Below, in pieces: positions 1 through 64,000 of a DNA stretch of 64,000 bases. Each line of letters begins with the position of its first letter. Position 1 is the first letter of the stretch. The translations under genes were made by a program, and so were the position numbers. The stretch is from Pectobacterium carotovorum (GTDB lineage: Bacteria; Pseudomonadota; Gammaproteobacteria; Enterobacterales; Enterobacteriaceae), in the NCBI GenBank assembly GCA_016415585.1, contig CP066552.1, positions 3,906,001 to 3,970,000 of the forward strand, written 5' to 3'. The notes under the pieces were generated by a model that was given only the letters and a program-made list of their open reading frames with translations, was not told the origin of the DNA and did no database searches.

Positions 1-62
1 GTGCCTCAACGGGTGACGGGGATTGGACATCGTTCTGATACCCGCGATACTTCTCCCCGTCT

Positions 63-103
63 GCTGTCTCTTAGTCATGTTTCTATGCAAACTAAGAGGC
101 AGC
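63..103. repeat. Imperfect inverted repeat at the 3' end of the GNAT gene
   Basis: Two 13-base arms (63-75 and 91-103) match at 12 of 13 positions as inverted copies, with a 15-base spacer. The stop codon of the minus-strand GNAT gene (92-94) lies in one arm. On the minus strand this forms a hairpin across the end of that gene and may help to end or stabilise its transcript. No clear T-run follows, so it is not a textbook terminator. Nothing else is visible in bases 1-62. Confidence 0.45.
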
Positions 104-556
104 CGACAGCGACTGGTGATACAGCCGCACAGCTTTGTCTGGGTAGTCCAGCCCATCGCCGATATAACGCCAGCCGTGTTTTTCGTAATAGCCGCTAAAC
201 GTGGCGAACAAATAGAGATTGTCAAAACCCTGACGGCGGCAGAAATCCAGTACGTGCTGTTGCAGTGCGATGCCCAGCCCTTTGTCACGCTGGCTTTCTT
301 CCACGTACAGCGATGCCAGCCAGGGCGTCAAATCCTGCCGGCTGATTAAATCGCAGCGCCAAAGCCCTACCGTCCCGACTAGACGCTCGCCCTCCAGCGC
401 GATAAACGTCAGCGGTAACGCCGCCGGGTTCAGGCTATTACGCACCACGCTGGCAAAGAATTCACGGCTGTTCTGGCTGCCGAACGCCTGCCATATCCAG
501 TCAATCACCTGCTCTTGATGCTGAGGATGATCCGCCAGATAAACAATCTTTGCCAT
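92..556 (-). CDS. GNAT-family N-acetyltransferase
   Basis: A soluble protein of 154 residues of the GCN5-related acetyltransferase fold, which moves an acetyl group from acetyl-CoA to an amine. The substrate cannot be told from sequence. The central strand reads VGLWRCDL, followed by LASLYVEESQRDKGLGIALQ, a good motif A with the R/Q-x-x-G-x-G/A acetyl-CoA loop. The end contains YEKHGWRYIG, typical of motif B. The frame stays open a little further upstream to 583, but the ATG at 556 is preferred because a TAGGT Shine-Dalgarno-like stretch precedes it and the family homology begins there. The gene stands alone, and its upstream region is the AT-rich spacer before the MACPF pair. Confidence 0.85.
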   Translation of the reverse strand: MAKIVYLADHPQHQEQVIDWIWQAFGSQNSREFFASVVRNSLNPAALPLTFIALEGERLVGTVGLWRCDLISRQDLTPWLASLYVEESQRDKGLGIALQQHVLDFCRRQGFDNLYLFATFSGYYEKHGWRYIGDGLDYPDKAVRLYHQSLSAAS

Positions 557-583
557 GCATTTACCTACATACGCTGATAGCAA

Positions 584-964
584 TCAACACAAAGATACCT
601 AATAAATTTACCTCATCCTACTTCAAGATGTATATACGGTGCAACGTGGCTCTTTTCCCTCCGTTGACGCTTTATGCGTATAACAAAGAATATAATTAAT
701 GAGAAATTATTTTCACGACAATCAATTTTAAAAACATATTTTCCCATGAATAATAACAAAAAAGAGACTAACATATTTTAATCAACCACTCTTTAATTGC
801 AAAATAAAAAACAAACTAATAATTCAATAAAATAACAATAAGCAAAATAACATAATAAAGGAGGAGTAAACAAAAAAGAGTACCAAGAGTCCGCTACATC
901 TAAAAAAAGCATTTAATCATCACTTATTATCTATCAGTGAGTTATTTTTATTGGAGATAGACTC
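584..964. other. AT-rich intergenic region upstream of the MACPF pair
   Basis: About 380 bases, strikingly AT-rich compared with the flanking GNAT gene, and presumably holding the promoters of both neighbours. Bases 619-630 (TACTTCAAGATG) resemble the terminal motif of the MITE-like repeat at 16919-17122 and may be a remnant. A strong Shine-Dalgarno-like run (AAAGGAGGAG, 857-866) has no convincing start codon after it. I see no RNA gene or long palindrome. Confidence 0.5.
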
Positions 965-2062
965 ATGGCATTACAAAGAACAATGGTGTACAAAGAACTG
1001 GTAAGTGAAAATTTTCAGATAGATGAAAATTCCATGGCTACCGAAGTAAGAAAACTATTAGTCGAAAAAAACTATATTGGTGGAAGCGATACCGATAAAG
1101 AGGCCTGGCGTTTCTTCATCTATAGCACGACTGATACTGATAATTATAGCGATTCTATACTCGCAAAAAATACCGAATCACTCGTTCCGATCAAAATGTT
1201 GCTCGGTCCAGGACAACAGTTGTACCTCACCAATATCAACAAAGGGCACCATCCCGACCTGATGGGCATTGGGGTAAATTGGTTCTTTGATCGAAATATG
1301 GGCTGCAAAATTTCTCTAAATAATGAAGACGAATCAGCAAAACAGAAAAATGCTGACAAATTTCAACCAATGATGATGAAGCATGTTCATCCCACCAGTC
1401 AGAATGTGGTTGGCATTTACGACAACGTTGTCGTATGTGAAAAAGGAAGCGTCATTAAGATCAATATCAGCTCATGGGGTGCCGCTGGGTTTGCCTACAG
1501 TATCAAACCAGATAAAGGCGATAACATTGTCGATACGCTCTATCTTGTACTCGGTGATTCCCCAGATTCAACGGCCCAGGTTTCCATGCGCCGATATCAA
1601 TCAAAAGCCAATCAGATCGTTATTGACTCAACGAGTTCTATGAATATACCCAGCGGACAATCTGTTGATTATCAACGTATCAGTATAAAAACATGGCCCG
1701 TCACTTCATACAAAAAGAATGGAAAGACCTATTCAAGCCATTCACAACCGCCCAGCGTAACAATGCTAGAGGAAAGCAGCAGTTTGGTTAATTTTATGGC
1801 TAAGGCTAATGTTCAATTCAGCAATGTCTCAGACCGCCAGCTTGCGTCAGCAGAAATTCTTCCTGGTGACTCGTTAGAGCCAGGAACCGCGCGTCAAGGA
1901 GACCCATCAAGTCAACAATTTGGCACGATCTCCAATATAAGCGACAACCCTGGGGGGGCAATTGGCGAGGTCGTAATTTACTTCTTCGTATTCAAAAGCC
2001 ATGACGACGCGGTAAAAGTCATCGATCAAATCAACGCCCCTAATCCAAAGGTCTGGAATTAA
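965..2062 (+). CDS. Unrecognised 365-residue protein, likely partner of the MACPF-like protein
   Basis: I do not recognise this family. The protein has no signal peptide or membrane segment. It appears to be mostly beta-strand, with an N-terminal half (about 45-200) rich in alternating hydrophobic residues (LYLTNINKG, VVGIYDNVVVCEKG, VIKINISSWG) and a separate C-terminal part (about 235-365) ending in EVVIYFFVFKSHDDAV. The start is clear: GGAG lies 8 bases upstream of the ATG. Only 15 bases separate it from the next gene, which resembles MACPF pore formers, so the two are very probably one transcription unit. By analogy with aegerolysin/MACPF and other two-component toxins it could be a targeting or membrane-binding subunit, but no aegerolysin signature is evident. 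Codon use is AT-rich, unlike the genes around it, suggesting acquisition by transfer. Confidence 0.7.
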   Translation: MALQRTMVYKELVSENFQIDENSMATEVRKLLVEKNYIGGSDTDKEAWRFFIYSTTDTDNYSDSILAKNTESLVPIKMLLGPGQQLYLTNINKGHHPDLMGIGVNWFFDRNMGCKISLNNEDESAKQKNADKFQPMMMKHVHPTSQNVVGIYDNVVVCEKGSVIKINISSWGAAGFAYSIKPDKGDNIVDTLYLVLGDSPDSTAQVSMRRYQSKANQIVIDSTSSMNIPSGQSVDYQRISIKTWPVTSYKKNGKTYSSHSQPPSVTMLEESSSLVNFMAKANVQFSNVSDRQLASAEILPGDSLEPGTARQGDPSSQQFGTISNISDNPGGAIGEVVIYFFVFKSHDDAVKVIDQINAPNPKVWN

Positions 2063-2077
2063 TACCTGGAGCTTAAA

Positions 2078-3319
2078 ATGACCAATAAATTGATCAAAGT
2101 ACAACGTTCAGACGGTGATAGCCGCTCATTTAGCCTTGATACTGAAGACATGCTAAAAGAAACACGAGCGTCTCTGACGAACCCTCCCCATTCATTTATG
2201 GACGATCAAGACGCATTTATATTTAAAAACAGTGAAATAGATAGAAGTGCTGAAATATTAATTAAGCTTGAAAGCTTACTGGGTGATAGTGATATCTTGA
2301 ATATTGGCACAGCCGGAGATATTGGCGGTGATGATGGCGTACAGCGTTACAATCGAATGAGTAAGGCCGATAAACTTGCTCTCTTCAAAAATATTCAAAT
2401 TTATCGCGGCTTAACGGTTGATCAGAAAGGTTTTTCAAAGACGTTCAAGAATCTTTACCAACTGGCAGACACCTATATGCCAGAGGCAAATGATCCCTAT
2501 GTGCTGACTGAACTCCAGCAATCATACACTTTTACTGAAGTAACACATACGATGGAGCGTAGTGGAGTACAATCTGGTTCGATATCGCTAACCACGCCTT
2601 GGGGCGGTGGCGAAACAAACTATAAATATGCGCAAGAGCATTCCGAATCAAGCAGCCAGACAAATACCTTTATGACCCAACGTTTCCTGTCCCGAAAAAT
2701 TGATTTATCAATCGATGACAAGAAATTAATTGCTGACAAAAACTTTGTACTGGCAGTTCAGCAAGCAGTGAAAGGCCATGAGCGTTCTATTGATGGCTAT
2801 GCAAATCTGGTCAACGTCCTGAATGAATTTGGTTGGTACATACCGATTAAATACACGCTGGGCGGAGTGCTCTATGCCACCAAAACGACAGCGGTGAGTA
2901 AACGTAGCGAAGCGGATAGTGATAGTTCAGAGTTTGGGGCAAGCTTCAAAATGGCTTTCGATGGTATCGGCGGAGGAGCTGCCTATAACAATGCCAGCGG
3001 ACACAAATCGTCCAGTGGAAGTAGCCACAGTAGTGAAGATGTCACGATCCTGCAAATCGGCGGGCATGCTGGTACTCAAAACGACTTTGAAAAATGGAAT
3101 GACTCGCTAAACGAAGCAATCACCTGGAATGTCGCGGCCTATACTTCCATGCTACCGAGTTTGATACTACTTGTTGGTATCGATAACCAAACATTGAGCA
3201 ACTGTCATTCCCTGTTGGCAAAATACAACACCTATGCGACAGTGCTGACATTACAACCCTATATCAGCGTGAGTGATTATGAACGGGATCTCGCGAATCG
3301 ATTAAACCCCTTTGCATAA
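2078..3319 (+). CDS. MACPF-like (membrane attack complex/perforin fold) pore-forming protein
   Basis: A protein of 413 residues without a signal peptide. Several MACPF hallmarks are present in order. A Gly/Ser/Thr-rich amphipathic stretch at 155-205 lies where the first transmembrane hairpin is expected. The signature region FGWYIPIKYTLGG (251-263) corresponds to the family's Y-G-x-H-x6-GG, although the His is replaced. A second Gly/Ser-rich amphipathic stretch spans 270-325. The closing pattern GG (328-329)...W340..S343...P360 matches the family's C-terminal consensus. Known relatives insert into membranes as oligomeric pores, including immunity, fungal pleurotolysin-type and insecticidal proteins. 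GGAG precedes the ATG by 6 bases. The gene follows the 365-residue protein by 15 bases and ends before a strong terminator. It could be a toxin against insects, protists or rivals; release would need lysis or an unknown route. The match is by motif only and remote. Confidence 0.65.
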   Translation: MTNKLIKVQRSDGDSRSFSLDTEDMLKETRASLTNPPHSFMDDQDAFIFKNSEIDRSAEILIKLESLLGDSDILNIGTAGDIGGDDGVQRYNRMSKADKLALFKNIQIYRGLTVDQKGFSKTFKNLYQLADTYMPEANDPYVLTELQQSYTFTEVTHTMERSGVQSGSISLTTPWGGGETNYKYAQEHSESSSQTNTFMTQRFLSRKIDLSIDDKKLIADKNFVLAVQQAVKGHERSIDGYANLVNVLNEFGWYIPIKYTLGGVLYATKTTAVSKRSEADSDSSEFGASFKMAFDGIGGGAAYNNASGHKSSSGSSHSSEDVTILQIGGHAGTQNDFEKWNDSLNEAITWNVAAYTSMLPSLILLVGIDNQTLSNCHSLLAKYNTYATVLTLQPYISVSDYERDLANRLNPFA

Positions 3320-3397
3320 GGCTGGAAGCAGTGCGGGATAGATTGCAAATAGCAAATGCCTGAATGTTACAGAAGTTAGATAATGAAGTATCTCAAT

Positions 3398-3429
3398 GCC
3401 CCCTGCTGCTATGCTGGCAGGGGCTTTAT
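3398..3429 (+). terminator. Rho-independent terminator after the MACPF unit
   Basis: A GC-rich stem (GCCCC-TGC pairing with GCAGGGGC, one bulged C) closes over a roughly 10-base loop and is followed by TTTAT. It lies about 80 bases after the stop of the MACPF-like gene and ends the two-gene unit. The rest of 3320-3645 shows no gene and presumably holds the promoter of the LacI-family gene. Confidence 0.7.
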
Positions 3430-3645
3430 CGAAGAATCACCGAATGACTGCAATGCTGGGAGCTAACCGAAGAGTTTGCCTCACGACGCGAAATGGCGAT
3501 ATCACAAAACTGACAAAAACCTGATTGAGAAACGAACATCAGGCGTTAAATCCAACAATATGCCTGTGGTAACATGTCGCATGATGTTCGTAACAGGGAT
3601 GGATAGGCGCTTCAGCCCGTCATTATACTCAATTAAGGTGCAGCG

Positions 3646-4686
3646 ATGAAAACCATGCTTGAGGTGGCAAGACGTGCAGGCGTGTCTAAAGCGACTGTCT
3701 CCCGAGTGCTAAACGGCACGGGTCAGGTCAAACAGACAACACGCGATGCGGTATTTCGGGCAATGGACGAGCTAGGTTACCGCCCTAATTTTCTGGCGCG
3801 TTCGCTGGCTCGTCGTACTTCAAACAGCATTGGCCTCGTTATTTCCAATTTTGACGGCCCCTACTTTGGCCGCCTGCTGCGCCGTGCTACGGATATCGCG
3901 GAAAGCCACGGTAAACACCTCATCGTGACCGATGGGCACGATACGCCGGAGGATGAGCAGCGTGCAGTGCAGCTTCTGTCTGACAGACAATGCGACGCCA
4001 TTATCCTCTATACCCGCTATATGTCCGAAACGGACCTCATGACGCTGCTCGACACGCTGACCATTCCGATGATCGTGATGAATCGCGATCTACCGCAGGC
4101 GCGGGAACGCTGTATTTTCTTCCGTCAGCAGCAGGCCGCGTTTGACGTGGTGAATTACCTAATCGAACAGGGCCACCGAGAGATCGCCTGCATCACCGCC
4201 CCTATGCAAACGCCGACGGCACTGGCGCGGCTCGCAGGCTATCAGCAGGCATTAACCACCCATCAGATCGAGTTTGATCCACGCCGAGTGGCATATGGAA
4301 CCAGCATGGTAGCCAGCGGCTATCAGGCTACACGCCAGTTGCTGAAAAGCGGTGTCAGCTTTAGCGCGCTGTTTGCCAGCAACGATCACATGGCGATTGG
4401 CGCAATGAAAGCGCTGTATGAAGCAGGGAAAAGATTACCGCAGGATGTCTCCGTCTTCGGCTTTGACGATGAACCCTGCGCAACCTACCTGCACCCTTCA
4501 CTTTCCACCGTTTACATGCCGATTGAAGAGATGGCTGCCACCGCGATTACGCAAGTGCTGGATCTGCTTGCAGGCAAAGATGTCAAACCACTACAACCTT
4601 TTACTGGCGAACTTAAGCTACGCGAATCGGTACAGAAGGGTCCGTTCTATTCACGCAGCGCCAGTCATTCCCGCAATTCCCGCTGA
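3646..4686 (+). CDS. LacI/GalR-family transcriptional regulator (AscG-like)
   Basis: A DNA-binding repressor of 346 residues, the usual family length. Residues 4-23 form the helix-turn-helix (MLEVARRAGVSKATVSRVLN), followed by the hinge (YRPNFLARSLARR). From about 60 onward is the periplasmic-binding-protein-like effector domain, including the typical SALFASNDHMAIGAMKAL and VSVFGFDDEP strands. The overall pattern is closest to E. coli AscG, a regulator of beta-glucoside genes, so a sugar is the likely effector. No sugar operon lies next to it: the downstream neighbour is the convergent MFS gene of the biosynthetic cluster. It may act on itself, at a distant site, or on the cluster. An AAGGTG ribosome-binding site precedes the ATG. 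Confidence 0.9.
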   Translation: MKTMLEVARRAGVSKATVSRVLNGTGQVKQTTRDAVFRAMDELGYRPNFLARSLARRTSNSIGLVISNFDGPYFGRLLRRATDIAESHGKHLIVTDGHDTPEDEQRAVQLLSDRQCDAIILYTRYMSETDLMTLLDTLTIPMIVMNRDLPQARERCIFFRQQQAAFDVVNYLIEQGHREIACITAPMQTPTALARLAGYQQALTTHQIEFDPRRVAYGTSMVASGYQATRQLLKSGVSFSALFASNDHMAIGAMKALYEAGKRLPQDVSVFGFDDEPCATYLHPSLSTVYMPIEEMAATAITQVLDLLAGKDVKPLQPFTGELKLRESVQKGPFYSRSASHSRNSR

Positions 4687-4777
4687 TATCGATCTGCTCC
4701 CCGAACAGGCCCGGCAACCTTGAAGCAAGGGGCGCAGCAGGAATACGTCCAGATAGCGTCGTGCTCCCGTAGTTTCG

Positions 4778-5953
4778 TTAAGACAGTTTACGTGACAGCA
4801 GGTAGGCCACCAGCATCACGGGTGGAATCACGGTCAATAATCCGATAGCACCAACCAGCCCAATACTTTCGCCTACATTGCCAAGTAACAAGGGCGCGAG
4901 TAAGAGCGCTAGCCCTACCGACTGAGTTGCTCCCGCCGCGATTTTTGACAGAAACTGCGGTGGTTGCTGCGTCGCAACCGATAATATCAGCGGGAAAAAA
5001 TTCCCCAGACAGGCCCCTAAAATCGCCAGGCTCACCAACGCGACGGTGATATGAGGAACCCGCCACAGAATAACCAAACCGATTCCACCAACGATGATTA
5101 CCCCGATCAGCAGCGTGTTGATTTCATAGCGCAGCAGCAGGCGGCTCACCGCAATCCGCCCGACAATCGTGCCGCCGAAGTAGGCAGACATCATCCCCAC
5201 ACTGGTCGCAACCGTTACGGATAACTGCTCTTCCAGAAACTGGGCGCCCCAAAAACCGATACCCCACTCTGCTGAAATGCCGAGGAAAATCATGCCGAAC
5301 ATCAGGAACGCTACCAACGGCAGACGGGGGGAACTATCCGCAGGATTGCCAGTTGAGGTGGCGATATTGACAGGCACCCGCGATAGATTTCCGGGCGCAA
5401 TAAAGAGAAGAGGTAGCAGCGCGATGATGGGCACGAACATCGCGATCCGCCATCCCCAGCCTGACTCCACCGCAAGGCTGACAAAGACCGGTCCGGCAAA
5501 GACCCCAATGGCGGCAAAAATACATCCTTCCGTGATGGCAACCCCGCTGTTTTCACCATGATGACGAGCCAGTGATTCCTGAATGGCAATTTGCATGGCC
5601 CCCCCCGCCAGCCCTAACACCAGCGACATGCCCAGCGTTGCCGATGAAGGCATTGGCAGGGAAAAAACGGCAACCGCAATCGTCACCGCAAACGAGCTGG
5701 TGAGCAGGATACGCTTTGGCGATACCCTTTTTGAACAGTAGGTAACGATAAAGCCTGTCGCGAACATACCAATGGCGTAGAGGCTAAAGTGCAAGCCAAT
5801 CACGATTCTGGACAGCTGTAATTCATCACGTAGGAAAGGGGTGATAGAGCCAGGTACGGCCTGATGAAAGCCGCACACCACCGACAACATATATAAATAG
5901 AACGTGTAATAGTCGCGTTTAAATTGTGGTTTACCCTGGCTCTGTTCCGTCAT
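4778..5953 (-). CDS. MFS transporter, last gene of the putative biosynthetic cluster
   Basis: A 391-residue inner-membrane protein with about 12 hydrophobic segments and the major facilitator layout, including a basic cytoplasmic loop after the second helix (YCSKRVSPKR). It begins 24 bases after the NudK-like gene, with AAAGGAA just upstream of the ATG, so it is almost certainly co-transcribed with the eleven genes before it. As the terminal gene of a run of biosynthetic enzymes, export of the product or uptake of a precursor is the natural reading. Substrate and direction cannot be told from the sequence. Confidence 0.85.
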   Translation of the reverse strand: MTEQSQGKPQFKRDYYTFYLYMLSVVCGFHQAVPGSITPFLRDELQLSRIVIGLHFSLYAIGMFATGFIVTYCSKRVSPKRILLTSSFAVTIAVAVFSLPMPSSATLGMSLVLGLAGGAMQIAIQESLARHHGENSGVAITEGCIFAAIGVFAGPVFVSLAVESGWGWRIAMFVPIIALLPLLFIAPGNLSRVPVNIATSTGNPADSSPRLPLVAFLMFGMIFLGISAEWGIGFWGAQFLEEQLSVTVATSVGMMSAYFGGTIVGRIAVSRLLLRYEINTLLIGVIIVGGIGLVILWRVPHITVALVSLAILGACLGNFFPLILSVATQQPPQFLSKIAAGATQSVGLALLLAPLLLGNVGESIGLVGAIGLLTVIPPVMLVAYLLSRKLS

Positions 5954-5977
5954 CTATTCATTTCCTTTAAGGGAGAA

Positions 5978-6583
5978 TTACGGCTTACAAAGATTTTTAA
6001 TAACCAAGTGCTGGAGCAAAATAATGGTTTTGGCATCAATAATCTGGCCGTCATCAATCATGCTGAGCGCATCTTTAATCGGGATTTCCATTACCTTGAT
6101 ATCTTCGCCCTCTTCAGCGATACCACCGCCTTCATTGATTCGCATCTCGTGCGTAAACGGCGCAATAAAGAAGTGTAGACGCTCGGTAACAGATCCGGGG
6201 CTCATGAATATTTCACCAATTTTGGTGACCTCATTGAGCTTATATCCTGTTTCCTCCTCCGCTTCTTTTCTGATGGCCTGTACTGGGTCGCGTTCATCCA
6301 ACAGGCCAGCACACGCTTCGATCAGCTCATAATGATGACCCAGCAGAAAAGCGGGTAGGCGAAACTGACTGGTGAGAATGACCGTACGCGCATCCGGGTT
6401 GTAGAGCGCAATGGTAGCGCCGTGACCACGATCATAGGCTTCACGAACCAGACGCTGTTCCGTTCCGTTTGAGCGTGTGTAAGTGATGTCGTATTTGGTG
6501 AGCTTTCCCCAATCATTGGCTAATACCCAGCTGTCATTGATAACCGCTTTCGTGGCAGAGGGTGCATAAGTCGTATTTTTCAT
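5978..6583 (-). CDS. NudK-like Nudix hydrolase (GDP-mannose/sugar-nucleotide pyrophosphatase type)
   Basis: A protein of 201 residues with a Nudix box in the segment GLLDERDP...KEAEEETGY. The usual E and R of the box are conservatively replaced by D and K. The following FMSPGSVTERLHFFIAPF and GGGIAEEGEDIKVMEI closely resemble E. coli NudK, which cleaves GDP-mannose and related nucleotide sugars. In this cluster it may release a sugar phosphate from a nucleotide sugar or act as house-cleaning. Its ATG overlaps the stop of the solute-binding-like gene by four bases (ATGA), which indicates translational coupling. A second, unrelated Nudix gene opens the operon. Confidence 0.85.
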   Translation of the reverse strand: MKNTTYAPSATKAVINDSWVLANDWGKLTKYDITYTRSNGTEQRLVREAYDRGHGATIALYNPDARTVILTSQFRLPAFLLGHHYELIEACAGLLDERDPVQAIRKEAEEETGYKLNEVTKIGEIFMSPGSVTERLHFFIAPFTHEMRINEGGGIAEEGEDIKVMEIPIKDALSMIDDGQIIDAKTIILLQHLVIKNLCKP

Positions 6584-7485
6584 AGGTGATGACCGTTTGC
6601 AATGGATTCAAGCTGGGATAACCAGCGGGTTCGGTTTTCTACCGCGTTTTCGGCATCAATAACAAATAGCCGGCTATCCGGTTTTCCGAGAATAACTTTG
6701 TTATAGCTTGCGTAAAGGGCTGTTGCCTCTTCTGACCTGAGCCATTGAAGTGCCTGAGTGACCAGTGGACGGTGACAGGTCGTGGTAAAGCCCGCAAAAA
6801 CTTCAGATTCAATACCTATCGCATCTTGCGGTTCAACGAGTTGCAGCGTGGGACATTCCCGTTGCCGGTTTGAGGCCGCTATTTTTACCGTCACGCCCGC
6901 CGCGATATGTCCTTCTCCGGTCAACCGGGCGGGTTCCCATGCGGAAGGCGGCCTAATGCGCGCATTGCGATAAATACCAGAGAGGATCGCCCAGCCTTCG
7001 GGTTCACCGTAAAATTGCAGAATCGTCGCCAGAGCCAGAAACCCAGCGCCCGATACGGCCGGGTTGGGAAATGCAATTTTCCCCAGAAGCGCAGGTTGGG
7101 CAAGATCGACCCAGGATGCGATATTCCCCCCCGTTTCGGAAAGGACAGCGGGATCGACGACGATCGCGGTTGAAAATCCGGTGATGCGCATATATCCATC
7201 GGCGTCAGCGCCCGGAGCAAATAGCACACCACTTAAATCGAGGGTTCGCGAGGCGGTATCCGCCCACCCCAGAATCATATCCACCTGAGGAGCATGCTGC
7301 TCCTGCGCCAGCCTTGCCGTCAGGGCGGCTGTAGACATTCTTTCAATGTGGATCGCCACATCAGGCATATGATGCGCAAGAGCACGCAGATAATCGGCAA
7401 GCTCATAGGGTTCAAAAGAGCTGTAGGCCTTGAGTGTGGCCTTTGAGCCGTCGCCCGTTGGAGCATGAATGAGAGTGGAGGTCAT
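6580..7485 (-). CDS. Solute-binding-protein-like gene lacking a signal peptide
   Basis: A protein of 301 residues resembling the iron/2-aminoethylphosphonate class of ABC substrate-binding proteins. Evidence includes an early YSSFEPYELADYLRAL strand-helix, VDMILGWADTA, and a mid-domain hinge region IAFPNPAVSGAGFLALATIL. Unlike transported binding proteins it has no signal peptide or lipobox: it starts MTSTLIHAPTGDGSKATLKA after a good AAAGGAAC site. No ABC permease or ATPase lies nearby. It should therefore be cytoplasmic, and may have been recruited as an enzyme or carrier within the pathway, as happened with the binding-protein-fold enzyme THI5. That function is inference. It is 15 bases downstream of the HAD gene and overlaps the Nudix gene. 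Confidence 0.7.
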   Translation of the reverse strand: MTSTLIHAPTGDGSKATLKAYSSFEPYELADYLRALAHHMPDVAIHIERMSTAALTARLAQEQHAPQVDMILGWADTASRTLDLSGVLFAPGADADGYMRITGFSTAIVVDPAVLSETGGNIASWVDLAQPALLGKIAFPNPAVSGAGFLALATILQFYGEPEGWAILSGIYRNARIRPPSAWEPARLTGEGHIAAGVTVKIAASNRQRECPTLQLVEPQDAIGIESEVFAGFTTTCHRPLVTQALQWLRSEEATALYASYNKVILGKPDSRLFVIDAENAVENRTRWLSQLESIANGHHL

Positions 7486-7500
7486 GTTAGTTCCTTTACC

Positions 7501-8166
7501 TCACGCGCTAAGCTTGCTGAGCATGAGCGTCAGCTTGTCGTCTTTGAAATCAGGGATCGCCGCTGATGCGCCATACTCCAGCAACGCCGCTTCATCCAGC
7601 GCGCCCGTCATACCAAAGGTAAATACCCCCGCCGCCGCCGCAGACTGAATCCCGGGACCGGAATCCTCAAACGCTAATGCGTTTTCACGCCCAACGCCCA
7701 GCAGTCGCATCGCTTCCGCGTAAGGATAAGGATCGGGTTTGCTACGCGGCAGCTCCGCGCCAATGAGCAGATGATCGACGGACTCCAGTAAATGTAGCCC
7801 CTTCAACATCATGATGGCGCTTTCACGTGGCGCGTTAGTCACCACGGCAATCCCAATGTTTCTGTCCTGCGCCCACTCGAAGAGTTCAGCCACGCCCGCC
7901 CGGCCTTCCAGCGGCCCCGTAAGCTGCTTCCTGAACAGCGCTTCTTTACGCTCTCCCAGTTCATACCGGCGCTCGGGCGGTAAATTGGGGAAAAGATCGC
8001 GTGTGATGTGATCCATCGGCGCGCCCATGATTTTTTCGTTGTAATAGTCGATCGTGACGGACTGACCAAAGTCGGCCAGGAGTTCATTAAACGCGGCCAG
8101 ATGCAGCCGGTCTGTGTCGAGCAATGTTCCATCCAGATCAAACAACAATCCTGCGGTAGTTTTCAT
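7501..8166 (-). CDS. HAD-superfamily hydrolase (beta-phosphoglucomutase/phosphatase type)
   Basis: A 221-residue HAD hydrolase. Motif I is FDLDGTLLDTDRLH (nucleophile and acid-base Asp), motif II is VVTNAPRESA, the motif III Lys is in ELPRSKPDPYPYAEA, and motif IV is ALAFEDSGPGIQSAAAAG. The helical cap inserted after motif I is of the small C1 type used on sugar phosphates. The frame is open upstream to 8229, but the ATG at 8166 is preferred because homology starts there and it avoids overlap with the MTA-phosphorylase-like gene. It probably dephosphorylates or isomerises a phosphorylated intermediate of the cluster's pathway. Confidence 0.88.
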   Translation of the reverse strand: MKTTAGLLFDLDGTLLDTDRLHLAAFNELLADFGQSVTIDYYNEKIMGAPMDHITRDLFPNLPPERRYELGERKEALFRKQLTGPLEGRAGVAELFEWAQDRNIGIAVVTNAPRESAIMMLKGLHLLESVDHLLIGAELPRSKPDPYPYAEAMRLLGVGRENALAFEDSGPGIQSAAAAGVFTFGMTGALDEAALLEYGASAAIPDFKDDKLTLMLSKLSA

Positions 8167-8194
8167 TCCAATCTCTCCCAGCGAAACAACGATT

Positions 8195-9100
8195 TCAGGA
8201 CGACATATCGTCCCGGATAACACGGTCAAGTAACGGTGAAAAACGGCTAATGGCTTCGGGCGTGATCAGACTGAAATCCGTCATGATGGCACCATCTAAC
8301 GCGTGTTGGCAGTGATCACGGCATAGCGATTCACGCTGCGCAAGTTTTGGCACGATGACGGATAACAGAGACTCGGCTTTCTTAATATTGTCGGCCATCT
8401 GCTCGCTGACCATGGCAGCATTCACCGCCTCATGGGAGGCATGCCAGCAATCGTAATCGGTCACCATCGCGACCATGTTGTAGCAAAGCTCCGCTTCGCG
8501 GCAGAGCTTTGGCTCTGGCATCGCGGTCATGCCAATAACCGTCCCCCCCATTTGGCGATGGAATGTGGATTCCGCTTTGGTTGAAAAGTGCGGTCCTTCC
8601 ATCACGACATACAGCCCCTTTGCCAGATGTGGAATGGAGAGTTCATCCAGTGCGTCAACCAGCAGCGAATGGTTATCCGTGCAAACCGGCTTCCCAAAGG
8701 GAACATGCGCCACAACCCCTGAACCGAAAAAGGTATTCACGCGGCGATATGTCCGATCGATATATTGATCGATCGCGACAAACGCACCGGGAGGGGCTTC
8801 TTCGACCAGGCTGCCGACGGCGCTAAACGAGATCACCTGCGAAACCCCCAGCGCCTTGAGCGCGGCAATGTTAGCTCTGACGTTAATTTCCGAGGGCAGC
8901 AGCCTGTGGCCAATGCCATGACGATTAACGATCGCTACCGGAATCCCAGCTATCTCGCCTAGCGTGATGATGCCGGAAGGGTCGCCAAAAGAAGTCGTGA
9001 CGTTGATGCGCTCAGGCGCCTCAATGATCGACAGGGAATCCATACCGCTGCCACAGATGATTCCAATACGGGGTGGCGTAGTCGTTCGTTGATCAGTCAT
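8195..9100 (-). CDS. MTA phosphorylase-like purine nucleoside phosphorylase
   Basis: A 301-residue member of the nucleoside phosphorylase family 2 (5'-methylthioadenosine phosphorylase type). Signature stretches include the phosphate-binding RHGIGHRLLPSEINVRANI, the VISFSAVGSL strand, and the nucleoside-binding VVMEGPHFSTKAES and GMTAMPEPKLCREAELCY, ending in TDYDCWH. The family cleaves MTA or purine nucleosides to base plus ribose-1-phosphate. Enterobacteria normally use the hydrolase MtnN for MTA, so its presence inside a biosynthetic run suggests either recycling of MTA from an SAM-consuming step or processing of a nucleoside intermediate. Its first eight bases overlap the end of the desaturase gene. 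Confidence 0.88.
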   Translation of the reverse strand: MTDQRTTTPPRIGIICGSGMDSLSIIEAPERINVTTSFGDPSGIITLGEIAGIPVAIVNRHGIGHRLLPSEINVRANIAALKALGVSQVISFSAVGSLVEEAPPGAFVAIDQYIDRTYRRVNTFFGSGVVAHVPFGKPVCTDNHSLLVDALDELSIPHLAKGLYVVMEGPHFSTKAESTFHRQMGGTVIGMTAMPEPKLCREAELCYNMVAMVTDYDCWHASHEAVNAAMVSEQMADNIKKAESLLSVIVPKLAQRESLCRDHCQHALDGAIMTDFSLITPEAISRFSPLLDRVIRDDMSS

Positions 9101-10220
9101 TAATCGTTCCTCTTTCCCTGTTTAGTGGCGAAGCCGTATTGACGAGCCGGTGGTATAGCTCAGATAGCGCAGCAGGTTGCCCTCCTGAACCAAAGATCAT
9201 TCCCTTCGCGATGTACTGCGTGTACCGCGGTTCATTGACTTTCAGCGCCCAGTCCACGGCGGGCATATATTGATAGCGAACGGTTGGATAAATGTGGTGT
9301 GCCAAATGATAGGCGTCGGACATCGGAAATATCAGGTATCGCTGAATCGCGCCGAACATACCGGAAAAATCCGTGGCGCGGCCATGTTCATAATCATGGG
9401 CAAGCCGATAGCGAGTTGGGGTATAGGGCGTGTGCCAGCGGTGTTTAGAGAGCAGAGACCACCACGAAAACAGCGGATAAATGGAGAAAACAGGAATCAC
9501 CCACCCGACAATCAATGCCGCAACGCCGCCCACCCACAGATACAGCGCTACCACGCTTATCGTCACGATGGCGCGCAGCAGTGCGGTCTGCTTCGAGGTA
9601 TTTTCTCGGAACACATCGCGGAAATTACCCTTGATGTTATTAGCCAGACCTTTAAGGCTGATCGGATAGAACAAGGCTTTAATGAACTGACCACGGCTGA
9701 TGCCGGGCACCATGCCTGCGGCAATGACCCGCCGCAGATTCGGATCTTTACCTGGAACGTCCGCATTAGGATGATGCTCGATAACGTGCGTAATAAAGCG
9801 CGAATCCATATCCCTTTTCAGCGTCGGGAACTGGAAAAACGTGTTAGACAGAAACCACTGTAGCCTCTTCGAGGGGCACAGTGCCACGTGCAGGGCATTG
9901 TGGCCAAGCTCTTGTAGCGCCCTCATCCGCCCCGAGGTCACTACCACTAATAACGCACCAGACAGCACGTTATAGTCCGTCCAACGGAAGAACAGTACGG
10001 CGGCAAAAATCTCCAGCCAGCAGTAGATAAACGGCAGTGGCGCGAATACCGTATCGAATCGCTTGTAGTAGCTAATCTCATCTTTATTACCGGGACGCAG
10101 CTTGAACTTCGGCAGGATCCGCTCACCGTCGCGGTAATAAAGCTTGATCGCCAGCCGTAAAAACAGGCTCAAGGCAATCAGAATCCCCATCACCTCGAAA
10201 ACACGATCTTGGCTTAGCAT
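9093..10220 (-). CDS. Membrane fatty acid desaturase/hydroxylase-family protein
   Basis: A 375-residue integral membrane diiron enzyme. It carries the three histidine clusters of the desaturase/alkane-hydroxylase superfamily: HNALH (107-111), HVIEHH (145-150) and HLAHH near residue 315. Hydrophobic stretches lie near residues 10-28, 60-95 and 215-245. The family inserts double bonds or hydroxyl groups using O2. A strong GGAGGG site precedes the ATG. Its position between a HAD phosphatase and the MTA-phosphorylase-like gene, overlapping the latter by eight bases, ties it to the cluster. The substrate could be an acyl chain attached to the cluster's product, but this is inferred only from the company it keeps. 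Confidence 0.85.
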   Translation of the reverse strand: MLSQDRVFEVMGILIALSLFLRLAIKLYYRDGERILPKFKLRPGNKDEISYYKRFDTVFAPLPFIYCWLEIFAAVLFFRWTDYNVLSGALLVVVTSGRMRALQELGHNALHVALCPSKRLQWFLSNTFFQFPTLKRDMDSRFITHVIEHHPNADVPGKDPNLRRVIAAGMVPGISRGQFIKALFYPISLKGLANNIKGNFRDVFRENTSKQTALLRAIVTISVVALYLWVGGVAALIVGWVIPVFSIYPLFSWWSLLSKHRWHTPYTPTRYRLAHDYEHGRATDFSGMFGAIQRYLIFPMSDAYHLAHHIYPTVRYQYMPAVDWALKVNEPRYTQYIAKGMIFGSGGQPAALSELYHRLVNTASPLNRERGTIND

Positions 10221-10247
10221 GTGAAACCCTCCATGTCATTGGCGAAA

Positions 10248-10901
10248 TTAGCGAAAATAGGCCTGGTATACCGCTGACAGATCCCCGAACACAAACGGGT
10301 GGATAGCGCGTAACCGTTCGTGCGTCTGATGGCCGTGTGAAACAGAGGCCATCTGCCAGCCGCAGGCATGTGCAACATCGATATCATGGTCGGTATCACC
10401 AATCATCAGGGCACCGCTTCCCGGATTTCCAAGTACCGTATCCAGCGTCTGAGCAATTCCCTGTTTCCCTTTAGCCTGGGTGTTTGTCAGGCCAAACACA
10501 TGATCGACAAGGTGGTCGATGCCTGCGCTGGCAAGATTATTCTGCAATGTGTCGTGCTGGCTGGCAGACAGGACAGAGATGCTCACGCCGGTACGCCGCA
10601 GCGCACTGATAATATCGACCGCCCCCTGATGGAGGGGGCACTGGTTGATTTCGCTATTGAAAATGCGCAGATACGCGTGGATCAAATCGTCGAATCGCCC
10701 GCTCTCGCAGTCGATCCCGACCGCCTGATAGAATGATTGGATCGGGAACCCAAAATGCTCGCGATATCGCTTTGCATCGAGAGGGGGCAACATTTGCAAC
10801 TCCCTCACCGCGTTCAGCCCCTTCACCGCCAGCGCCAAATCATCGACCAGCGTGCCATTCCAGTCGAAAATAACGTGTTTAATCGCAGTGCTATCTTTCA
10901 T
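10248..10901 (-). CDS. HAD-superfamily phosphatase (phosphoglycolate phosphatase-like)
   Basis: A 217-residue HAD hydrolase with motif I FDWNGTLVDD, motif II VLSASQHDTL, a motif III Lys in TQAKGKQG, and motif IV ALMIGDTDHDIDVAHACG. The second residue after the nucleophile Asp is Asn rather than the more common Asp-x-Asp, but D-W-N-G-T occurs in active family members. It is the second HAD enzyme in the operon and only distantly like the one at 7501-8166, so two different phosphate-removal steps are likely. It starts 11 bases after the FAD oxidoreductase, with AAGGA upstream. Confidence 0.87.
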   Translation of the reverse strand: MKDSTAIKHVIFDWNGTLVDDLALAVKGLNAVRELQMLPPLDAKRYREHFGFPIQSFYQAVGIDCESGRFDDLIHAYLRIFNSEINQCPLHQGAVDIISALRRTGVSISVLSASQHDTLQNNLASAGIDHLVDHVFGLTNTQAKGKQGIAQTLDTVLGNPGSGALMIGDTDHDIDVAHACGWQMASVSHGHQTHERLRAIHPFVFGDLSAVYQAYFR

Positions 10902-10912
10902 CGTGCTATTCC

Positions 10913-12253
10913 TTATCGTATGGCTCGGGCAATGACGCTGGATAATGAGGCTTTGACTATGGGGAAGCGATAGAGCGTGCGTTGTACTTCTAGCAGGTTG
11001 GCGATCTTGAGGGTGGCAATCGCCACATCCCGATTGTGGAACGACGCAGCGTGAACCAGGCTGATATACCTCTCTTTCAGCTTGTTTTTCAGGGAGGTTG
11101 CTGTTGTCTGCTGGCTCAGGCTTTCATCGCTTTTTTTCGCCTGTTGCCAGGAGATTTCCGTCGCCACCACTTGCACATTCAGCACCTGCTTGGCCGAGAT
11201 CGTGCGTCGGAGATATTCAGGCAGGGCGCCGTCCAGCGCTTCGGCTTGCAGGGCTGAAACACTCATCCCCTGACTATAGATAGGGTTTATGCTGCATAGC
11301 GCATCTCCCACAACCAAAAAGCCATCAGGCCATGACGGCATCAGGTCGTAGCGGCGTCTCAGGCTGCACGGCATCTTGAACTGATGAAACTCACTCAGCG
11401 GTTCCAGCTTGCTGACCTCATCATAGATGTCAGGCACCGGAAGCTCGGCAAGGAATCGCATAAAGTCATGCTCATTAGGCTTGGGCGATGCGCCGAACCA
11501 GCCTCCGGCGGTGACGATATATTTGTCTCCCTCAATGGGGCTGATAACGCCCATACTGCGTTTTGTCGGCAGATTGGGCGTCACGAGCAGCACTTTCCAG
11601 CCGGTCTGACGCATTGTGTCTTTTTTATAGACGCGCGACACATAGCCAAGCTGATTCTCGACCTCTTCGCGCTGAACCTCACCGTAACCTAGCTGCTTCA
11701 GCCACGCCGAAGCCTTTGAGTTTCTGCCAGAGGCATCCACCACCAGATCGGCTTCCAGCGTTTCCTCCACTTGCCCAACGCTCGCGACAAGCCCTCGAAC
11801 GGTTCCGTCATCATGAATAAGGTGTTTAACCCGATAGCCACCCTTAATCTTGATATTCGGTACGCGTCTGGCCGATTGTCGCAGAACATGCTCAAGTAGC
11901 GTTCTTGAACAATAGTGCGCGGTAATACCAGTAGGCCAGCGCTGTTTCCAGCCCACGCCGGCATAGCATTTCACGCCATGAGACAGATCGATCTCTTCGG
12001 CCCCGAGGTGCAGCAGTTCGTTCTTAAAACCGGGATAGAAATTCTCGATAATCTGGACGCCGCGATTTAATAACAGGTGCACATGATGTTCCTGCGGCAC
12101 CGTCCGACGCGAGCAAGGTTCATCACTAAACGTATCCAAATCGAGCAGCACAACGTCCTTGAAGTGCTTGGAAAGCGAACGGGCGACCAGACAGCCAGCG
12201 ATGCTGGCGCCAATGACGATAGCCTTGCCTGTAACGTTTTTTAATGTCGTCAT
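10913..12253 (-). CDS. FAD-dependent oxidoreductase (PHBH/geranylgeranyl-reductase-like monooxygenase fold)
   Basis: A 446-residue flavoprotein. The N-terminal dinucleotide-binding motif is AIVIGASIAGCLVARSL, the middle of the protein has the DASGRNSKAS segment, and the second FAD-contact motif is GDALCSINPIYSQGMS. This organisation is that of aromatic hydroxylases, halogenase-like enzymes and related reductases. The tryptophan-halogenase WxWxIP signature is absent. It probably oxidises, hydroxylates or reduces the cluster's intermediate. Its ATG overlaps the stop of the fused aminotransferase by four bases. Confidence 0.85.
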   Translation of the reverse strand: MTTLKNVTGKAIVIGASIAGCLVARSLSKHFKDVVLLDLDTFSDEPCSRRTVPQEHHVHLLLNRGVQIIENFYPGFKNELLHLGAEEIDLSHGVKCYAGVGWKQRWPTGITAHYCSRTLLEHVLRQSARRVPNIKIKGGYRVKHLIHDDGTVRGLVASVGQVEETLEADLVVDASGRNSKASAWLKQLGYGEVQREEVENQLGYVSRVYKKDTMRQTGWKVLLVTPNLPTKRSMGVISPIEGDKYIVTAGGWFGASPKPNEHDFMRFLAELPVPDIYDEVSKLEPLSEFHQFKMPCSLRRRYDLMPSWPDGFLVVGDALCSINPIYSQGMSVSALQAEALDGALPEYLRRTISAKQVLNVQVVATEISWQQAKKSDESLSQQTTATSLKNKLKERYISLVHAASFHNRDVAIATLKIANLLEVQRTLYRFPIVKASLSSVIARAIR

Positions 12254-14178
12254 GACAGAACCTCCTCCGTATGCTCAGGCTGAAAGCGATTGAGTACCGC
12301 TGCGATAACCGCGATGTCAGCCTGTCGGATATCCGGGTGAACAGGTAAGGTCGTGATACTCGCCAACATCCGCTCGGCATTCGGACACGGCGTGGCTTTA
12401 TCACGTAAAACGGGGTACTGGTACAATGCCTTACAGTTATACAGGGCGATGTCTGAGGGGATACCGGCACGGGACTGGTGTTCAAGTAAAGGGCTATTGT
12501 TGCCCGTCAGCGCTCGCACGATCAGTTTGGTGCCAGCGGGCTCGCCACCGGAAATGACGGGTAACAGTTCGAGATAGGGGTTGGTCAGCGACGTGCCCAC
12601 TGCCTGCATGGTAGACAGACGATGCTGCACATCCTGCTCCAGTCGATTGAGACGTGCCAGCCCCAGCGCGGCCTGTAAACCGCTCAGAGAGAAATTCAAT
12701 ACCGGATTGTGGGATGCGGTGAAATCACCGTGCGTGAACTGTTGTGCTTTCAGCGCCAGCTCGTCATTATCAGTCAGAACTGCCCCTCCCTCGCCAGTGA
12801 CCAGCGTTTTGCTGTGGTGCGTGGAAAACGTCGCCATATCGGCGTATTTCCAGAGGAATTCTCCATCTAATCTGGCCTTGTGCGCTAATGCGATATCAAG
12901 CAGGTAGTACAAACCGTTCGCACGCGCAAACGCGGCCACCCTCTTCGCATCAACCGGATATCCCCACATCGGGATATCGATAATCGCTCTGGTTTTGTCG
13001 TCGATCATGCGCCCAGCCATATCCAGATCGATAGTGAAGTCGTCCGGGCTGATATCGCAAAATACGGGTTCAAGTCTCATAAACGTGAGGGCATACACCG
13101 TACACAGGGGGCATGTCGGCGTTAACAGTACCTTGTCTCCCGGTTTGAGGCCAAAGGCAGACAACGCGACAACAAGCGAACCATATCCTGATGACGTGGC
13201 AATAGCATGCTCAGCATTAAAATGCGTTTTTAGCTGCTGTTCGTATTGGTGAACGGTCTCGGATCGTCCCCCGATGCCACTGTTCAATGCGGCCAGCACA
13301 AACGCTTCTTCGCGGATTCCGACGGGATAAAAGCTGTCTTTGATTGCGTGGGCGTCAGCCCCTGCGGTCACAGAGGGAGATAGCGACTGGCTGGCTGGGG
13401 GTTGGCTATCAGGATCAACTCGGTAGCCTGCCGCGCGATGCGCCGTATTCCTTGACATCAGCGCCTGTAAACGCAGCCGCCCGACAGCACATTGAATACC
13501 ACTTATCTTGTGGTTAACGCCGACATTTATCCCATCAAGATCGGAGAATTGAGAGTAACTTTTCGCTCGGCGCCCCCATTCACGATGGCGAAAAAGCACG
13601 GCTCCCCCTTCGCCGGTGGAAATCGTGGAAAGCCCTTCTCGCAAGGACAAAAGCCCGATGTCGAACCCCTCAGCGATCTGCCGATGGCCGAGCATCGTGT
13701 CAATAGACGCGGTTAACTCAACAATCGTGACAAGTTGCCTCGCGCGGCTCATCTCAATAACGTGGGTGATGTCCTGACGATACAGAAAAGAGGAAGAAAC
13801 AAGCACCGCTCTGGTTCTCTCACTGACATGCTGCTCGAACGATGCCAACTGTGCGCATTCATCGTTCACGGCCACGGGTGTCAACCCTGCATGAACCAAA
13901 GGCGACGTGACCCATACCGGGACATCCGGCCCCACGATAACCTCATCACCGGGCCGGAAATCGAGAGCACCGAGCATCACGCTGACGCCTCCGGTATCAG
14001 ACGACGTCCCTACACATGCAGCAAACCCAGCCCAGTCGGCCAACTCGGATTCGAAGCACGCGACCGTGGCAAGGGAGGTCTCCATATTCCCCGCCGCCAC
14101 GGCAATAACGGCATCCAGTTCACGCTTTCTGGCTTGTACAGGATCATTGAAATCGTTTGCAAAGATCGCGTCGTCCAT
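12250..14178 (-). CDS. Tandem DegT/DnrJ/EryC1 protein with a degenerate N-terminal aminotransferase domain
   Basis: A 642-residue fusion of two sugar-aminotransferase-like modules. The C-terminal module (about 290-640) looks active: the PLP-binding Asp is in LLDIALAH (D428) and the Schiff-base Lys in STHHSKTLVTGEGG (K457). The N-terminal module (about 1-245) keeps the fold landmarks, including STGEGGAVLF at 187-196. However, the aligned Lys is Ser184 and the aligned PLP Asp is Leu155, and its C-terminal subdomain is missing. A Pro/Ser-rich linker (252-275) joins the two. The start at 14178 is chosen because AAGGAAGAGG precedes it; an ATG at 14196 is also in frame. The N-half could be structural, substrate-channelling, or a catalytically different unit. 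The gene lies ten bases after the stand-alone DegT gene. Confidence 0.85.
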   Translation of the reverse strand: MDDAIFANDFNDPVQARKRELDAVIAVAAGNMETSLATVACFESELADWAGFAACVGTSSDTGGVSVMLGALDFRPGDEVIVGPDVPVWVTSPLVHAGLTPVAVNDECAQLASFEQHVSERTRAVLVSSSFLYRQDITHVIEMSRARQLVTIVELTASIDTMLGHRQIAEGFDIGLLSLREGLSTISTGEGGAVLFRHREWGRRAKSYSQFSDLDGINVGVNHKISGIQCAVGRLRLQALMSRNTAHRAAGYRVDPDSQPPASQSLSPSVTAGADAHAIKDSFYPVGIREEAFVLAALNSGIGGRSETVHQYEQQLKTHFNAEHAIATSSGYGSLVVALSAFGLKPGDKVLLTPTCPLCTVYALTFMRLEPVFCDISPDDFTIDLDMAGRMIDDKTRAIIDIPMWGYPVDAKRVAAFARANGLYYLLDIALAHKARLDGEFLWKYADMATFSTHHSKTLVTGEGGAVLTDNDELALKAQQFTHGDFTASHNPVLNFSLSGLQAALGLARLNRLEQDVQHRLSTMQAVGTSLTNPYLELLPVISGGEPAGTKLIVRALTGNNSPLLEHQSRAGIPSDIALYNCKALYQYPVLRDKATPCPNAERMLASITTLPVHPDIRQADIAVIAAVLNRFQPEHTEEVLS

Positions 14179-14188
14179 TACCTCTTCC

Positions 14189-15313
14189 TTAGGCATTAAA
14201 ATTGTCGTTCACGACACTGACGATGTAATCAATATCGCGATCGTTGAGCCCTTCATGGCAGGGAACGGTGAAAATGGTTTCAATGATGTGCTCCGCGTTG
14301 GGACAAGGTTCTGCATATGGCGTAAAAGCAGGCTCGCGATAAAGCGGTTTGTATTTGTATCGGGTGGTGTCGGACATCACTCCCTGAGAAAACATGCGGT
14401 TACCCTGCTCAACGCTCGCACCGTTGAGATGGTGGTAGACCATGGAATAGCCATTGATCTCCGCCCCCTGATAGCGGGGAAACTCCTGTATTGTCGGGAT
14501 AGCCGACAGCGCCTGCCGAACTTTTTGCACGCGCTCACGGCGATCCGCAATTTTCCCATCGAGTTTCTTTAACTGATTAATACCCAGTGCAGCACACAGT
14601 GGTGGCAATTTGAAGTTAGTGCCGATGTCTTCACCCAAGATGTAACTGCTATTCCTGCTGGATGCTTTGAGCCCGTGGTGCTGCCACCTAAGCATCCGCT
14701 CATAGACATCCTCATCATTGGTCAGACAGAAACCTCCCTCGCCCGTGCTCATCAGCTTGCGCTCATGGGTCGAGAAACAGGAAACATCACCAAACGTCCC
14801 CAGATATTGCCCGTCAGAGGTGGTTCCAAACGCGTGAGCGCAATCTTCTATAAGTCGAATCCCTTCCGTCTTGCAAAAATCCACCACGGCGCGCATTTCA
14901 ATCGGGTAACCCCACATTGGCACGACAATCAATGCCTTAATCGGCTGTTCCTGCACAAGTTTGCACAAGTGATCGAGATCCGGTGAAAAAGACAGAGGTG
15001 AGACATCGCAGAAAACAGGGACGCAGCCTGTCGTGATAATCGGCAGGATCGTCATAATCGGCGCGGTAGGCGGCAGCGCAATACGATCGCCTGGCTGCAA
15101 ACCTAGCCCCCGGATCGCCAATTCAATCGCCACGGTGCCATTGCAGCACGGTAACGCTTTGGTCGTGCCAAAATAGCTGGCGAGCGCGTGTTCGTATTCC
15201 GTCAATATAGGGGATTTACCCGAAAAACTCGTGGTATTAAAAGCGGAAAGTACAGCGTCATAATCGCTTTGGTCGAAATTGATATGAAGGTTCTGATAAG
15301 TTTTTTCGGTCAT
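14189..15313 (-). CDS. DegT/DnrJ/EryC1/StrS-family PLP aminotransferase
   Basis: A 374-residue type I-fold aminotransferase of the sugar/aminocyclitol class. The PLP Asp lies in LIEDCAHAFG (D157), the Schiff-base Lys in FSTHERKLMSTGEGG (K186), and the loop GGFCLTNDE follows. Such enzymes place an amino group on keto-sugars (bound to nucleotide or phosphate) or on cyclitols, usually with glutamate or glutamine as donor. Together with the Gfo/Idh dehydrogenase just upstream and the HAD phosphatases downstream, it recalls the oxidise-transaminate-dephosphorylate logic of kanosamine formation by NtdC-NtdA-NtdB. That parallel is inference. GGGATG lies ahead of the ATG, and the dehydrogenase ends 28 bases upstream. 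Confidence 0.9.
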   Translation of the reverse strand: MTEKTYQNLHINFDQSDYDAVLSAFNTTSFSGKSPILTEYEHALASYFGTTKALPCCNGTVAIELAIRGLGLQPGDRIALPPTAPIMTILPIITTGCVPVFCDVSPLSFSPDLDHLCKLVQEQPIKALIVVPMWGYPIEMRAVVDFCKTEGIRLIEDCAHAFGTTSDGQYLGTFGDVSCFSTHERKLMSTGEGGFCLTNDEDVYERMLRWQHHGLKASSRNSSYILGEDIGTNFKLPPLCAALGINQLKKLDGKIADRRERVQKVRQALSAIPTIQEFPRYQGAEINGYSMVYHHLNGASVEQGNRMFSQGVMSDTTRYKYKPLYREPAFTPYAEPCPNAEHIIETIFTVPCHEGLNDRDIDYIVSVVNDNFNA

Positions 15314-15341
15314 AAGATCATCCCTTAATGTTAACCTAAAC

Positions 15342-16334
15342 TTAATAATTAACTGCTAACGCATGTTTGCACTGTTCTTCGATAGCATCCATGCAGCGAT
15401 AGGTTTCAATCAGCGTTGACAGAGCCGTCTTGGAATCCCTATTGCCTGACTGAATGGCATCGATGAAATCGAGAATCTCACCCGTATACCCCGCTCTCGA
15501 ATACCCTGAGGACAGCGGGCTAGCAGCCCAGGTGTCACACCAGCGTTTGCGTTCACCTTTCAGATACGTTTTGTCCATATCCGCAACGCTAATCGTACTC
15601 AGTGATGTGCTCTTAATATGAAGCCGGTCATCGGCTAATACGTCTAAATCAAAAGTGAAGTGTGGCGAGGTATTACTGGTAATGAGCGTACCGTGAGCGC
15701 CACTCACAAATTCCAGCAATACGCTAAATATAATATTTCCGTCGCTGCTATTATCCGCCACCGATAATTTCTTAACCGAACCACAGAGATGTATCAGGAG
15801 ATCAAGGCCGTGAATAGTCTGTGCATGCAAAAAGGATTTTAACACGCTGTTATAATCCCAGAGTACAGAGACTGGCTTATTAGCCATCTGCCGTAAACTG
15901 ATCATTTGTATTTTATCGTTATAGATTTGTTTAATACGTTCAGTTACATCTGCAAAACGAAAGTTCATCCCGGAACCGGTAATCACTCCCTTGCGCTTAG
16001 CCATTTCAGCAAGGCGAATAACGTCTTCAGAACTGGCCGCAACGGGTTTTTCTAATAAGACAGGGATGCCACGTTCTATCGCATCATAGGCAATCCGATA
16101 ATGCGCTGAAGGATAACAGGCCACGATGATGGCATCGAGTTTGCATTTATCCATCATTTCACAATGATTACTGAATACCTTTGCTTCATCAAATTTAAAC
16201 AAGGTCGCCGCTTCAAGACACTTTGCAGGATCAGTATCACAAATCGCAGCTATTTCCACACCAAATAATGCATTACACGCGGGTATAAGATTCTCACGAG
16301 CTTGTGCACCAAATCCAACGAATCCGATTTTCAT
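15342..16334 (-). CDS. Gfo/Idh/MocA-family NAD(P)-dependent oxidoreductase
   Basis: A 330-residue dehydrogenase with an N-terminal Rossmann fold beginning MKIGFVGFGAQA, the AAICDTDP strand end typical of NAD(H) preference, and the family hallmark LLEKPVAAS (Lys of EKP). The C-terminal alpha/beta domain includes the HGLDLLIHLCG helix, whose His is in the usual catalytic region. Relatives oxidise a hydroxyl of a sugar, inositol or sugar phosphate. It is the second gene of the operon and overlaps the Nudix gene by four bases. It plausibly creates the keto group that the DegT enzymes aminate. The base composition is more AT-rich than the genes further into the operon. Confidence 0.9.
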   Translation of the reverse strand: MKIGFVGFGAQARENLIPACNALFGVEIAAICDTDPAKCLEAATLFKFDEAKVFSNHCEMMDKCKLDAIIVACYPSAHYRIAYDAIERGIPVLLEKPVAASSEDVIRLAEMAKRKGVITGSGMNFRFADVTERIKQIYNDKIQMISLRQMANKPVSVLWDYNSVLKSFLHAQTIHGLDLLIHLCGSVKKLSVADNSSDGNIIFSVLLEFVSGAHGTLITSNTSPHFTFDLDVLADDRLHIKSTSLSTISVADMDKTYLKGERKRWCDTWAASPLSSGYSRAGYTGEILDFIDAIQSGNRDSKTALSTLIETYRCMDAIEEQCKHALAVNY

Positions 16335-16891
16335 AATACCTCCATTTTTTCTCTCAGTATTAAAAGCGATGGGAGCTGCGTGTAATCTTCAAGCCTGTCA
16401 ATGCTTACCCACTGTAGATTTGTCGCCTCTTGTTCATTGATAACCAGCGATACATACCTGTCAGCCTGTAGCAAAAAACGAATATCATAGTGGTAATGTT
16501 CAGGCTCTTTGGCATTGGCTGGAATGAGGTGAATATCGATATCCAATATCTCGTTAGAGACAACATTAACGTCTTCGATGCCTGTCTCTTCCTGTGTTTC
16601 TCGTAATACGGTATCGATAATATCGGCATGACCATCACAGTGGCCACCGGGTGGTAACCACATATTCAGTTTTTTATGTCTTAAAAGAAGAGTGTGTTTT
16701 CTTTCTTTATCCACAATAAAAGCTGTTCCAGTAACATGACCTTCTAATGTGGACCGTTCAAAGGGGCGAGACGTCGCATCGATAAAATATTGAAGACGTT
16801 TAGCATTCACATCATCTCTATCTGTTGTGATAGGAAACCTATAGCTGATATCAGCATTAAGTTTCAGGATTACACTTCTGCCATCTTGCAC
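16331..16891 (-). CDS. Nudix hydrolase, first gene of the putative biosynthetic operon
   Basis: A 186-residue Nudix protein. The Nudix box is in GGHCDGHADIIDTVLRETQE followed by ETG; Ala occupies the first Glu position, while the catalytic RE..EE..G part is intact. Typical flanking strands are TGTAFIVD and LLLRHKKLNMWLPPGG. The start codon is GTG at 16891, preceded by GAGGGA at good distance. It is one of two different Nudix enzymes in the operon and likely handles a nucleoside-diphosphate derivative. The start lies only 27 bases downstream of the end of a MITE-like repeat, so the mRNA leader probably contains that element. Confidence 0.85.
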   Translation of the reverse strand: MQDGRSVILKLNADISYRFPITTDRDDVNAKRLQYFIDATSRPFERSTLEGHVTGTAFIVDKERKHTLLLRHKKLNMWLPPGGHCDGHADIIDTVLRETQEETGIEDVNVVSNEILDIDIHLIPANAKEPEHYHYDIRFLLQADRYVSLVINEQEATNLQWVSIDRLEDYTQLPSLLILREKMEVL

Positions 16892-16918
16892 GTTTATTCC
16901 CTCAAGCGTCTTATGACA

Positions 16919-17122
16919 TATACTCTAAATAATTCGAGTTTCAGGCAGGCAGCAAGAGAAGACATCCCAATGAGCTTACCCAAGTAAGTGATTCGGGTGA
17001 CTGACAAATCTGCCAGAGGCAGGTTTGAACGCTGCTTGCAGCGGCCCCAACGGGGCGAGGTCCACGAAAGTGGGCCGAGTAACGCGGCCAACGCACATGC
17101 AACTTGAAGTATGACGAGTATA
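16919..17122. repeat. MITE-like structured repeat, about 204 bp
   Basis: The ends are imperfect terminal inverted repeats: 24 bases at the left and right match at about 18 positions, and the outermost TATACTC is perfect. The inside is a chain of short stems: CTGCC/GGCAG at 17010-17022, CGCTGC-TT-GCAGCG at 17030-17043, CCCC-AAC-GGGG, and CCAC-GAAA-GTGG. There is no coding capacity. The motif ACTTGAAGTATGACG at the right end belongs to a repeat I associate with Pectobacterium/Yersinia genomes. A second element of the same architecture lies at 43271-43341. It sits immediately upstream of the biosynthetic operon. Confidence 0.75.
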
Positions 17123-17530
17123 AAACGTATTATTTATCCGCGAGTTCTATAAAACCCCGCATCAGTCTTTCCATATCACTGACTACTTCGTTATTACATA
17201 AAAACTGCAAGGCACATCAGATAGATTTATTATAATTAAATTAATAATTAGACAGCTAAATTAAAAAATACATAATTCAATAAAACCAATGACATGATAA
17301 AGACGAAAACTTATTTTCTGAATTAAATAAAAAAGAAATGAATAGGATGCATATTAAATACTCAACATATCATATGACGAATATAAGATATGCTATACGC
17401 TCACTGTTACCTGATTATCAATACGTGATTAAAATATCAGAAAACAATCTATACACAATGGCGCCGCAACTTATTTTCACTATAAGAAAACATAAAAAAT
17501 ACTAATTTAATGATTTTTATTAACATTTTT
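17123..17530. other. AT-rich intergenic region upstream of the biosynthetic operon
   Basis: About 400 bases of very AT-rich DNA with no convincing gene on either strand. It presumably contains the promoter of the minus-strand operon starting at 16891, upstream of the MITE-like repeat. I could not pick out a single convincing -35/-10 pair. Confidence 0.5.
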
Positions 17531-17578
17531 GCAAAAAAAATTGTAACCGTTTACCCCGTACGAGCAGTACGCACGGGG
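17531..17578 (-). terminator. Rho-independent terminator of the XRE-cupin gene
   Basis: On the minus strand, CCCCGT (17578-17573) pairs with ACGGGG (17559-17554), with extra pairing of the loop ends. A T-rich tract (complement of 17532-17543) follows shortly after. It starts eight bases after the stop of the regulator gene. Confidence 0.65.
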
Positions 17579-17586
17579 CTTGCTCT

Positions 17587-18192
17587 TTAGCCATGTTCAA
17601 TCAACATCACCGCACTCGTGTCCGCTTCCAGCGCCTCAAACAGGTGCAGGACATCCGCCGAATAGCTGATGTAATCCCCCGTGCTCAGTTCAACGGGCTG
17701 TGTGACAGGCCCGATTATGGCGCGGCCGCTGCTCAGAATCACATGCTCTATCGTTCCCGGCATATGCGGTTGCGAGATTCTGGCCTCGCCCGGCTGCACC
17801 TTAAGCCGATAGATATCACGCTGCACGCCAGCCGGACACGCAGCCAACAGCGTAGCGGCATAGTTTGCCAGCTCCGAATAGGTGGCCGCGCCTTCGTTAG
17901 CTCGGATCACCTGCACATGCTGACGAGACTGGCCAATCAACTGGCTGACCTGCACATCTAGCGCCATCGCCAGCGCCCAGAGCGTTTCCAGGCTCGGATT
18001 TCCGATCCCAGTTTCCAGCTGTGAAAGCGTTGATTTAGCTAGCCCCGCACGCTTTGCCAGCTCGGTCACTGACAGATTTAACCGCTCACGCTCGCGCCGA
18101 ATAGAGACAGCCAGCCGTGCGATAGGCGTAGCGACCTGCATAACATCTTGTGCACCATTTTCCTGACTATCGCTCTTCATATCGTTCACCAT
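17587..18192 (-). CDS. XRE-family regulator with C-terminal cupin domain
   Basis: A transcription factor of about 201 residues. A Cro/C1-type helix-turn-helix (LSVTELAKRAGLAKSTLSQL) lies near residues 40-60. A small cupin follows (about 125-195) with GTIEHVILSSGRA and LSTGDYISYSADVLHLFEAL. Such proteins usually sense a small ligand and control an adjacent transporter or catabolic gene. It is divergent from the DMT-family exporter at 18317, its likely target. The frame also allows TTG at 18201 and ATG at 18180; no start has a strong ribosome-binding site, so the exact N-terminus is uncertain. Confidence 0.88.
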   Translation of the reverse strand: MVNDMKSDSQENGAQDVMQVATPIARLAVSIRRERERLNLSVTELAKRAGLAKSTLSQLETGIGNPSLETLWALAMALDVQVSQLIGQSRQHVQVIRANEGAATYSELANYAATLLAACPAGVQRDIYRLKVQPGEARISQPHMPGTIEHVILSSGRAIIGPVTQPVELSTGDYISYSADVLHLFEALEADTSAVMLIEHG

Positions 18193-18215
18193 AACAATCA
18201 ATCGTTCGACTTGAC

Positions 18216-18234
18216 GAACATTTGATTCGTGTTC
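18216..18234. promoter_or_regulatory. Candidate operator between the XRE-cupin and DMT genes
   Basis: GAACA (18216-18220) and TGTTC (18230-18234) form an inverted repeat. Further GTTC copies lie at about 18231, 18255 and 18280 in the same 115-base divergent promoter region. The repeated GTTC/GAAC half-sites are what an XRE-type dimer could bind to control both genes. No direct proof is possible from the sequence alone. Confidence 0.4.
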
Positions 18235-18316
18235 ATTATTTCGCTCTGTTGTTCATTATAAAAAATTTTGTTCGCTATAGCAGCACACTTTTCACACTGA
18301 CAGACAGGAAAAAAAG

Positions 18317-19213
18317 ATGACACCCCAGACGCGCGGCACGATAGAAATGGCTATTGCGATGATCATTTCCGGTACGGTTGGCTGGTTCGTCCTTACGGCA
18401 GAGCAGCCCCCTATGACGGTAGTTTTCTGGCGCTGCGCGTTCGGCGCATTGACGATGCTGATCGTCTGCGGGCTATTGGGCTTGTTGCGGCGGGGCATCA
18501 TGAACAGGAAACAGGTTGGCCTTGCCGTACTCGGCGGCCTGGCGCTGGTGTTCAACTGGACACTGCTGTTCGGCGCTTACTCGCAAGCCTCTATTGCCGT
18601 CGCCACTGTGGTTTATCACACGCAGCCCTTTATGCTAGTGGGGCTCGGCGCGCTCTTTTTCAGGGAAGCGCTGACCTTCAACAAAGTCTGCTGGCTACTG
18701 TGCGCCTTTGGCGGCATCGTCCTGATCGTCAGCGCTCAAACCGGGGCCGACAGCGATAGTAACGGTTATCTATCTGGCGTACTGATGGCATTGGGTGCTG
18801 CGTTCTTTTATGCCATTGCAGCCGCGATAACGAAAAAGCTGTCAGGAACTCCGCCGCATGTGCTTGTGCTGATACAGCTGCTCGTTGGCGTTGTGGTTCT
18901 TGCGCCCTTCGCGGCAATACCGGCTTCTCCTACGGCTTCACAGTGGGGAATGCTTGTGGCGATTGGCGTGATCCATACCGGCCTGATGTCGACGCTCTTG
19001 TACAGCGCGATCCAGAAGATCCCGACCGCGCTGGTTGGCGCACTGTCGTTCATCTATCCCGTTATCGCGGCGCTGGTCGATTGGGCAGCCTTTGGACATC
19101 GGCTGGACATGATGCAGCTTGCCGGAGCGGTCGCGATTCTGCTGTCCGCCGCCGGAATGACGTTCGGCTGGCGCATCACGTTCTGGGGGAAAAGCAGAGC
19201 GCTTCTCCCCTGA
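18317..19213 (+). CDS. EamA/DMT-superfamily transporter
   Basis: A 298-residue inner-membrane protein with ten hydrophobic segments in two EamA halves (each about 130 residues). The typical opening is ISGTVGWFVLT, with FWRCAFGALTM in the first half; the second half has ALVGALSFIYPVIAALVDW. The family mostly exports amino acids, metabolites or drugs. AGGA lies about eight bases before the ATG. It is divergent from the XRE-cupin regulator and its stop is 19 bases from the convergent stop of lysA. The substrate is unknown. Confidence 0.88.
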   Translation: MTPQTRGTIEMAIAMIISGTVGWFVLTAEQPPMTVVFWRCAFGALTMLIVCGLLGLLRRGIMNRKQVGLAVLGGLALVFNWTLLFGAYSQASIAVATVVYHTQPFMLVGLGALFFREALTFNKVCWLLCAFGGIVLIVSAQTGADSDSNGYLSGVLMALGAAFFYAIAAAITKKLSGTPPHVLVLIQLLVGVVVLAPFAAIPASPTASQWGMLVAIGVIHTGLMSTLLYSAIQKIPTALVGALSFIYPVIAALVDWAAFGHRLDMMQLAGAVAILLSAAGMTFGWRITFWGKSRALLP

Positions 19214-19232
19214 TACCACCGAATAAAACCGA

Positions 19233-20495
19233 TTAAAGCGCTTCCAGCGCCAGCAGCTCGTCCAACGTCTGGCGACGGCGAATCAGGCGCGGTTCTCCGT
19301 TTTCAAACAGCACTTCCGGCAGCAGCGGGCGGCTATTGTAGTTAGAAGACATGGATGCGCCGTACGCACCAGTGTCATGGAATACCAGATAGTCGCCAAC
19401 CTGCGCATCCGGCAGCGCGAACGTTTCCACGCCGCCGCCTGCCTGCTGGGTGAACACATCGCCGGATTCACACAGCGGACCGGCAATCACGCTGTCGCGC
19501 AGCGTGGACTGGCTGATATCACGACCATCACCCGGCAGCAGAGAAACATGGTGATAGCTGCCGTACATCGCCGGACGCATCAGATCGTTAAATCCGGCAT
19601 CGACCAGCACAAAGTGGCGACTTCCCATCGATTTTATCGCCCGAACTTCCGCCACCAGCACGCCAGATTCGGCGACCAGAAAACGTCCCGGTTCGATTTC
19701 CAACGTCACCGGATGGCCGAGATGAGCAGCAATTTTCTCGCGCGCCGCGTTCCACAGCCCGTAGTAGTGTTCAGTATCAATCGCTTCTTCGCCGTGGCGA
19801 TACGGAATCGACAACCCGCCGCCCGCTGAAATCGCCTCGATATCCTGACCCAGCTCAACGACCTGCTGCACCATCGCCTCACACACCTGTTCCAGATGGC
19901 CATAATCAACGCCGGAACCAATGTGCATGTGGATCCCCACCAGCTTCAACTGATAACGCTGAATGTGTGCCAGCGCCAGCGGCAAATCGCCGTACCAGAT
20001 ACCGTGCTTGCTGTTCTCGCCGCCTGTGTTGGTTTTCTGGCTGTGACCATGACCAAACCCTGGATTCACACGCAGCCACACCGGATGCCCCGGTGACTGC
20101 TGCCCGAGCTGTTCCAGCATATCGACTGAACCGGCGTTCACCGGAATGTTCAGTTCGGAAACGCGTTGCAGCGTCGGGCGATCCAGCAGATCGGCGGTAA
20201 ACACGATCTCATGCGCGTCGGTGCCCGGTACAAACCCCGCAATCAGCGCACGCTCGATCTCACCCAGCGATACCGAATCCACTTTCACACCCTGCTCACG
20301 CATCAGGCGCAAAATATGCGTGTTGGAACACGCCTTCTGCGCGAAGCGGATCGTATCGAACTGGCGCAGTTGGGCAATGCGGTTAACGATGGTCTGCGCA
20401 TCATAGGCCCAAACCGGACAACCAAAGCGGGCAGGCAGTTCACGCAGGCTTTGTGCGTTCAGAGCATGTGTTACGTCATTCAGATCGTGTGGCAT
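19233..20495 (-). CDS. lysA: Diaminopimelate decarboxylase
   Basis: A 420-residue PLP enzyme that decarboxylates meso-diaminopimelate to L-lysine, the last step of lysine biosynthesis in the cytoplasm. The PLP Lys is in IRFAQKACSNTH (K54). Fold III features include IHMHIGSG, SAGGGLSIPY, EIEPGRFLVAE, and the C-terminal active-site GPLCESGDVF with the catalytic Cys contributed across the dimer. Length is normal for enterobacterial LysA. It is divergent from lysR, the classical arrangement in which LysR activates lysA when lysine is scarce. Confidence 0.97.
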   Translation of the reverse strand: MPHDLNDVTHALNAQSLRELPARFGCPVWAYDAQTIVNRIAQLRQFDTIRFAQKACSNTHILRLMREQGVKVDSVSLGEIERALIAGFVPGTDAHEIVFTADLLDRPTLQRVSELNIPVNAGSVDMLEQLGQQSPGHPVWLRVNPGFGHGHSQKTNTGGENSKHGIWYGDLPLALAHIQRYQLKLVGIHMHIGSGVDYGHLEQVCEAMVQQVVELGQDIEAISAGGGLSIPYRHGEEAIDTEHYYGLWNAAREKIAAHLGHPVTLEIEPGRFLVAESGVLVAEVRAIKSMGSRHFVLVDAGFNDLMRPAMYGSYHHVSLLPGDGRDISQSTLRDSVIAGPLCESGDVFTQQAGGGVETFALPDAQVGDYLVFHDTGAYGASMSSNYNSRPLLPEVLFENGEPRLIRRRQTLDELLALEAL

Positions 20496-20630
20496 AAAAA
20501 GTTACCGATTTACAGGGTTAAACGGAATTGAGAAACACTATAAAAATACCCCAACAGGTAAACAAATATCGTTTTAGGCAGACTCTATTCATTTCTGATA
20601 TGGTTTATAAAAATAAATGAAGGAGGCGAC

Positions 20631-21554
20631 ATGGCGGCAGTATCCCTACGACACATCGAGATTTTCCATGCGGTCATGACCACTGGGAATCTGACAGAAG
20701 CGGCGGATCTGCTGAACACGTCGCAGCCGACCGTCAGCCGTGAGCTGGCCCGCTTCGAGAAATTGATTCAGATGACGCTGTTCGAGCGACTGCGCGGCCG
20801 GCTTTACCCCACCGCACAGGGGCTACAGCTGTTTGAAGAAGTCCAGCGCTCTTATTATGGGTTGGATCGGATCATCAACGCCGCCAGCGATATTCGCCGT
20901 TTTCAGCAGGCACAACTTTCTATTACCTGTCTGCCCGTGTTCTCACAGTCGCTGCTACCTGATGCCTGCAAACCGCTACTGGCGCGTTATCCGCTGCTTA
21001 ATCTGCACATCATCCCACAAGAATCGCCGCTGCTGGAAGAATGGCTGTCAGCCCAGCGCCACGATTTAGGCCTAACGGAAAACAGCCTCACGCCAGCCGG
21101 TACCGAGCGGCAAACGCTGATGTTACTCAATGAAGTGTGCGTGCTGCCTGCCGGGCATCCGCTGGCGCAAAAAGCGGTGCTCACACCGCAGGATTTTGCC
21201 AATGAACCCTTCATCAGCCTGTCGAGCGCCGACAGCTATCGCCAGTTGCTGGACAAGCTGTTTCAGGAACAGGGCGTGTCGCGCCGGATGGTGCTGGAAA
21301 CTCACAGCGCGGCATCGGTGTGTGCGATGGTGCGAGCGGGGATCGGGCTGTCGATCGTCAACCCGCTCACCGCGTTGGATTATGCTGCCTCCGGCGTGGT
21401 CGTGCGGCCTTTCAGCATCGACGTACCTTTTACGGTCAGCCTGATTCGTCCGTTGCACCGCCCTGCTTCGGCGCTGGTCGATACCGTGATTGATCAACTC
21501 AAGCAGTACGCCGCGGGCGTTCCTTCACGTCTGGAGCAGGTTTTGCAGCAGTAA
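20631..21554 (+). CDS. lysR: LysR, activator of lysA
   Basis: A 307-residue LysR-type regulator. The N-terminal winged helix-turn-helix reads IEIFHAVMTTGNLTEAADLL then NTSQPTVSRELARFE, followed by the effector-binding domain with two Rossmann-like subdomains. Its position divergent from lysA across 135 bases identifies it as the lysA activator and autoregulator. AAGGAGG lies at ideal distance from the ATG. The intergenic region should contain its LysR-type (T-N11-A) sites, but I do not single one out. Confidence 0.94.
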   Translation: MAAVSLRHIEIFHAVMTTGNLTEAADLLNTSQPTVSRELARFEKLIQMTLFERLRGRLYPTAQGLQLFEEVQRSYYGLDRIINAASDIRRFQQAQLSITCLPVFSQSLLPDACKPLLARYPLLNLHIIPQESPLLEEWLSAQRHDLGLTENSLTPAGTERQTLMLLNEVCVLPAGHPLAQKAVLTPQDFANEPFISLSSADSYRQLLDKLFQEQGVSRRMVLETHSAASVCAMVRAGIGLSIVNPLTALDYAASGVVVRPFSIDVPFTVSLIRPLHRPASALVDTVIDQLKQYAAGVPSRLEQVLQQ

Positions 21555-21586
21555 TACTCCGGCCTTGGTTCGGCTCACTTCATCGA

Positions 21587-22495
21587 TTACAGCGCTAGCG
21601 CCCGCCAGCGAGGATCGTGAGCAAACCATTCCACCAGAAAATCCAGCAAGGTACGCAGCGCGGCGGGCATCTGGCGGCGCGAGGTGTAAATACCATAAAT
21701 CCCCATCGCCTGCGGACGGTATTCCGGCAACAGCGCCACCAGTTGTCCGTTAGCGAGATAAGGCGCCACCGAATAGCGCGGTTGCAGGGCGATCCCCGCG
21801 CCTTCCAGCGCACCGGCCAGCAGCACCAGCGACTCATTGCCACTCAGGTTACCGCTAACGGGAATCGTAAACTTTTCATCATCGCGGGAAAAATGCCACA
21901 GGCTTTTGCCGAAATAGGTGTAGGTCAGGCAGTTATGAATCGAGAGATCGGTCAGTTGTCGTGGAATACCATGCTCATTCAAATAAGAAGGCGATGCACA
22001 CAGCACCGACTCACAGCGTGAAAGCGGTCGGGCAATCAGATTGGGATCCAGTTCGTTGGTGATGCGCAGTGCCAGATCGATACGTTCCTCGACCAGATTC
22101 ACCGTTCGGTTATTCATTTGCAGATCGATAGCGACCCGAGGATGCCGCCGCAGGAAAGCGGTTATCGCCATACCGAGCGCGCCCTGCGCCAGCGATTGCG
22201 AACAGCTGACGCGCAGCAAACCGCTTAACGTGGCATCGTCGGTATCGGCCTCGACGCGCATATCCGCCGTCAGCGCCAGCATCTCCCGACAGCGCGCCAG
22301 CGTTTTTTCACCGGCATCCGTCAGGCTCAGCTTGCGCGTGGTGCGGTGCAATAATCGCGCCCCCGCCCACGTTTCCATTTCTGCCAGATAGCGCGTCACC
22401 ATCGCCCGAGACATATCCAGCGTGTCCGCCGCCGCAATCATGCTGCCGCGATCGATAATCGTGACAAACACTTCAGCAGCCGTAATACGATCCAT
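21587..22495 (-). CDS. LysR-family regulator of the adjacent MBL/DsbA genes
   Basis: A 302-residue LysR-type protein. The helix-turn-helix is AEVFVTIIDRGSMIAAADTL plus SRAMVTRYLAEME, and the family's RLLHRTTRKLSLTDAG wing follows. The co-inducer domain resembles the group with EERIDLALRI. It is divergent from the secreted metallo-beta-lactamase-fold gene at 22603 across 107 bases and is its likely regulator. It stands tail-to-tail with lysR. Confidence 0.92.
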   Translation of the reverse strand: MDRITAAEVFVTIIDRGSMIAAADTLDMSRAMVTRYLAEMETWAGARLLHRTTRKLSLTDAGEKTLARCREMLALTADMRVEADTDDATLSGLLRVSCSQSLAQGALGMAITAFLRRHPRVAIDLQMNNRTVNLVEERIDLALRITNELDPNLIARPLSRCESVLCASPSYLNEHGIPRQLTDLSIHNCLTYTYFGKSLWHFSRDDEKFTIPVSGNLSGNESLVLLAGALEGAGIALQPRYSVAPYLANGQLVALLPEYRPQAMGIYGIYTSRRQMPAALRTLLDFLVEWFAHDPRWRALAL

Positions 22496-22510
22496 AAATT
22501 AGTCCGTTTT

Positions 22511-22561
22511 ATGCAACAAACAATTGCCCGTTTTGCGGTTTTTCGTACGATTAATGCAACA
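22511..22561. promoter_or_regulatory. Direct repeat in the divergent LysR/MBL promoter region
   Basis: The octamer ATGCAACA occurs at 22511-22518 and 22554-22561, 43 bases apart, in a 107-base divergent promoter region. The repeated half-sites could be contacts for the neighbouring LysR-type protein, which usually bends DNA between recognition and activation sites. This is suggestive only. Confidence 0.35.
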
Positions 22562-22602
22562 TAACATGAACCCACTTTCTGTCCTACCTGTGGAGTATCA
22601 CC

Positions 22603-23484
22603 ATGTCTAAATCTATCGTTTTTACTGTTTCTTTACTCGCGGCATCAATGAGTCTGGCTTCTGCGGCTAACGCCGCCGAGTTAAACATCGACGTGTTTAA
22701 TCCAGGTGAAGCCAGTATGTTCCCCGTTTCTTCTGAAATTATCAGCGGCGATAAAGAAGTCGCGCTGATCGATGCGCAATTCCAGCGTAACGATGCTCAA
22801 ACGCTGGTTGATCGCATCAAAGCCACCGGAAAAAAACTGACTACCGTCTATATCAGCCATTCTGACCCTGACTACTATTTCGGTCTGGACGTGATTAAAG
22901 CCGCGTTCCCAGACGCTAAAATCGTTGCGACCCAGGCGACCATCGATGCGATCAACGCCAGCAAAGACGGCAAAGTGGCACACTGGGGCCCAATTCTGAA
23001 AGAAAATGCGCCGAAAGAGATCGTGGTTCCTCAAGCGCTGGCAGGCGATAGCTTTACCATTGATGGCAAAAAGCTGGAAGTGAAAGGTCTGAAAGGGCCA
23101 ACGCCGGATCGCACGTACGTCTGGATCCCTTCGCTAAAAGCCGTGGTCGGCGGTGTTCCGGTATCTGCCAACATCCACGTCTGGCTTGCCGATACCCAAA
23201 CGCCAGAATCTCGCGTGCACTGGCGTGACACGCTGAAATCCATTGAAGCGCTGAAGCCAACCACCGTCGTGCCGGGTCACTTTATCGCGCCAACGGATTA
23301 CACCTTGAAAAACGTGACGTTTACGCTGCAATATCTGGATACGGTGGAAAAAGAGCTGGCAAAAGCGAAAGATTCTGCCGAACTGATCGCCGCAATGAAA
23401 AAACACTACCCGACCCTGAAAGAAGAATCGGGTCTTGAACTGAGCGCCAAAGTCCTGAAAGGTGAAATGAAGTGGCCACAGTAA
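22603..23484 (+). CDS. Secreted metallo-beta-lactamase-fold protein with an atypical metal motif
   Basis: A 293-residue protein with a clear Sec signal peptide (MSKSIVFTVSLLAASMSLAS, then AANA/AE; cleavage after about residue 24). The mature part has the MBL fold: strands around VALIDAQF, TVYISHSDPDYYFG, VVGGVPV and TTVVPGHF. The standard zinc motif HxHxDH is here H86-S-D88-P-D90-Y, so two of the usual His ligands are changed, whereas GH in VVPGHF is kept. The substrate is unknown; periplasmic lactonase- or hydrolase-like activity is possible. Its last 13 bases overlap the next gene. It is likely controlled by the divergent LysR-type gene. Confidence 0.85.
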   Translation: MSKSIVFTVSLLAASMSLASAANAAELNIDVFNPGEASMFPVSSEIISGDKEVALIDAQFQRNDAQTLVDRIKATGKKLTTVYISHSDPDYYFGLDVIKAAFPDAKIVATQATIDAINASKDGKVAHWGPILKENAPKEIVVPQALAGDSFTIDGKKLEVKGLKGPTPDRTYVWIPSLKAVVGGVPVSANIHVWLADTQTPESRVHWRDTLKSIEALKPTTVVPGHFIAPTDYTLKNVTFTLQYLDTVEKELAKAKDSAELIAAMKKHYPTLKEESGLELSAKVLKGEMKWPQ

Positions 23485-24128
23485 GACTGCATTACATTTA
23501 CGATCCGCTGTGCGGCTGGTGCTACGGCGCCGCCCCACTCGCGCTGGCCGCGCAGGAGATTGACGGGTTGGATCTGATCCTCCACGGCGGCGGTATGATG
23601 ACGGGCAGCAATAGCCGCACCATCACCCCAGAGTGGCACGATTACGTAATCCCCCACGATCGTCGTATTGCGCAAATGACCGGGCAGACCTTCGGGGAAG
23701 CGTATTACGAAGGGCTACTGCGTGACACCAGCGTCGTGCTGGATTCCGCGCCGCCAACAGCTGCCGTACTCGCGGCAGAAGCGATGGCTGACAAAGGCAT
23801 GGCGATGTTGCACCAGATCGAGCGGGCGCATTACGTTTCTGGGCTAAAAATCGCCGACGCCGCCGTGCTACGTCAATGTGCAGAAGCGATCGGTCTGGAT
23901 GGTGAGACGTTCAGCACCGAGTTCACCATTATTCAGGCAGAAACGCTGTCAAAACACATCAGCGCTAGCCAGGAATTACTGGCAAAAGTACGTGGACAAG
24001 GCTTCCCCACGTTTGCGCTGGAAGACGCTAACGGGAATTTCCAGCAAATCCCGGCGGCAAACTACCTCGGTCAGGTAGACGCATGGCGCAAGGTGCTGAC
24101 ACAGATGGTCAGCCGCGCTACCGCATAA
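23472..24128 (+). CDS. DsbA-family (FrnE-like) thioredoxin-fold protein
   Basis: A 218-residue cytoplasmic protein without a signal peptide. The active site C14-G-W-C17 lies in YDPLCGWCYGAAP, followed by a helical insertion and a C-terminal cis-Pro loop (RGQGFPTFALED). It resembles FrnE/2-hydroxychromene isomerase-like DsbA relatives. The start codon is GTG, with AAAGG upstream, lying inside the end of the MBL gene (overlap 13 bases), so the two are translationally coupled. The pairing of an exported MBL protein with a cytoplasmic dithiol protein under one LysR regulator suggests a detoxification or stress pair; this is inference. Confidence 0.88.
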   Translation: MATVRLHYIYDPLCGWCYGAAPLALAAQEIDGLDLILHGGGMMTGSNSRTITPEWHDYVIPHDRRIAQMTGQTFGEAYYEGLLRDTSVVLDSAPPTAAVLAAEAMADKGMAMLHQIERAHYVSGLKIADAAVLRQCAEAIGLDGETFSTEFTIIQAETLSKHISASQELLAKVRGQGFPTFALEDANGNFQQIPAANYLGQVDAWRKVLTQMVSRATA

Positions 24129-24150
24129 TCGTCCGCATCAACCTTAATAA

Positions 24151-24180
24151 GGGAGCACGCCAACGGCCTGCTCCCTTTTT
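24151..24180 (+). terminator. Rho-independent terminator of the MBL/DsbA unit
   Basis: GGGAGCA (24151-24157) pairs perfectly with TGCTCCC (24169-24175), and TTTTT follows. It lies about 20 bases after the stop of the DsbA-family gene. Confidence 0.9.
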
Positions 24181-24330
24181 CGTTTCCGATACTGTCTGTA
24201 TCTCGTCCCCTTAAACCGTTAAAGTATCCCCTTCTCGATAAACCAGTACGCAGCGACGTTATAAACGTTATGGTTTATTTATTGCGTCGTAACAGGCGCT
24301 TTTTATTATTAAAAATGTGAAGGATTGCAC

Positions 24331-25140
24331 ATGAAATTTATTTCATTACTTTTTGTCATCGCACTCTCATTTGTCCTGCCAACGGCACACGCCGTAGCCA
24401 GCGACGTTGAGAATAAAACGCTCGCAGAAATGCAGCAGCTAGCGAACAACGGTAATGTGGACGCACAGTTGGCGCTGGGCGACATGTACTATGACGGTGA
24501 CGGCATAGAAGAAGATTACGCGCAAGCCAAAACGTGGTACATGAAAGCAGCAGAGCAAGGCAATGCCTACGCACAATTGATGCTGGGTGACATGTACTAT
24601 AACGGTGACGGCGTAGAGAAAGATTATGCGCAAGCAAAAGCGTGGTACACGAAATCCGCGGAGCAAGGCAGTGCTGAAGCACAATATGAACTTGGTACCA
24701 TGTATTTTGACGAAAAAGAGTCAGCTAAAGCGATCTCATGGTTTAAAAAAGCGGCCGAGCAAGGCATGCCTGACGCACATTTCGACCTGGCTGTAATGTA
24801 TCTAAATGGAGTGGGCACTCCAGTAAATGCCAGAACGGCGTTTACGCATTTTAAAAACGCAGCAGAACAAAATATGCAAAAAGCACAGTTCATGACTTCA
24901 GCAATGTACGCTGACGGCATTGGTGTTAAGAAGAATGACTCTCAGGCCTATTTTTGGTTCTCGGTATTCAATCGAAACGAGAAAGATCTGGAATGGAGCT
25001 CAATCCCAGATATCCAAAAAGCCATTCAGATACACGAGAAAGGAATACAGGAAATTGAGAAAAACATGTCGCAAAGTGAGCTTCAGGAGTCTAAACGCTT
25101 ACAGGATAAATTTATAAAGAGACAGCATAATAACGACTAA
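24331..25140 (+). CDS. Secreted Sel1-repeat (TPR-like) protein
   Basis: A 269-residue protein. A signal peptide (MKFISLLFVIALSFVLPTAH, then A/VAS) is followed by about five Sel1-like repeats of 36 residues. The repeats carry the A-x-x-x-L-G-x-M-Y pattern: LALGDMYYDGDGIEEDYAQA, then LMLGDMYYNGDGVEKDYAQA and more diverged copies. The C-terminal 60 residues are helical and charged. Such solenoids mediate protein-protein contacts in the periplasm, but no specific partner can be named. AAGGA lies six bases before the ATG at 24331; an in-frame TTG at 24325 is less likely. It is a stand-alone gene ended by a strong hairpin. Confidence 0.88.
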   Translation: MKFISLLFVIALSFVLPTAHAVASDVENKTLAEMQQLANNGNVDAQLALGDMYYDGDGIEEDYAQAKTWYMKAAEQGNAYAQLMLGDMYYNGDGVEKDYAQAKAWYTKSAEQGSAEAQYELGTMYFDEKESAKAISWFKKAAEQGMPDAHFDLAVMYLNGVGTPVNARTAFTHFKNAAEQNMQKAQFMTSAMYADGIGVKKNDSQAYFWFSVFNRNEKDLEWSSIPDIQKAIQIHEKGIQEIEKNMSQSELQESKRLQDKFIKRQHNND

Positions 25141-25232
25141 TAACGTTTTGTTTTTGTGATGAAAAAAGAATACAGCAGGATAATTACCAAGCAATTTTAA
25201 CGTAATTAAATTGCCCATTCCCCATCATTTCA

Positions 25233-25273
25233 TCAACCAAACGGGCATCAGGCCGTTTGGTTGATTGATTTTG
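25233..25273 (+). terminator. Terminator hairpin after the Sel1 gene
   Basis: A perfect 12-base-pair stem (TCAACCAAACGG with CCGTTTGGTTGA) encloses an 8-base loop and is followed by TTGATTTTG. It is about 90 bases after the Sel1 stop. The rest of the spacer up to 25540 holds no supported gene. Confidence 0.75.
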
Positions 25274-25540
25274 CTCTGGCGACACGTAACACAGTCGTAT
25301 TCATATCTTTCCAAGACCAGATGCTACGAACACCTCTAGACTGATGTCCATACCCTACTCAGCTTTTACCTCCAGAGCGACTTTTTGTTGACCCAGATAA
25401 GCGTCAGAACAGGGACCTCGAAGCAGCAGCTCAAAGAGCAAAACGATGTAGAACCTTTGCTAATTTTTAATCGTTCTTTGAAAGACAAAGCGTTATTAAA
25501 GATAGGATAATAAAAATTAAAATTAGTTGGAGAGGTAAAG

Positions 25541-26167
25541 ATGATAGAATTTAATGGTTTTAATTTAACTAATAGATTACAGGAATGTAATTCAAATACA
25601 AAAAAACAACCCAAAGGTATAAAATCCTTTCTTTTTAATTTAAAGAATGTGGGGAGCAGTAATCTTGGTAAAGCGCACACTTCCTCTCACAACGGGAATA
25701 AGCAGTTAAGCCAGACAGTAAAGTACCAAGACCAACCATGTCGGCTGCAACCAGATACAAGCTTGGAAATTAAAGGTTTTCAAGTGCCTCCTGAAATGCT
25801 TGATAAGTTAAAAATAATAATGGGAGGTTTGCCAGCCTCCTCTGAAATGAACGATAAGTTAAAAATAGTAATGAAAGGTTTGTCAGTGTCCTCTGAAATG
25901 AACGATAAGATAAAAGAGGCAACAAAAGACTTTCAATTGAATCCTGAAATGGCAAGAGCGAAATGGATTCCAGCCAAGGACAGCATCGTAGAACAGGTAA
26001 GCCAAACAAAAAGGCGCCAAGCTCAGCTACCGCGGGCAAAACCGGCTCTCCCCCCGAAGCCAAAGCTTGCAACAAGAAAAATTCAAATAAACCTTGAAAT
26101 AGCAAAAATAAATATTGAACCTGTTTTTTACCCCACGCTGCATAAGACTGTTGAATCGTTCAACTGA
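25541..26167 (+). CDS. Unrecognised AT-rich gene with four 17-residue tandem repeats
   Basis: A 208-residue protein of no family I recognise. The N-terminus (1-70) is polar and rich in Ser, Asn, Gln and Lys. Residues 78-145 consist of four 17-residue units with a strictly spaced Glu-Met at 85, 102, 119 and 136 (for example SSEMNDKLKIVM). A basic, proline-rich stretch (QLPRAKPALPPKPKL) follows, then a short C-terminus. No signal peptide or membrane segment is seen. GGAGAGG lies close before the ATG. The AT-rich composition and isolation suggest acquired DNA. A disordered polar N-terminus, repeats and a Pro-rich segment would fit a secreted effector or scaffold, but I find no hrp box or other direct support. 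Confidence 0.65.
   Translation: MIEFNGFNLTNRLQECNSNTKKQPKGIKSFLFNLKNVGSSNLGKAHTSSHNGNKQLSQTVKYQDQPCRLQPDTSLEIKGFQVPPEMLDKLKIIMGGLPASSEMNDKLKIVMKGLSVSSEMNDKIKEATKDFQLNPEMARAKWIPAKDSIVEQVSQTKRRQAQLPRAKPALPPKPKLATRKIQINLEIAKINIEPVFYPTLHKTVESFN
25772..25975 (+). repeat. Four tandem 51-bp coding repeats
   Basis: Four 51-base units, each coding 17 residues, lie inside the gene at 25541-26167. The second and third are most alike (TCCTCTGAAATGAACGATAA is shared exactly); the first and fourth are diverged. The constant length with divergence at synonymous and non-synonymous sites suggests an old in-frame duplication that could still change copy number. Confidence 0.8.
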
Positions 26168-26222
26168 CGGTATCTTAATTCTGACTGACACCACGCTGGC
26201 GGCGTCAACTCGCTAATTGACA

Positions 26223-26252
26223 GGCTCCTGAAGCTTTCAAGCTTCAGGAGCC
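26223..26252 (-). terminator. Perfect 14-bp hairpin between convergent genes
   Basis: GGCTCCTGAAGCTT and its exact inverse AAGCTTCAGGAGCC flank a 2-base loop. The hairpin lies six bases after the stop of the minus-strand GNAT gene and 55 bases after the stop of the plus-strand repeat-protein gene. There is no long T-run on either side, so it may end both transcripts inefficiently or protect their 3' ends. Confidence 0.6.
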
Positions 26253-26258
26253 GCACCG

Positions 26259-26771
26259 TTACGCTGCCGTAACGAAATCCGCAATGCTTTTCTCATCCAT
26301 CCGATAACGAACCCATTCACCCTGTGGCTTCGCACCAATGCTTTTATAGAAATCGATCGCAGGCTGGTTCCAGTCCAGCACGCTCCATTCCAGCCGTCCG
26401 CACTGCCTTTCCTGCGCAAGACGCGCAACTTGTTTCAGCAGCGCTTTGCCCGCTCCCGCCTGACGATACGCCTGCGCGATGTAGAGATCTTCCAGATAGA
26501 TGCCGTATTTCCCCAGCCAGGTTGAGTAGCTCATGAAGAAAATCGCATAACCGGCAGGCTTACCACCAATCTCGCAAATCAGCGTTTCAGCCGTCGCCCC
26601 CTCGCCAAATAACGAGCGCTCAATATCCTCAAGCGAAGCCAGCACTTCGTGGCGCGCTTTCTCATACACGGCAAGTTCGATGATTAAATCCAGAATCACG
26701 CTCGCATCTGATTTCTGCGCGGGGCGGATAACTATGTTCATAAATTCTGGTTCCATAAGGGCTGAGTTCAT
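26259..26771 (-). CDS. GNAT-family N-acetyltransferase (diamine acetyltransferase-like)
   Basis: A soluble acetyltransferase of about 170 residues. The core begins MNIVIRPAQKSDASVILDLI. The central part YGIYLEDLYIAQAYRQAGAG contains the acetyl-CoA loop (QAGAGKAL), and LEWSVLDWNQPAIDFYKSIG is the characteristic W..N..A..FY.K.G motif of spermidine/diamine acetyltransferase-like members. The start is uncertain: ATG 26771 has the better ribosome-binding site (GGAGAAGAGAG), ATG 26741 begins exactly at the family core, and 26813 is the longest possibility. The gene ends at a perfect hairpin. Confidence 0.88.
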   Translation of the reverse strand: MNSALMEPEFMNIVIRPAQKSDASVILDLIIELAVYEKARHEVLASLEDIERSLFGEGATAETLICEIGGKPAGYAIFFMSYSTWLGKYGIYLEDLYIAQAYRQAGAGKALLKQVARLAQERQCGRLEWSVLDWNQPAIDFYKSIGAKPQGEWVRYRMDEKSIADFVTAA

Positions 26772-27212
26772 AAAGTCTCTCTTCTCCGGTGCTAATTTTT
26801 CCAGTGCTAACAATAACCAAGACTTGCCATGCTACCGGATTAAAAATACTGTATGAACTGTATTTTCTACAGTGACTAATCCTATCGCGTGAAGATTTAC
26901 AGCCACCGCAGCAATAACTGCTCGGAAGCCAGCCAGTGGATTAAAAACCTGTTACACAGCCTGATTCATCCCTCCGCGCACTAGCGCGATAGGCTTCCTC
27001 TCCATGTGACAAAATCCATCTCCCCGTCCCCACTATTTCCCCTATCTCGGGCTCAGCAAGCCACCCATCGACAGCCACTTTCTCAATAAATAACCCTACA
27101 AGATAACTTGTCATACAAATAAAAAAGAAAAAAGACCACGTTAATTAATTGATATAAAATGGAAATAACTCCACATAGTTTCTGATTCACGCCACTTTTA
27201 TTATCATTTTTT

Positions 27213-27228
27213 TGTGACCTGTCTAACA
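27213..27228 (+). promoter_or_regulatory. Candidate CRP site upstream of the xyloside operon
   Basis: TGTGA-N6-TAACA matches nine of ten bases of the CRP consensus halves. It lies about 115 bases before the ATG of the transporter gene, in a 570-base spacer (26772-27343) that otherwise shows no gene. Catabolite control of a sugar operon is expected; the site itself is only a pattern match. Confidence 0.45.
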
Positions 27229-27343
27229 CATACCAAGAAACGTAACCTTCTTAATAAAATCCGCAATAGTTAATCCCCAGCAAGGGGATAACAATAGCCG
27301 CGAGCCTGGCAAGAAGTTCCTCAATCATCATCTGGAGTTTCCA

Positions 27344-28780
27344 ATGACCAACAATAATAAGCTGAGCGTTGCGGAGAAAATCGGCTTTGGCATGGGCGAT
27401 GCCGCCTGTGGCATCGTCTATTCTTCCGTAACCATGTTTCTTACCTACTTTTATACGGATATCTATGGCATCTCCGCAGCCGCAGTGGGGGTGATGTTTC
27501 TGGTTACTCGCGTGCTGGACGCCATCGTCGACCCACTGATTGGCCTGATTGCAGACCGGACCAAAACCCGCTGGGGACATTTTCGCCCGTGGCTGGTCTG
27601 GTTTGCCGTTCCCTACGCCGTGATTGCCGTGTTGGCCTACACCACACCAGAGCTGAATGGCACCGGAAAACTGGTTTATGCCTACATCACTTACACGTTG
27701 CTGATGCTGTTCTATACCTTTATCAACATTCCCTACTGCTCACTCGGCGGAGTGATCACCAGTGATGAAAAGGACAGAATTTCCGCGCAGTCCTACCGTT
27801 TTACCATCTCCTCAATGGCCGGGTTATTGGTGTCGGTCGGCACGCTGTGGCTGGTTGACTGGATTGGCGGCACGAACAAGCAATTGGGCTATCAGGGCAC
27901 GATGATGATCATGGGCAGCCTAGCTGTCGTGATGCTGTTTTTCTGTTTTTTCACTACAAACGAACGCATCAATCCTGCGGTAGATAAAAATCAGAACGTC
28001 TGGGACGATGTCAGAAATCTGCTAAGCAACGATCAGTGGCGCATCGTAGCCATCATTACTTTCTTTTCCAGCATGGCTGGCGTCATGCGCGGTGCGGCAA
28101 CGCTTTATTATGCAACCTACCTGATGGTGGGGCCGGAGCAAGACAGTGCCGCCGGAACGGCAATGAAATCCGCATTTATTACTACCAGCGTTGTCGGCAC
28201 CATTATTGGTGCAATGATGGCGGGTTACTTTGGCAAGCGATTCAGCAGCATAAGTCTTTTTAAAAACATCAACCTGCTGCTGGTGTTTGTCGGCGCCATC
28301 CTGTTTATGGTGCCGCCACAGTGGCTGGCTGTTGTTTTCCCGCTCTACTTTTTGATCGGTTTTTTCCACCAGATGTACCAACCTTTCAAATGGAACATGA
28401 TGGCAAATGCCGCCGATTACGGTGAGTGGAAAACAGGCCGCCGGATTACCGGCCTGTCATTCTCTGGCAACCTGTTTGCGCTGAAGCTGGGTATGGCAAT
28501 TGCGGGAGCTATCGTCGGCTTTTCACTCGGCTGGTTCGGCTATGTCGCGGGTTCACCGACACAAACGCCACTTGCCACCGCTGGTATTATCGGCCTGCTG
28601 AGCATCGGCCCCTCACTTTCCTACCTGGTACTTTATTGGCTGGTACGTTTTTACAAACTGGACGATAAGACGATGGCAACCATTCAGGCCGATCTGGCGA
28701 AACGTCACAGCACGGCTGACCGCACAGCAGAAAGTGAACTTCCTGTCGATCAAGGTCTGACGCCAAAAGGCGCAGCCTGA
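27344..28780 (+). CDS. GPH-family sugar:cation symporter (xyloside transporter, XynT-like)
   Basis: A 478-residue inner-membrane protein with 12 hydrophobic segments of the glycoside-pentoside-hexuronide symporter family. It opens KIGFGMGDAACGIVYSSVTM, carries DRTKTRWGHFRPWL after the second helix (the family's R-x-G-x-x-R/F-P motif), and ends with a hydrophilic tail. The GH43 gene follows 53 bases downstream, a classic pair for import and hydrolysis of xylo-oligosaccharides. The operon probably responds to catabolite control through a CRP-like site upstream. Confidence 0.92.
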   Translation: MTNNNKLSVAEKIGFGMGDAACGIVYSSVTMFLTYFYTDIYGISAAAVGVMFLVTRVLDAIVDPLIGLIADRTKTRWGHFRPWLVWFAVPYAVIAVLAYTTPELNGTGKLVYAYITYTLLMLFYTFINIPYCSLGGVITSDEKDRISAQSYRFTISSMAGLLVSVGTLWLVDWIGGTNKQLGYQGTMMIMGSLAVVMLFFCFFTTNERINPAVDKNQNVWDDVRNLLSNDQWRIVAIITFFSSMAGVMRGAATLYYATYLMVGPEQDSAAGTAMKSAFITTSVVGTIIGAMMAGYFGKRFSSISLFKNINLLLVFVGAILFMVPPQWLAVVFPLYFLIGFFHQMYQPFKWNMMANAADYGEWKTGRRITGLSFSGNLFALKLGMAIAGAIVGFSLGWFGYVAGSPTQTPLATAGIIGLLSIGPSLSYLVLYWLVRFYKLDDKTMATIQADLAKRHSTADRTAESELPVDQGLTPKGAA

Positions 28781-28792
28781 TCGCGATACCGG

Positions 28793-28818
28793 CGGGCAAT
28801 ACGTTGCCCGTTCTTTAT
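28793..28818 (+). terminator. Terminator-like hairpin between transporter and GH43 gene
   Basis: CGGGCAA (28793-28799) pairs with TTGCCCG (28804-28810) around a TACG tetraloop and is followed by TTCTTTATT. It sits in the 53-base gap inside the apparent operon, so it may act as a partial terminator or an mRNA-processing and stability element, lowering GH43 expression relative to the transporter. Confidence 0.6.
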
Positions 28819-28833
28819 TATCAGGATAATAAC

Positions 28834-30402
28834 ATGAGCACAGCACATTCTCCCTGGAACCCAGATTTGGGTAACGGACGTTATAAAAATCCGATTTTAT
28901 GCGCCGATTATTCCGATCCTGACATCGTGCGTGTCGGCGACGACTTTTACATGGTGTCGTCCAGCTTTAACCACATGCCAGCGTTACCAATCCTGCATTC
29001 TCAGGATCTGGTGAACTGGACGCTAATCAACCACGTATTGAGCCGATTCGATCTGCCAGGATATGAACAATTTCAGCCGGGTAAAGGCATCTGGGCACCC
29101 AGTATTCGCTATCATTCGGGAAAATTCTGGGTGTTCTTCAGTACGCCTGATGAAGGGATCTTTATGTCACAGACTGACGATCCCAGAGGCGAATGGAGTG
29201 CACCGCATTGCCTGAAGCAGGCTAAAGGCTGGATCGATCCCTGCCCGTTCTGGGATGACGATGGCACAGCCTGGTTAATACACGCTTTTGCCTTCAGCCG
29301 CAGTGGTAAGAAACACCTGCTGCAACTGTGCAGAATGGCAGAAGATGGCCGATCCTTACTTGATGAAGGCAGAATCGTTGTCGATGGCCGAGCGACGCAG
29401 CCAACCATCGAAGGGCCGAAGATGTATAAGCGCCATGGCTGGTATTACATTTTTGCACCAGCGGGTGGCGTTCCTACCGGCTGGCAAACCGTACTACGCA
29501 CGCGTTCACTGAATGAGCCATGGCAAAGCAGAATCGTCCTGCATCAGGGGACTACATCGGTTAATGGCCCACATCAGGGCGGGTGGGTCGAGTTAGATAA
29601 CGGTGAAAGCTGGTTCGTACATTTTCAGGATCGTCATGCTTATGGCCGCGTCGTCCATCTACAGCCAATGTGCTGGCAGGATGACTGGCCGCTGATCGGC
29701 GAACAACATAATTCGCAGGGGCTGGGGCAACCGGTGCAGGAAGCAGCTAAACCTCGTGTTAATACTCCTGTTGTCATACAGTCCCCCTCAACCTCCGACG
29801 ATTTCTCATCGGCCACGCTGGGGCGGCAATGGCAGTGGCAAGCTAACCCAGACTCACGCTGGCTAACGCTCACTCAGCCGGGGCTCCAGCTATTCTGCCA
29901 GCCCATGCCTACTCGCGCGGGCGAACCGTCATGGTATGACGTACCTAATTTGCTGATGCAAAAATTTCCGGCAGAGGAATTCGAGGTGACCGTACACCTG
30001 ACGCCGGTTTTTGAGCAGATAGGCGATCGCTGCGGCCTGATTATTTATGGCGAGCGCTTCGCTTTCCTCGGCGTTGAGAAAAGCGCGAAAGGTCTTGAAT
30101 TAGTAACCGGATTCGGCTGGATGAGTGATGCACAGCAATTGGAGCAACACCAGAAGTCTCTGGCTGTGTTGTCCGAGCAGCAAAACATCACCCTGCGCGT
30201 CACCGTGCGGCAGAATGCCATTTGCCAGTTCGCTTGGCTAGGCGATGACGGGGAATATTGTATGCTTGACGATTGCTTCGCCGCTGGCCCTGGCAAGTGG
30301 GTGGGCGCTAAAGTGGGGTTGTACGCACTGACAACAGCATCAGGAAATAGCAGGAGTCACGTTCAGGTTAAAGACGTGAAAGTCACCGCTATCGATCAAT
30401 AG
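28834..30402 (+). CDS. xynB: GH43 beta-xylosidase/alpha-L-arabinofuranosidase
   Basis: A 522-residue glycoside hydrolase. The five-bladed propeller (about 10-310) has the general base Asp in CADYSDPDIVRVGDDFYMVS, the pKa-modulating Asp in GWIDPCPFWDDDG, and the general acid Glu in QPTIEGPKMYKR. The C-terminal beta-sandwich typical of XynB-type enzymes follows (about 325-522). No signal peptide is present, so it acts in the cytoplasm on xylo-oligosaccharides brought in by the transporter upstream. The start is the ATG at 28834 with AGGA seven bases before it; an upstream in-frame TTG lacks a ribosome-binding site. Confidence 0.94.
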   Translation: MSTAHSPWNPDLGNGRYKNPILCADYSDPDIVRVGDDFYMVSSSFNHMPALPILHSQDLVNWTLINHVLSRFDLPGYEQFQPGKGIWAPSIRYHSGKFWVFFSTPDEGIFMSQTDDPRGEWSAPHCLKQAKGWIDPCPFWDDDGTAWLIHAFAFSRSGKKHLLQLCRMAEDGRSLLDEGRIVVDGRATQPTIEGPKMYKRHGWYYIFAPAGGVPTGWQTVLRTRSLNEPWQSRIVLHQGTTSVNGPHQGGWVELDNGESWFVHFQDRHAYGRVVHLQPMCWQDDWPLIGEQHNSQGLGQPVQEAAKPRVNTPVVIQSPSTSDDFSSATLGRQWQWQANPDSRWLTLTQPGLQLFCQPMPTRAGEPSWYDVPNLLMQKFPAEEFEVTVHLTPVFEQIGDRCGLIIYGERFAFLGVEKSAKGLELVTGFGWMSDAQQLEQHQKSLAVLSEQQNITLRVTVRQNAICQFAWLGDDGEYCMLDDCFAAGPGKWVGAKVGLYALTTASGNSRSHVQVKDVKVTAIDQ

Positions 30403-30474
30403 TCCGCTAGCGGCTATAGGAAAGCCACGACTCGGGCTGGCTGCGTGATCTTCGGTACCGTTCTGGTTCTGGTA

Positions 30475-30900
30475 TTACACACCGAGCGCATCAGCAGCCT
30501 GCTCGCTTTCCGCTTTAGAAAAGTGTGCGTAGGTAAGTGCATCGAGCAGCGCTGCGCGATCGATCGTCGGATAGATCTCTGGACTCTGCAAAAGCTGGGC
30601 GATTTCCTGAACGGTTAGCTGGGGATAGATGGCGTGTGATGCAACGGCAATATCGCGAGCGGCGTAACACAACTTGCGTAAAATTACCGCAATCTGCTGA
30701 TGGGTGATCGCCTCCTGATACACGGTATAAAGCACATCAGCAATTAATGTCGACGTCAAAACCGAAATACGGGACACATCACCCGCTCTTCCACCCAATG
30801 CCTGAAGGATGTGTTCGACGGCCTGTTCTGGCGTTTTTCCCTGCGCCTGTTGTGAAGCCAGTACGGAAACCAGTTTATTTTTTATTTCATCATTTGCCAT
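30475..30900 (-). CDS. Small all-helical conserved-looking protein of unknown function
   Basis: A 141-residue soluble protein with no signal peptide, membrane segment or motif I recognise. It appears almost wholly alpha-helical (HILQALGG, IADVLYTVYQEAI, LTVQEIAQLLQSPEI, LLDALTYAHFSKAE). AAGGAACC lies about eight bases before the ATG, and codon use matches the chromosome, so it is very likely a real gene. It stands alone between the convergent GH43 gene and the divergent nifJ. No function is proposed. Confidence 0.75.
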   Translation of the reverse strand: MANDEIKNKLVSVLASQQAQGKTPEQAVEHILQALGGRAGDVSRISVLTSTLIADVLYTVYQEAITHQQIAVILRKLCYAARDIAVASHAIYPQLTVQEIAQLLQSPEIYPTIDRAALLDALTYAHFSKAESEQAADALGV

Positions 30901-31276
30901 CGTTCGGTTCCTTCATACATTCATTGATTACAGATACTATTTTAGTATAAGCACGCTACCTGTCATGGCAGTAATGAGCAAATAAAATCATACGGCGATA
31001 CCCTTCAATAGGTACAAAAAGACATCAATCCGCTCCGAAGTGTATAATAACATCCGTCTTTAAGAAACGCGGCTTTCCCTCACCATGAGTAGTGTGAGGC
31101 ATGGTGGGGATAAAACACAGTTTGATACAACTCCGCGTACATCGTTCCACCCTCTTTTTTCCTAAAATGCGATAATCCTCCGATAAAAATCGTATCTTCG
31201 TTTATGCCCAGTCATTTTCATCGCCTCAAAAGACCATGTAAAATGAAAGGCTTAGTGAGCAAGAAGGCTATAAGTC
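30901..31276. other. Intergenic region upstream of nifJ
   Basis: About 375 bases holding divergent promoters. A hairpin (CACCATG at 31081-31087 with CATGGTG at 31100-31106) lies within it. An AAGAAGG ribosome-binding site precedes nifJ. No further gene is visible. Confidence 0.5.
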
Positions 31277-34200
31277 ATGATCACCACCGACGGTAATAAT
31301 GCAGTCGCCTCTGTGGCGTGGCGAACCAATGAAGTCATCGCCATCTACCCGATTACGCCCAGTTCCAGCATGGCTGAACACGCAGCCGCCTGGTCGAGCG
31401 ATGGCGGGCTGAATATATGGGGAGATACGCCCCGCGTTGTTGAAATGCAATCAGAAGGCGGCGCGATCGCTACCGTCCACGGCGCATTGCAGACGGGTAC
31501 GCTCGCCACCACGTTTACCTCATCGCAGGGTCTGCTGCTGATGATCCCCACGCTGTATAAGCTGGCCGGTGAGCTAACTCCATTCGTCCTACACGTCGCT
31601 GCCCGTACGGTTGCGACGCATGCGCTTTCTATCTTCTGCGATCATTCGGACGTCATGGCCGTGCGTCAGACAGGTTGTGCCATGCTGTGCGCCAGCAATG
31701 TGCAGGAAGCGCAGGACTTCGCGCTGATTTCGCAAATCGCCAGCCCGAACAGCCGTCTGCCGTTTATCCATTTCTTCGACGGTTTCCGTACCTCACACGA
31801 AATCAATAAGATTGAGCCGCTGAGCGATGACGTGATCCGCCAGCTTCTGCCACAGAAATCCATTGATGCACACCGTGAGCGAGCGCTCACACCGGAACGC
31901 CCGGTGATTCGAGGTACCGCGTCTAACCCGGATACCTTCTTCCAGGCGCGCGAAGCAACCAACCGCTGGTATGACGCGGCTTATGAGCACGTTGAACAGG
32001 CGATGAACGATTTCGCTGCCGCGACAGGACGCCAGTACCAGCCGTTTGAATACTACGGCCACCCGGAAGCGACCAAGATCGTCGTCCTGATGGGTTCCGG
32101 CGTCGGCACCTGCGAAGAAGTGATCGATACGCTGCTGACGCGCGGCGAGAAAGTCGGCGTGGTGAAAATCCGCCTGTATCGTCCGTTCTCTGCCAAGCAT
32201 CTGCTGGCCGTCATTCCGCAAACGGCGAAGAGCATCGCGGTGCTGGACCGCACGAAAGAGCCGGGTGCGCTGGCAGAACCGCTGTATCTCGATGTGATGA
32301 CCGCGCTGGCCGAGGCGTTCTCCGCAGGTGAGCGTTCACTTATGCCACGCGTGATTGGTGGTCGTTACGGACTGTCTTCCAAAGAATTTACCCCGCAGTG
32401 CATACAGGCGATCTTTAATGAGTTAGCACTTACCAACCCACGACCGCGCTTCACTGTCGGGATTTATGACGATGTCACCAACCTGTCTCTGCCACTGCCG
32501 GAACAACATTTTCCCAGCAGCGCGTCACTCGAAGCTCTGTTCTACGGTCTGGGCAGTGACGGCACCGTTTCTGCGACCAAGAACGCCATCAAAATCGTTG
32601 GTGAGACCACGCCGATGTTTGTGCAGGGCTACTTTGTCTATGACTCGAAAAAGGCCGGTAGCCTGACCGTTTCCCACATGCGTGTGGGCCCGCACCCGAT
32701 CAATTCAGCCTACCTGATCGATCAAGCCGATTTCGTCGCCTGCCATCAATGGCAGTTTATCGACAAGTACAGCATGGTCGAACGGCTGAAGCCCGGCGGC
32801 GTTTTCCTGATCAACTCGCCGTATAGCAGCGACGATCTGTGGCACCGTTTGCCACAGGAAGTGCAGGCAGGACTGAATCAGCGCAATGCCCGCGTGTACT
32901 GCATCAATGCAGCCAAGATTGCCCGCGAGTGTCATCTGGGCGCGCGTATTAATACCGTCATGCAGATGGCGTTCTTCCACCTGTCACAGATTCTGCCGGC
33001 CGATGTGGCGGTAGAAAAACTGCGTACCGCCATTGCCAAGAGCTACGGCAGTAAAGGTCAGGAGCTGGTTGAGCGTAACTGGCAGGCGCTGAGCGCCACG
33101 CTGGAAGCGTTGGCAGAAGTGCCGCTGGAAGCCGTCAACCCAGACAGCCCGCAGTGGCCTCCTGTGGTTTCCGACGCCGCACCCGATTTCGTCAAGACCG
33201 TCACGGCCGCGATGCTGGCTGGGCTGGGTGATACGCTGCCCGTTTCTGCCCTGCCGCCCGATGGCACCTGGCCGACTGGCACCACCAAGTGGGAAAAACG
33301 CAATATCGCGGAAGAGATTCCGCTGTGGCAGCCGCAGCTTTGTACGCAGTGTAACCACTGCGTTGCCGCCTGCCCGCACTCGGCTATCCGCGCCAAAGTT
33401 GTTCAGCCAGACGCAATGGAAAACGCACCAGCCTCACTGCAATCGCTGGATGTAAAAGCGCGCGACATGCGCGGTCAGAAATACGTGTTGCAGGTCGCTC
33501 CGGAAGACTGTACCGGTTGTAACCTATGCGTGGAAGTCTGCCCGGCTAAAGACCGTCAGAACCCAGAAATCAAAGCCATCAATATGGAATCCCGTCTGGA
33601 TAATCTGACGGCGGAAAAAGAGAACTTCGATTTCTTCCTGCAATTACCGGAAATCGACAAATCCACGCTGGAACGTATCGATATCCGTACTTCTCAGTTG
33701 ATTTCGCCGCTGTTTGAATACTCCGGTGCCTGCTCCGGCTGTGGCGAAACACCGTACATCAAGCTGCTGACACAGCTCTATGGCGATCGTCTGCTGGTCG
33801 CGAATGCGACAGGTTGTTCGTCTATTTATGGCGGTAACCTGCCCACCACGCCGTGGACGACGGATGCCAACGGTCGCGGTCCGGCCTGGGCTAACTCGCT
33901 GTTCGAGGATAACGCCGAATTCGGTCTGGGCTTCCGCCTGAGCGTCGATCAACACCGTCAGCGTGCCGTGCGCCTGCTCAACAAGCTGGCACCGCAATTG
34001 CCGCCAGATCTGGTTAACGCGTTGCAGGAAGAGTCCATCGCCCCCGATCTGCGCCGTCAGCAGATTGAACAGCTGCGTGGGTTGCTAGCAGCTATCAATG
34101 ATAACGACGCCACCGTGCTAGCGAGCGAAGCCGACCACTTTGTCGATAAATCCATCTGGCTTATCGGCGGGGACGGCTGGGCGTACGATATCGGCTACGG

Positions 34201-34810
34201 CGGGCTGGATCACGTCATGAGCCTGAGCGAAAACGTCAACGTGCTGGTACTGGATACCCAATGTTATTCCAACACCGGTGGACAGCAGTCCAAGGCGACA
34301 CCGCTGGGCGCCGTCACCAAATTTGGCGAGAAAGGCAAACGCAAAGCGCGTAAAGATCTCGGTATCAACGTCATGATGTACGGCCACGTGTATGTCGCGC
34401 AGATCTCACTGGGCGCACAGCTGAACCAGACGGTGAAAGCGATTCAGGAAGCCGAAGCCTGGCCGGGTCCATCGCTGATTATCGCGTACAGCCCGTGTGA
34501 AGAACACGGCTACGATCTGGCATTCAGCCACGATCAGATGCGTCAATTGACGGCAACGGGTTTCTGGCCGCTCTACCGCTTCGACCCACGTCGCGCAGAA
34601 GAAGGGAAAGCCGCGCTGGTCACCGATTCTCGTCCGCCATCAAGCAGCCTGAGTGAAACGCTGATGAAAGAGCAACGCTTCCGCCGCCTGAATAGCATGA
34701 TGCCGGAAGAAACCGCACAGCTCTATGAAGAAGCGGAGCTGGATCTGCGTCGCCGCTTTGACTTCCTGACGATGATGGCAGGCAAGGCAGAGAAAAACCC
34801 GCAGGAATAA
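31277..34810 (+). CDS. nifJ: Pyruvate:ferredoxin (flavodoxin) oxidoreductase
   Basis: A 1177-residue cytoplasmic enzyme that oxidatively decarboxylates pyruvate to acetyl-CoA and CO2 and reduces flavodoxin or ferredoxin. It is the single-chain form. The order is the pyruvate-binding N-domain (YPITPSSSMAEHAAAW), domain II, the EKR region, a two-cluster ferredoxin domain (CTQCNHCVAACPHSAIRAK and CTGCNLCVEVCPAK), and the C-terminal thiamine-diphosphate domain. The latter has SGACSGCGETPYIKLL, with the Cys ligands of the proximal cluster, and GGDGWAYDIGYGGLDHV. All expected motifs are present and the length is normal. There are no nif genes nearby, so it probably serves general redox metabolism, like E. 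coli YdbK. Confidence 0.97.
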   Translation: MITTDGNNAVASVAWRTNEVIAIYPITPSSSMAEHAAAWSSDGGLNIWGDTPRVVEMQSEGGAIATVHGALQTGTLATTFTSSQGLLLMIPTLYKLAGELTPFVLHVAARTVATHALSIFCDHSDVMAVRQTGCAMLCASNVQEAQDFALISQIASPNSRLPFIHFFDGFRTSHEINKIEPLSDDVIRQLLPQKSIDAHRERALTPERPVIRGTASNPDTFFQAREATNRWYDAAYEHVEQAMNDFAAATGRQYQPFEYYGHPEATKIVVLMGSGVGTCEEVIDTLLTRGEKVGVVKIRLYRPFSAKHLLAVIPQTAKSIAVLDRTKEPGALAEPLYLDVMTALAEAFSAGERSLMPRVIGGRYGLSSKEFTPQCIQAIFNELALTNPRPRFTVGIYDDVTNLSLPLPEQHFPSSASLEALFYGLGSDGTVSATKNAIKIVGETTPMFVQGYFVYDSKKAGSLTVSHMRVGPHPINSAYLIDQADFVACHQWQFIDKYSMVERLKPGGVFLINSPYSSDDLWHRLPQEVQAGLNQRNARVYCINAAKIARECHLGARINTVMQMAFFHLSQILPADVAVEKLRTAIAKSYGSKGQELVERNWQALSATLEALAEVPLEAVNPDSPQWPPVVSDAAPDFVKTVTAAMLAGLGDTLPVSALPPDGTWPTGTTKWEKRNIAEEIPLWQPQLCTQCNHCVAACPHSAIRAKVVQPDAMENAPASLQSLDVKARDMRGQKYVLQVAPEDCTGCNLCVEVCPAKDRQNPEIKAINMESRLDNLTAEKENFDFFLQLPEIDKSTLERIDIRTSQLISPLFEYSGACSGCGETPYIKLLTQLYGDRLLVANATGCSSIYGGNLPTTPWTTDANGRGPAWANSLFEDNAEFGLGFRLSVDQHRQRAVRLLNKLAPQLPPDLVNALQEESIAPDLRRQQIEQLRGLLAAINDNDATVLASEADHFVDKSIWLIGGDGWAYDIGYGGLDHVMSLSENVNVLVLDTQCYSNTGGQQSKATPLGAVTKFGEKGKRKARKDLGINVMMYGHVYVAQISLGAQLNQTVKAIQEAEAWPGPSLIIAYSPCEEHGYDLAFSHDQMRQLTATGFWPLYRFDPRRAEEGKAALVTDSRPPSSSLSETLMKEQRFRRLNSMMPEETAQLYEEAELDLRRRFDFLTMMAGKAEKNPQE

Positions 34811-34822
34811 TCGTTCCGCTCC

Positions 34823-34845
34823 AAACCGGCTTCGGCCGGTTTTTT
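34823..34845 (+). terminator. Rho-independent terminator of nifJ
   Basis: AAACCGGC-TTCG-GCCGGTTT forms an 8-base-pair stem with a UUCG-type tetraloop followed by further T residues, 12 bases after the nifJ stop. Confidence 0.95.
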
Positions 34846-35053
34846 ATGGCGTGCCATCCCTGGCCGCCACCCTTACGGGCCGTTGCGTTTTCCCCTATCC
34901 AAACGAGGTTGAATACCGAAGAATCCAACGCGGATAGTCCAGTTTGTCAGGCATGGTAAAGAGGGGCTGACAAGACGCAAGTTACCTTATACTTTATGAG
35001 ATTATTCGCTCGTTACGGTGTCAAACCGCTCTCAACGTCGCAGAGGACGAAAC

Positions 35054-35590
35054 ATGAAAGGAAAGTTCGCACCATCGCAGATTGCATTGCACTGGCTGGT
35101 TTTTCTGTTGCTCGTTGTGACTTATGCCACCATCGAGCTACGCGGATTTGCTGAACGCGGTTCGCTGCTGCGCACCGTGATGATGGTGACGCACTTTAGC
35201 TGCGGCGTAGCCATACTGGTTCTCATGCTGGCTCGCCTGTTCTTGCGCCATCGGCATACCTCGCCAGCCATTACGCCAGCGCCATCTCGTTGGCAAAGTG
35301 CGCTGGGCTCACTTACCCACGCCGTTATTTACCTGCTGTTTATCACGCTGCCGATACTGGGCGTTGCCTCGCGCTATTACAGCGGTCGGGACTGGATGCT
35401 TTTTGGTATCAGCATGCCAACAGCCGCGACACCAAATTTTGACCTGGCTGAAACGCTGATCGGCTGGCATGAAACGCTGGCACCGCTAGGGTACTGGCTC
35501 ATTGCCCTGCATACCGCAGCCGCCCTGTTCCACCACTATGTTATGAAAGACAACACGCTGCTGCGCATGATGCCAGCCAAGCGCGATTAA
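35054..35590 (+). CDS. cybB: Cytochrome b561
   Basis: A 178-residue di-haem membrane cytochrome of the bacterial b561 family, matching CybB in length. Four transmembrane helices carry candidate haem His residues in IALHWLVFLLL, MMVTHFSCGVAIL, GWHETLAPLG and WLIALHTAAALFHHYVM. Related proteins transfer electrons from quinol to superoxide or other acceptors. The ATG at 35054 has GAGGA upstream; a longer in-frame start at 35018 is not supported. The amidase gene follows after 21 bases and may be co-transcribed. Confidence 0.92.
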   Translation: MKGKFAPSQIALHWLVFLLLVVTYATIELRGFAERGSLLRTVMMVTHFSCGVAILVLMLARLFLRHRHTSPAITPAPSRWQSALGSLTHAVIYLLFITLPILGVASRYYSGRDWMLFGISMPTAATPNFDLAETLIGWHETLAPLGYWLIALHTAAALFHHYVMKDNTLLRMMPAKRD

Positions 35591-35611
35591 TCGGGCCACG
35601 AAGGAGCAAGC

Positions 35612-36409
35612 ATGAAAGTCGCACTGGGACAATTCGCCGTTGACCGAGAATGGCAGCAAAACGCCACGACCATCACTGAGTTCATGTCGGCAGCACAGCA
35701 AAACGGTGCCGACCTGCTGGTACTGCCTGAAGGCGTGCTGGCTCGCGATATCACCAATCCAAACATGGTGCTCACTGCTGCTCAACCGCTTGATGGCCCG
35801 TTTGTGTCGCAACTGCTGGAAGCCAGCAAAGGCAACAACCTGACGACCATGCTGTGTGTGCATATCCCGAATGGCGAAGGGAAAGTCTGGAACACGCTGC
35901 TGGCGCTGCGCAACGGCGAGATCGTTGCTCAGTACCGGAAGCTGCACTTGTATGATGCGTTTTCCGTACAGGAATCGGAGAATGTGCTGGCAGGCGAAGA
36001 CATTCCACCGCTGTTGACCATCGCTGGGTTTAACGTCGGGCTGATGACCTGCTATGACATCCGCTTCCCTGAGCTTGCACGCCGTCTGGTACTGGACGGC
36101 GCAGACGTACTCGTTCTTCCTTCGGCCTGGATTAAGGGGCCGCTGAAAGAAGCGCATTGGGAATTATTGGTGCGCGCCAGAGCACTGGAAAACACGACCT
36201 ATCTTGTCGCCGTTGGCGAGTGCGGCGTCAAGAATATCGGCAACAGCATGGTGGTCGATCCTTTAGGTGTTGTCGTGGTTCAGGCACCGGAAACACCGGC
36301 TCTCATCTATGCCGACATTGACCCAGAACGACTGACGTATGCCCGTCGGATTCTTCCGGTACTGGCTAATCGCCGCTTTCAAAAGCCCACGTTAGACGGG
36401 GAAAATTGA
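35612..36409 (+). CDS. nit1: Deaminated glutathione amidase (Nit1/YbeM-like, nitrilase superfamily)
   Basis: A 265-residue carbon-nitrogen hydrolase. The catalytic triad is visible: E40 in VLPEGVLAR, K110 in YRKLHLYDAF, and C147 in LMTCYDIRFPE. The sequence pattern closely follows E. coli YbeM, whose orthologues hydrolyse deaminated glutathione, a side product of transaminases. It acts in the cytoplasm as a metabolite-repair enzyme. AAGGAG precedes the ATG, and it lies 21 bases after cybB. Confidence 0.9.
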   Translation: MKVALGQFAVDREWQQNATTITEFMSAAQQNGADLLVLPEGVLARDITNPNMVLTAAQPLDGPFVSQLLEASKGNNLTTMLCVHIPNGEGKVWNTLLALRNGEIVAQYRKLHLYDAFSVQESENVLAGEDIPPLLTIAGFNVGLMTCYDIRFPELARRLVLDGADVLVLPSAWIKGPLKEAHWELLVRARALENTTYLVAVGECGVKNIGNSMVVDPLGVVVVQAPETPALIYADIDPERLTYARRILPVLANRRFQKPTLDGEN

Positions 36410-36458
36410 GTCGCACCTCACCCTAAGGGGTTTTCTTTCTCATTCGGGCGCCAAAAAG

Positions 36459-36510
36459 TGTGATTAGTTACACATGTTGTTTCCCTCAGAGACCATTCTG
36501 CACATATAAT
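36459..36510 (+). promoter_or_regulatory. Candidate CRP site and promoter of the L,D-transpeptidase gene
   Basis: TGTGATTAGTTACACA (36459-36474) matches nine of ten CRP consensus half-site bases and is itself a near-palindrome. A perfect -10 box TATAAT lies at 36505-36510, about 40 bases downstream of the site centre, with no good -35, consistent with activator dependence. The resulting leader would be about 75 bases and contains a small stem (GGTCG/CGACC). Confidence 0.5.
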
Positions 36511-36593
36511 GCGCATCCGGTCGTCATGGCGACCCTAGCAGACCAGCCTCCTGATTCGGGGGGTGCATTTACCACTCAAATAAAGAAACGAAA

Positions 36594-37661
36594 ATGAGTA
36601 TTCGCGCGATCTTTACTTTAGTTCTTGCAGCCGCCGCATTCAGCCAGGCCGCTTTTGCCGTTGTTTATCCTCTGCCTGCGGCTAACAGCCGACTGATAGG
36701 CGAGAATATCGAAATCACTGTACCGGAAGATAGCACACAGCCGTTGGAACATTTTGCAGCACAGTTCCAAATGGGTCTGAGCAACATGATGGAAGCCAAC
36801 CCAGATGCGGACGTTTACCTGCCGATTCCCGGCAGCAAAATGGTTATTCCTCATCAGTTGATTCTGCCAGATGCACCGCGTGAAGGCATTGTCATCAACA
36901 GCGCAGAAATGCGTCTGTACTACTACCCGAAAGGCTCCAAGACCGTAGTCGTGCTGCCAATCGGCATTGGTGAGTTAGGTAAAGATACACCGATTAACTG
37001 GACGACCTCCGTTCAGCGCAAGAAAGCGGGCCCAACCTGGACACCAACCGCGAAGATGCACGCAGAATATGCGGCACGCGGTGAAACCCTGCAAAAAGTT
37101 TTCCCGGCGGGCCCAGATAACCCAATGGGGCTGTACGCGCTGTACATCGGTAACCTGTACGCGATCCACGGCACCAACGCCAACTTCGGTATTGGTCTGC
37201 GCGTAAGCCACGGCTGCGTCCGTCTGCGCGCCGATGATATCAAGTATCTATTCAACAACGTTCCGGTCGGAACTCGCGTTCAGTTCATCAATGAGCCAGT
37301 GAAAGCCACCGTTGAGCCAGATGGTTCACGCTATGTTGAAGTTCACAATCCGCTGTCTCGCACGGTAGAAGAATTCCATTCTGATTCTCCGGCACCGATC
37401 AGCATGACGCCAAAAGTGAGCAAAGTTCTGGCCGACGCGAGCGTGAACACCAGCGAAGTCGATCAGGCAATCCAGAGACGTTCTGGTATGCCGACCAAAA
37501 TCAATGGTCTGATAGAACAAGCCACGCCAGCTATTCCGGTTGAATCTGTTGCGGCACCTGTTGCACCAGAAGCACAGCCGCAAGACAGCCTCAATGCCGT
37601 GCAAAATGCCGCACCTGTTGAAGCACAGACGACGACCGCAGCCGACGCTAACCGTTCGTAA
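36594..37661 (+). CDS. L,D-transpeptidase (ErfK/YbiS/YcfS family)
   Basis: A 355-residue periplasmic enzyme. A signal peptide ([20 protein letters not shown], then FA) is followed by a LysM-like region (about 40-90) and the YkuD catalytic domain (about 98-235) with H192 in YAIHGTN and the nucleophile C208 in VSHGCVRLR. The C-terminal 120 residues are an Ala/Pro/Gln-rich tail. Family members attach Braun lipoprotein to peptidoglycan or make 3-3 cross-links. Which of LdtA, LdtB or LdtC it corresponds to cannot be settled here, and the long tail makes it somewhat larger than the E. coli proteins. Confidence 0.92.
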
Positions 37662-37673
37662 TTGTCTATGATG

Positions 37674-37708
37674 CGTTGGAAACCCATTCAGGTTTCCAAC
37701 GCGTTTCT
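37674..37708 (+). terminator. Terminator after the L,D-transpeptidase gene
   Basis: CGTTGGAAACC and GGTTTCCAACG form a perfect 11-base-pair stem around a 6-base loop, followed by CGTTTCTCT. It lies 12 bases after the stop and just before the convergent metY stop, so it may act for both. Confidence 0.8.
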
Positions 37709-37724
37709 CTACTATCCCTACCGT

Positions 37725-39005
37725 TTACTTTTTCTGTGAGGCTTCCAGCGCCTGCGCCACATCCGCGATGATGTCGTCAATGTGCTCAATGCCGACCGAA
37801 ATTCTGACCAGATCCTCACTCACTCCCGCTTTCGCTAACTCTTCCGCATTCAACTGCCGATGCGTGGTACTTGCCGGATGGCACGCAAGCGATTTGGCAT
37901 CGCCAATATTCACCAGTCGTAAAATCATCTTCAGCGCATCAATAAAATGCCCCCCAGATGCTTTCCCGCCTTTAATGCCAAAGCTGATAATCCCAGACGC
38001 CTTACCCGAGGTAATTTTGTCGCAGTTTGCTTTGTAAGGGCTATCTGGCAACGCGCCATAGTTGACCCAGGTAACCAACGGATGCTGATTCAGATAGCCA
38101 GCCAACGCTTCAGCATTGCTGCAATGGCGTTCGATGCGCAGGCTGAGCGTTTCCAGCCCCTGCAACAGCAAGAACGTGCTGTGAGGAGAAAGCGCCGCAC
38201 CGGTATTGCGTAGCGGCACCACGCGGCAACGCCCAATATAGGCCGCCGGGCCGAAAGCGTCGGTATACACCACGCCGTGGTAAGAAGGATCGGGCTCATT
38301 CAGTAACGGGAAACGCGCTTTGTTCGCAACCCAGTCAAACTTGCCGGAATCGATAATCGCCCCGCCGATGGTGGTGCCATGACCGCCGATATATTTGGTC
38401 AGTGAATGGACGACGATATCTGCGCCGTGCTCAAAAGGTCGGCACAGCACGGGCGTCGCCACCGTGTTATCAACAATCACCGGAACGCCGTGGCGATGCG
38501 CAATCTCCGCGATTTTGGCAATATCGACGATATTTCCCGCCGGATTCCCGATAGATTCACAAAAAACAGCGCGAGTGCGCTCATCAATCAGCGATTCCAG
38601 CGTCGTAAAATCATCGAAAGAGGCCATCCTCACCTCAACCCCTTGACGCGGCAGGGTGTGGGCAAACAGGTTATAGGTGCCGCCATACAGCTGGCTGGTG
38701 CTGACAATATTGTCTCCAACCTGCGTGAGCGCCTGAAGCGAATAAGTAATCGCCGCCATACCGGATGAAAGCACCAGCGCACCGATGCCGCCCTCAATGG
38801 CCGCCAGCCGCTGTTCCAGCACCGCATTCGTCGGGTTCATAATACGGCTATAGATATTGCCCGCCACCTTCAGATCAAACAGATCTGCACCGTGCTGCGT
38901 GTCGTCAAATGTGTAAGAGGTCGTCTGGTAAATCGGCACGGCGGCGGACTTCGTTGTCGCTTCAGATTCATAACCATGATGTAGCGCGAGGGATTCAAGT
39001 TTCAT
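37725..39005 (-). CDS. metY: O-acetylhomoserine sulfhydrylase (aminocarboxypropyltransferase)
   Basis: A 426-residue PLP enzyme of the Cys/Met-metabolism family. It condenses O-acetylhomoserine with sulfide or methanethiol to give homocysteine or methionine. The family's YSRIMNPTNAVLEQRLAAIE, the SSGMAAI cofactor-phosphate loop, and VVHSLTKYIGGHGT with the Schiff-base Lys are all present. The length above 420 residues is typical of MetY rather than MetB or MetC. It is divergent from the dehydrogenase gene at 39327. Confidence 0.94.
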   Translation of the reverse strand: MKLESLALHHGYESEATTKSAAVPIYQTTSYTFDDTQHGADLFDLKVAGNIYSRIMNPTNAVLEQRLAAIEGGIGALVLSSGMAAITYSLQALTQVGDNIVSTSQLYGGTYNLFAHTLPRQGVEVRMASFDDFTTLESLIDERTRAVFCESIGNPAGNIVDIAKIAEIAHRHGVPVIVDNTVATPVLCRPFEHGADIVVHSLTKYIGGHGTTIGGAIIDSGKFDWVANKARFPLLNEPDPSYHGVVYTDAFGPAAYIGRCRVVPLRNTGAALSPHSTFLLLQGLETLSLRIERHCSNAEALAGYLNQHPLVTWVNYGALPDSPYKANCDKITSGKASGIISFGIKGGKASGGHFIDALKMILRLVNIGDAKSLACHPASTTHRQLNAEELAKAGVSEDLVRISVGIEHIDDIIADVAQALEASQKK

Positions 39006-39326
39006 CTTACGGACCTTTTTGTTGATCGTTGGAGTGAGGAAAATATCCAGACAAAATAGCAGACAGCGATCGGGAAAAGCACTTGATGATGTAGAAGAAA
39101 TGGAGATAAGTTAGTAAAAACAAGACTAAATTTCAGCGTTACATTATTACGCTGAAGCCCCCTCACAAAACCGTGATCCGCCGCTGAACCAAATCTGAAA
39201 AAGCGATAAAATTTGCGCAGAGAAAAAAACGTGCGCACCGTAACCTATCTGCACGTCACGTATTGCACCGCCTGCAAATCACAGCTACTTTTAACGTTAT
39301 GAATCCCCCCACCCGAAGCGCAATAA
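39006..39326. other. Divergent promoter region between metY and the dehydrogenase gene
   Basis: About 320 bases without a supported gene. It must hold both promoters. An AGACAAAATAGCAGAC stretch just upstream of metY is loosely like tandem MetJ boxes but too weak to call. Confidence 0.4.
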
Positions 39327-40814
39327 ATGACTGATAAAATAAAAAATATCGCTACCTGCGAATCGCCTGCTAGCGTCCAATTCCCCCACTACGATCGTAA
39401 GGCGCTGAAGCCGCGCATCGTCCATATCGGTTTTGGTGCTTTTCATCGCGCTCATCAGGCACTGCTCACCGATCGTGTGCTGAATATGGTGGGAGGAGAC
39501 TGGGGTATTTGTGAAGTCGTGCTGTTCAGCGACGACACCATGATCACTGCGCTACGTCAGCAGGATCATCTGTTTACCGTGTTGGAAAAAGCAGCGACGG
39601 ACAATCAGCCGATTGTCGTTGGTGCCGTGTGTGAATCGTTACATGCAAAAATAGAAGGCATTACTGCCATTATTGAGAAACTCGCTGCGCCAGAAACCGC
39701 CATCGTTTCCCTGACGATTACCGAAAAAGGCTATTGCATGGACGGTACGAGCGGCAAGCTGGATCGTACCAATAAGCTGATTCAACAGGATCTCATCGAT
39801 CCTCGTCATCCCGCCTCGGTGCCGGGGTTGCTGGCGGAAGCGCTGCGCTTGCGTCACGAGCGCGGGATTGCGCCGTTCACCGTCCTCTCATGCGATAACG
39901 TGCCGGAGAATGGCAAAACGGCCAAAGCCGCCGTGCTGGAATCTGCGGGGCTCAACGATCAGAGTCTGATCGATTGGATCGAGGCTAAGGTTTCTTTCCC
40001 GAATACGATGGTGGATCGCATTGTCCCTGCCGCGACGCCAGAAGCGTTGCAGGAAATTGCCGATCACCTCGGCGTCGCCGATCCCTGTGCGATAGCCTGT
40101 GAACCCTTTATTCAATGGGTGATCGAAGATCATTTCACTGCCGGACGCCCTGAGTGGGAAAAAGCGGGCGTGCAGCTAGTGCATGACGTACTGCCGTTTG
40201 AAGAAATGAAACTGCGCATGCTGAACGGCAGCCACTCGTTTTTGGCCTATCTGGGCTATCTCGCCGGTTATGATCACGTCAGCGACTGTATGAATGACGA
40301 AAACTATCGCCGCGCCGTGTCTCATCTCATGCTGCTGGAACAGGCACCGACGCTCAGCGTGGTGGATATCGACCTGAAAGACTATGCCGTTCAGTTGCTT
40401 ACCCGTTTTTCCAACCCCGCGCTCAAGCATCGAACCTGGCAAATCGCGATGGATGGTTCACAAAAGCTGCCCCAGCGCATGCTGGAATCGCTACGCTGGC
40501 ATCTGCGTAATGGCGGAGACTATCGCTGTCTGGCATTAGGGGTCGCTGGCTGGATGCGTTATGTCAGCGGAAAAGATGATGCGGGCAACCCTATCGAGAT
40601 CCGCGATCCGCTGGCTGATAAGCTCAGACAGCTCGTTGCGGAAACGTCAGATAGCCCCGAGCGGGTCAGTGCGTTTCTCAATATTCGTTCTATTTTCGGC
40701 GAGGATCTGTCAGCAAACCACGATGTCTTCAACGCTATCGCACAGGCTTATCTGAAGCTGCGCGATCACGGCGCGAAGAACACCGTGGCCGCACTGGTAC
40801 AAGACTTTAAATAA
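39327..40814 (+). CDS. Mannitol/fructuronate dehydrogenase-family oxidoreductase
   Basis: A 495-residue polyol-specific long-chain dehydrogenase. The N-terminal Rossmann region has IVHIGFGAFHRAHQALLTD, followed by SLTITEKGYCMD. The C-terminal catalytic part has EEMKLRMLNGSHSFLAYLGY, containing the Lys-x-x-x-x-Asn-x-x-His catalytic pattern of the family. It could be fructuronate reductase (UxuB), mannitol dehydrogenase, or the YdfI type. In a pectinolytic genome a hexuronate substrate is plausible. Its last eight bases overlap the end of the convergent small membrane-protein gene. Confidence 0.9.
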   Translation: MTDKIKNIATCESPASVQFPHYDRKALKPRIVHIGFGAFHRAHQALLTDRVLNMVGGDWGICEVVLFSDDTMITALRQQDHLFTVLEKAATDNQPIVVGAVCESLHAKIEGITAIIEKLAAPETAIVSLTITEKGYCMDGTSGKLDRTNKLIQQDLIDPRHPASVPGLLAEALRLRHERGIAPFTVLSCDNVPENGKTAKAAVLESAGLNDQSLIDWIEAKVSFPNTMVDRIVPAATPEALQEIADHLGVADPCAIACEPFIQWVIEDHFTAGRPEWEKAGVQLVHDVLPFEEMKLRMLNGSHSFLAYLGYLAGYDHVSDCMNDENYRRAVSHLMLLEQAPTLSVVDIDLKDYAVQLLTRFSNPALKHRTWQIAMDGSQKLPQRMLESLRWHLRNGGDYRCLALGVAGWMRYVSGKDDAGNPIEIRDPLADKLRQLVAETSDSPERVSAFLNIRSIFGEDLSANHDVFNAIAQAYLKLRDHGAKNTVAALVQDFK

Positions 40815-41181
40815 CGATAAATCCAAGCAGCGCAAGATATACCGCACTCTGCGCACCCAGCGACAGAGTGCGGCCTTTACCTTTTTTTTCATCCAGCCAC
40901 GGCAGCGATGACCAACTCATTCCCGCACCAATAACCGCGATCACCAGCATCGCTGCGGCAACCAGCCAGACAAGCTTATCCAGCAGCGAATTGGGAAACA
41001 AAATTTGCATTGCGGAAACGACGAGAAACAGCGTAACGCAACGCAATACCCCGACCAAAATACCCGCACGATCTCTTAGCCCACGCGGCGCGGAAGACGG
41101 TAACCAGGCCTGAAAAGCAAACAACCCAACTACGGCAATAAAAATCACATAAATAATGGCATAGGCCAGCAAATGACTCAC
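40807..41181 (-). CDS. Small four-helix inner-membrane protein of unknown function
   Basis: A 124-residue hydrophobic protein with four predicted membrane segments (LLAYAIIYVIFIAVVGLFAF; ILVGVLRCVTLFLVVSAM; LVWLVAAAMLVIAVIGAGM; SAVYLALLGFIVI). The start is GTG at 41181, with AGGAG at good distance. Upstream in-frame codons to 41256 are probably untranslated. No function can be assigned. Confidence 0.75.
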   Translation of the reverse strand: MSHLLAYAIIYVIFIAVVGLFAFQAWLPSSAPRGLRDRAGILVGVLRCVTLFLVVSAMQILFPNSLLDKLVWLVAAAMLVIAVIGAGMSWSSLPWLDEKKGKGRTLSLGAQSAVYLALLGFIVI

Positions 41182-41425
41182 GTTACGGCTCCTGATGAGG
41201 GAATACAGTAGATTGAACTGGGCGGGATGATGACGACATTTCCTCTCTGCGGTCAATGCGTTATTTCACATCATGCTATCGATTTGTGGGGCAGCGCCCA
41301 CTATCGCCTCGTCGCCAATCTGCACGTATAATGCTTTCCCGTAATAAATTTACATACTTTGTAAATTAAGAACATAAACGCACGATCAAATAATTATAAA
41401 AAGCAAATTAAAATATCTTATTTCA

Positions 41426-41444
41426 TGATCTGTCTGACAGATCA
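41426..41444. promoter_or_regulatory. Perfect 19-bp palindrome upstream of the GPH transporter
   Basis: TGATCTGTCTGACAGATCA is a perfect inverted repeat of two 9-base arms around one central base. It lies about 120 bases before the transporter start and about 85 bases upstream of the KdgR-like box. It could be an operator for a second regulator. It does not match the CRP consensus spacing. Confidence 0.5.
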
Positions 41445-41529
41445 CCATTAAAATCGCCCTAAAGCGTGATCGCCAGTTTACTTTCTTTTCAATAGAGCAA
41501 ATGATAAAGAAATGATAGTTCAATAGAAC

Positions 41530-41544
41530 TGAAATATTGTTTCA
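41530..41544 (+). promoter_or_regulatory. KdgR-like operator
   Basis: TGAAA-TATTG-TTTCA matches the core of the KdgR box (TGAAA-N5-TTTCA), the operator of the pectin-catabolism repressor of soft-rot bacteria. It lies 20 bases before the transporter ATG, between the likely promoter and the ribosome-binding site, a position suited to repression that is relieved by 2-keto-3-deoxygluconate. Confidence 0.75.
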
Positions 41545-41564
41545 TCTTTGTAATTAGGCTGATC

Positions 41565-43091
41565 ATGAATAAACCAATCTCTTTTAAACACACGTTCTGC
41601 TACGGCAGCGCGAACCTGCTTGGCAGTGGCGCGCTTGCTATCAGCGGCGCATGGCTGATGTATTTTTACACCACATTCTGTGGGTTAACATTGGTTCAGG
41701 CTGCTGCTATCTTCTCCGTTGCCAGCATCATTGATGCCGTCAGTAACCCCATCATGGGGTACATCAGCGATAACTTCTACAACACCCGTGTTGGTCGCCG
41801 ATTTGGCCGCCGCCGCTTCTTTATTTTGCTGGGTGTCCCGCTGGTTCTGGTCTACCCCATGCTATGGGTTGAAGGCTTTGGCTTCTGGTACTATCTGGCA
41901 ACCTACGTGCTGTTCGAGCTGATTTACACCTCGATCATGGTGCCGTATGAAACGCTGGCTACCGAAATGACCTCTGACTTTAAACTGCGCTCTAAGCTGA
42001 CAGGTTCTAAAGCCATTTTCGGTAAAATCGCCAACTTCCTGGCGGCGTTCATTCCAGGGCAGTTTATTGCTATCTACGGTAAAGATTCCGCAACACCATT
42101 CTTCTACACTGGTCTGGTCTACGGTGCCATTATGTGTGCGGCAATGATCGCGCTGTATATGACATCCTGGGAGCGTCCGGTCAACGAAATCGTCCGTGAA
42201 AGCACGTCCAGCCTGTGGCAAGCGATGAAAAAGCTGAGCGTGGATATGGTTTCCACCTTCCGCCTGCGTATTTTCCGCAAGCATCTGGGGATGTACCTGT
42301 TTGGCTTTGGTGCTGAGTGGCTGTTCGCTTCCGCGTTCACCTACTTCATCGTCTTTGGTCTGAAGCAGAACACGGCGCTGGTATCACACCTCAATAGCTT
42401 CAGCTCAATTATGCAGCTCATTTCTACCGCAGCCTTTATCGGTATCTGCGTCAAAATGGGCTTTGCGCGGCCGTTCCGTCTGGCCTTGATGGTAGTAATT
42501 GTCAGCGTGATAGCCTATGCCGCACTCTATTTCGCTAACTGGTCAGAAGAGATGACCATCTTTGTTCTGTTCGCCATTACCGCCGTATTTGGCCTGAGCA
42601 CGGGCGGTATCTACTACATTCCCTGGACGGTTTATACCTTCCTGGCCGATGTGGATGAAGTGCTGACCGGGCGTCGTCGTGAAGGGATTTACGCTGGTGC
42701 CATGACGTTTGCCGGTAAAATGGTTCGCTCTGTGATTGTCTTCGCGATGGGCTGGACGCTGAGCCAATTCGGCTTTGTCTCCGGGCAGTCAGTGCAACCG
42801 GAATCTGCCGTACAGGCAATTGTTGGCGTGTTCTCGCTGGGTGTTATCGGTCTTGCGCTGGTTGCAATTTACTACACCACGCAGATGAAGTTGGATCGTA
42901 AGAACCACGCCATTCTGCTGGAAGAGATCGCACGTATCAAAGCGGGCGGCGCGATTGCCGATGTCCCGGCTCATGCTCGTGCTGTCGCAGAAGAACTGAC
43001 GGGCTGGGAATATGAGAAGTGCTGGGGTAACAACCCGTTAGGCGTTCAGTCAGAAGAGGCTAAACCGCAGGTTGCGACTGCACAGCATTAA
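41565..43091 (+). CDS. GPH-family oligogalacturonide/rhamnogalacturonide-type transporter (TogT/RhiT-like)
   Basis: A 508-residue 12-helix symporter of the glycoside-pentoside-hexuronide family. It opens FCYGSANLLGSGALAISGAW. The family loop after helix 2 reads VGRRFGRRRFFILLG. It ends in a hydrophilic tail of about 50 residues. Length and the KdgR-like box directly upstream point to uptake of pectin fragments, as for TogT or RhiT of Dickeya. rhiE, which makes rhamnogalacturonan fragments, lies about 10 kb further on, so RhiT is a fair guess, but galacturonide cannot be excluded. Confidence 0.88.
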   Translation: MNKPISFKHTFCYGSANLLGSGALAISGAWLMYFYTTFCGLTLVQAAAIFSVASIIDAVSNPIMGYISDNFYNTRVGRRFGRRRFFILLGVPLVLVYPMLWVEGFGFWYYLATYVLFELIYTSIMVPYETLATEMTSDFKLRSKLTGSKAIFGKIANFLAAFIPGQFIAIYGKDSATPFFYTGLVYGAIMCAAMIALYMTSWERPVNEIVRESTSSLWQAMKKLSVDMVSTFRLRIFRKHLGMYLFGFGAEWLFASAFTYFIVFGLKQNTALVSHLNSFSSIMQLISTAAFIGICVKMGFARPFRLALMVVIVSVIAYAALYFANWSEEMTIFVLFAITAVFGLSTGGIYYIPWTVYTFLADVDEVLTGRRREGIYAGAMTFAGKMVRSVIVFAMGWTLSQFGFVSGQSVQPESAVQAIVGVFSLGVIGLALVAIYYTTQMKLDRKNHAILLEEIARIKAGGAIADVPAHARAVAEELTGWEYEKCWGNNPLGVQSEEAKPQVATAQH

Positions 43092-43164
43092 TTGAAGACG
43101 TTCGTTTATTGGAAACAAGCATCGATTGAAAACAGGCATCAATTAACTGTTATCAACTAAAAAT

Positions 43165-43193
43165 AATCAGCCCAATCTCATATTGGACTGACT
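43165..43193 (+). terminator. First hairpin after the GPH transporter (diverged copy)
   Basis: AATCAGCCCAAT...ATTGGACTGACT is a diverged copy of the perfect hairpin at 43434-43462, with two mismatched pairs in the 12-base stem. It lies about 75 bases after the transporter stop. Confidence 0.5.
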
Positions 43194-43270
43194 CAGAATG
43201 TTGACGAACCTTTTTGCCGAACGAAAACGGGAGTAACGGAATAGAAGAGTAAAGCGTTTGCGCCAGGGAC

Positions 43271-43341
43271 AAAAGCGTCAGGAACGCTTTTGAACGTCGC
43301 TTGCGACGGCCCTGAAAGGGTGAATCTCATGGATGAGATTC
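43271..43341. repeat. Structured repeat of the same architecture as the MITE-like element
   Basis: This is a chain of perfect stems: AAAAGCGT/ACGCTTTT (43271-43291), CGTCGC-TT-GCGACG (43295-43308), CCCT-GAA-AGGG, and GAATCTCAT-GG-ATGAGATTC (43322-43341). The order, the TTTGAACG and CGGCCC junctions and the TT loop are the same as in the repeat at 16919-17122, but the stems differ by paired substitutions. It lies between the two copies of the terminator-like hairpin and contains no gene. Confidence 0.7.
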
Positions 43342-43433
43342 ATATCTGCGCAATCCGAGCGCACAGGGAAGTGTTCACAGCGTCTTTACGATCTATCCGT
43401 TACTACCGCTCGGCGGCCTTTGTCAGCAACCTC

Positions 43434-43462
43434 AATCAGCCCAATCTCGTATTGGGCTGATT
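43434..43462. terminator. Perfect 12-bp hairpin, second copy
   Basis: AATCAGCCCAAT-CTCGT-ATTGGGCTGATT is a perfect stem with a 5-base loop, followed by CATTTAGG. It lies between the convergent transporter and permease genes and can serve both strands. The earlier, diverged copy is 269 bases upstream. Confidence 0.65.
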
Positions 43463-43542
43463 CATTTAGGCCTGCGTTTACTGATTAACAGAACGGGTAG
43501 GATAGGCAGGCGATCGCATCAATCACCTGCCAAAATGCAGGA

Positions 43543-44553
43543 TTAAATCAACGAGGCTTCTTTCAATTCGCTTTTCAGGTAAGCGTAGTATATCGGGGCA
43601 GCAATCACACCGGACAAGCCAAACGCCGCTTCAAACACCAACATCGCCAGCAGGATTTCCCACGCGTGCGCTTTGATCCTCGTCCCAACGATTTGTGCAT
43701 TCAGGAAGTATTCCAACTTGTGAATCAGCATCAAATACACCAGCGCGACCAGCGCAATCGGCAATGAAAGCGATAAGCCACACAGGAAAACGATCGAATT
43801 GGAGATCAGGTTACCAATCACCGGTAGTAGGCCAAAAACGAAGGTAAGCACCACCAGCGTTTTGGCAAACGGTAGATGAATGCCGCACAGCGGCAGAGCG
43901 CCAAGAATAAAAATGGCAGACAGCACCGTGTTAACCACAGAGATCTTAACCTGAGCAAAAACAATGTTGCGGAATGATGCCGACAGCAAGGTAACCCGCC
44001 GCAGTAACTCCGCTTTGAGTAACGGTTTCTCCTTGTCGTGATCGACGTTATACAGCGAGACAATCGCCCCAAGCACCATACCAATCAGCATTGTCAAAAA
44101 ACCATGCAGAAAATTTTTCCCCATGTTCTGCAACATCACAATATGCGCCTGAACCCATTGCAACAGCTCGTGCTGAAGCTCTTCAATACTGACCGGCAGA
44201 TACCCCGGTAAGTAGTGGGCGATCTGCTGTTGAATGTCATTGAGGATGTAGCCAATGCGAACATTGAAGGCCGCCGTATCTTTCATTTCCTGCATCAACA
44301 GCCCGACCAAACTGCCAAATAATAGACTTAACAGGCTGACGACCAGCGTGCTGATTACCGCGACCACCATCCAACGGGCGCGCTTACCGCTGATGACCCG
44401 TTGAAAGTAGGGCGTCAGTAAATTCACAATTTCATACACCAAAAAACCAGCAATAAAGCAGGCTAGCAGGCGTAAAGGCAGCAATATAAGCAGGCCACCC
44501 ATAATAAAGAAAAAGCTCAACAGGCGAGCTTGTTTCAGGTTCAGTAACTGCAT
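43543..44553 (-). CDS. AI-2E-family (PerM/YdiK-like) membrane permease
   Basis: A 336-residue inner-membrane protein of the AI-2 exporter/PerM family. There are two N-terminal helices (LLSFFFIMGGLLILLPLRLL and the following segment), a helix near 65-85, a soluble amphipathic middle region, and a C-terminal cluster of five helices with the family's FGLLPVIGNLISN and ending GLSGVIAAPIYYAYLK. Members export autoinducer-2, ions or other solutes. The substrate is not established for this one. Confidence 0.88.
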   Translation of the reverse strand: MQLLNLKQARLLSFFFIMGGLLILLPLRLLACFIAGFLVYEIVNLLTPYFQRVISGKRARWMVVAVISTLVVSLLSLLFGSLVGLLMQEMKDTAAFNVRIGYILNDIQQQIAHYLPGYLPVSIEELQHELLQWVQAHIVMLQNMGKNFLHGFLTMLIGMVLGAIVSLYNVDHDKEKPLLKAELLRRVTLLSASFRNIVFAQVKISVVNTVLSAIFILGALPLCGIHLPFAKTLVVLTFVFGLLPVIGNLISNSIVFLCGLSLSLPIALVALVYLMLIHKLEYFLNAQIVGTRIKAHAWEILLAMLVFEAAFGLSGVIAAPIYYAYLKSELKEASLI

Positions 44554-44722
44554 GATGACATCCCGTATGAAGAGGCAACACCGAGGATACTCTTTGTGGA
44601 GTATGCTACGCCTTTTTCGATGCTAACAGATTGATATATATGCGCCAGATTTACGTCTATTTTGCGAGTGATACAAACGAGGGATATTTTTGGTGTTTTA
44701 CCAGTGAAATACCAGCAGTGTT

Positions 44723-45670
44723 TTAGCTCGGCCGGATATCCACCCACCAGGAAAAACGCCGGGTCACCTTCACTGGCAGCGTCCAAGCAACAGCCTCAAG
44801 CAGGCGATCGGTTTCATGTAGTAGAAAAACGCCCGAAATCCGTAGCGTCGTTACCACAGAATCAACATGAAAATAGCCATTGTGATAGCGGGCAATTTCA
44901 TTAACAAACTGTCCTAGCGGCATGTTATCCGCGACCAGTTGTCCTTTGCGCCAGCTCTGGCGGAAGTTCTCAACGGGTGCGGGTTCACTGCACCTGCCGC
45001 GGGTAAAGATAACCTGCTGCCCTGCCGTTACCCGCCGCGCAGCGGGGACTGCCGTTTGTAGCAAAACCTCACCGCTAAAAACGGAAAGCACACTATGGGC
45101 GGACGTATAGCGCAGCGCTAATTGGCAGGAATGCGCAGAAGCGGCGAGATCGCCATGGGGCGTGGTTAACCGGGCTGCATGCGCCGTTTGGTTGTCCAGC
45201 ATCAATTCACCTTTGATCAACTGAAACGTCAGCGGCTGAGACAACGCGGGGTTGCCCTGCTGATTCAGTGCCGAATCCGTATTGAGCCAGACGGTTAGCC
45301 CCGTTTCGATGCTGAGCTCACGGTTTTCTCCCTTGCCCGTACGGTAATCGGCAGCATAGCTTTCCCACGGCAGACTAAAACCCGCGCCTCCGGTAAGGCT
45401 GACGATCGCCAACAGTTTGAGCATGCGCCGACGTTCCCCGCCCCGCTTACTCAGCACCGAAGAGGCTAACTGGCTATCTACCGCATGGAAACGGGCATGA
45501 ATCTGTTCAACCTGCTGTCAGGCAAGCTGGTGGGTTTCATCCTGATGTAACCATCGCTGCCATGCCTGACGCTCGTGTACAGAACAGTCTTCGTCATACA
45601 GCGTGGCATACCACTCGGAGGCGGCATAAAGAACATCTTTCGGAATAGAAGAAGTAATAGAGGAAATCAT
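44723..45670 (-). pseudogene. fecR-like anti-sigma regulator broken by an in-frame TGA
   Basis: Read from ATG 45670, the frame encodes MISSITSSIPKDVLYAASEW and continues as a DUF4880/FecR N-terminus up to HQDETHQLA. A TGA stop (45520-45518) follows, and then in the same frame QQVEQIHARFHAVDSQLASS, a membrane helix (LLAIVSLTGGAGFSLPW) and the periplasmic FecR domain to 44723. FecR family proteins normally have Trp at the stop position (A-W-Q-Q-V). One base change, TGG to TGA, therefore separates this from an intact 315-residue gene. FecR proteins sit in the inner membrane and pass a siderophore-receptor signal to an ECF sigma factor. Its ATG overlaps the stop of the sigma-factor remnant upstream. 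A shorter product could start at 45457 but would lack the cytoplasmic part. Confidence 0.9.
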
Positions 45671-46311
45671 AAGTCCTGACACAATAGACAATTCAGCATT
45701 GCCTGTGCCATATATTTTTTCACCATCCGCTCGGAAACGGCTAATTGTTCAGCAACCTGCCGGTTGAACTGGCGGGTATCGTGGCGGTTGATGCCCGGTT
45801 CGCCCAGCGATGTTTTATAGCCAACTTTACCGAACGGCGTGTTATGCAACGTACCGTACGGCAGCTTAAAGCCGTTGGTTGTGTCGGACTTCGTCTCCAT
45901 GTAGCTGGCTAATACGGTCAGTTCCGTGTCTTCTCCAAGGAACGTGACGCTCGGTGCCAGATAAAGACGCTTGCTCTTCGAGAAATCCATCTCACCCGAG
46001 GTGTCACGCGCTAGCGCAACAACCCGATACAGCACCGAGCCGTCATCGTTTAACGGACCCGCACTGTCGACGGCCAGATGGCGATAGTCGTTACCCGTCA
46101 CGACTGCCGGATCGTAAGAAAGTAATACACCAGCCTGTTGGGCAAATTGATTGAGCACCTGATTGAGCGGGCCAGACGATACCGTGTATTGCTGGACAGG
46201 AGCCACAGATGCCGCATAGACCGCTGCCATTGGCAGCACTGAGGCAAACGATGCCCCAAGTACCCCGGCGCGTAAAGTACGCGCTAACAGGTGGGTACGG
46301 AATTTAACCAT
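45667..46311 (-). pseudogene. Chimeric remnant: TonB-dependent receptor fragments fused to the tail of an ECF sigma factor
   Basis: A 214-codon open frame that is clearly composite. Residues 1-34 are a signal peptide. Residues 35-75 are the start of the secretin/TonB short N-terminal (signalling) domain (VQQYTVSSGPLNQVLNQFAQ). Residues 80-178 are pieces of a siderophore-receptor barrel (AGPLNDDGSVLYRVVALARD, KRLYLAPSVTFLGEDTELTV, PYGTLHNTPFGKVGYK). From about 181 the protein becomes the region 4 helix-turn-helix of a FecI-type sigma factor (RQVAEQLAVSERMVKKYMAQ). The plug, most of the barrel and most of the sigma factor are gone. Several in-frame deletions must have occurred. It cannot work as receptor or sigma factor. 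Confidence 0.88.
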
Positions 46312-47047
46312 TATTTATCCCCTATCGCATAAGAAACGCTTGTTTTCAGAAGCTATGCCAATTGAGAGAGTAAAAAGGGGAACCAGAAATCGAAAATAAT
46401 TAAAGTAATCCGTTATCAATCAGAAATATTAGGGAAAATACGTTGCCGCTATTGGTAAACCGATACGATGACTAATAAAAATTGACGTCGGATTTATCAA
46501 AACGTGCTATATCGCGATAAGCACGGCATCGGCTCAACTGCATCAATAATTAGACGAGCGTCTACTTATTCAGTTGTCATTCTTTAGGATTTAATGCGCT
46601 AAAAATAAAGAAAATTTACAGAGCTTATTATTCTTACTTAATAAATGGTGATGTCTAAAAGAATAATTCACGAGCAGGCGGGCAAAAAGTGGGGTGGCAA
46701 AGAGAAAAATATAATGAAATCGAAACGATTCGCTATCCATTTCAAACAAGCATATTATATGCAATAAAATAGTTATCCCTCTGTTTTTTCTTGATTTTTA
46801 ACACCATCCTGACTAATAAAAACACCTTTTATTCTTCATTTATGAAAAACCGATACTGCTTTATCAGTTCTACTGACCGTCAGCATATGTCAGAGAGTAA
46901 TCCACGCAATCGGTCGCTCTCGATTAAATGTAGTTAGATCAGTGCTAACAAATTTATTAATAACAACAATTTTTCTTCTGTCGTTATTTTTCACTGAAAA
47001 ACACACATCTCTATTCTTTCGGCCAGATAATCTACGACTATTCAAGC
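46312..47047. other. Long AT-rich intergenic region
   Basis: About 735 bases with no gene I can support. A short 10-base palindrome (TATCGCGATA, 46510-46519) lies within near-palindromic flanks. The region may be the eroded remains of the iron-uptake locus next to it. A plus-strand open frame at 46942-47133 has no ribosome-binding site or recognisable product. Confidence 0.5.
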
Positions 47048-47440
47048 TTATGACGCTAAATTTGTCGGCGACTCAACCGCATCCTGATTCAGGATCAGCA
47101 GAGAAAGCACCCGATTTTCAACGTTCAGCTTAGAAAAAGACAGCGTACTTAACTGCTTTTTTGTAAAGCCATCAGACAGCAGATCCGAGACCACACGCGT
47201 ACTCAACACGTTGGAATTCGTCATAAAGTCGTGATAAGCAAACTTCACGTTGATAGGGAGTACATCATCAATCGAGACGGGCGTATTCATTTCAGCACGT
47301 AATCCAAAATGGGCGTTGAAGGCAGAATTCGCGCAGACGACCTTACATTTCTCGTCAATCACCGCCACAGCACGCCGATCATTCTGAACTGGTTGAGAAA
47401 GCATGCCTAAAATCTCATTCCGGCCAAATATCAGACTCAT
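47048..47440 (-). CDS. Small single PAS-domain-like protein
   Basis: A 130-residue protein. Residues 20-100 look like one PAS fold: RRAVAVIDEKCKVVCANSAF, then NAHFGL, is the typical first strand and helix, and strands follow to LSFSKLNVENRVLSLLILN. No kinase, helix-turn-helix or GGDEF part follows, so it is either a stand-alone sensor/adaptor or a remnant of a larger regulator. GAGGAAAC lies just before the ATG. It is isolated, with more than 700 bases of non-coding DNA upstream of its start and beyond its stop. The assignment to PAS is from pattern only. Confidence 0.6.
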   Translation of the reverse strand: MSLIFGRNEILGMLSQPVQNDRRAVAVIDEKCKVVCANSAFNAHFGLRAEMNTPVSIDDVLPINVKFAYHDFMTNSNVLSTRVVSDLLSDGFTKKQLSTLSFSKLNVENRVLSLLILNQDAVESPTNLAS

Positions 47441-48024
47441 TGTTTCCTCTGCATCATGCTATGTAAAAAGATATCTCACAGCGCACCATACCCACGGCAC
47501 ACCATTGATAAGCAATCAACCTACCGGAATTTAAAAGGTTTCCGGACTAATAGTGTTCTTCCCCACCCCAGAAAATCACCTAATGAAAATAGTGAAATTC
47601 GCTAACCGGAACCGTTTACACGTTCTCAGGCTACCGGGACTCAAACATCTGCCGCCTTACTCTGCGTCAGTGATGTTGGGTATATCTATGTTATTTATTT
47701 TTGGAAACCGGATATTTCTGAATAAGACACAAAAATAACAATTAATTTTTCTTTTTATCGGCAGTTAACACACGACATCTTTACTCTTTTTAAGAAAAAC
47801 CTGCACCTGTGCTACAGAACCCACCTAGAGTGTAGATTATTCACACTTGTCTGCCCGTTGATAGTCAGATAAATCTATTTCATTAATAGCCTACATATAA
47901 TTAACAATTAGAACAAAATTTCAACTCATAGATCATAGTTGCACGCGCTAAATAGCTGCCGTATGTAGGAATATACTCTGAACAGGATTTTTACTATCGG
48001 CTGAATAAGCGGGATCTTTATGCC

Positions 48025-48077
48025 TTTTGATCGTAAAGGGCGATCAAAAACCTGATAACAATAGATATAATCTATTG
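48025..48077. promoter_or_regulatory. Two adjacent perfect palindromes upstream of acs
   Basis: TTTTGATCG (48025-48033) and CGATCAAAA (48041-48049) form a 9-base inverted repeat with a 7-base gap. Ten bases on, CAATAGATATAATCTATTG (48059-48077) is a perfect 8-base inverted repeat around ATA. They lie 260-315 bases before the acs start. They may be operators or a terminator/hairpin for an upstream transcript; the binding proteins are unknown. Confidence 0.45.
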
Positions 48078-48140
48078 AAAACAATGAATTGATCGTTAAT
48101 GACATTATAACAGCATAGATAACTCTGCTGACTTTCATAT

Positions 48141-48156
48141 TGTGACATACATCACT
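48141..48156 (+). promoter_or_regulatory. Candidate CRP site upstream of acs
   Basis: TGTGACATACATCACT matches nine of ten CRP consensus half-site bases (TGTGA-N6-TCACA). In E. coli acs is activated by CRP from tandem upstream sites, and a site about 190 bases before the ATG fits that scheme. Confidence 0.6.
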
Positions 48157-48340
48157 TATCGCGTTTTGGCTACCACTAAAAAACTGCCTGCTTTCTGAAC
48201 CAAAAGACTATCTTTTAAGTAACGCCTCATTGCTTTTCCTGCATTGCGTGATCAATCGCGCAAAAAAGAAACAAAGATAAGTTGTTAACTAGAATTAACC
48301 GTTATTTGACATAGCATTAACATGTTTAAGGAGAAGCGCT

Positions 48341-50302
48341 ATGACACAACATAATAAACACGCCATTCCCGCCGCCATTGCGGAAAATGCACTGATAAAT
48401 GCTCAGCAATACAAAAATATGTATCAGTTGTCCGTTGACGATCCTGCCGCCTTTTGGGGCGAGCAGGGAAAGATCGTCGATTGGATCAAACCCTATAAAA
48501 CGATCAAGAACACCTCATTCGACCCCGGTCACATCAGTATCCGCTGGTTTGAAGACGGTACACTCAATGTGGCAGCAAACTGCCTAGATCGCCATCTGGT
48601 CGAGCGTGGCGATCAAACTGCCATCATCTGGGAAGGCGATGACGCAACACAAAGTAAAAAAGTCACCTACCGTGAACTGCATCAGTCCGTGTGCCGCTTC
48701 GCCAATGTGCTGAAGTCACAGGGCGTCAAAAAAGGCGATGTCGTTGCTATTTATATGCCGATGGTGCCAGAAGCAGCCGTGGCAATGCTGGCCTGTGCCA
48801 GAATTGGAGCGATTCATTCGGTGATCTTCGGGGGCTTCTCTCCCGAAGCGATTTCTGGGCGTATCATCGATTCCAGCGCCAAACTGGTCATTACCGCCGA
48901 TGAAGGCGTACGCGCCGGACGTGTGATCCCGCTGAAGAAGAATATTGATGAGGCGTTAAAGAACCCGAACGTCACCACCATTACCAGCGTTATCGTTTTC
49001 CGCCGCACAGGTAAGATCAATGAATGGCAGGACGGACGCGATCTGTGGTGGCACGAGCTGGTTGAAAAAGCAGACGACCATTGCCCGCCAGAAGAGATGA
49101 ACGCGGAAGATCCGCTCTTTATTCTTTATACGTCAGGTTCGACGGGGAAACCCAAAGGCGTGTTGCACACCACTGGCGGCTATCTGGTTTATGCTGCACT
49201 GACCTTCAAATATGTCTTCGACTATCATCCCGGCGACATTTACTGGTGTACGGCGGATGTTGGCTGGGTCACGGGGCACAGTTACCTGCTTTATGGTCCG
49301 CTGGCATGCGGTGCGATTACGCTGATGTTCGAAGGTGTACCAACCTGGCCGGACGCCAGCCGCATGGCACAAGTGGTTGATAAGCACCAGGTCAATATTC
49401 TCTATACCGCCCCCACTGCGATCCGTGCGCTGATGGCGGAAGGTGATAAAGCGATTGAGGGTACATCGCGTGAATCGCTTAGGATCATGGGTTCCGTCGG
49501 TGAGCCGATCAACCCAGAAGCCTAGGAGTGGTATTTCAACAAAATCGGCAATGGCAAATGCCCTATCGTCGATACCTGGTGGCAGACAGAGACGGGCGGC
49601 TTCATGATCACCCCTCTGCCCGGCGCGATTGAGCCGAAAGCCGGCTCCGCGACGCGCCCGTTCTTCGGTGTACAGCCAGCGCTCGTCGACAACCTCGGCA
49701 ACCCGCAAGAAGGCACTGCGGAAGGCAATTTGGTCATCGTGGATTCCTGGCCGGGTCAGGCAAGAACCCTGTTTGGCGATCACGACCGCTTTGAGCAAAC
49801 CTACTTTTCTACCTTTAAAGGCATGTACTTCAGCGGGGACGGTGCCCGCCGTGACGAAGATGGTTATTACTGGATCACGGGCCGCGTTGACGACGTGCTG
49901 AACGTTTCTGGGCATCGTCTGGGGACGGCGGAAATCGAATCCGCACTCGTTGCACACCCCAAGATTGCCGAAGCAGCCGTGGTCGGCATTCCTCACCATA
50001 TGAAAGGGCAGGCCATCTACGCCTACATCACGCTGAATCACGGCGAAGAGCCATCCAGCGAGCTGTATACGGAAGTCCGCAATTGGGTGCGTAAGGAAAT
50101 CGGTCCGATTGCCACACCGGACATCCTGCACTGGACTGACTCTTTACCAAAAACGCGATCCGGCAAAATCATGCGTCGTATCTTGCGTAAAATCGCCGCC
50201 GGTGACACCAGCAATCTGGGGGATACCTCAACGCTGGCCGATCCTGGCGTCGTCGAAAAACTGCTCGAAGAAAAGCAGGCCATGAGTACCGCCTCTCAAT
50301 AA
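48341..50302 (+). pseudogene. acs: Acetyl-CoA synthetase gene with one in-frame TAG
   Basis: The full frame of 654 codons matches the length of Acs (about 652 residues). Motifs include the AMP-binding loop [60 protein letters not shown], and the acetylation-site region [13 protein letters not shown]. After EPINPEA the codon at 49523-49525 is TAG where Acs has Trp (A-W-E-W-Y); the frame then continues perfectly. The product would stop at 394 residues, missing the C-terminal lid and the catalytic Lys, and so should be inactive unless the amber codon is suppressed or is a sequencing error. GGAG precedes the ATG. Acs activates acetate to acetyl-CoA; yjcH and actP follow intact. Confidence 0.93.
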
Positions 50303-50426
50303 CCCCTGACCCACCGCACTCTTCATTCCCGTAAGCCATGACGTGGCTTGCGGGGATGCGGCTGGCGATAAATCAGGCGGTAACGTCGCGGCAAGACTCA
50401 ACCCTACAGATTACTGGAGACTTACG

Positions 50427-50738
50427 ATGAATGATGCCATTTATCAACGGATTGAAAGTCACCCCTTATTCAGAGAACTGGTCAACAAGCGACAGCGTTT
50501 TGCCGCTTTTCTTTCACTGATCATGCTGGTGCTTTATGTCGGCTTTATTCTGCTCATCGCCTTTGCACCTGGCTGGCTGGGAACGCCGATTGCTCCAGGT
50601 TCCAGCATTACCCGTGGTATTCCAATTGGCGTGGGATTGATTGCGATTTCCTTCATTCTGACAGGCGTTTATGTGTATCGCGCTAACGGTGAATTTGATC
50701 GTCTGACCAAGCAGTTACTGGATGAGGTAAAGCAATGA
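50427..50738 (+). CDS. yjcH: DUF485 inner-membrane protein YjcH
   Basis: A 103-residue protein with two membrane helices ([20 protein letters not shown] and [16 protein letters not shown]) and charged ends, the standard size of YjcH. It always accompanies the acetate permease and probably helps its assembly or function. The ATG at 50427 has GGAGA upstream. The stop overlaps the actP ATG by four bases. Confidence 0.93.
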
Positions 50739-52393
50739 AAATACGCTTTATGATGCTGTTCGGACTTTTGACGCTGCCAATGCTTGCATGGGCAGCAGAT
50801 GCACTCACGGGGGATGTCCAGCGCCAGCCGTTGAATATTCAGGCTATCGTGATGTTTCTGCTGTTCGTTGGCGGCACGCTGTATATCACCTACTGGGCAT
50901 CGAAGAAAACACGTTCACGCAGTGATTACTACACGGCAGGCGGCAACATCACCGGTTTCCAGAACGGACTGGCGATTGCAGGTGACTACATGTCCGCTGC
51001 ATCCTTCCTCGGTATTTCTGCGCTGGTCTACACCTCCGGTTACGACGGCCTGATTTATTCACTCGGCTTTTTAGTTGGCTGGCCGATTATTCTGTTTCTT
51101 ATCGCAGAGCGGCTACGTAACCTCGGGCGCTACACCTTTGCTGACGTCGCATCTTACCGTTTGCAACAGCGCCCGATCCGCAGCCTCTCCGCCTGTGGTT
51201 CGCTGGTGGTTGTGGCTCTGTACCTCATTGCGCAGATGGTGGGCGCGGGGAAACTCATCGAGCTGCTGTTCGGCCTCAACTACCATGTCGCGGTGGTGCT
51301 GGTCGGGATTCTGATGGTGATGTACGTAATGTTTGGCGGTATGCTCGCCACCACATGGGTACAAATTATCAAAGCGGTCCTGCTGCTGTTCGGTGCCACC
51401 TTCATGGCCGTCATGGTGATGAAATCCGTGGGGTTCAGCTTTGACGAGCTGTTCAAACAGGCGGTAGCAGTTCACCCAAAAGGGGCAGCAATTATGCGTC
51501 CTGGAGGACTGGTTTCTGATCCGATATCCGCGCTGTCTCTCGGGCTGGGCCTAATGTTCGGTACGGCCGGTCTGCCGCATATTCTGATGCGTTTCTTCAC
51601 CGTCAGCGATGCGAAAGAAGCACGAAAAAGCGTGTTCTACGCCACGGGGTTCATGGGCTATTTCTACTTCCTGACCTTCATCATCGGCTTCGGCGCTATT
51701 CTGCTGGTCAGCGCCAATCCAGCGTTTAAAGACGCGACAGGCGCGCTCATCGGTGGGAATAACATGGCAGCGGTGCATTTGGCCGATGCCGTCGGCGGCA
51801 ACTTCTTCCTCGGCTTTATCTCTGCCGTGGCCTTTGCCACCATTCTGGCCGTCGTTGCTGGGCTGACACTAGCAGGTGCGTCTGCCGTGTCCCACGATCT
51901 CTACTCTAACGTGTTCAAGAGAGGAAAAGCGACGGAGCGCAATGAGCTGAGAGTCTCAAAAATCACCGTACTGGTGCTGGGTGTGGTGGCTATTTCGCTC
52001 GGTATCCTGTTTGAGAACCAAAACATCGCCTTCATGGTTGGGTTAGCGTTCTCCATCGCTGCGAGCTGTAACTTCCCAATTATTATCATCTCCATGTACT
52101 GGTCTAAGTTGACTACACGCGGAGCGATGATTGGCGGTTGGGCGGGTCTGTTGACGGCTGTAATTTTGATGATATTGGGGCCGACGATCTGGGTGAAAAT
52201 CCTCGGTCATGCCACCCCTATTTATCCCTATGATTATCCAGCATTGTTCTCCATGCTGGTCGCGTTTATCGGTATCTGGTTCTTCTCCATCACCGATCGC
52301 TCCGAAGCCGGACAGCAGGAACGCGCACGCTTCCATGCGCAGTTTGTCCGCTCACAAACCGGCGTCGGCGCATCAAAAGGCAGTTCCCACTAA
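50735..52393 (+). CDS. actP: Acetate/cation symporter
   Basis: A 552-residue member of the sodium:solute symporter family. A cleavable N-terminal segment ([20 protein letters not shown]) is followed by about 13 membrane helices. The family signature [20 protein letters not shown] lies in the first core helix, and [20 protein letters not shown] and [20 protein letters not shown] in the middle. It imports acetate and other short-chain carboxylates for Acs. It is intact although acs upstream is broken, so acetate could still be used through AckA-Pta. Confidence 0.96.
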
Positions 52394-52404
52394 TCTTCCT
52401 CTCT

Positions 52405-52433
52405 CTGGCCCGCATTCGCGGGCCAGCTCTTCT
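52405..52433 (+). terminator. Terminator of the acs-yjcH-actP operon
   Basis: CTGGCCCGC-ATTC-GCGGGCCAG is a perfect 9-base-pair stem followed by CTCTTCTTT, 12 bases after the actP stop. Confidence 0.88.
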
Positions 52434-52469
52434 TTGAAACCCAAATGCCTCACATTGTTAAAACTGGAT

Positions 52470-54200
52470 TTATTCCTCGCTTAATGTCACCACGTCATAC
52501 ATCACGCTGCCGCCTTTTAATTGCAGCGTGATCGTGTTGTTGCCATTTTTCAGAAAGTGGGATGACACAGGGATGCGGGCGATGTGATAACGCCCACTCT
52601 GTAGCGCGCCGCGATAAATGGTTTTGTCGTTTTCGTAAGTCAGCGTTTCCAGCGTGCTGCCGTTCACTGCTATCGCCAGCTGTGGCATGGTCGGCTCACT
52701 CATGCCGCTGTTGCTCGCTGCCGCCAGTGCGATATTCAGGAAATAGGTTTTTTTCTCAGGTTGCAGGGCAAAACGGATGTCCCATTTTCCCGGTTTGGTC
52801 TGCGCGTAATACCAGTCGTGCTGATAGTCGCTGCGGCCAATATCAAACGTCAGATTTGCCGGAACCTCATGCTGCCAGCGGGTGTTGCGTGCCTCATTGC
52901 CAAAACGGAATTCACTCGCCTGCCGATTGGCCTGCCCAATCGCCCAAACAACCGGTTCGGCTTTGGGCAGGGTTATCACAGGCAGCGCTTGCTTATCACC
53001 GGAAACGGACAGCGTTTGTTCTGCCAATATTCCCGGCTGCGTACCGCTGTTGGCGTATACCGCCAGATGGTAATTGCCCGGGCGAACATGAGGGATTACA
53101 AAATTCCCCTGCGTGTCTGTCGTTGCCTGATACGAATAGCCACGGGTTTGCACATCGAACGGTTCATCCAGCGATGACGAAAGCACGACGGTCACCGACT
53201 GCTGGCTGGCAATGCGTCCGCTCACCTGCGTGCGATCGCGCGCATAGCGGGAATCGTTGACCCAGCTGTACGGCCAGTTGACGGCTTCCGTCAGTGCCTG
53301 ACGCTGAGCATCCGCCAGCATTTGTTCGGTATCGCCCTGATTGATATACAGCAGCCACGGACCGTAGAATTTTTTCCAGCCCGGCGGGGCGACCATATCC
53401 GGCGTACCAAAGTGCGAGCCCGTCATGTAGTTCAGAATGATCGCATCCTGATGTACCAGTAGATCCTGCTTGAGCGCATCGCCGGAGAAATACTCCCGAT
53501 TGCCGTGAATCAGCCACGCCCCTACGCCATTGCCAAAAACGCCCCAGAAAGGCGCAGCACGCATATAGCCAGCAAAATCATATTTGGAATAAATGCGGCC
53601 ATCCGGCAATCGCCAGGTTTCATCCTGCACTTTCGGCGACGCTTCAAGCTGGCTGTAGAGTAGCGGTTTTCCTTGACGATCACCGTTGTAGAGATGATCT
53701 AACCGGGCGGGATCGAAGCGATAGACGTTACGCAATTCACTGATTTTAACGTCCTGATTTCCGCTATTCTCGGCCACCACATAGCTATAAAGCCCGCTAA
53801 TGCCGCGGTGCATAATCAGGTGATATTCAAGCCGTAACAGCCCGTCCCGGTCATCGATATAGGCCACATGCGCTATATCTCGATCGTTGCGCAGCACCTC
53901 TACCCGCTCGGGGACAAAATCTTTGACGCCTTTAGCATGAGCATCGTTAATATAGTAATCGAGGTAAGCGCTACGCGTTTTACTCGGGTCACGCGCCGCA
54001 CCAGACAGGTTGGTGACGATATTCTTGCCTCCCGTCACCATGCTCACCGCGCTGCCATCCTCCCCGAACGCGACTTTTAGTAAGCCGTTATCCAGAACGG
54101 TATTCAGACCAGAAACGGATAACGACACCGCATTATCCTGCGCGCTATAGCCATAGGGTGCCAGCATGGCCCCCACCAACAACAAGACAGATCGCTTCAC
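52470..54200 (-). CDS. rhiE: Rhamnogalacturonate lyase, polysaccharide lyase family 4
   Basis: A 576-residue secreted enzyme that cleaves the rhamnose-galacturonate backbone of rhamnogalacturonan I by beta-elimination, releasing fragments for RhiT-type uptake. A signal peptide (MKRSVLLLVGAMLAPYGYSA) is followed by a catalytic beta-sandwich (about 30-340, with YLDYYINDAH, YHLIMHRGISGLYSYV, GPWLLYINQG). A fibronectin-like domain (about 350-430) and a carbohydrate-binding-type C-terminal domain (about 440-576) come next, the normal PL4 order. The length matches RhiE of Dickeya, which leaves the cell by the Out type II system. The start codon is GTG with GAGGG ahead. It is transcribed alone. Confidence 0.95.
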   Translation of the reverse strand: MKRSVLLLVGAMLAPYGYSAQDNAVSLSVSGLNTVLDNGLLKVAFGEDGSAVSMVTGGKNIVTNLSGAARDPSKTRSAYLDYYINDAHAKGVKDFVPERVEVLRNDRDIAHVAYIDDRDGLLRLEYHLIMHRGISGLYSYVVAENSGNQDVKISELRNVYRFDPARLDHLYNGDRQGKPLLYSQLEASPKVQDETWRLPDGRIYSKYDFAGYMRAAPFWGVFGNGVGAWLIHGNREYFSGDALKQDLLVHQDAIILNYMTGSHFGTPDMVAPPGWKKFYGPWLLYINQGDTEQMLADAQRQALTEAVNWPYSWVNDSRYARDRTQVSGRIASQQSVTVVLSSSLDEPFDVQTRGYSYQATTDTQGNFVIPHVRPGNYHLAVYANSGTQPGILAEQTLSVSGDKQALPVITLPKAEPVVWAIGQANRQASEFRFGNEARNTRWQHEVPANLTFDIGRSDYQHDWYYAQTKPGKWDIRFALQPEKKTYFLNIALAAASNSGMSEPTMPQLAIAVNGSTLETLTYENDKTIYRGALQSGRYHIARIPVSSHFLKNGNNTITLQLKGGSVMYDVVTLSEE

Positions 54201-54287
54201 AGTCAGCCCTCTTGTGTTCAGTCAGTTAAATCATAATTTTCATCGCGGCGGTTCAAGGTAACGGTCAATGCCAGATATTAGGGGAAA

Positions 54288-54326
54288 CACGGTGATGAGG
54301 TTCCCGCAGGGACACCTCGCACCGTG
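54288..54326 (-). terminator. Long imperfect hairpin between the export locus and rhiE
   Basis: CACGGTG-AT-GAGGT-T-CCC and GGG-AC-ACCTC-G-CACCGTG pair around a GCA loop, about 15 paired bases with three small internal loops. On the minus strand it follows the M50-HlyD gene by 200 bases and is followed by GTTTCCCC. It is probably the end of the export operon, or a leader structure of rhiE. No gene is seen elsewhere in 54201-54528. Confidence 0.5.
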
Positions 54327-54528
54327 GTAGCCCCGTGTATCTCGATGTCACGTCGCTGCCTTGCCACTAATGTAAAAAAATCAGCTATTTTAAACAGATA
54401 GAATGGAGATAGCAGGGACAACATAATCGAGGGGATAAGCGCCCTCCTTCACGCCACTGCCAGCAACAACAAGAATCTGGCAATAGCGGGAAGAAAGTCA
54501 GGATCGACATCGCAGAAATTAAAACTGA

Positions 54529-56658
54529 TCAGAATGACAGCTCGCGAATCAGTACGGCGGACACCACTTTCCAGCCGCGAATCAGCAGGCTTTGCGCCTC
54601 ACCGTCCATCACCACCGTGCCGCGCAGCACCTGCGGCTGAGCACGATAATCGTCAGGCAGACTGAGCAGCACGCGATAAACGGCCTGTTCAGGATGCAGC
54701 TTGCGCTGTGCGTCGCTCAACGTGGCAATATCACCGCCGTAAATGGATGCCAACTCCGGCGCGGCGTTCAGATCGCGGGTTGCCGTGCTGGCAATCTCCA
54801 CAATAGTGAGCGGCAGCGACGAGCGGCTCACGTCCTGTAAATAAAACGTCCCCTTTGCGCCCGTGCGGAGCCGCTGCCAGTCTTTTTCCGACACGAACGC
54901 TTCCACCAGCCCGCCGGTTGGCTTGGTGACGACCGCCAGCCATTCGCCCTGCCCCAGCCACTCGCTCGTTTCCAGCGGCGTCGCCATATCGGCCACCACG
55001 CCGTCTATAGGCGCACGCACCGTCAGTTGTTCCGACTGACGCTGCAATACCTGTAGCTTTTTCAGCGCCGCTTCGTGTTCCTGCTTCACCCGCTGATGAT
55101 CGCCAGCCGCTTCCTTGTTGAATACCTGAAAGGTGCTTTGCCAGTTCAATGTAGCAATCTGACGTTCCAGCTGTTGCCGTTCATACGCCAGCGCATCAGA
55201 CGACAGCGTAAACAGCGTCTGCCCGGCGTTCACGGCCTGACCAACCCGTACGTCAATGCGCTGAATCATCGCAGGTACGGGCATATACAGGCTGCTTTGC
55301 TGTTCTGCCCGCAGCAGCGCCGGGGCGTACACGCTGCGCTGCCAGGGAATCATCAGCAAGAGCAGAACCACAGCGCTCACAGTCAGCGTTGTCGTCATAT
55401 TACGGTTCATACGATAATCCTTACGGCGTTTACTCCACTCGCGTACTTCATTCACCACTGGCATCACCACGAAGTAGCCGATTTCAATCGCGAAAAGCAG
55501 CATCCCCAGCAGTTTGAACGTCATGTGGTAAACCAAAATCGCGATACCGGTAAACAGGAAGAAACGGTATATCCACACTGCAAAGGCATAGCCCACCAGC
55601 GTACGTTGCAGCCAGCGGGGAAAATGCTCCGGCGGTGCATCACCTAAGCCGAACAGCCATTCCCGCATCTGCCAGCGGCCGATAGAAAAGCCTCGGTTTT
55701 GCAGGTTCGGCATCTGTAATCCATCGGAAAGCAGGAAATAGCCGTCGAAGCGCATCAGCGGGCTGAGGTTAATCGCCAGCGTCATAATCCAGGTTGTCGT
55801 CGCCAGCATAAACGCGGCGCTGCGCAGCATGCCGTCCGGCAAGAAGCTCCATGCCAGCGTCGCCCATGCTGCCAGCACCAGTTCGGTCATCATGCCCGCT
55901 GCACCAATCGCCATCCTCTGCCGACGGCGGGTGAGTTTCCACGAGCCGGACGTATCGGTGTACAGCACCGGCATCATCACCAGAAACGCGACGCCCATGG
56001 TGGCAACCCGCGCACCAAAGCGCTTGCAGGTGTAGGCGTGGCCGAACTCATGCAGAATCTTGGTAAAGCACAGCGTCAGCCCCGCCAGCGCTGCGCCTTC
56101 CAGCGTGAAGAAGTGCAGAAACGTATGCTTGAACGTTTCCCACTGGCGTCCGGCGAGGAAGAGCCCCAGCACGGCCACCAGCAGCGTCAGCTTGAGAAAA
56201 GTCCGGCTGAAAAACGGCTCGATCCACGGCAGTGTCGCGCCCAAAAAGCGATCGGGGTGCCATAAGGGAATGCGAAAAAATAGATAGTTCTTCAACAGCT
56301 TGCGCCAGATCGAAACGCGCGACTGTTCCACCTGACGAGAAAACTGCGCCATTGCCTCATCGCCAGAAACCCGCGTCAGGCTGTTGGCCTGCAAGAAACG
56401 ATTGAAGTACTGCACATCGCTGTCATCAAGTATCAGCGCAGAAGTCTGGTTAACCTCGGCAACAATTTGCGCGGCGTTCCCCATCGACCAACGCGATAGC
56501 ATCGCCATTTCCGCCCAACCGATACGAAAATAGAGGCCACGCAGCGGATCTTCCAGCGTCCAGCTAGGCGATCCGTCACGGTTAGCGGGCCCAGCATGCA
56601 GGATCAGTTCATCGCGCAGCGGGCTGAGCCCAGCGGCCGGCGTCGTACCTCCGGCCAT
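54529..56658 (-). CDS. M50 (site-2-protease-like) metalloprotease fused to an HlyD/lipoyl domain
   Basis: A 709-residue polytopic inner-membrane protein. Residues 1-110 form a soluble N-terminal domain (SWTLEDPLRGLYFRIGWAEM) of the kind seen in front of M50 proteases. The membrane core has the zinc motif H203-E-F-G-H207 in ILHEFGHAYTCKRFGA and the third ligand motif N297-LSP-LMRFD305-G. After a last helix (about 435-450) comes a biotinyl-lipoyl/HlyD region (about 455-700) with PVPAMIQRIDVRVGQAVNAG, a helical hairpin, and VRAPIDGVVADMA. It is the last gene of a coupled run with two HlyD adaptors and a TolC. It may replace the missing ABC component, process the exported giant protein, or both; this is inference. 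Confidence 0.9.
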   Translation of the reverse strand: MAGGTTPAAGLSPLRDELILHAGPANRDGSPSWTLEDPLRGLYFRIGWAEMAMLSRWSMGNAAQIVAEVNQTSALILDDSDVQYFNRFLQANSLTRVSGDEAMAQFSRQVEQSRVSIWRKLLKNYLFFRIPLWHPDRFLGATLPWIEPFFSRTFLKLTLLVAVLGLFLAGRQWETFKHTFLHFFTLEGAALAGLTLCFTKILHEFGHAYTCKRFGARVATMGVAFLVMMPVLYTDTSGSWKLTRRRQRMAIGAAGMMTELVLAAWATLAWSFLPDGMLRSAAFMLATTTWIMTLAINLSPLMRFDGYFLLSDGLQMPNLQNRGFSIGRWQMREWLFGLGDAPPEHFPRWLQRTLVGYAFAVWIYRFFLFTGIAILVYHMTFKLLGMLLFAIEIGYFVVMPVVNEVREWSKRRKDYRMNRNMTTTLTVSAVVLLLLMIPWQRSVYAPALLRAEQQSSLYMPVPAMIQRIDVRVGQAVNAGQTLFTLSSDALAYERQQLERQIATLNWQSTFQVFNKEAAGDHQRVKQEHEAALKKLQVLQRQSEQLTVRAPIDGVVADMATPLETSEWLGQGEWLAVVTKPTGGLVEAFVSEKDWQRLRTGAKGTFYLQDVSRSSLPLTIVEIASTATRDLNAAPELASIYGGDIATLSDAQRKLHPEQAVYRVLLSLPDDYRAQPQVLRGTVVMDGEAQSLLIRGWKVVSAVLIRELSF

Positions 56659-56660
56659 CG

Positions 56661-58016
56661 TTAGACGCCCAACCAGACGCGCATTGACGCCAGCGGTTTG
56701 CGCAGCAGGTAAACGAACAGCACCGTGCGTTTACCGTACAGCTTGGCGGTCCCTTTCAGGCCCACGCGCAGCTGCGGATCATCCTGTGTAAAGCGTGCGC
56801 GCAACCGATAGGCCATCACATTGTCCGGCGTCGGCGCGGCGCGATAGCCAATCTGCTCCAGCCGCGCGTCCTGTGCCGAATTCGGCGCCACATTGAGGAA
56901 CAGGCGCACGTACGCGCCGTTTTCCAGCGCAATCGCATCCGCCGCTGGCAATTGGATCTCCAGCTCAACATCGTGCGGATCGGCGATCATCATGATACGT
57001 TCCCCCACCGCCACCGAGCGCCCAATCCAGTCGCTGCTATCGTCAAAAATCGCCACACCATCACGCTGAGAAACAAGCTGCATGCGTTCCTGCTGACGTT
57101 GCAGAAAGTCCATCTCGCTCTGCGCCTGTTCGCGGCGGCTTTGCAGCACGGCCAGACTGGCCTTGCTATTGGCATCGAACAACGCCTGCTGCTGTGCCTG
57201 ACGATACTGAGCATCAGCGGTAGCAAAAGCCTGTCGGGCCGATTCCAGTCGGTTTTCCAGTTCGCGCACGTCCAGTCGCACCAGCGGCTGATTGGCGCTA
57301 ACGGCCTGATTAGGCCGTACCAGAATGTCATCCACCACGCCCGCCACGGGGGCGCGCACCATCACCGGACGATGCGCGACGATCTCAGCCGGAGCCAGCA
57401 CCGACTGGCGAACGGGGATCAATAAGATCAGCGCCAGCGCCACGATCCCAGCCAGAATCAAACGACGCTTCTTCGGGCTGGTATTCGTCTGCCGCCGACG
57501 TTGTTTCTGCAAACTCGCCCACGCGTGAGCATACGCTTCCGCCAGTTTTTCCAGCAGCACGATCTCGGCTGGCAGCCACGCGTTGTCCCGTGCTAACACC
57601 AGTACAAGCGGCGTCTCGCCCTGCGCTAAACGCAGCGGTAGCCAGAGTAAAAATTCCGGCAGATGTTCCTGCCACAAAATCTGATCATCGGCAGGCAGCT
57701 CGCGGCATTGCAGCGCCTGCGTTTGACGCCCCTCTTCCTGCCACTGACGGCACAGGCGGCTAAATTCGGTACAAAACGGCGCGTTGTGATCGAGCGAGGC
57801 CAGCCCGGAAGCCGCCTGCAAGCGCCGTTTATCACAGTCCCACAGCAGCGCCTGCCGATACTTCACTAAATTATGCGTCTCGTTGACGATGAAAAACGCC
57901 AGCTCATCCAGCGTTTCACGCGCTCTGGCACGGCTTTGCAGCTGCAACAGCTCGGCCAGCAGTGCCAGTCGTGTATCCTGTTCAGTTTGTGCTGCTGTCG
58001 TGTTCCGTTCGGTCAT
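56661..58016 (-). CDS. HlyD-family adaptor with an N-terminal cytoplasmic GAF-like domain
   Basis: A 451-residue inner-membrane adaptor. Residues 15-170 form a soluble domain with a GAF-like helix-strand pattern (LDELAFFIVNETHNLVKYRQ, LLWLPLRLAQGETPLVLVLA) that would face the cytoplasm. One membrane helix spans about 186-202 (LILAGIVALALILLIPV). The periplasmic part has the lipoyl halves (VMVRAPVAGVVDDILVRPNQ), a coiled-coil hairpin (about 250-320) and a beta-barrel. Ordinary HlyD adaptors have only a short cytoplasmic tail, so the N-domain is unusual and could sense a signal or recruit substrate. Its stop is two bases before the M50 gene, and its start overlaps the smaller adaptor by four bases. 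Confidence 0.85.
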   Translation of the reverse strand: MTERNTTAAQTEQDTRLALLAELLQLQSRARARETLDELAFFIVNETHNLVKYRQALLWDCDKRRLQAASGLASLDHNAPFCTEFSRLCRQWQEEGRQTQALQCRELPADDQILWQEHLPEFLLWLPLRLAQGETPLVLVLARDNAWLPAEIVLLEKLAEAYAHAWASLQKQRRRQTNTSPKKRRLILAGIVALALILLIPVRQSVLAPAEIVAHRPVMVRAPVAGVVDDILVRPNQAVSANQPLVRLDVRELENRLESARQAFATADAQYRQAQQQALFDANSKASLAVLQSRREQAQSEMDFLQRQQERMQLVSQRDGVAIFDDSSDWIGRSVAVGERIMMIADPHDVELEIQLPAADAIALENGAYVRLFLNVAPNSAQDARLEQIGYRAAPTPDNVMAYRLRARFTQDDPQLRVGLKGTAKLYGKRTVLFVYLLRKPLASMRVWLGV

Positions 58017-58768
58017 GGCGATACGCTGCCGGCATCAGGCGGTACAATTTGCGCCACACCGCTCATGCCCGGCAACAATCCAGCGGTGGATTGGGTAATC
58101 CGACCAAAGACTTTTACCGACTGACTGACCGGATCGATCGCCGAAGAAAGGCGGCTGATTTCCGCCGGATAGCTCAGACCAGTTTCATCCAGCGTGACCT
58201 GAAAGGCGCTGCCCTGCTTTAACCATACCAGCCAGCGCGACGGCACGATCATTTCCAGCTCAAACGCGCTGTCGTCATAAATCGCCAGCAGCTCTTTGCC
58301 TTCCGGCACGGATTCCCAACGCTTCACCTTGGTTTCCGTTACGCGACCAGAGAATGGGGCTTTGATGGCACAGCGTTGCAGCATGGCGCGATTGACGCCG
58401 CTTTCGGCCTGCGCCATCGACACCGACGATCGCGCCTGATCGACATCCGACAGGCTGATCGAATTGAGCTTATCCAGCCGATCGGCAATCGCCAGCTTCT
58501 TACGCGCGGCATTCTCTGCGGCATTTGAGTAGTTCAGCTTTTCGCGCAGCACGGTGCAGTCAAACGTCACCAGCGTATCGCCCTGCTTGAAGTGTTCACC
58601 CTCTTTCACCGCAATATCCGTCACTTTCCCCGCAATTTCGCTGGATAACACGGTATAGCGCTGTGCGCTAAGCTGTACGCGAATGTCTCCCGTTGTCGCA
58701 GCCTGCCCCAACAGGGGCAGACCTAACACACTGACCAGCAATAGCGGACGCATTATGCCGAAAGCCAT
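58013..58768 (-). CDS. Periplasmic HlyD/RND-type adaptor protein
   Basis: A 251-residue membrane-fusion protein. The N-terminal hydrophobic signal (MRPLLLVSVLGLPLLGQAAT) is followed by a lipoyl half (LSSEIAGKVTDIAVKEGEHF), a coiled-coil hairpin (about 75-130), the second lipoyl half (IKAPFSGRVTETKVKRWESV) and a beta-barrel. It is shorter than typical RND adaptors (about 370 residues) because the membrane-proximal domain is reduced. The start overlaps the stop of the TolC gene, giving tight coupling. It would bridge the inner-membrane parts and the TolC-like channel. Confidence 0.88.
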   Translation of the reverse strand: MAFGIMRPLLLVSVLGLPLLGQAATTGDIRVQLSAQRYTVLSSEIAGKVTDIAVKEGEHFKQGDTLVTFDCTVLREKLNYSNAAENAARKKLAIADRLDKLNSISLSDVDQARSSVSMAQAESGVNRAMLQRCAIKAPFSGRVTETKVKRWESVPEGKELLAIYDDSAFELEMIVPSRWLVWLKQGSAFQVTLDETGLSYPAEISRLSSAIDPVSQSVKVFGRITQSTAGLLPGMSGVAQIVPPDAGSVSP

Positions 58769-60573
58769 TAACGCGAACCTCCCGCCTGTAGGGATTGCAG
58801 GTTATCCCACATATCCGTGTTCACCACGCGATAAGGCTTACCCGCGCCAGCCGATGATGTCGCAGCAGACGAGGCAATCGGCGTCACAACAGGTGCTACG
58901 GATGGAGTGGATGCTGTTTTAGCCGAAGCCGTCGTGGTAGCAGGCGTAGCTGGTGTAGACAGGGACAAACGAGGTACCGCAACGCCGCCTTTCTCAAGGT
59001 TACCCGTGGTGAGGGCAATTGAGCTGCTCAGCGCCGCCAGACTGACATCGTTCACGTTATCCGGCAGCACATCCAACCCAGCGGCCTGATACACCGCGCC
59101 CAGCGCGTTCTGCACATCGGCAAAGCTACGGTCACGCGCGCGGGTGGTCAGAATGGTTTCCGTGCTGACGCGCACCTGCTCCATCTGCGTTTCGGCACGA
59201 TGCTGTACGCTGAGCGTGGTTTGATTAAGGATGCCACGCTGAATTCGTGCCAGTTCCTGATAGCGACCGAACATCCGCGTGCTCTGCTGATATTCCTGCC
59301 AGGCGACATTCACCTGCGTCAATACCGCCATGCGCAGTGCCTGACGGCGCACCTCCGCCAGATCTTCATTCGCCTGTCCGGCACGTTTCACCGATGACCA
59401 CGACAACACGTTCAGCAGGTTGCCGCTGACCTGAACGCCCGCGTTCGCCCACTGGTGATTAACCAGATAGCTGTTGCTATCACCGTTGATACCGGCAAAC
59501 AGTGACACGCCTGGCAGCAGGCGCAGCAGCGATTTACGGGTTTCCAGTACGCTATTGCGTGCCAGATAGCTCTCTTCACGCACTTCCGGGCGTTTAACCA
59601 TCGAGAAGTTTTCCAAATCGTCGAGCGAGTAGGCCATCTTCGGCGCGACTAGGCTGCTTTCGCTCGGCACGACGACGTCATATTTGCTCGACGGTGGCAG
59701 GTTCATCAGCGCGGCCAGACGGGATTTCGCCACTACCAGATCGCTGTCGACAATCTCCAACTGGCGCACCATCTCCAGCATGTTCTTCTGGAAACGCAGC
59801 GCTTCAACCGGTGCCAACAGGCGTTGCTGTTCGGTCTGACGCGCATATTCCAGCGCCTGACGCGCCTGCGTCAGCGCGGTGGTCACTTCCGGCTGCAAAC
59901 GCTGCGCCGTGGCCGCTTCCCAATAAGCGGTACGCACCTGACGGGTAATATCGGCCACCACGCGACGACGACGTTCTTCCGCCGCCAGCGATTTGTTCGC
60001 CTGTACTTTGGCGTTGAAATAGCTGATACCGAAGTCCAGCACGTTCCAGCTCATCGTCAGATCGGCGGTGCGCATGGTCTGATCCTGACTGGTGGACGCT
60101 TCCAGTGACTGCCGTCCAGTGGTGACCGACTGGCTGCTGGAACCGGCCACGTTATCGCGGGTTTGTAACCCAGCGCGCGCGGTCAGTTTTGGTAACAGCA
60201 TATCCAGATTCTGTACGCCCAACAGGTCATCTTCCATCGCCTGTTCCATCAGCGCGACCCGCTGTTGCAGGTTATATTTCAGCGCACGGGCAATCGCCTC
60301 ATCCAGCGTGATCGTACCGCGTACCGGTTCTTGATTGGCGAACATCTGCGTTCTGTCGCTCAGCGCCTGTGCGACCTGCTGTTCTATCGTAACCGGCTCA
60401 GGTTTGACGGCACAGCCAGCCAGCCCCAGACAGGCAAGAGCTACTGCGATCCGTAACGCCCGAGAACCCGCGGTGCGTGGTGTAGCCTCGTGTTGAACGT
60501 TCTGCTGCTGACTGTCGTGTTGCTGGCTATCCCAGAAATGCGCTATGTGCTGATTCACCCGGGTTCTCCCCAT
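58768..60573 (-). CDS. TolC-family outer-membrane lipoprotein
   Basis: A 601-residue outer-membrane efflux protein. Residues 38-54 form a lipoprotein signal with the lipobox LAGC54 (preceded by RIAVALACLG), after an unusually long charged leader of about 37 residues. Two TolC/OEP repeats follow (about 90-300 and 320-510), rich in long heptad helices (RALKYNLQQRVALMEQAMED, ARQALEYARQTEQQRLLAPV). The C-terminal 70 residues are Ala/Thr/Ser-rich and low in complexity. A GTG at 60558 is an alternative start that would shorten the leader. It supplies the outer-membrane exit of this export locus. Confidence 0.88.
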   Translation of the reverse strand: MGRTRVNQHIAHFWDSQQHDSQQQNVQHEATPRTAGSRALRIAVALACLGLAGCAVKPEPVTIEQQVAQALSDRTQMFANQEPVRGTITLDEAIARALKYNLQQRVALMEQAMEDDLLGVQNLDMLLPKLTARAGLQTRDNVAGSSSQSVTTGRQSLEASTSQDQTMRTADLTMSWNVLDFGISYFNAKVQANKSLAAEERRRRVVADITRQVRTAYWEAATAQRLQPEVTTALTQARQALEYARQTEQQRLLAPVEALRFQKNMLEMVRQLEIVDSDLVVAKSRLAALMNLPPSSKYDVVVPSESSLVAPKMAYSLDDLENFSMVKRPEVREESYLARNSVLETRKSLLRLLPGVSLFAGINGDSNSYLVNHQWANAGVQVSGNLLNVLSWSSVKRAGQANEDLAEVRRQALRMAVLTQVNVAWQEYQQSTRMFGRYQELARIQRGILNQTTLSVQHRAETQMEQVRVSTETILTTRARDRSFADVQNALGAVYQAAGLDVLPDNVNDVSLAALSSSIALTTGNLEKGGVAVPRLSLSTPATPATTTASAKTASTPSVAPVVTPIASSAATSSAGAGKPYRVVNTDMWDNLQSLQAGGSR

Positions 60574-60598
60574 CTTCTATTTGTCTGTTCCCTTCATC

Positions 60599-60629
60599 TT
60601 GCAGGCGGTGGGTTGGTTACCGCCTGCAA
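60599..60629 (-). repeat. Hairpin between the giant protein gene and the tolC-like gene
   Basis: TTGCAGGCGGT and ACCGCCTGCAA are perfect 11-base inverted arms around a 9-base loop, in the 114-base spacer of the minus-strand operon. No T-run follows on the minus strand, so it may be an attenuator or mRNA-stability element that sets the ratio of substrate to machinery. Confidence 0.6.
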
Positions 60630-60687
60630 ACGCCCGGGTTAGTGGTTAAGTAATAAAATCTCGTCTCGGTATTCGATCTGCACAGCG

Positions 60688-63600
60688 TTACGCGCGCAGG
60701 CTGCTCAGCTCACTGAGCGCCGCCAGCAGGGCATCCTGTTCAGGCTGATGCTGACGCAGCTGTTCGGTAAAGGCGGTTTTCCCCGCTGGCACTAACCGCT
60801 CTGCATCCCGGTTTTCAGCCGGGTCTGCGGCAGTGGGAACAACAGAGTGTGCAGGTAATTGCATCGCGCCACGGTCAGTTGTCATCTCTGCGCCATCGCC
60901 CTGCCCGGTTTGCAGCGTAATCGGTACGATCCGGCTGGTGCCGTCTGCGGCCTGCGCTTTCAGCGCCAGTTGGATCTGATTAACCTGCACTGCACTGGCA
61001 TCGGTAATGCGCACCACGCCACTGCGGGCATCGAACTGCACCCACGCAGGTAGAGGACGCCCGTTCGCCAGTTGCAGCGTCAGCGTGGCATTGCCTTCAC
61101 GCACGCTGAACATGCGCTGCGGCAGGCTAAAGGCGAGTGCGCCGGAGGCATCCGGCTGTAACGTGCCCTGCACGCTGCTGAAAGCCGATTCCAGCGACGT
61201 TGTCTGACCGCGCACGCTCAGGAACAGATTGGAATCAGCCGAACGCAGCGCGGCGTTATCGCGAAGGGACGCCTCAGCGCGTGAAGAGAAGTTGACCTGC
61301 TCCAGCGTCGGCATCAGCAATGACATCACCGGATCGAGCACCCAAGGAGCATCCGACTGGCGTGACGTATCGGCATCACGTTGGCGTACAGGTTCAGTGA
61401 CGATGTTGCTTGGTAGCGGTTGTGCTTCTGGGCGAGACAGATCGGCGACAATCGCCCCCAACGGCTGTTCGCGTTCTCTGTCACTCGAATCAACGGACAG
61501 GTTTGCGCCCTGCTGCACCAGTATCACCGGTGCCGCGGTTGCGGTGTTATCGGGGTTCACTGGCTCTGTTGGTGTACCAGGATCGACTGGCGTCGAGGCA
61601 GCATTGATCGTCAGCACCACATTGAGTGCCGTCGCGTTACCCGCGCTGTCTCTGGCGGTAATCGTCAGGTTGAACGTTCCCGCCGTTGACGGCGTGCCGC
61701 TGAGCGTCCGTGTTGCACTATCAAAACGCACGCCTTCTGGCAGTTGCGCATCATCAACGGTAAACGTCAGCGCATTATTTTCAGGATCGGTAAATAGCGT
61801 ACTCGGTAAGGTATAAGACCAGTTGGTGCCAGCCTGTGCCGTTGGCGGTGTGAACTGCTCTGCATGACCAACTGGCGGCAGGTTCACCTCTCTCGACAGC
61901 GTAACGTCGAGCACCTGCGGAGCGGAATCAGCTGCGCCGTCATTAAGCACCAGCGTCAGCGATGTCGCGCTCCCCGTCAGCTGTGCGCTCGTCGCCCAGC
62001 TAATCTGGCGAGCCAGCGCTGTCGCATCCGCACGAGAAAGGGCAGCAGTGAAGGTCACGGTGAGCTTACCGTCCGCCTGCGCGAAGGTGGCTACCGCTTG
62101 CCCGTCTTTGCTAATGACGCCATTCGCCAAGGTGAAACCGTTACCCGCAGTAAAATCGAAGCGATCGCTTGTTGAGGCCGTTTCACCGCGCTGTAGCGTG
62201 ATGGAGGCACCCTGATAATTTCCCGCCCCGCCGTTCAGTGCATCCAGTTCTGCATCACTGAGAACGATAGAAGGCGCGACAATCACCGCTGGGCCATCAA
62301 CGCGATAAACCGGCAGGCGTGAAGCCTCATCCAGCACCGACACGCCGTTGCCGAGCGTAATCAGACCACCGTCAACCGGCAGCAGATGAGTGAAGCCTGT
62401 ACCCTCGTTTTTCAGCGTATCGAGTTTTGTCAGCGTCTCGCCGTTCAATACATAGCGAGTGAGCGCCCCGTCGCTTTGCGTGACGTACAGCACCCGCGCA
62501 TCCGCAGCAAGGGCGATATGATTCACGGTGCCTTCTGCCGCCACGCGAGCAAGGTGTGTAAAGGTTCCCGTAGCGGTGTCCAGCGAGAAGGCATCGATCT
62601 GCCCTGCACTGGCGACAAAGATGCTGCGGCCATCGGCGCTGACCGTGAGTTGCTCCAGCCCGGATAACGTCACCGAATTTCCTTGCGCATCCGTAAACTG
62701 GCGCACATATCCCAATAGCGTCGGCTCACCGCTATCGCCACGCGTATACACAATCAGCGATGAACCATCATTAGCATTCGTAGTAACAAATACCAGATTG
62801 CCACGGCTGACTATTTCGCTGGATTGCCACAGGTAAGGTTCACTCCACATACCGCCTTCGATAAGCCCAGCATAAGCAAGCTTGCCTGTCGCTGAATCGC
62901 GGGTAAACCAGAGAAGGTTGTAGTTGTTGATGAGATACAGCGTCTTGCCATCATCAGACAGAGCGATCCCTTGGATGTCGTAAAGGTTGCTATTGTGTAT
63001 CTCGTAGTCATCAACGATGGTTTCTTTATGTTCCAGATTGCCTTCACTATTCCGGCTAAACCAAACAATCGCATTGCCGTCGGCACGCAGCGCATACACA
63101 CTGTTGCCATCGGCAGAAACCTGTAGCTGGCTTATTCCTGTCACGCCCTCTGCCGCCGCGAAGGTGCGCACATAGGTCAATTCGCCGCTGTCTGCATCTC
63201 GCTGGAATAACGCAATCGCGCCTTTATCATCGCTGACATACAGCGACAGCCCATCGGTCGTACGGGCGGCAGCCGTCAACGTGCCCAGCCCGCTAATCGC
63301 GGTGTAGGTATTCACCAAACGCAGTTCATCGGCAGAAAGCACTGGATCGTTCGCCACGACAGGCGTGTCGTTGATCGCGGTAATCGCTACCGACAAGGCC
63401 GTCACCTGAGACTCCAGATAGCGATCGGACAGCGTCACCGTCACTGCAACCTGCGCGGCTGGCGTACGGCTGTCGCTGGCGTAGGTAATCTGGCGCAGCG
63501 TATTCTGCACGTCTTCCGTGGTCGGAATTGTGCCTGCATTCGCGTTGAAGCGAATCGTCAGTACGCCATCCTGATTACTAACCTGAGCAATGGTGACGCC

Positions 63601-64000
63601 GTCTTTCTGAAGCGTATTGCCGGATAACGTCAGACCGTTTTCAGCACTGAAGCCCAGCTTATCCAGCGCCGTTTTACCGTCGCCCAGCGTAATCTTCAGC
63701 GTCGCGCCGTCGTAGTTGCCCTTGCCACCGTTGAGTTTGTCCATCTGTGCATCAGACACCGTCGCGTCCGGTGCCAGCACTATAGGGTCAGCGCGTTCGG
63801 TATACGTCGGCGTCGTCCCCGGAACCGTGATAATCGGCGCGGTATTGGTTTCTGCCGCAGGCACTAGCGTCAGCGTAATCGCCTGTTCCAGCGTGGTTTC
63901 CGGTGCAGTGCCGTTATAATCATTTTCCTTGATCATCAAGGTGACATGGCGTTCACCACTGGGAGCGCTGCCCAGATAGTTGTAGCCGATGCTGTCAATA
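60688..64000 (-). CDS. Large repeat-containing surface/secreted protein, C-terminal part (incomplete at window end)
   Basis: The reading frame stays open to base 64000 (it reads IDSIGYNYLGSAPSGERHVT before the first in-frame Met), so about 1100 C-terminal residues of a longer protein are visible. In order there is a cadherin-like module (VSDAQMDKLNGGKGNYDGAT), a beta-propeller of about seven YVTN-like blades (LQVSADGNSVYALRADGN and similar), and a second copy of the cadherin-like module (LSDAELDALNGGAGNYQGAS). A putative Ig (He-PIG) domain (LPEGVRFDSATRTLSGTPST) and a C-terminal region ending in ALLAALSELSSLRA complete it. No RTX nonapeptides are seen. It is first in a coupled run with TolC, HlyD and M50 genes, which makes it the likely exported substrate. 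Confidence 0.88.
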   Translation of the reverse strand, partial: IDSIGYNYLGSAPSGERHVTLMIKENDYNGTAPETTLEQAITLTLVPAAETNTAPIITVPGTTPTYTERADPIVLAPDATVSDAQMDKLNGGKGNYDGATLKITLGDGKTALDKLGFSAENGLTLSGNTLQKDGVTIAQVSNQDGVLTIRFNANAGTIPTTEDVQNTLRQITYASDSRTPAAQVAVTVTLSDRYLESQVTALSVAITAINDTPVVANDPVLSADELRLVNTYTAISGLGTLTAAARTTDGLSLYVSDDKGAIALFQRDADSGELTYVRTFAAAEGVTGISQLQVSADGNSVYALRADGNAIVWFSRNSEGNLEHKETIVDDYEIHNSNLYDIQGIALSDDGKTLYLINNYNLLWFTRDSATGKLAYAGLIEGGMWSEPYLWQSSEIVSRGNLVFVTTNANDGSSLIVYTRGDSGEPTLLGYVRQFTDAQGNSVTLSGLEQLTVSADGRSIFVASAGQIDAFSLDTATGTFTHLARVAAEGTVNHIALAADARVLYVTQSDGALTRYVLNGETLTKLDTLKNEGTGFTHLLPVDGGLITLGNGVSVLDEASRLPVYRVDGPAVIVAPSIVLSDAELDALNGGAGNYQGASITLQRGETASTSDRFDFTAGNGFTLANGVISKDGQAVATFAQADGKLTVTFTAALSRADATALARQISWATSAQLTGSATSLTLVLNDGAADSAPQVLDVTLSREVNLPPVGHAEQFTPPTAQAGTNWSYTLPSTLFTDPENNALTFTVDDAQLPEGVRFDSATRTLSGTPSTAGTFNLTITARDSAGNATALNVVLTINAASTPVDPGTPTEPVNPDNTATAAPVILVQQGANLSVDSSDREREQPLGAIVADLSRPEAQPLPSNIVTEPVRQRDADTSRQSDAPWVLDPVMSLLMPTLEQVNFSSRAEASLRDNAALRSADSNLFLSVRGQTTSLESAFSSVQGTLQPDASGALAFSLPQRMFSVREGNATLTLQLANGRPLPAWVQFDARSGVVRITDASAVQVNQIQLALKAQAADGTSRIVPITLQTGQGDGAEMTTDRGAMQLPAHSVVPTAADPAENRDAERLVPAGKTAFTEQLRQHQPEQDALLAALSELSSLRA

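Follow-up and report, generated by a model that had tools for sequence, protein, structure and literature searches.

HlyD-type adaptors and TolC-type outer membrane factors often travel with a cognate ABC partner. A gene cluster of Pectobacterium carotovorum combines such components with a giant surface protein and a membrane protease in a neighbourhood where searches found no ABC exporter gene. The cluster occupies the end of the window, the 64,000-nucleotide stretch of DNA analysed here (GenBank assembly GCA_016415585.1, contig CP066552.1, positions 3,906,001 to 3,970,000 of the forward strand). As the initial annotation had described, five genes run in one direction and the last four are coupled: the ORF listing places the giant, TolC, HlyD-1, HlyD-2 and the M50-HlyD fusion on the minus strand, with a gap of 114 bp between the giant and TolC followed by junctions of -4 to +2 bp (TolC and HlyD-1 overlap by 1 bp, HlyD-1 and HlyD-2 overlap by 4 bp, and 2 bp separate HlyD-2 from the fusion gene). 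Pfam matches to M50, HlyD and OEP in the cluster proteins are all above cut-off. Both of the HlyD adaptors originally counted are present, but the HlyD-type proteins number three once the fusion is included. The reading favoured here, which we consider probable, is that the cluster exports giant surface proteins with a LEPR leader by a pathway that is RRE-guided and independent of ABC transporters. Its features are listed below in window coordinates.

54529..56658, minus strand: RRE-M50-HlyD fusion, 709 aa (Pfam; AF2 model with mean pLDDT 91)
56368..56631, minus strand: RRE (RiPP recognition element) fold, residues 10-97 of the fusion (AF2 model; PDB matches)
56038..56052, minus strand: HEFGH zinc-protease motif, residues 203-207 (HExxH in 80/80 relatives)
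55741..55746, minus strand: Asp305-Gly306 of the second site-2-protease motif, N..P....DG (80/80 relatives)
54532..55347, minus strand: HlyD/MacA-type adaptor part of the fusion, residues 438-709
56661..58016, minus strand: HlyD-2, an adaptor of 451 aa whose N-terminal domain resembles GAF (Pfam HlyD)
58013..58768, minus strand: HlyD-1 periplasmic adaptor, 251 aa (Pfam HlyD_3, 73 bits; NCBIfam RND_mfp, 118.7 bits against a cut-off of 94.9)
58768..60573, minus strand: TolC-type outer membrane factor, 601 aa (Pfam OEP, 74 bits)
60688..64000, minus strand: C-terminal part of the giant (ORF listing), whose full length is 3245 aa and whose start, at window-equivalent position 70425, lies outside the window
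60748..60783, minus strand: C-terminal motif GKTAFTEQLRQH of the giant, beginning 31 residues from its end (cross-validated motif of LEPR giants)

The fusion protein is computed to consist of an RRE fold, an M50 membrane protease with some seven helices and a periplasmic HlyD adaptor, in that order. The HExxH membrane metalloprotease fused to HlyD that had been proposed from the sequence is borne out by Pfam matches to both M50 and HlyD, and the HEFGH motif and its partner NLSPLMRFDG are intact. With HExxH, N..P....DG and a Pfam match above cut-off, the protein has the marks of an M50 site-2 protease; in the AF2 model these motifs sit in membrane helices, within helix 186-213 and at the end of helix 277-297. 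The N-terminal region is modelled as three strands followed by three helices, the RRE fold, with matches in the PDB. Loop charges, read by eye, place this domain on the cytoplasmic side. Sequence profiles detect the domain sparsely: Pfam PqqD leaves the window fusion unmatched and, among 53 family members, matches five with E<=0.1, the strongest at 0.016, and in a distant branch of the family, branch II, one member scores above cut-off (L095) and another just below (L093). Foldseek alone returned no match at E<=0.001, and the best 50 structure matches of the full-length model, filled by its adaptor part, include no M50 structure. HlyD_3 is found in all 19 fusion members scanned. Of the NCBIfam models for proteases, those of the daptide and YydH/LiaK proteases come nearest to the M50 core (NF041824, 147 bits; NF058609, 31 bits; both below cut-off). 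The NF041824 match spans residues 119-399, at 147 bits against a cut-off of 300, and recurs in a paralogue (residues 26-387, 140 bits against 300) that belongs to a second copy of the system at about 0.67-0.68 Mb on the same chromosome. A search of viral contigs returned no match.

The giant carries Lactonase-type beta-propellers and He_PIG domains by Pfam. It had been said to lack RTX repeats, in agreement with Pfam, which lists none at E<=1e-3 in either the window giant or the second-copy giant; RTX repeats, which many but not all type I substrates have, have been reported for a Vibrio LEPR-XLL giant. At the start of the proposed substrates is a basic leader that contains LEPRxMFD-(G/A)A. 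In the window giant this is LEPRMMFD, residues 35-42 and outside the window, where the 24-position N-terminal motif model LEPR-8K (NF012209) scores 18.5 bits against a cut-off of 17 (E 0.0123). The second-copy giant carries LEARMMFD and is absent among the LEPR-8K matches listed. Across 67 LEPR leaders, a list that retains one doubtful row (L095_121), hydrophobicity is weak (median best 13-residue hydropathy 1.22), the window leader being the highest at 1.94, and an Asp in mid-leader is conserved in 62. The open frames of LEPR giants reach 19,427 aa. These proteins also share a conserved motif near the C-terminus, in most cases 20-50 residues before the last one, which was cross-validated on 49 giants with the window giant in the held-out half; the several giants without it were all kept in the counts, and they include Nitrospira ORFs whose tails may not be true protein ends. 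Type I secretion signals are uncleaved and lie near the C-terminal end of a protein, and this motif could be a type I-like signal.

A survey of genomes links the fusion, the adaptors, TolC and the leader, by raw counts that carry no phylogenetic correction. The M50-HlyD fusion occurs in 90 of 398 Pseudomonadota genomes. LEPR-8K reaches E<=0.003 in 49 genomes, 47 of which belong to these 90; the scoring for the fusion took no more than two candidates from each genome, so M50-negative calls are uncertain. LEPR-8K at E<=0.003 is missing from 43 of the 90 M50-positive genomes, the window genome (E 0.0123) included. On DUF4347 proteins the leader, sought with a regular expression tuned on sequences already seen, is present at 27 of 30 loci from M50-positive genomes versus 2 of 30 from M50-negative genomes. 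Both of the latter come from one genome that is 57% complete (G189), and the negative set contains a locus with no DUF4347 match on repeat search (L118) and two cut at the 5' end (L125, L127). The expression missed three positive loci (L151, L157 and L159), one of which has a near variant of the leader (LESRLMYD in L157) and another a frame that starts four residues before the DUF4347 domain (L159). As a marker of the substrate, DUF4347 is imperfect, being absent in 15 of the 90 M50-positive genomes and present in 19 M50-negative ones. Five M50-positive genomes have neither LEPR-8K (E<=0.003) nor DUF4347, and in two of these (G222 and G298) the locus holds a giant that either is of the window type or bears the leader.

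Because longest-frame ORF calling misreads high-GC loci, 80 loci were rescanned by profile searches. HlyD-2 adjoins the fusion in 76 of the 80. Among the 46 loci of at least 18 kb, HlyD-2 is found in 45, HlyD in 44 and TolC in 38; a leader-bearing ORF is present in 18 and any giant in 25, many giants being out of reach of loci with 10 kb flanks. The initial annotation had given one adaptor an extra domain, and the N-terminal domain of HlyD-2 does look GAF-like: GAF is matched at E<=0.01 in 6 of 58 family members (best 2e-6) and, in branch II, at 6.6e-12 in one HlyD-2 member (L076), with no match at that threshold in the window protein. By eye, the N-terminus of HlyD-1 resembles a signal peptide and TolC has a lipobox-like LAGC.

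Eleven ABC exporters from this genome, used as phmmer queries (E<=1e-5), gave no hit to any ORF in the window, in the next 32 kb or in the two regions of 20 kb examined at the second copy, which agrees with the absence first noted for the locus. Nor does such a gene continue the operon past the window edge, the finding named at the outset as one that would overturn the proposal: a Tad pilus operon lies upstream, its TadG gene ending 19 bp before the giant starts, and a two-component system and housekeeping genes are also present. A type I system with its ABC gene just outside the window was discarded on these grounds. Among the matches listed, the nearest to ABC_membrane is at 3.51 Mb, about 0.45 Mb from the cluster. 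In the 46 long loci, any ABC-type match occurs in seven and a full ABC exporter (>150 bits) in one, on the opposite strand; another 60 loci include two with an ORF of 220-237 aa bearing ABC ATPase motifs (L054, L062).

The giant may nonetheless be a conventional type I substrate, served by an ABC transporter from another locus, in which case the cluster would supply adaptors, TolC and a processing protease only. Four ABC exporters, two of LssB type and two of PrtD type, are encoded at other sites of the window genome, so the argument against this route comes solely from comparing genomes. Of 69 M50-positive genomes, 54 have one or more of HlyB, PrtD and LssB over cut-off, and the C-terminal motif of LEPR giants lies near where type I signals lie. 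Against this stand the single opposite-strand exporter of the long neighbourhoods, the tendency of cognate HlyD and TolC to travel with their ABC partner, and the 15 of 69 genomes that have none of the three exporters, 10 of which are also free of near matches to LssB (limit 1e-110) or PrtD (limit 1e-80). In nine of these ten (all except G088) the HlyB model has a match that reaches E<=1e-100 but stays below cut-off; 11 of 14 named control genomes also reach this E-value. Eight of the nine matches have scores that are seen for housekeeping exporters too, whereas the ninth, in G082, scores 437 bits in a frame of 767 aa and may represent a genuine exporter. At least eight of the ten genomes have LEPR giants, or seven of nine with G082 set aside. 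Genome comparison thus supports the view that the system would not require an ABC transporter, and secretion by a type I machine acting in trans is rather improbable as a general answer, although most of the genomes have an exporter that could serve. Less so, but still unlikely, is that the giant crosses the inner membrane by Sec and the outer membrane by TolC and HlyD, with the RRE-M50 part confined to leader release or quality control. In branch II, 15 of 20 genomes have a second, shorter SecA-like gene next to the fusion; none of the 67 leaders is more hydrophobic than that of the window giant; and about five DUF4347 proteins of M50-negative genomes appear by eye to start with Sec-like signal peptides, so that the DUF4347 family can apparently use Sec. 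However, LEPR leaders are as a group weakly hydrophobic (median 1.22, a figure that has no Sec control beside it) and have the mid-leader Asp in 62 of 67, and the protease is fused to an adaptor, HlyD_3 being found in 19 of 19 members. The second SecA is missing from the other five branch II genomes, from 26 of 30 branch I-only genomes and from all 29 M50-negative genomes, although these 79 genomes were hand-picked and taxonomy confounds the comparison, the negatives being mostly from the window's own order or DUF4347-positive and branch II mostly from other classes. GEGKT and DEAD motifs are intact in all four of the SecA-like ATPases read. The window genome has one SecA match at E<=1e-20 and no second; with its ABC exporters all elsewhere, no motor is encoded with the system in branch I.

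Two further readings concern the protease. That the TolC, HlyD and M50 proteins export a small modified peptide of daptide or epipeptide type, the giant being unrelated operon cargo, is very unlikely: the M50 core is nearest the daptide and YydH/LiaK proteases, though below both cut-offs, and the RRE fold is typical of RiPP pathways, but no RiPP-modifying enzyme was noticed on reading the cluster ORFs, and the leader sits on giants and tracks the protease across genomes. Lap systems keep giant adhesins under proteolytic control, and the M50 protease might by analogy free a surface-retained giant as LapG frees LapA, with no part in export. LapG is periplasmic, whereas the active-site motifs here are modelled within membrane helices and the RRE appears by eye to be cytoplasmic, which makes this reading the most remote of all.

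For RRE-guided export we propose a sequence of steps in which fold, leader linkage and gene linkage are computed, and in which we infer binding, cleavage, passage and motor. The RRE would bind the LEPR leader in the cytoplasm and hand the chain to the M50 membrane domain, from which it would cross through a conduit built from the dedicated TolC and the three HlyD-type proteins, which may form a mixed hexamer. The protease would remove the leader, with a cut that daptide leaders suggest might fall directly behind LEPRxMFD, and this removal might commit the chain to export or release it. The GAF-like domain of HlyD-2 may serve as a cytoplasmic regulatory input. Least certain is the motor, possibly the dedicated SecA-like ATPase in branch II and, by extension only, housekeeping SecA or the proton-motive force in the window's branch. 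The giant would be displayed here together with the Tad pilus whose operon precedes its gene. The distinct, ABC-less export or display pathway put forward in the initial annotation is thus well supported comparatively at its core, but the features that suggest a mechanism, namely the RRE fold on the protease, the LEPR leader and the SecA-like ATPase of the distant branch, had been missed, as had the Tad operon.

Like type I systems (HlyB/HlyD/TolC and LapB-type), the cluster places an HlyD-type adaptor, a dedicated TolC and a giant, repetitive proposed substrate in one operon. Unlike them, it has no ABC gene but three adaptors, one fused to an RRE-bearing membrane protease, and its proposed substrates have a conserved N-terminal leader and, in the two giants scanned, no RTX repeats. 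The RRE-M50 architecture is shared with the daptide leader peptidase MpaP/DapP, which an excerpt of PMC10036551 describes as having an RRE N-terminal to a site-2 protease; the daptide leader residues given there include L-D-P, where L-E-P is found here. In contrast to MpaP/DapP, the fusion has an HlyD adaptor, its substrate frames extend to 19,427 aa rather than being short peptides, no daptide-modifying enzymes were noticed, and the NF041824 equivalog cut-off is missed in both copies. The EpeP system of Bacillus subtilis, one of the YydH/LiaK epipeptide type, has a short peptide substrate and is not known to have an adaptor or TolC. In the part of PMC10885120 available, the M50 protease EpeP is thought to perform both cleavage and export, and epeP deletion did not fully abolish the epipeptide. 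Accessory Sec, with its SecA2, resembles branch II in having a second, shorter SecA-like ATPase; it differs in that the branch II gene adjoins that of the RRE-M50-HlyD protein, and the window genome has no second SecA. The N-terminal parts of the proposed substrates are covered by the annotation families LEPR-8K (NF012209) and DUF4347 (PF14252), for which no export partner is named among the entries listed, and LEPR-XLL receives passing mention in the literature. The matches listed from the open-licence literature, in a search that left the SecA link aside, gave no description of the system and no account of how LEPR giants exit the cell. The export route thus appears widespread and undescribed, the Pectobacterium cluster being one example. 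We lean slightly towards regarding it as a new class of secretion system in Pseudomonadota, Nitrospirota and Desulfobacterota, defined by an RRE-read leader, cleavage by a fused protease, a three-adaptor TolC conduit, no ABC transporter and, in one branch, a dedicated SecA-like ATPase.

In Pectobacterium, Tad pilus mutants are reported to show reduced maceration of potato tubers (excerpt of PMC3767616), and since the cluster follows the Tad pilus operon it may bear on this phenotype. If the proposal is correct, TolC-type export could work without an ABC, RND or MFS pump, and RREs, known from peptide modification, would also serve as receptors for secretion signals. The leader and its receptor would then form a testable pair for the display of giant proteins, and the way in which leaders are read in peptide-antibiotic pathways would extend to the sorting of some of the largest proteins in bacteria.

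The five open reading frames that the initial annotation placed in this cluster (54529..64000) are confirmed, all on the minus strand of a 4.74 Mb single-contig genome (window = C1:3906001-3970000) whose nearest named relatives at the protein level belong to Pectobacterium. They are closely spaced: neighbouring frames overlap by 1 or 4 bp or are separated by 2 or 114 bp. Pfam matches over cut-off identify M50, HlyD and OEP domains among the encoded proteins, and the M50 and an HlyD adaptor domain stand with an RRE fold, seen in the structural model, in a single 709 aa polypeptide (the fusion). The giant protein measures 3245 aa when the segment past the window edge is counted, and has Pfam matches to Lactonase-type beta-propellers and He_PIG domains; at E<=1e-3 Pfam lists no RTX repeats in it, in agreement with the initial annotation. 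The reported lack of an ABC exporter also holds, as no such frame was found in the window, in the adjoining 32 kb or around the second copy of the system described below. Just downstream of the cluster, on the same strand, a 576 aa frame (window 52470-54200, minus strand) resembles a rhamnogalacturonate lyase by eye. The region upstream of the giant gene contains the following feature:

Window-equivalent 70445-85567 (loci L005 and L009), beyond the window: Tad/Flp pilus operon and two-component system

TadG, named from Pfam, ends 19 bp upstream of the giant's start. The operon also comprises TadF, E, D, C, B and A, a TadZ-like protein, RcpA, RcpC, a prepilin peptidase and an Flp pilin, and beyond it lies the two-component system (all these named by eye). 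Nykyri et al. (2013; PMC3767616) describe this Tad cluster of Pectobacterium together with its regulator, and a similar cluster in Marinomonas; neither HlyD nor TolC is mentioned in the main text of that paper.

A second set of the system lies at about 0.67-0.68 Mb of the same chromosome, and encodes an HlyD protein, a GAF-like HlyD, an M50-HlyD fusion, a tail-collar protein, a DUF4347 giant of 2624 aa and TolC. The two fusions share 40% identity and both keep the HExxH and DG motifs. A protein of the tail-collar kind is located as follows:

L006:7459-8313: phage-tail-collar-like protein (Pfam Collar)

Searched with phmmer, proteins resembling it recurrently adjoin the DUF4347-type version of the system (loci L042, L043, L048, L049, L202, L208, L215, L222, L225, L226, L228, L232, L233 and L237).

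The fusion was found at E<=1e-20 in 90 of 398 Pseudomonadota genomes (M50-positive genomes); because at most two candidates were scored per genome, the fusion-negative status of the others is not certain. Among genome contigs, at least 583 relatives were confirmed, and the best 80 of these were retained for neighbourhood analysis. Their hosts include Pectobacterium, Serratia, Pantoea, Pseudomonas, Bordetella, Azospirillum, Marinomonas, Alteromonas, Nitrospira, Magnetococcales and desulfobacteria, among others. Within these best 80, HExxH and N..P....DG are both intact in every member, and HlyD-2, the adaptor with a GAF-like N-terminal domain, adjoins the fusion in 76 loci. The 46 of these loci that extend to at least 18 kb carry HlyD-2 (45/46), HlyD (44/46) and TolC (38/46), with any ABC-type match in seven and a full ABC exporter (>150 bits) in one, where it adjoins a weakly matching HlyD-like frame:

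L162:13710-17149, minus strand: full ABC exporter of Serratia marcescens with the HlyD-like frame, next to the system and on the strand opposite to it

Tad genes occur in two of the 46, from P. aroidearum (L161) and Marinomonas rhizomae (L172), and in both a leader-bearing giant directly follows TadG, as in the window cluster.

Across genomes, the giants are linked to the fusion by their N-terminal LEPRxMFD-type leader. The N-terminus of the window giant scores 18.5 bits (E 0.0123) with the 24-position NCBIfam model LEPR-8K (NF012209), for which the cut-off is 17 bits. At E<=0.003 the model matches in 49 of 398 genomes, 47 of them M50-positive; of the remaining two, one match is a 64 aa frame and the other genome is 86% complete. 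This threshold is not reached in 43 of the 90 M50-positive genomes, that of the window included. The LEPR-8K motif also occurs in a 19,427 aa open frame (G061:C115:112865 region). DUF4347 (75/90 M50-positive vs 19/308 M50-negative genomes) serves as an inner control, since it is found both with and without the fusion. The leader precedes it in 27 of 30 loci from M50-positive genomes (the best locus from each of 30, out of 41 searched among the 75) vs 2 of 30 from the 19 M50-negative genomes, both in one genome that is 57% complete; the regular expression for the leader was composed after examples had been seen, and fixes L, E and R but not the residues downstream of the motif. Among 67 distinct leaders, the first of those residues is G or A in 66 and the second is A in 58.

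The strongest rival explanation is that inner-membrane crossing is powered by Sec, with the protease a bystander. The leaders carry a mean net charge of about +4 ahead of the motif, and their median best 13-residue hydropathy of 1.22 (n=67) is taken, by a general threshold, as weaker than that of a Sec signal; the window giant's value of 1.94 is the highest of the 67. In M50-negative genomes, about five of the DUF4347 proteins open instead, by eye, with Sec-signal-like N-termini. At the other end, a motif close to G-K-P/T-A-F/L-S/T-x-Q-L emerged when the C-terminal ends of 49 non-redundant giants were aligned; it mostly lies 20 to 50 residues before the terminus and is present in the window giant as GKTAFTEQLRQH. 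When one half of the giants served for training and the other for scoring, 76% (n=25) and 71% (n=24) of the scored giants lay above the 95th percentile of internal windows. This motif may act as another sorting signal, or else may speak for a type I-like route.

Such a route could draw on an exporter encoded in trans, and the window genome does possess two LssB-type and two PrtD-type exporters away from the cluster. A Vibrio LEPR-XLL giant is reported to carry RTX repeats, which are typical of type I substrates though not universal among them. Of the 90 M50-positive genomes, 69 reach 95% completeness or more; in these, HlyB exceeds cut-off in 18, PrtD in 26 and LssB in 40, with none of the three in 15. 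Ten of the 15 likewise show no LssB at 1e-110 and no PrtD at 1e-80:

Genomes without a clear type I ABC transporter: G004, G023, G048, G064, G082, G088, G122, G144, G213, G298

Sub-cut-off matches to the HlyB model occur in nine of the ten, and at the same level in 11 of 14 named control genomes; that of G082 (437 bits) may be a real exporter. As LEPR giants are found in at least eight of the ten (7/9 without G082), the system seems able to persist in the absence of a clear type I ABC transporter.

A different candidate motor adjoins the fusion in branch II, the distant relatives whose M50 matches are weaker (E about 1e-76 to 1e-47). Two of its clusters also encode SapC-family proteins:

L095:11096-13105, L093:6939-8960 and L096:11982-13964: short SecA-like ATPase adjoining the RRE-M50-HlyD gene
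L096:11118-11963 and L076:6059-6952: SapC-family protein (PF07277)

In the three ATPases scanned (660-673 aa), the domains recognised are SecA DEAD (328-335 bits), the preprotein-binding domain and a P-loop domain. Each of four proteins read for motifs keeps GEGKT and the DEAD box. In a hand-picked sample of 79 genomes, whose M50-negative members are taxonomically unlike those of branch II, a second SecA-like gene was found in 15/20 branch II, 4/30 branch I-only (the window's branch) and 0/29 M50-negative genomes. Its matched stretch lies 206 to 1227 bp from that of the fusion in the 15 branch II genomes, although G291 and G069 show it fragmented or incomplete, and G002 gives a weak match. The window genome has a single SecA match.

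Together, sequence and fold support the RRE-M50-HlyD architecture, the giant's leader and the linkage of both across genomes, along with a dedicated TolC and adaptors and no ABC transporter in the cluster. In the mechanism proposed, the RRE would bind the leader, cleavage would occur near LEPRxMFD, and the giant would pass via a mixed adaptor-TolC conduit, with the GAF-like domain as a putative regulator and the SecA-like ATPase as the candidate motor in branch II. The defining feature of a type I secretion system, a dedicated ABC transporter, was sought in and around the cluster and not found. Among the matches listed from open-licence full-text literature, there is no account of LEPR-8K export, DUF4347 secretion or an RRE-M50-HlyD protein. 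The components themselves are already known; it is their combination that fits no named secretion system among those compared.
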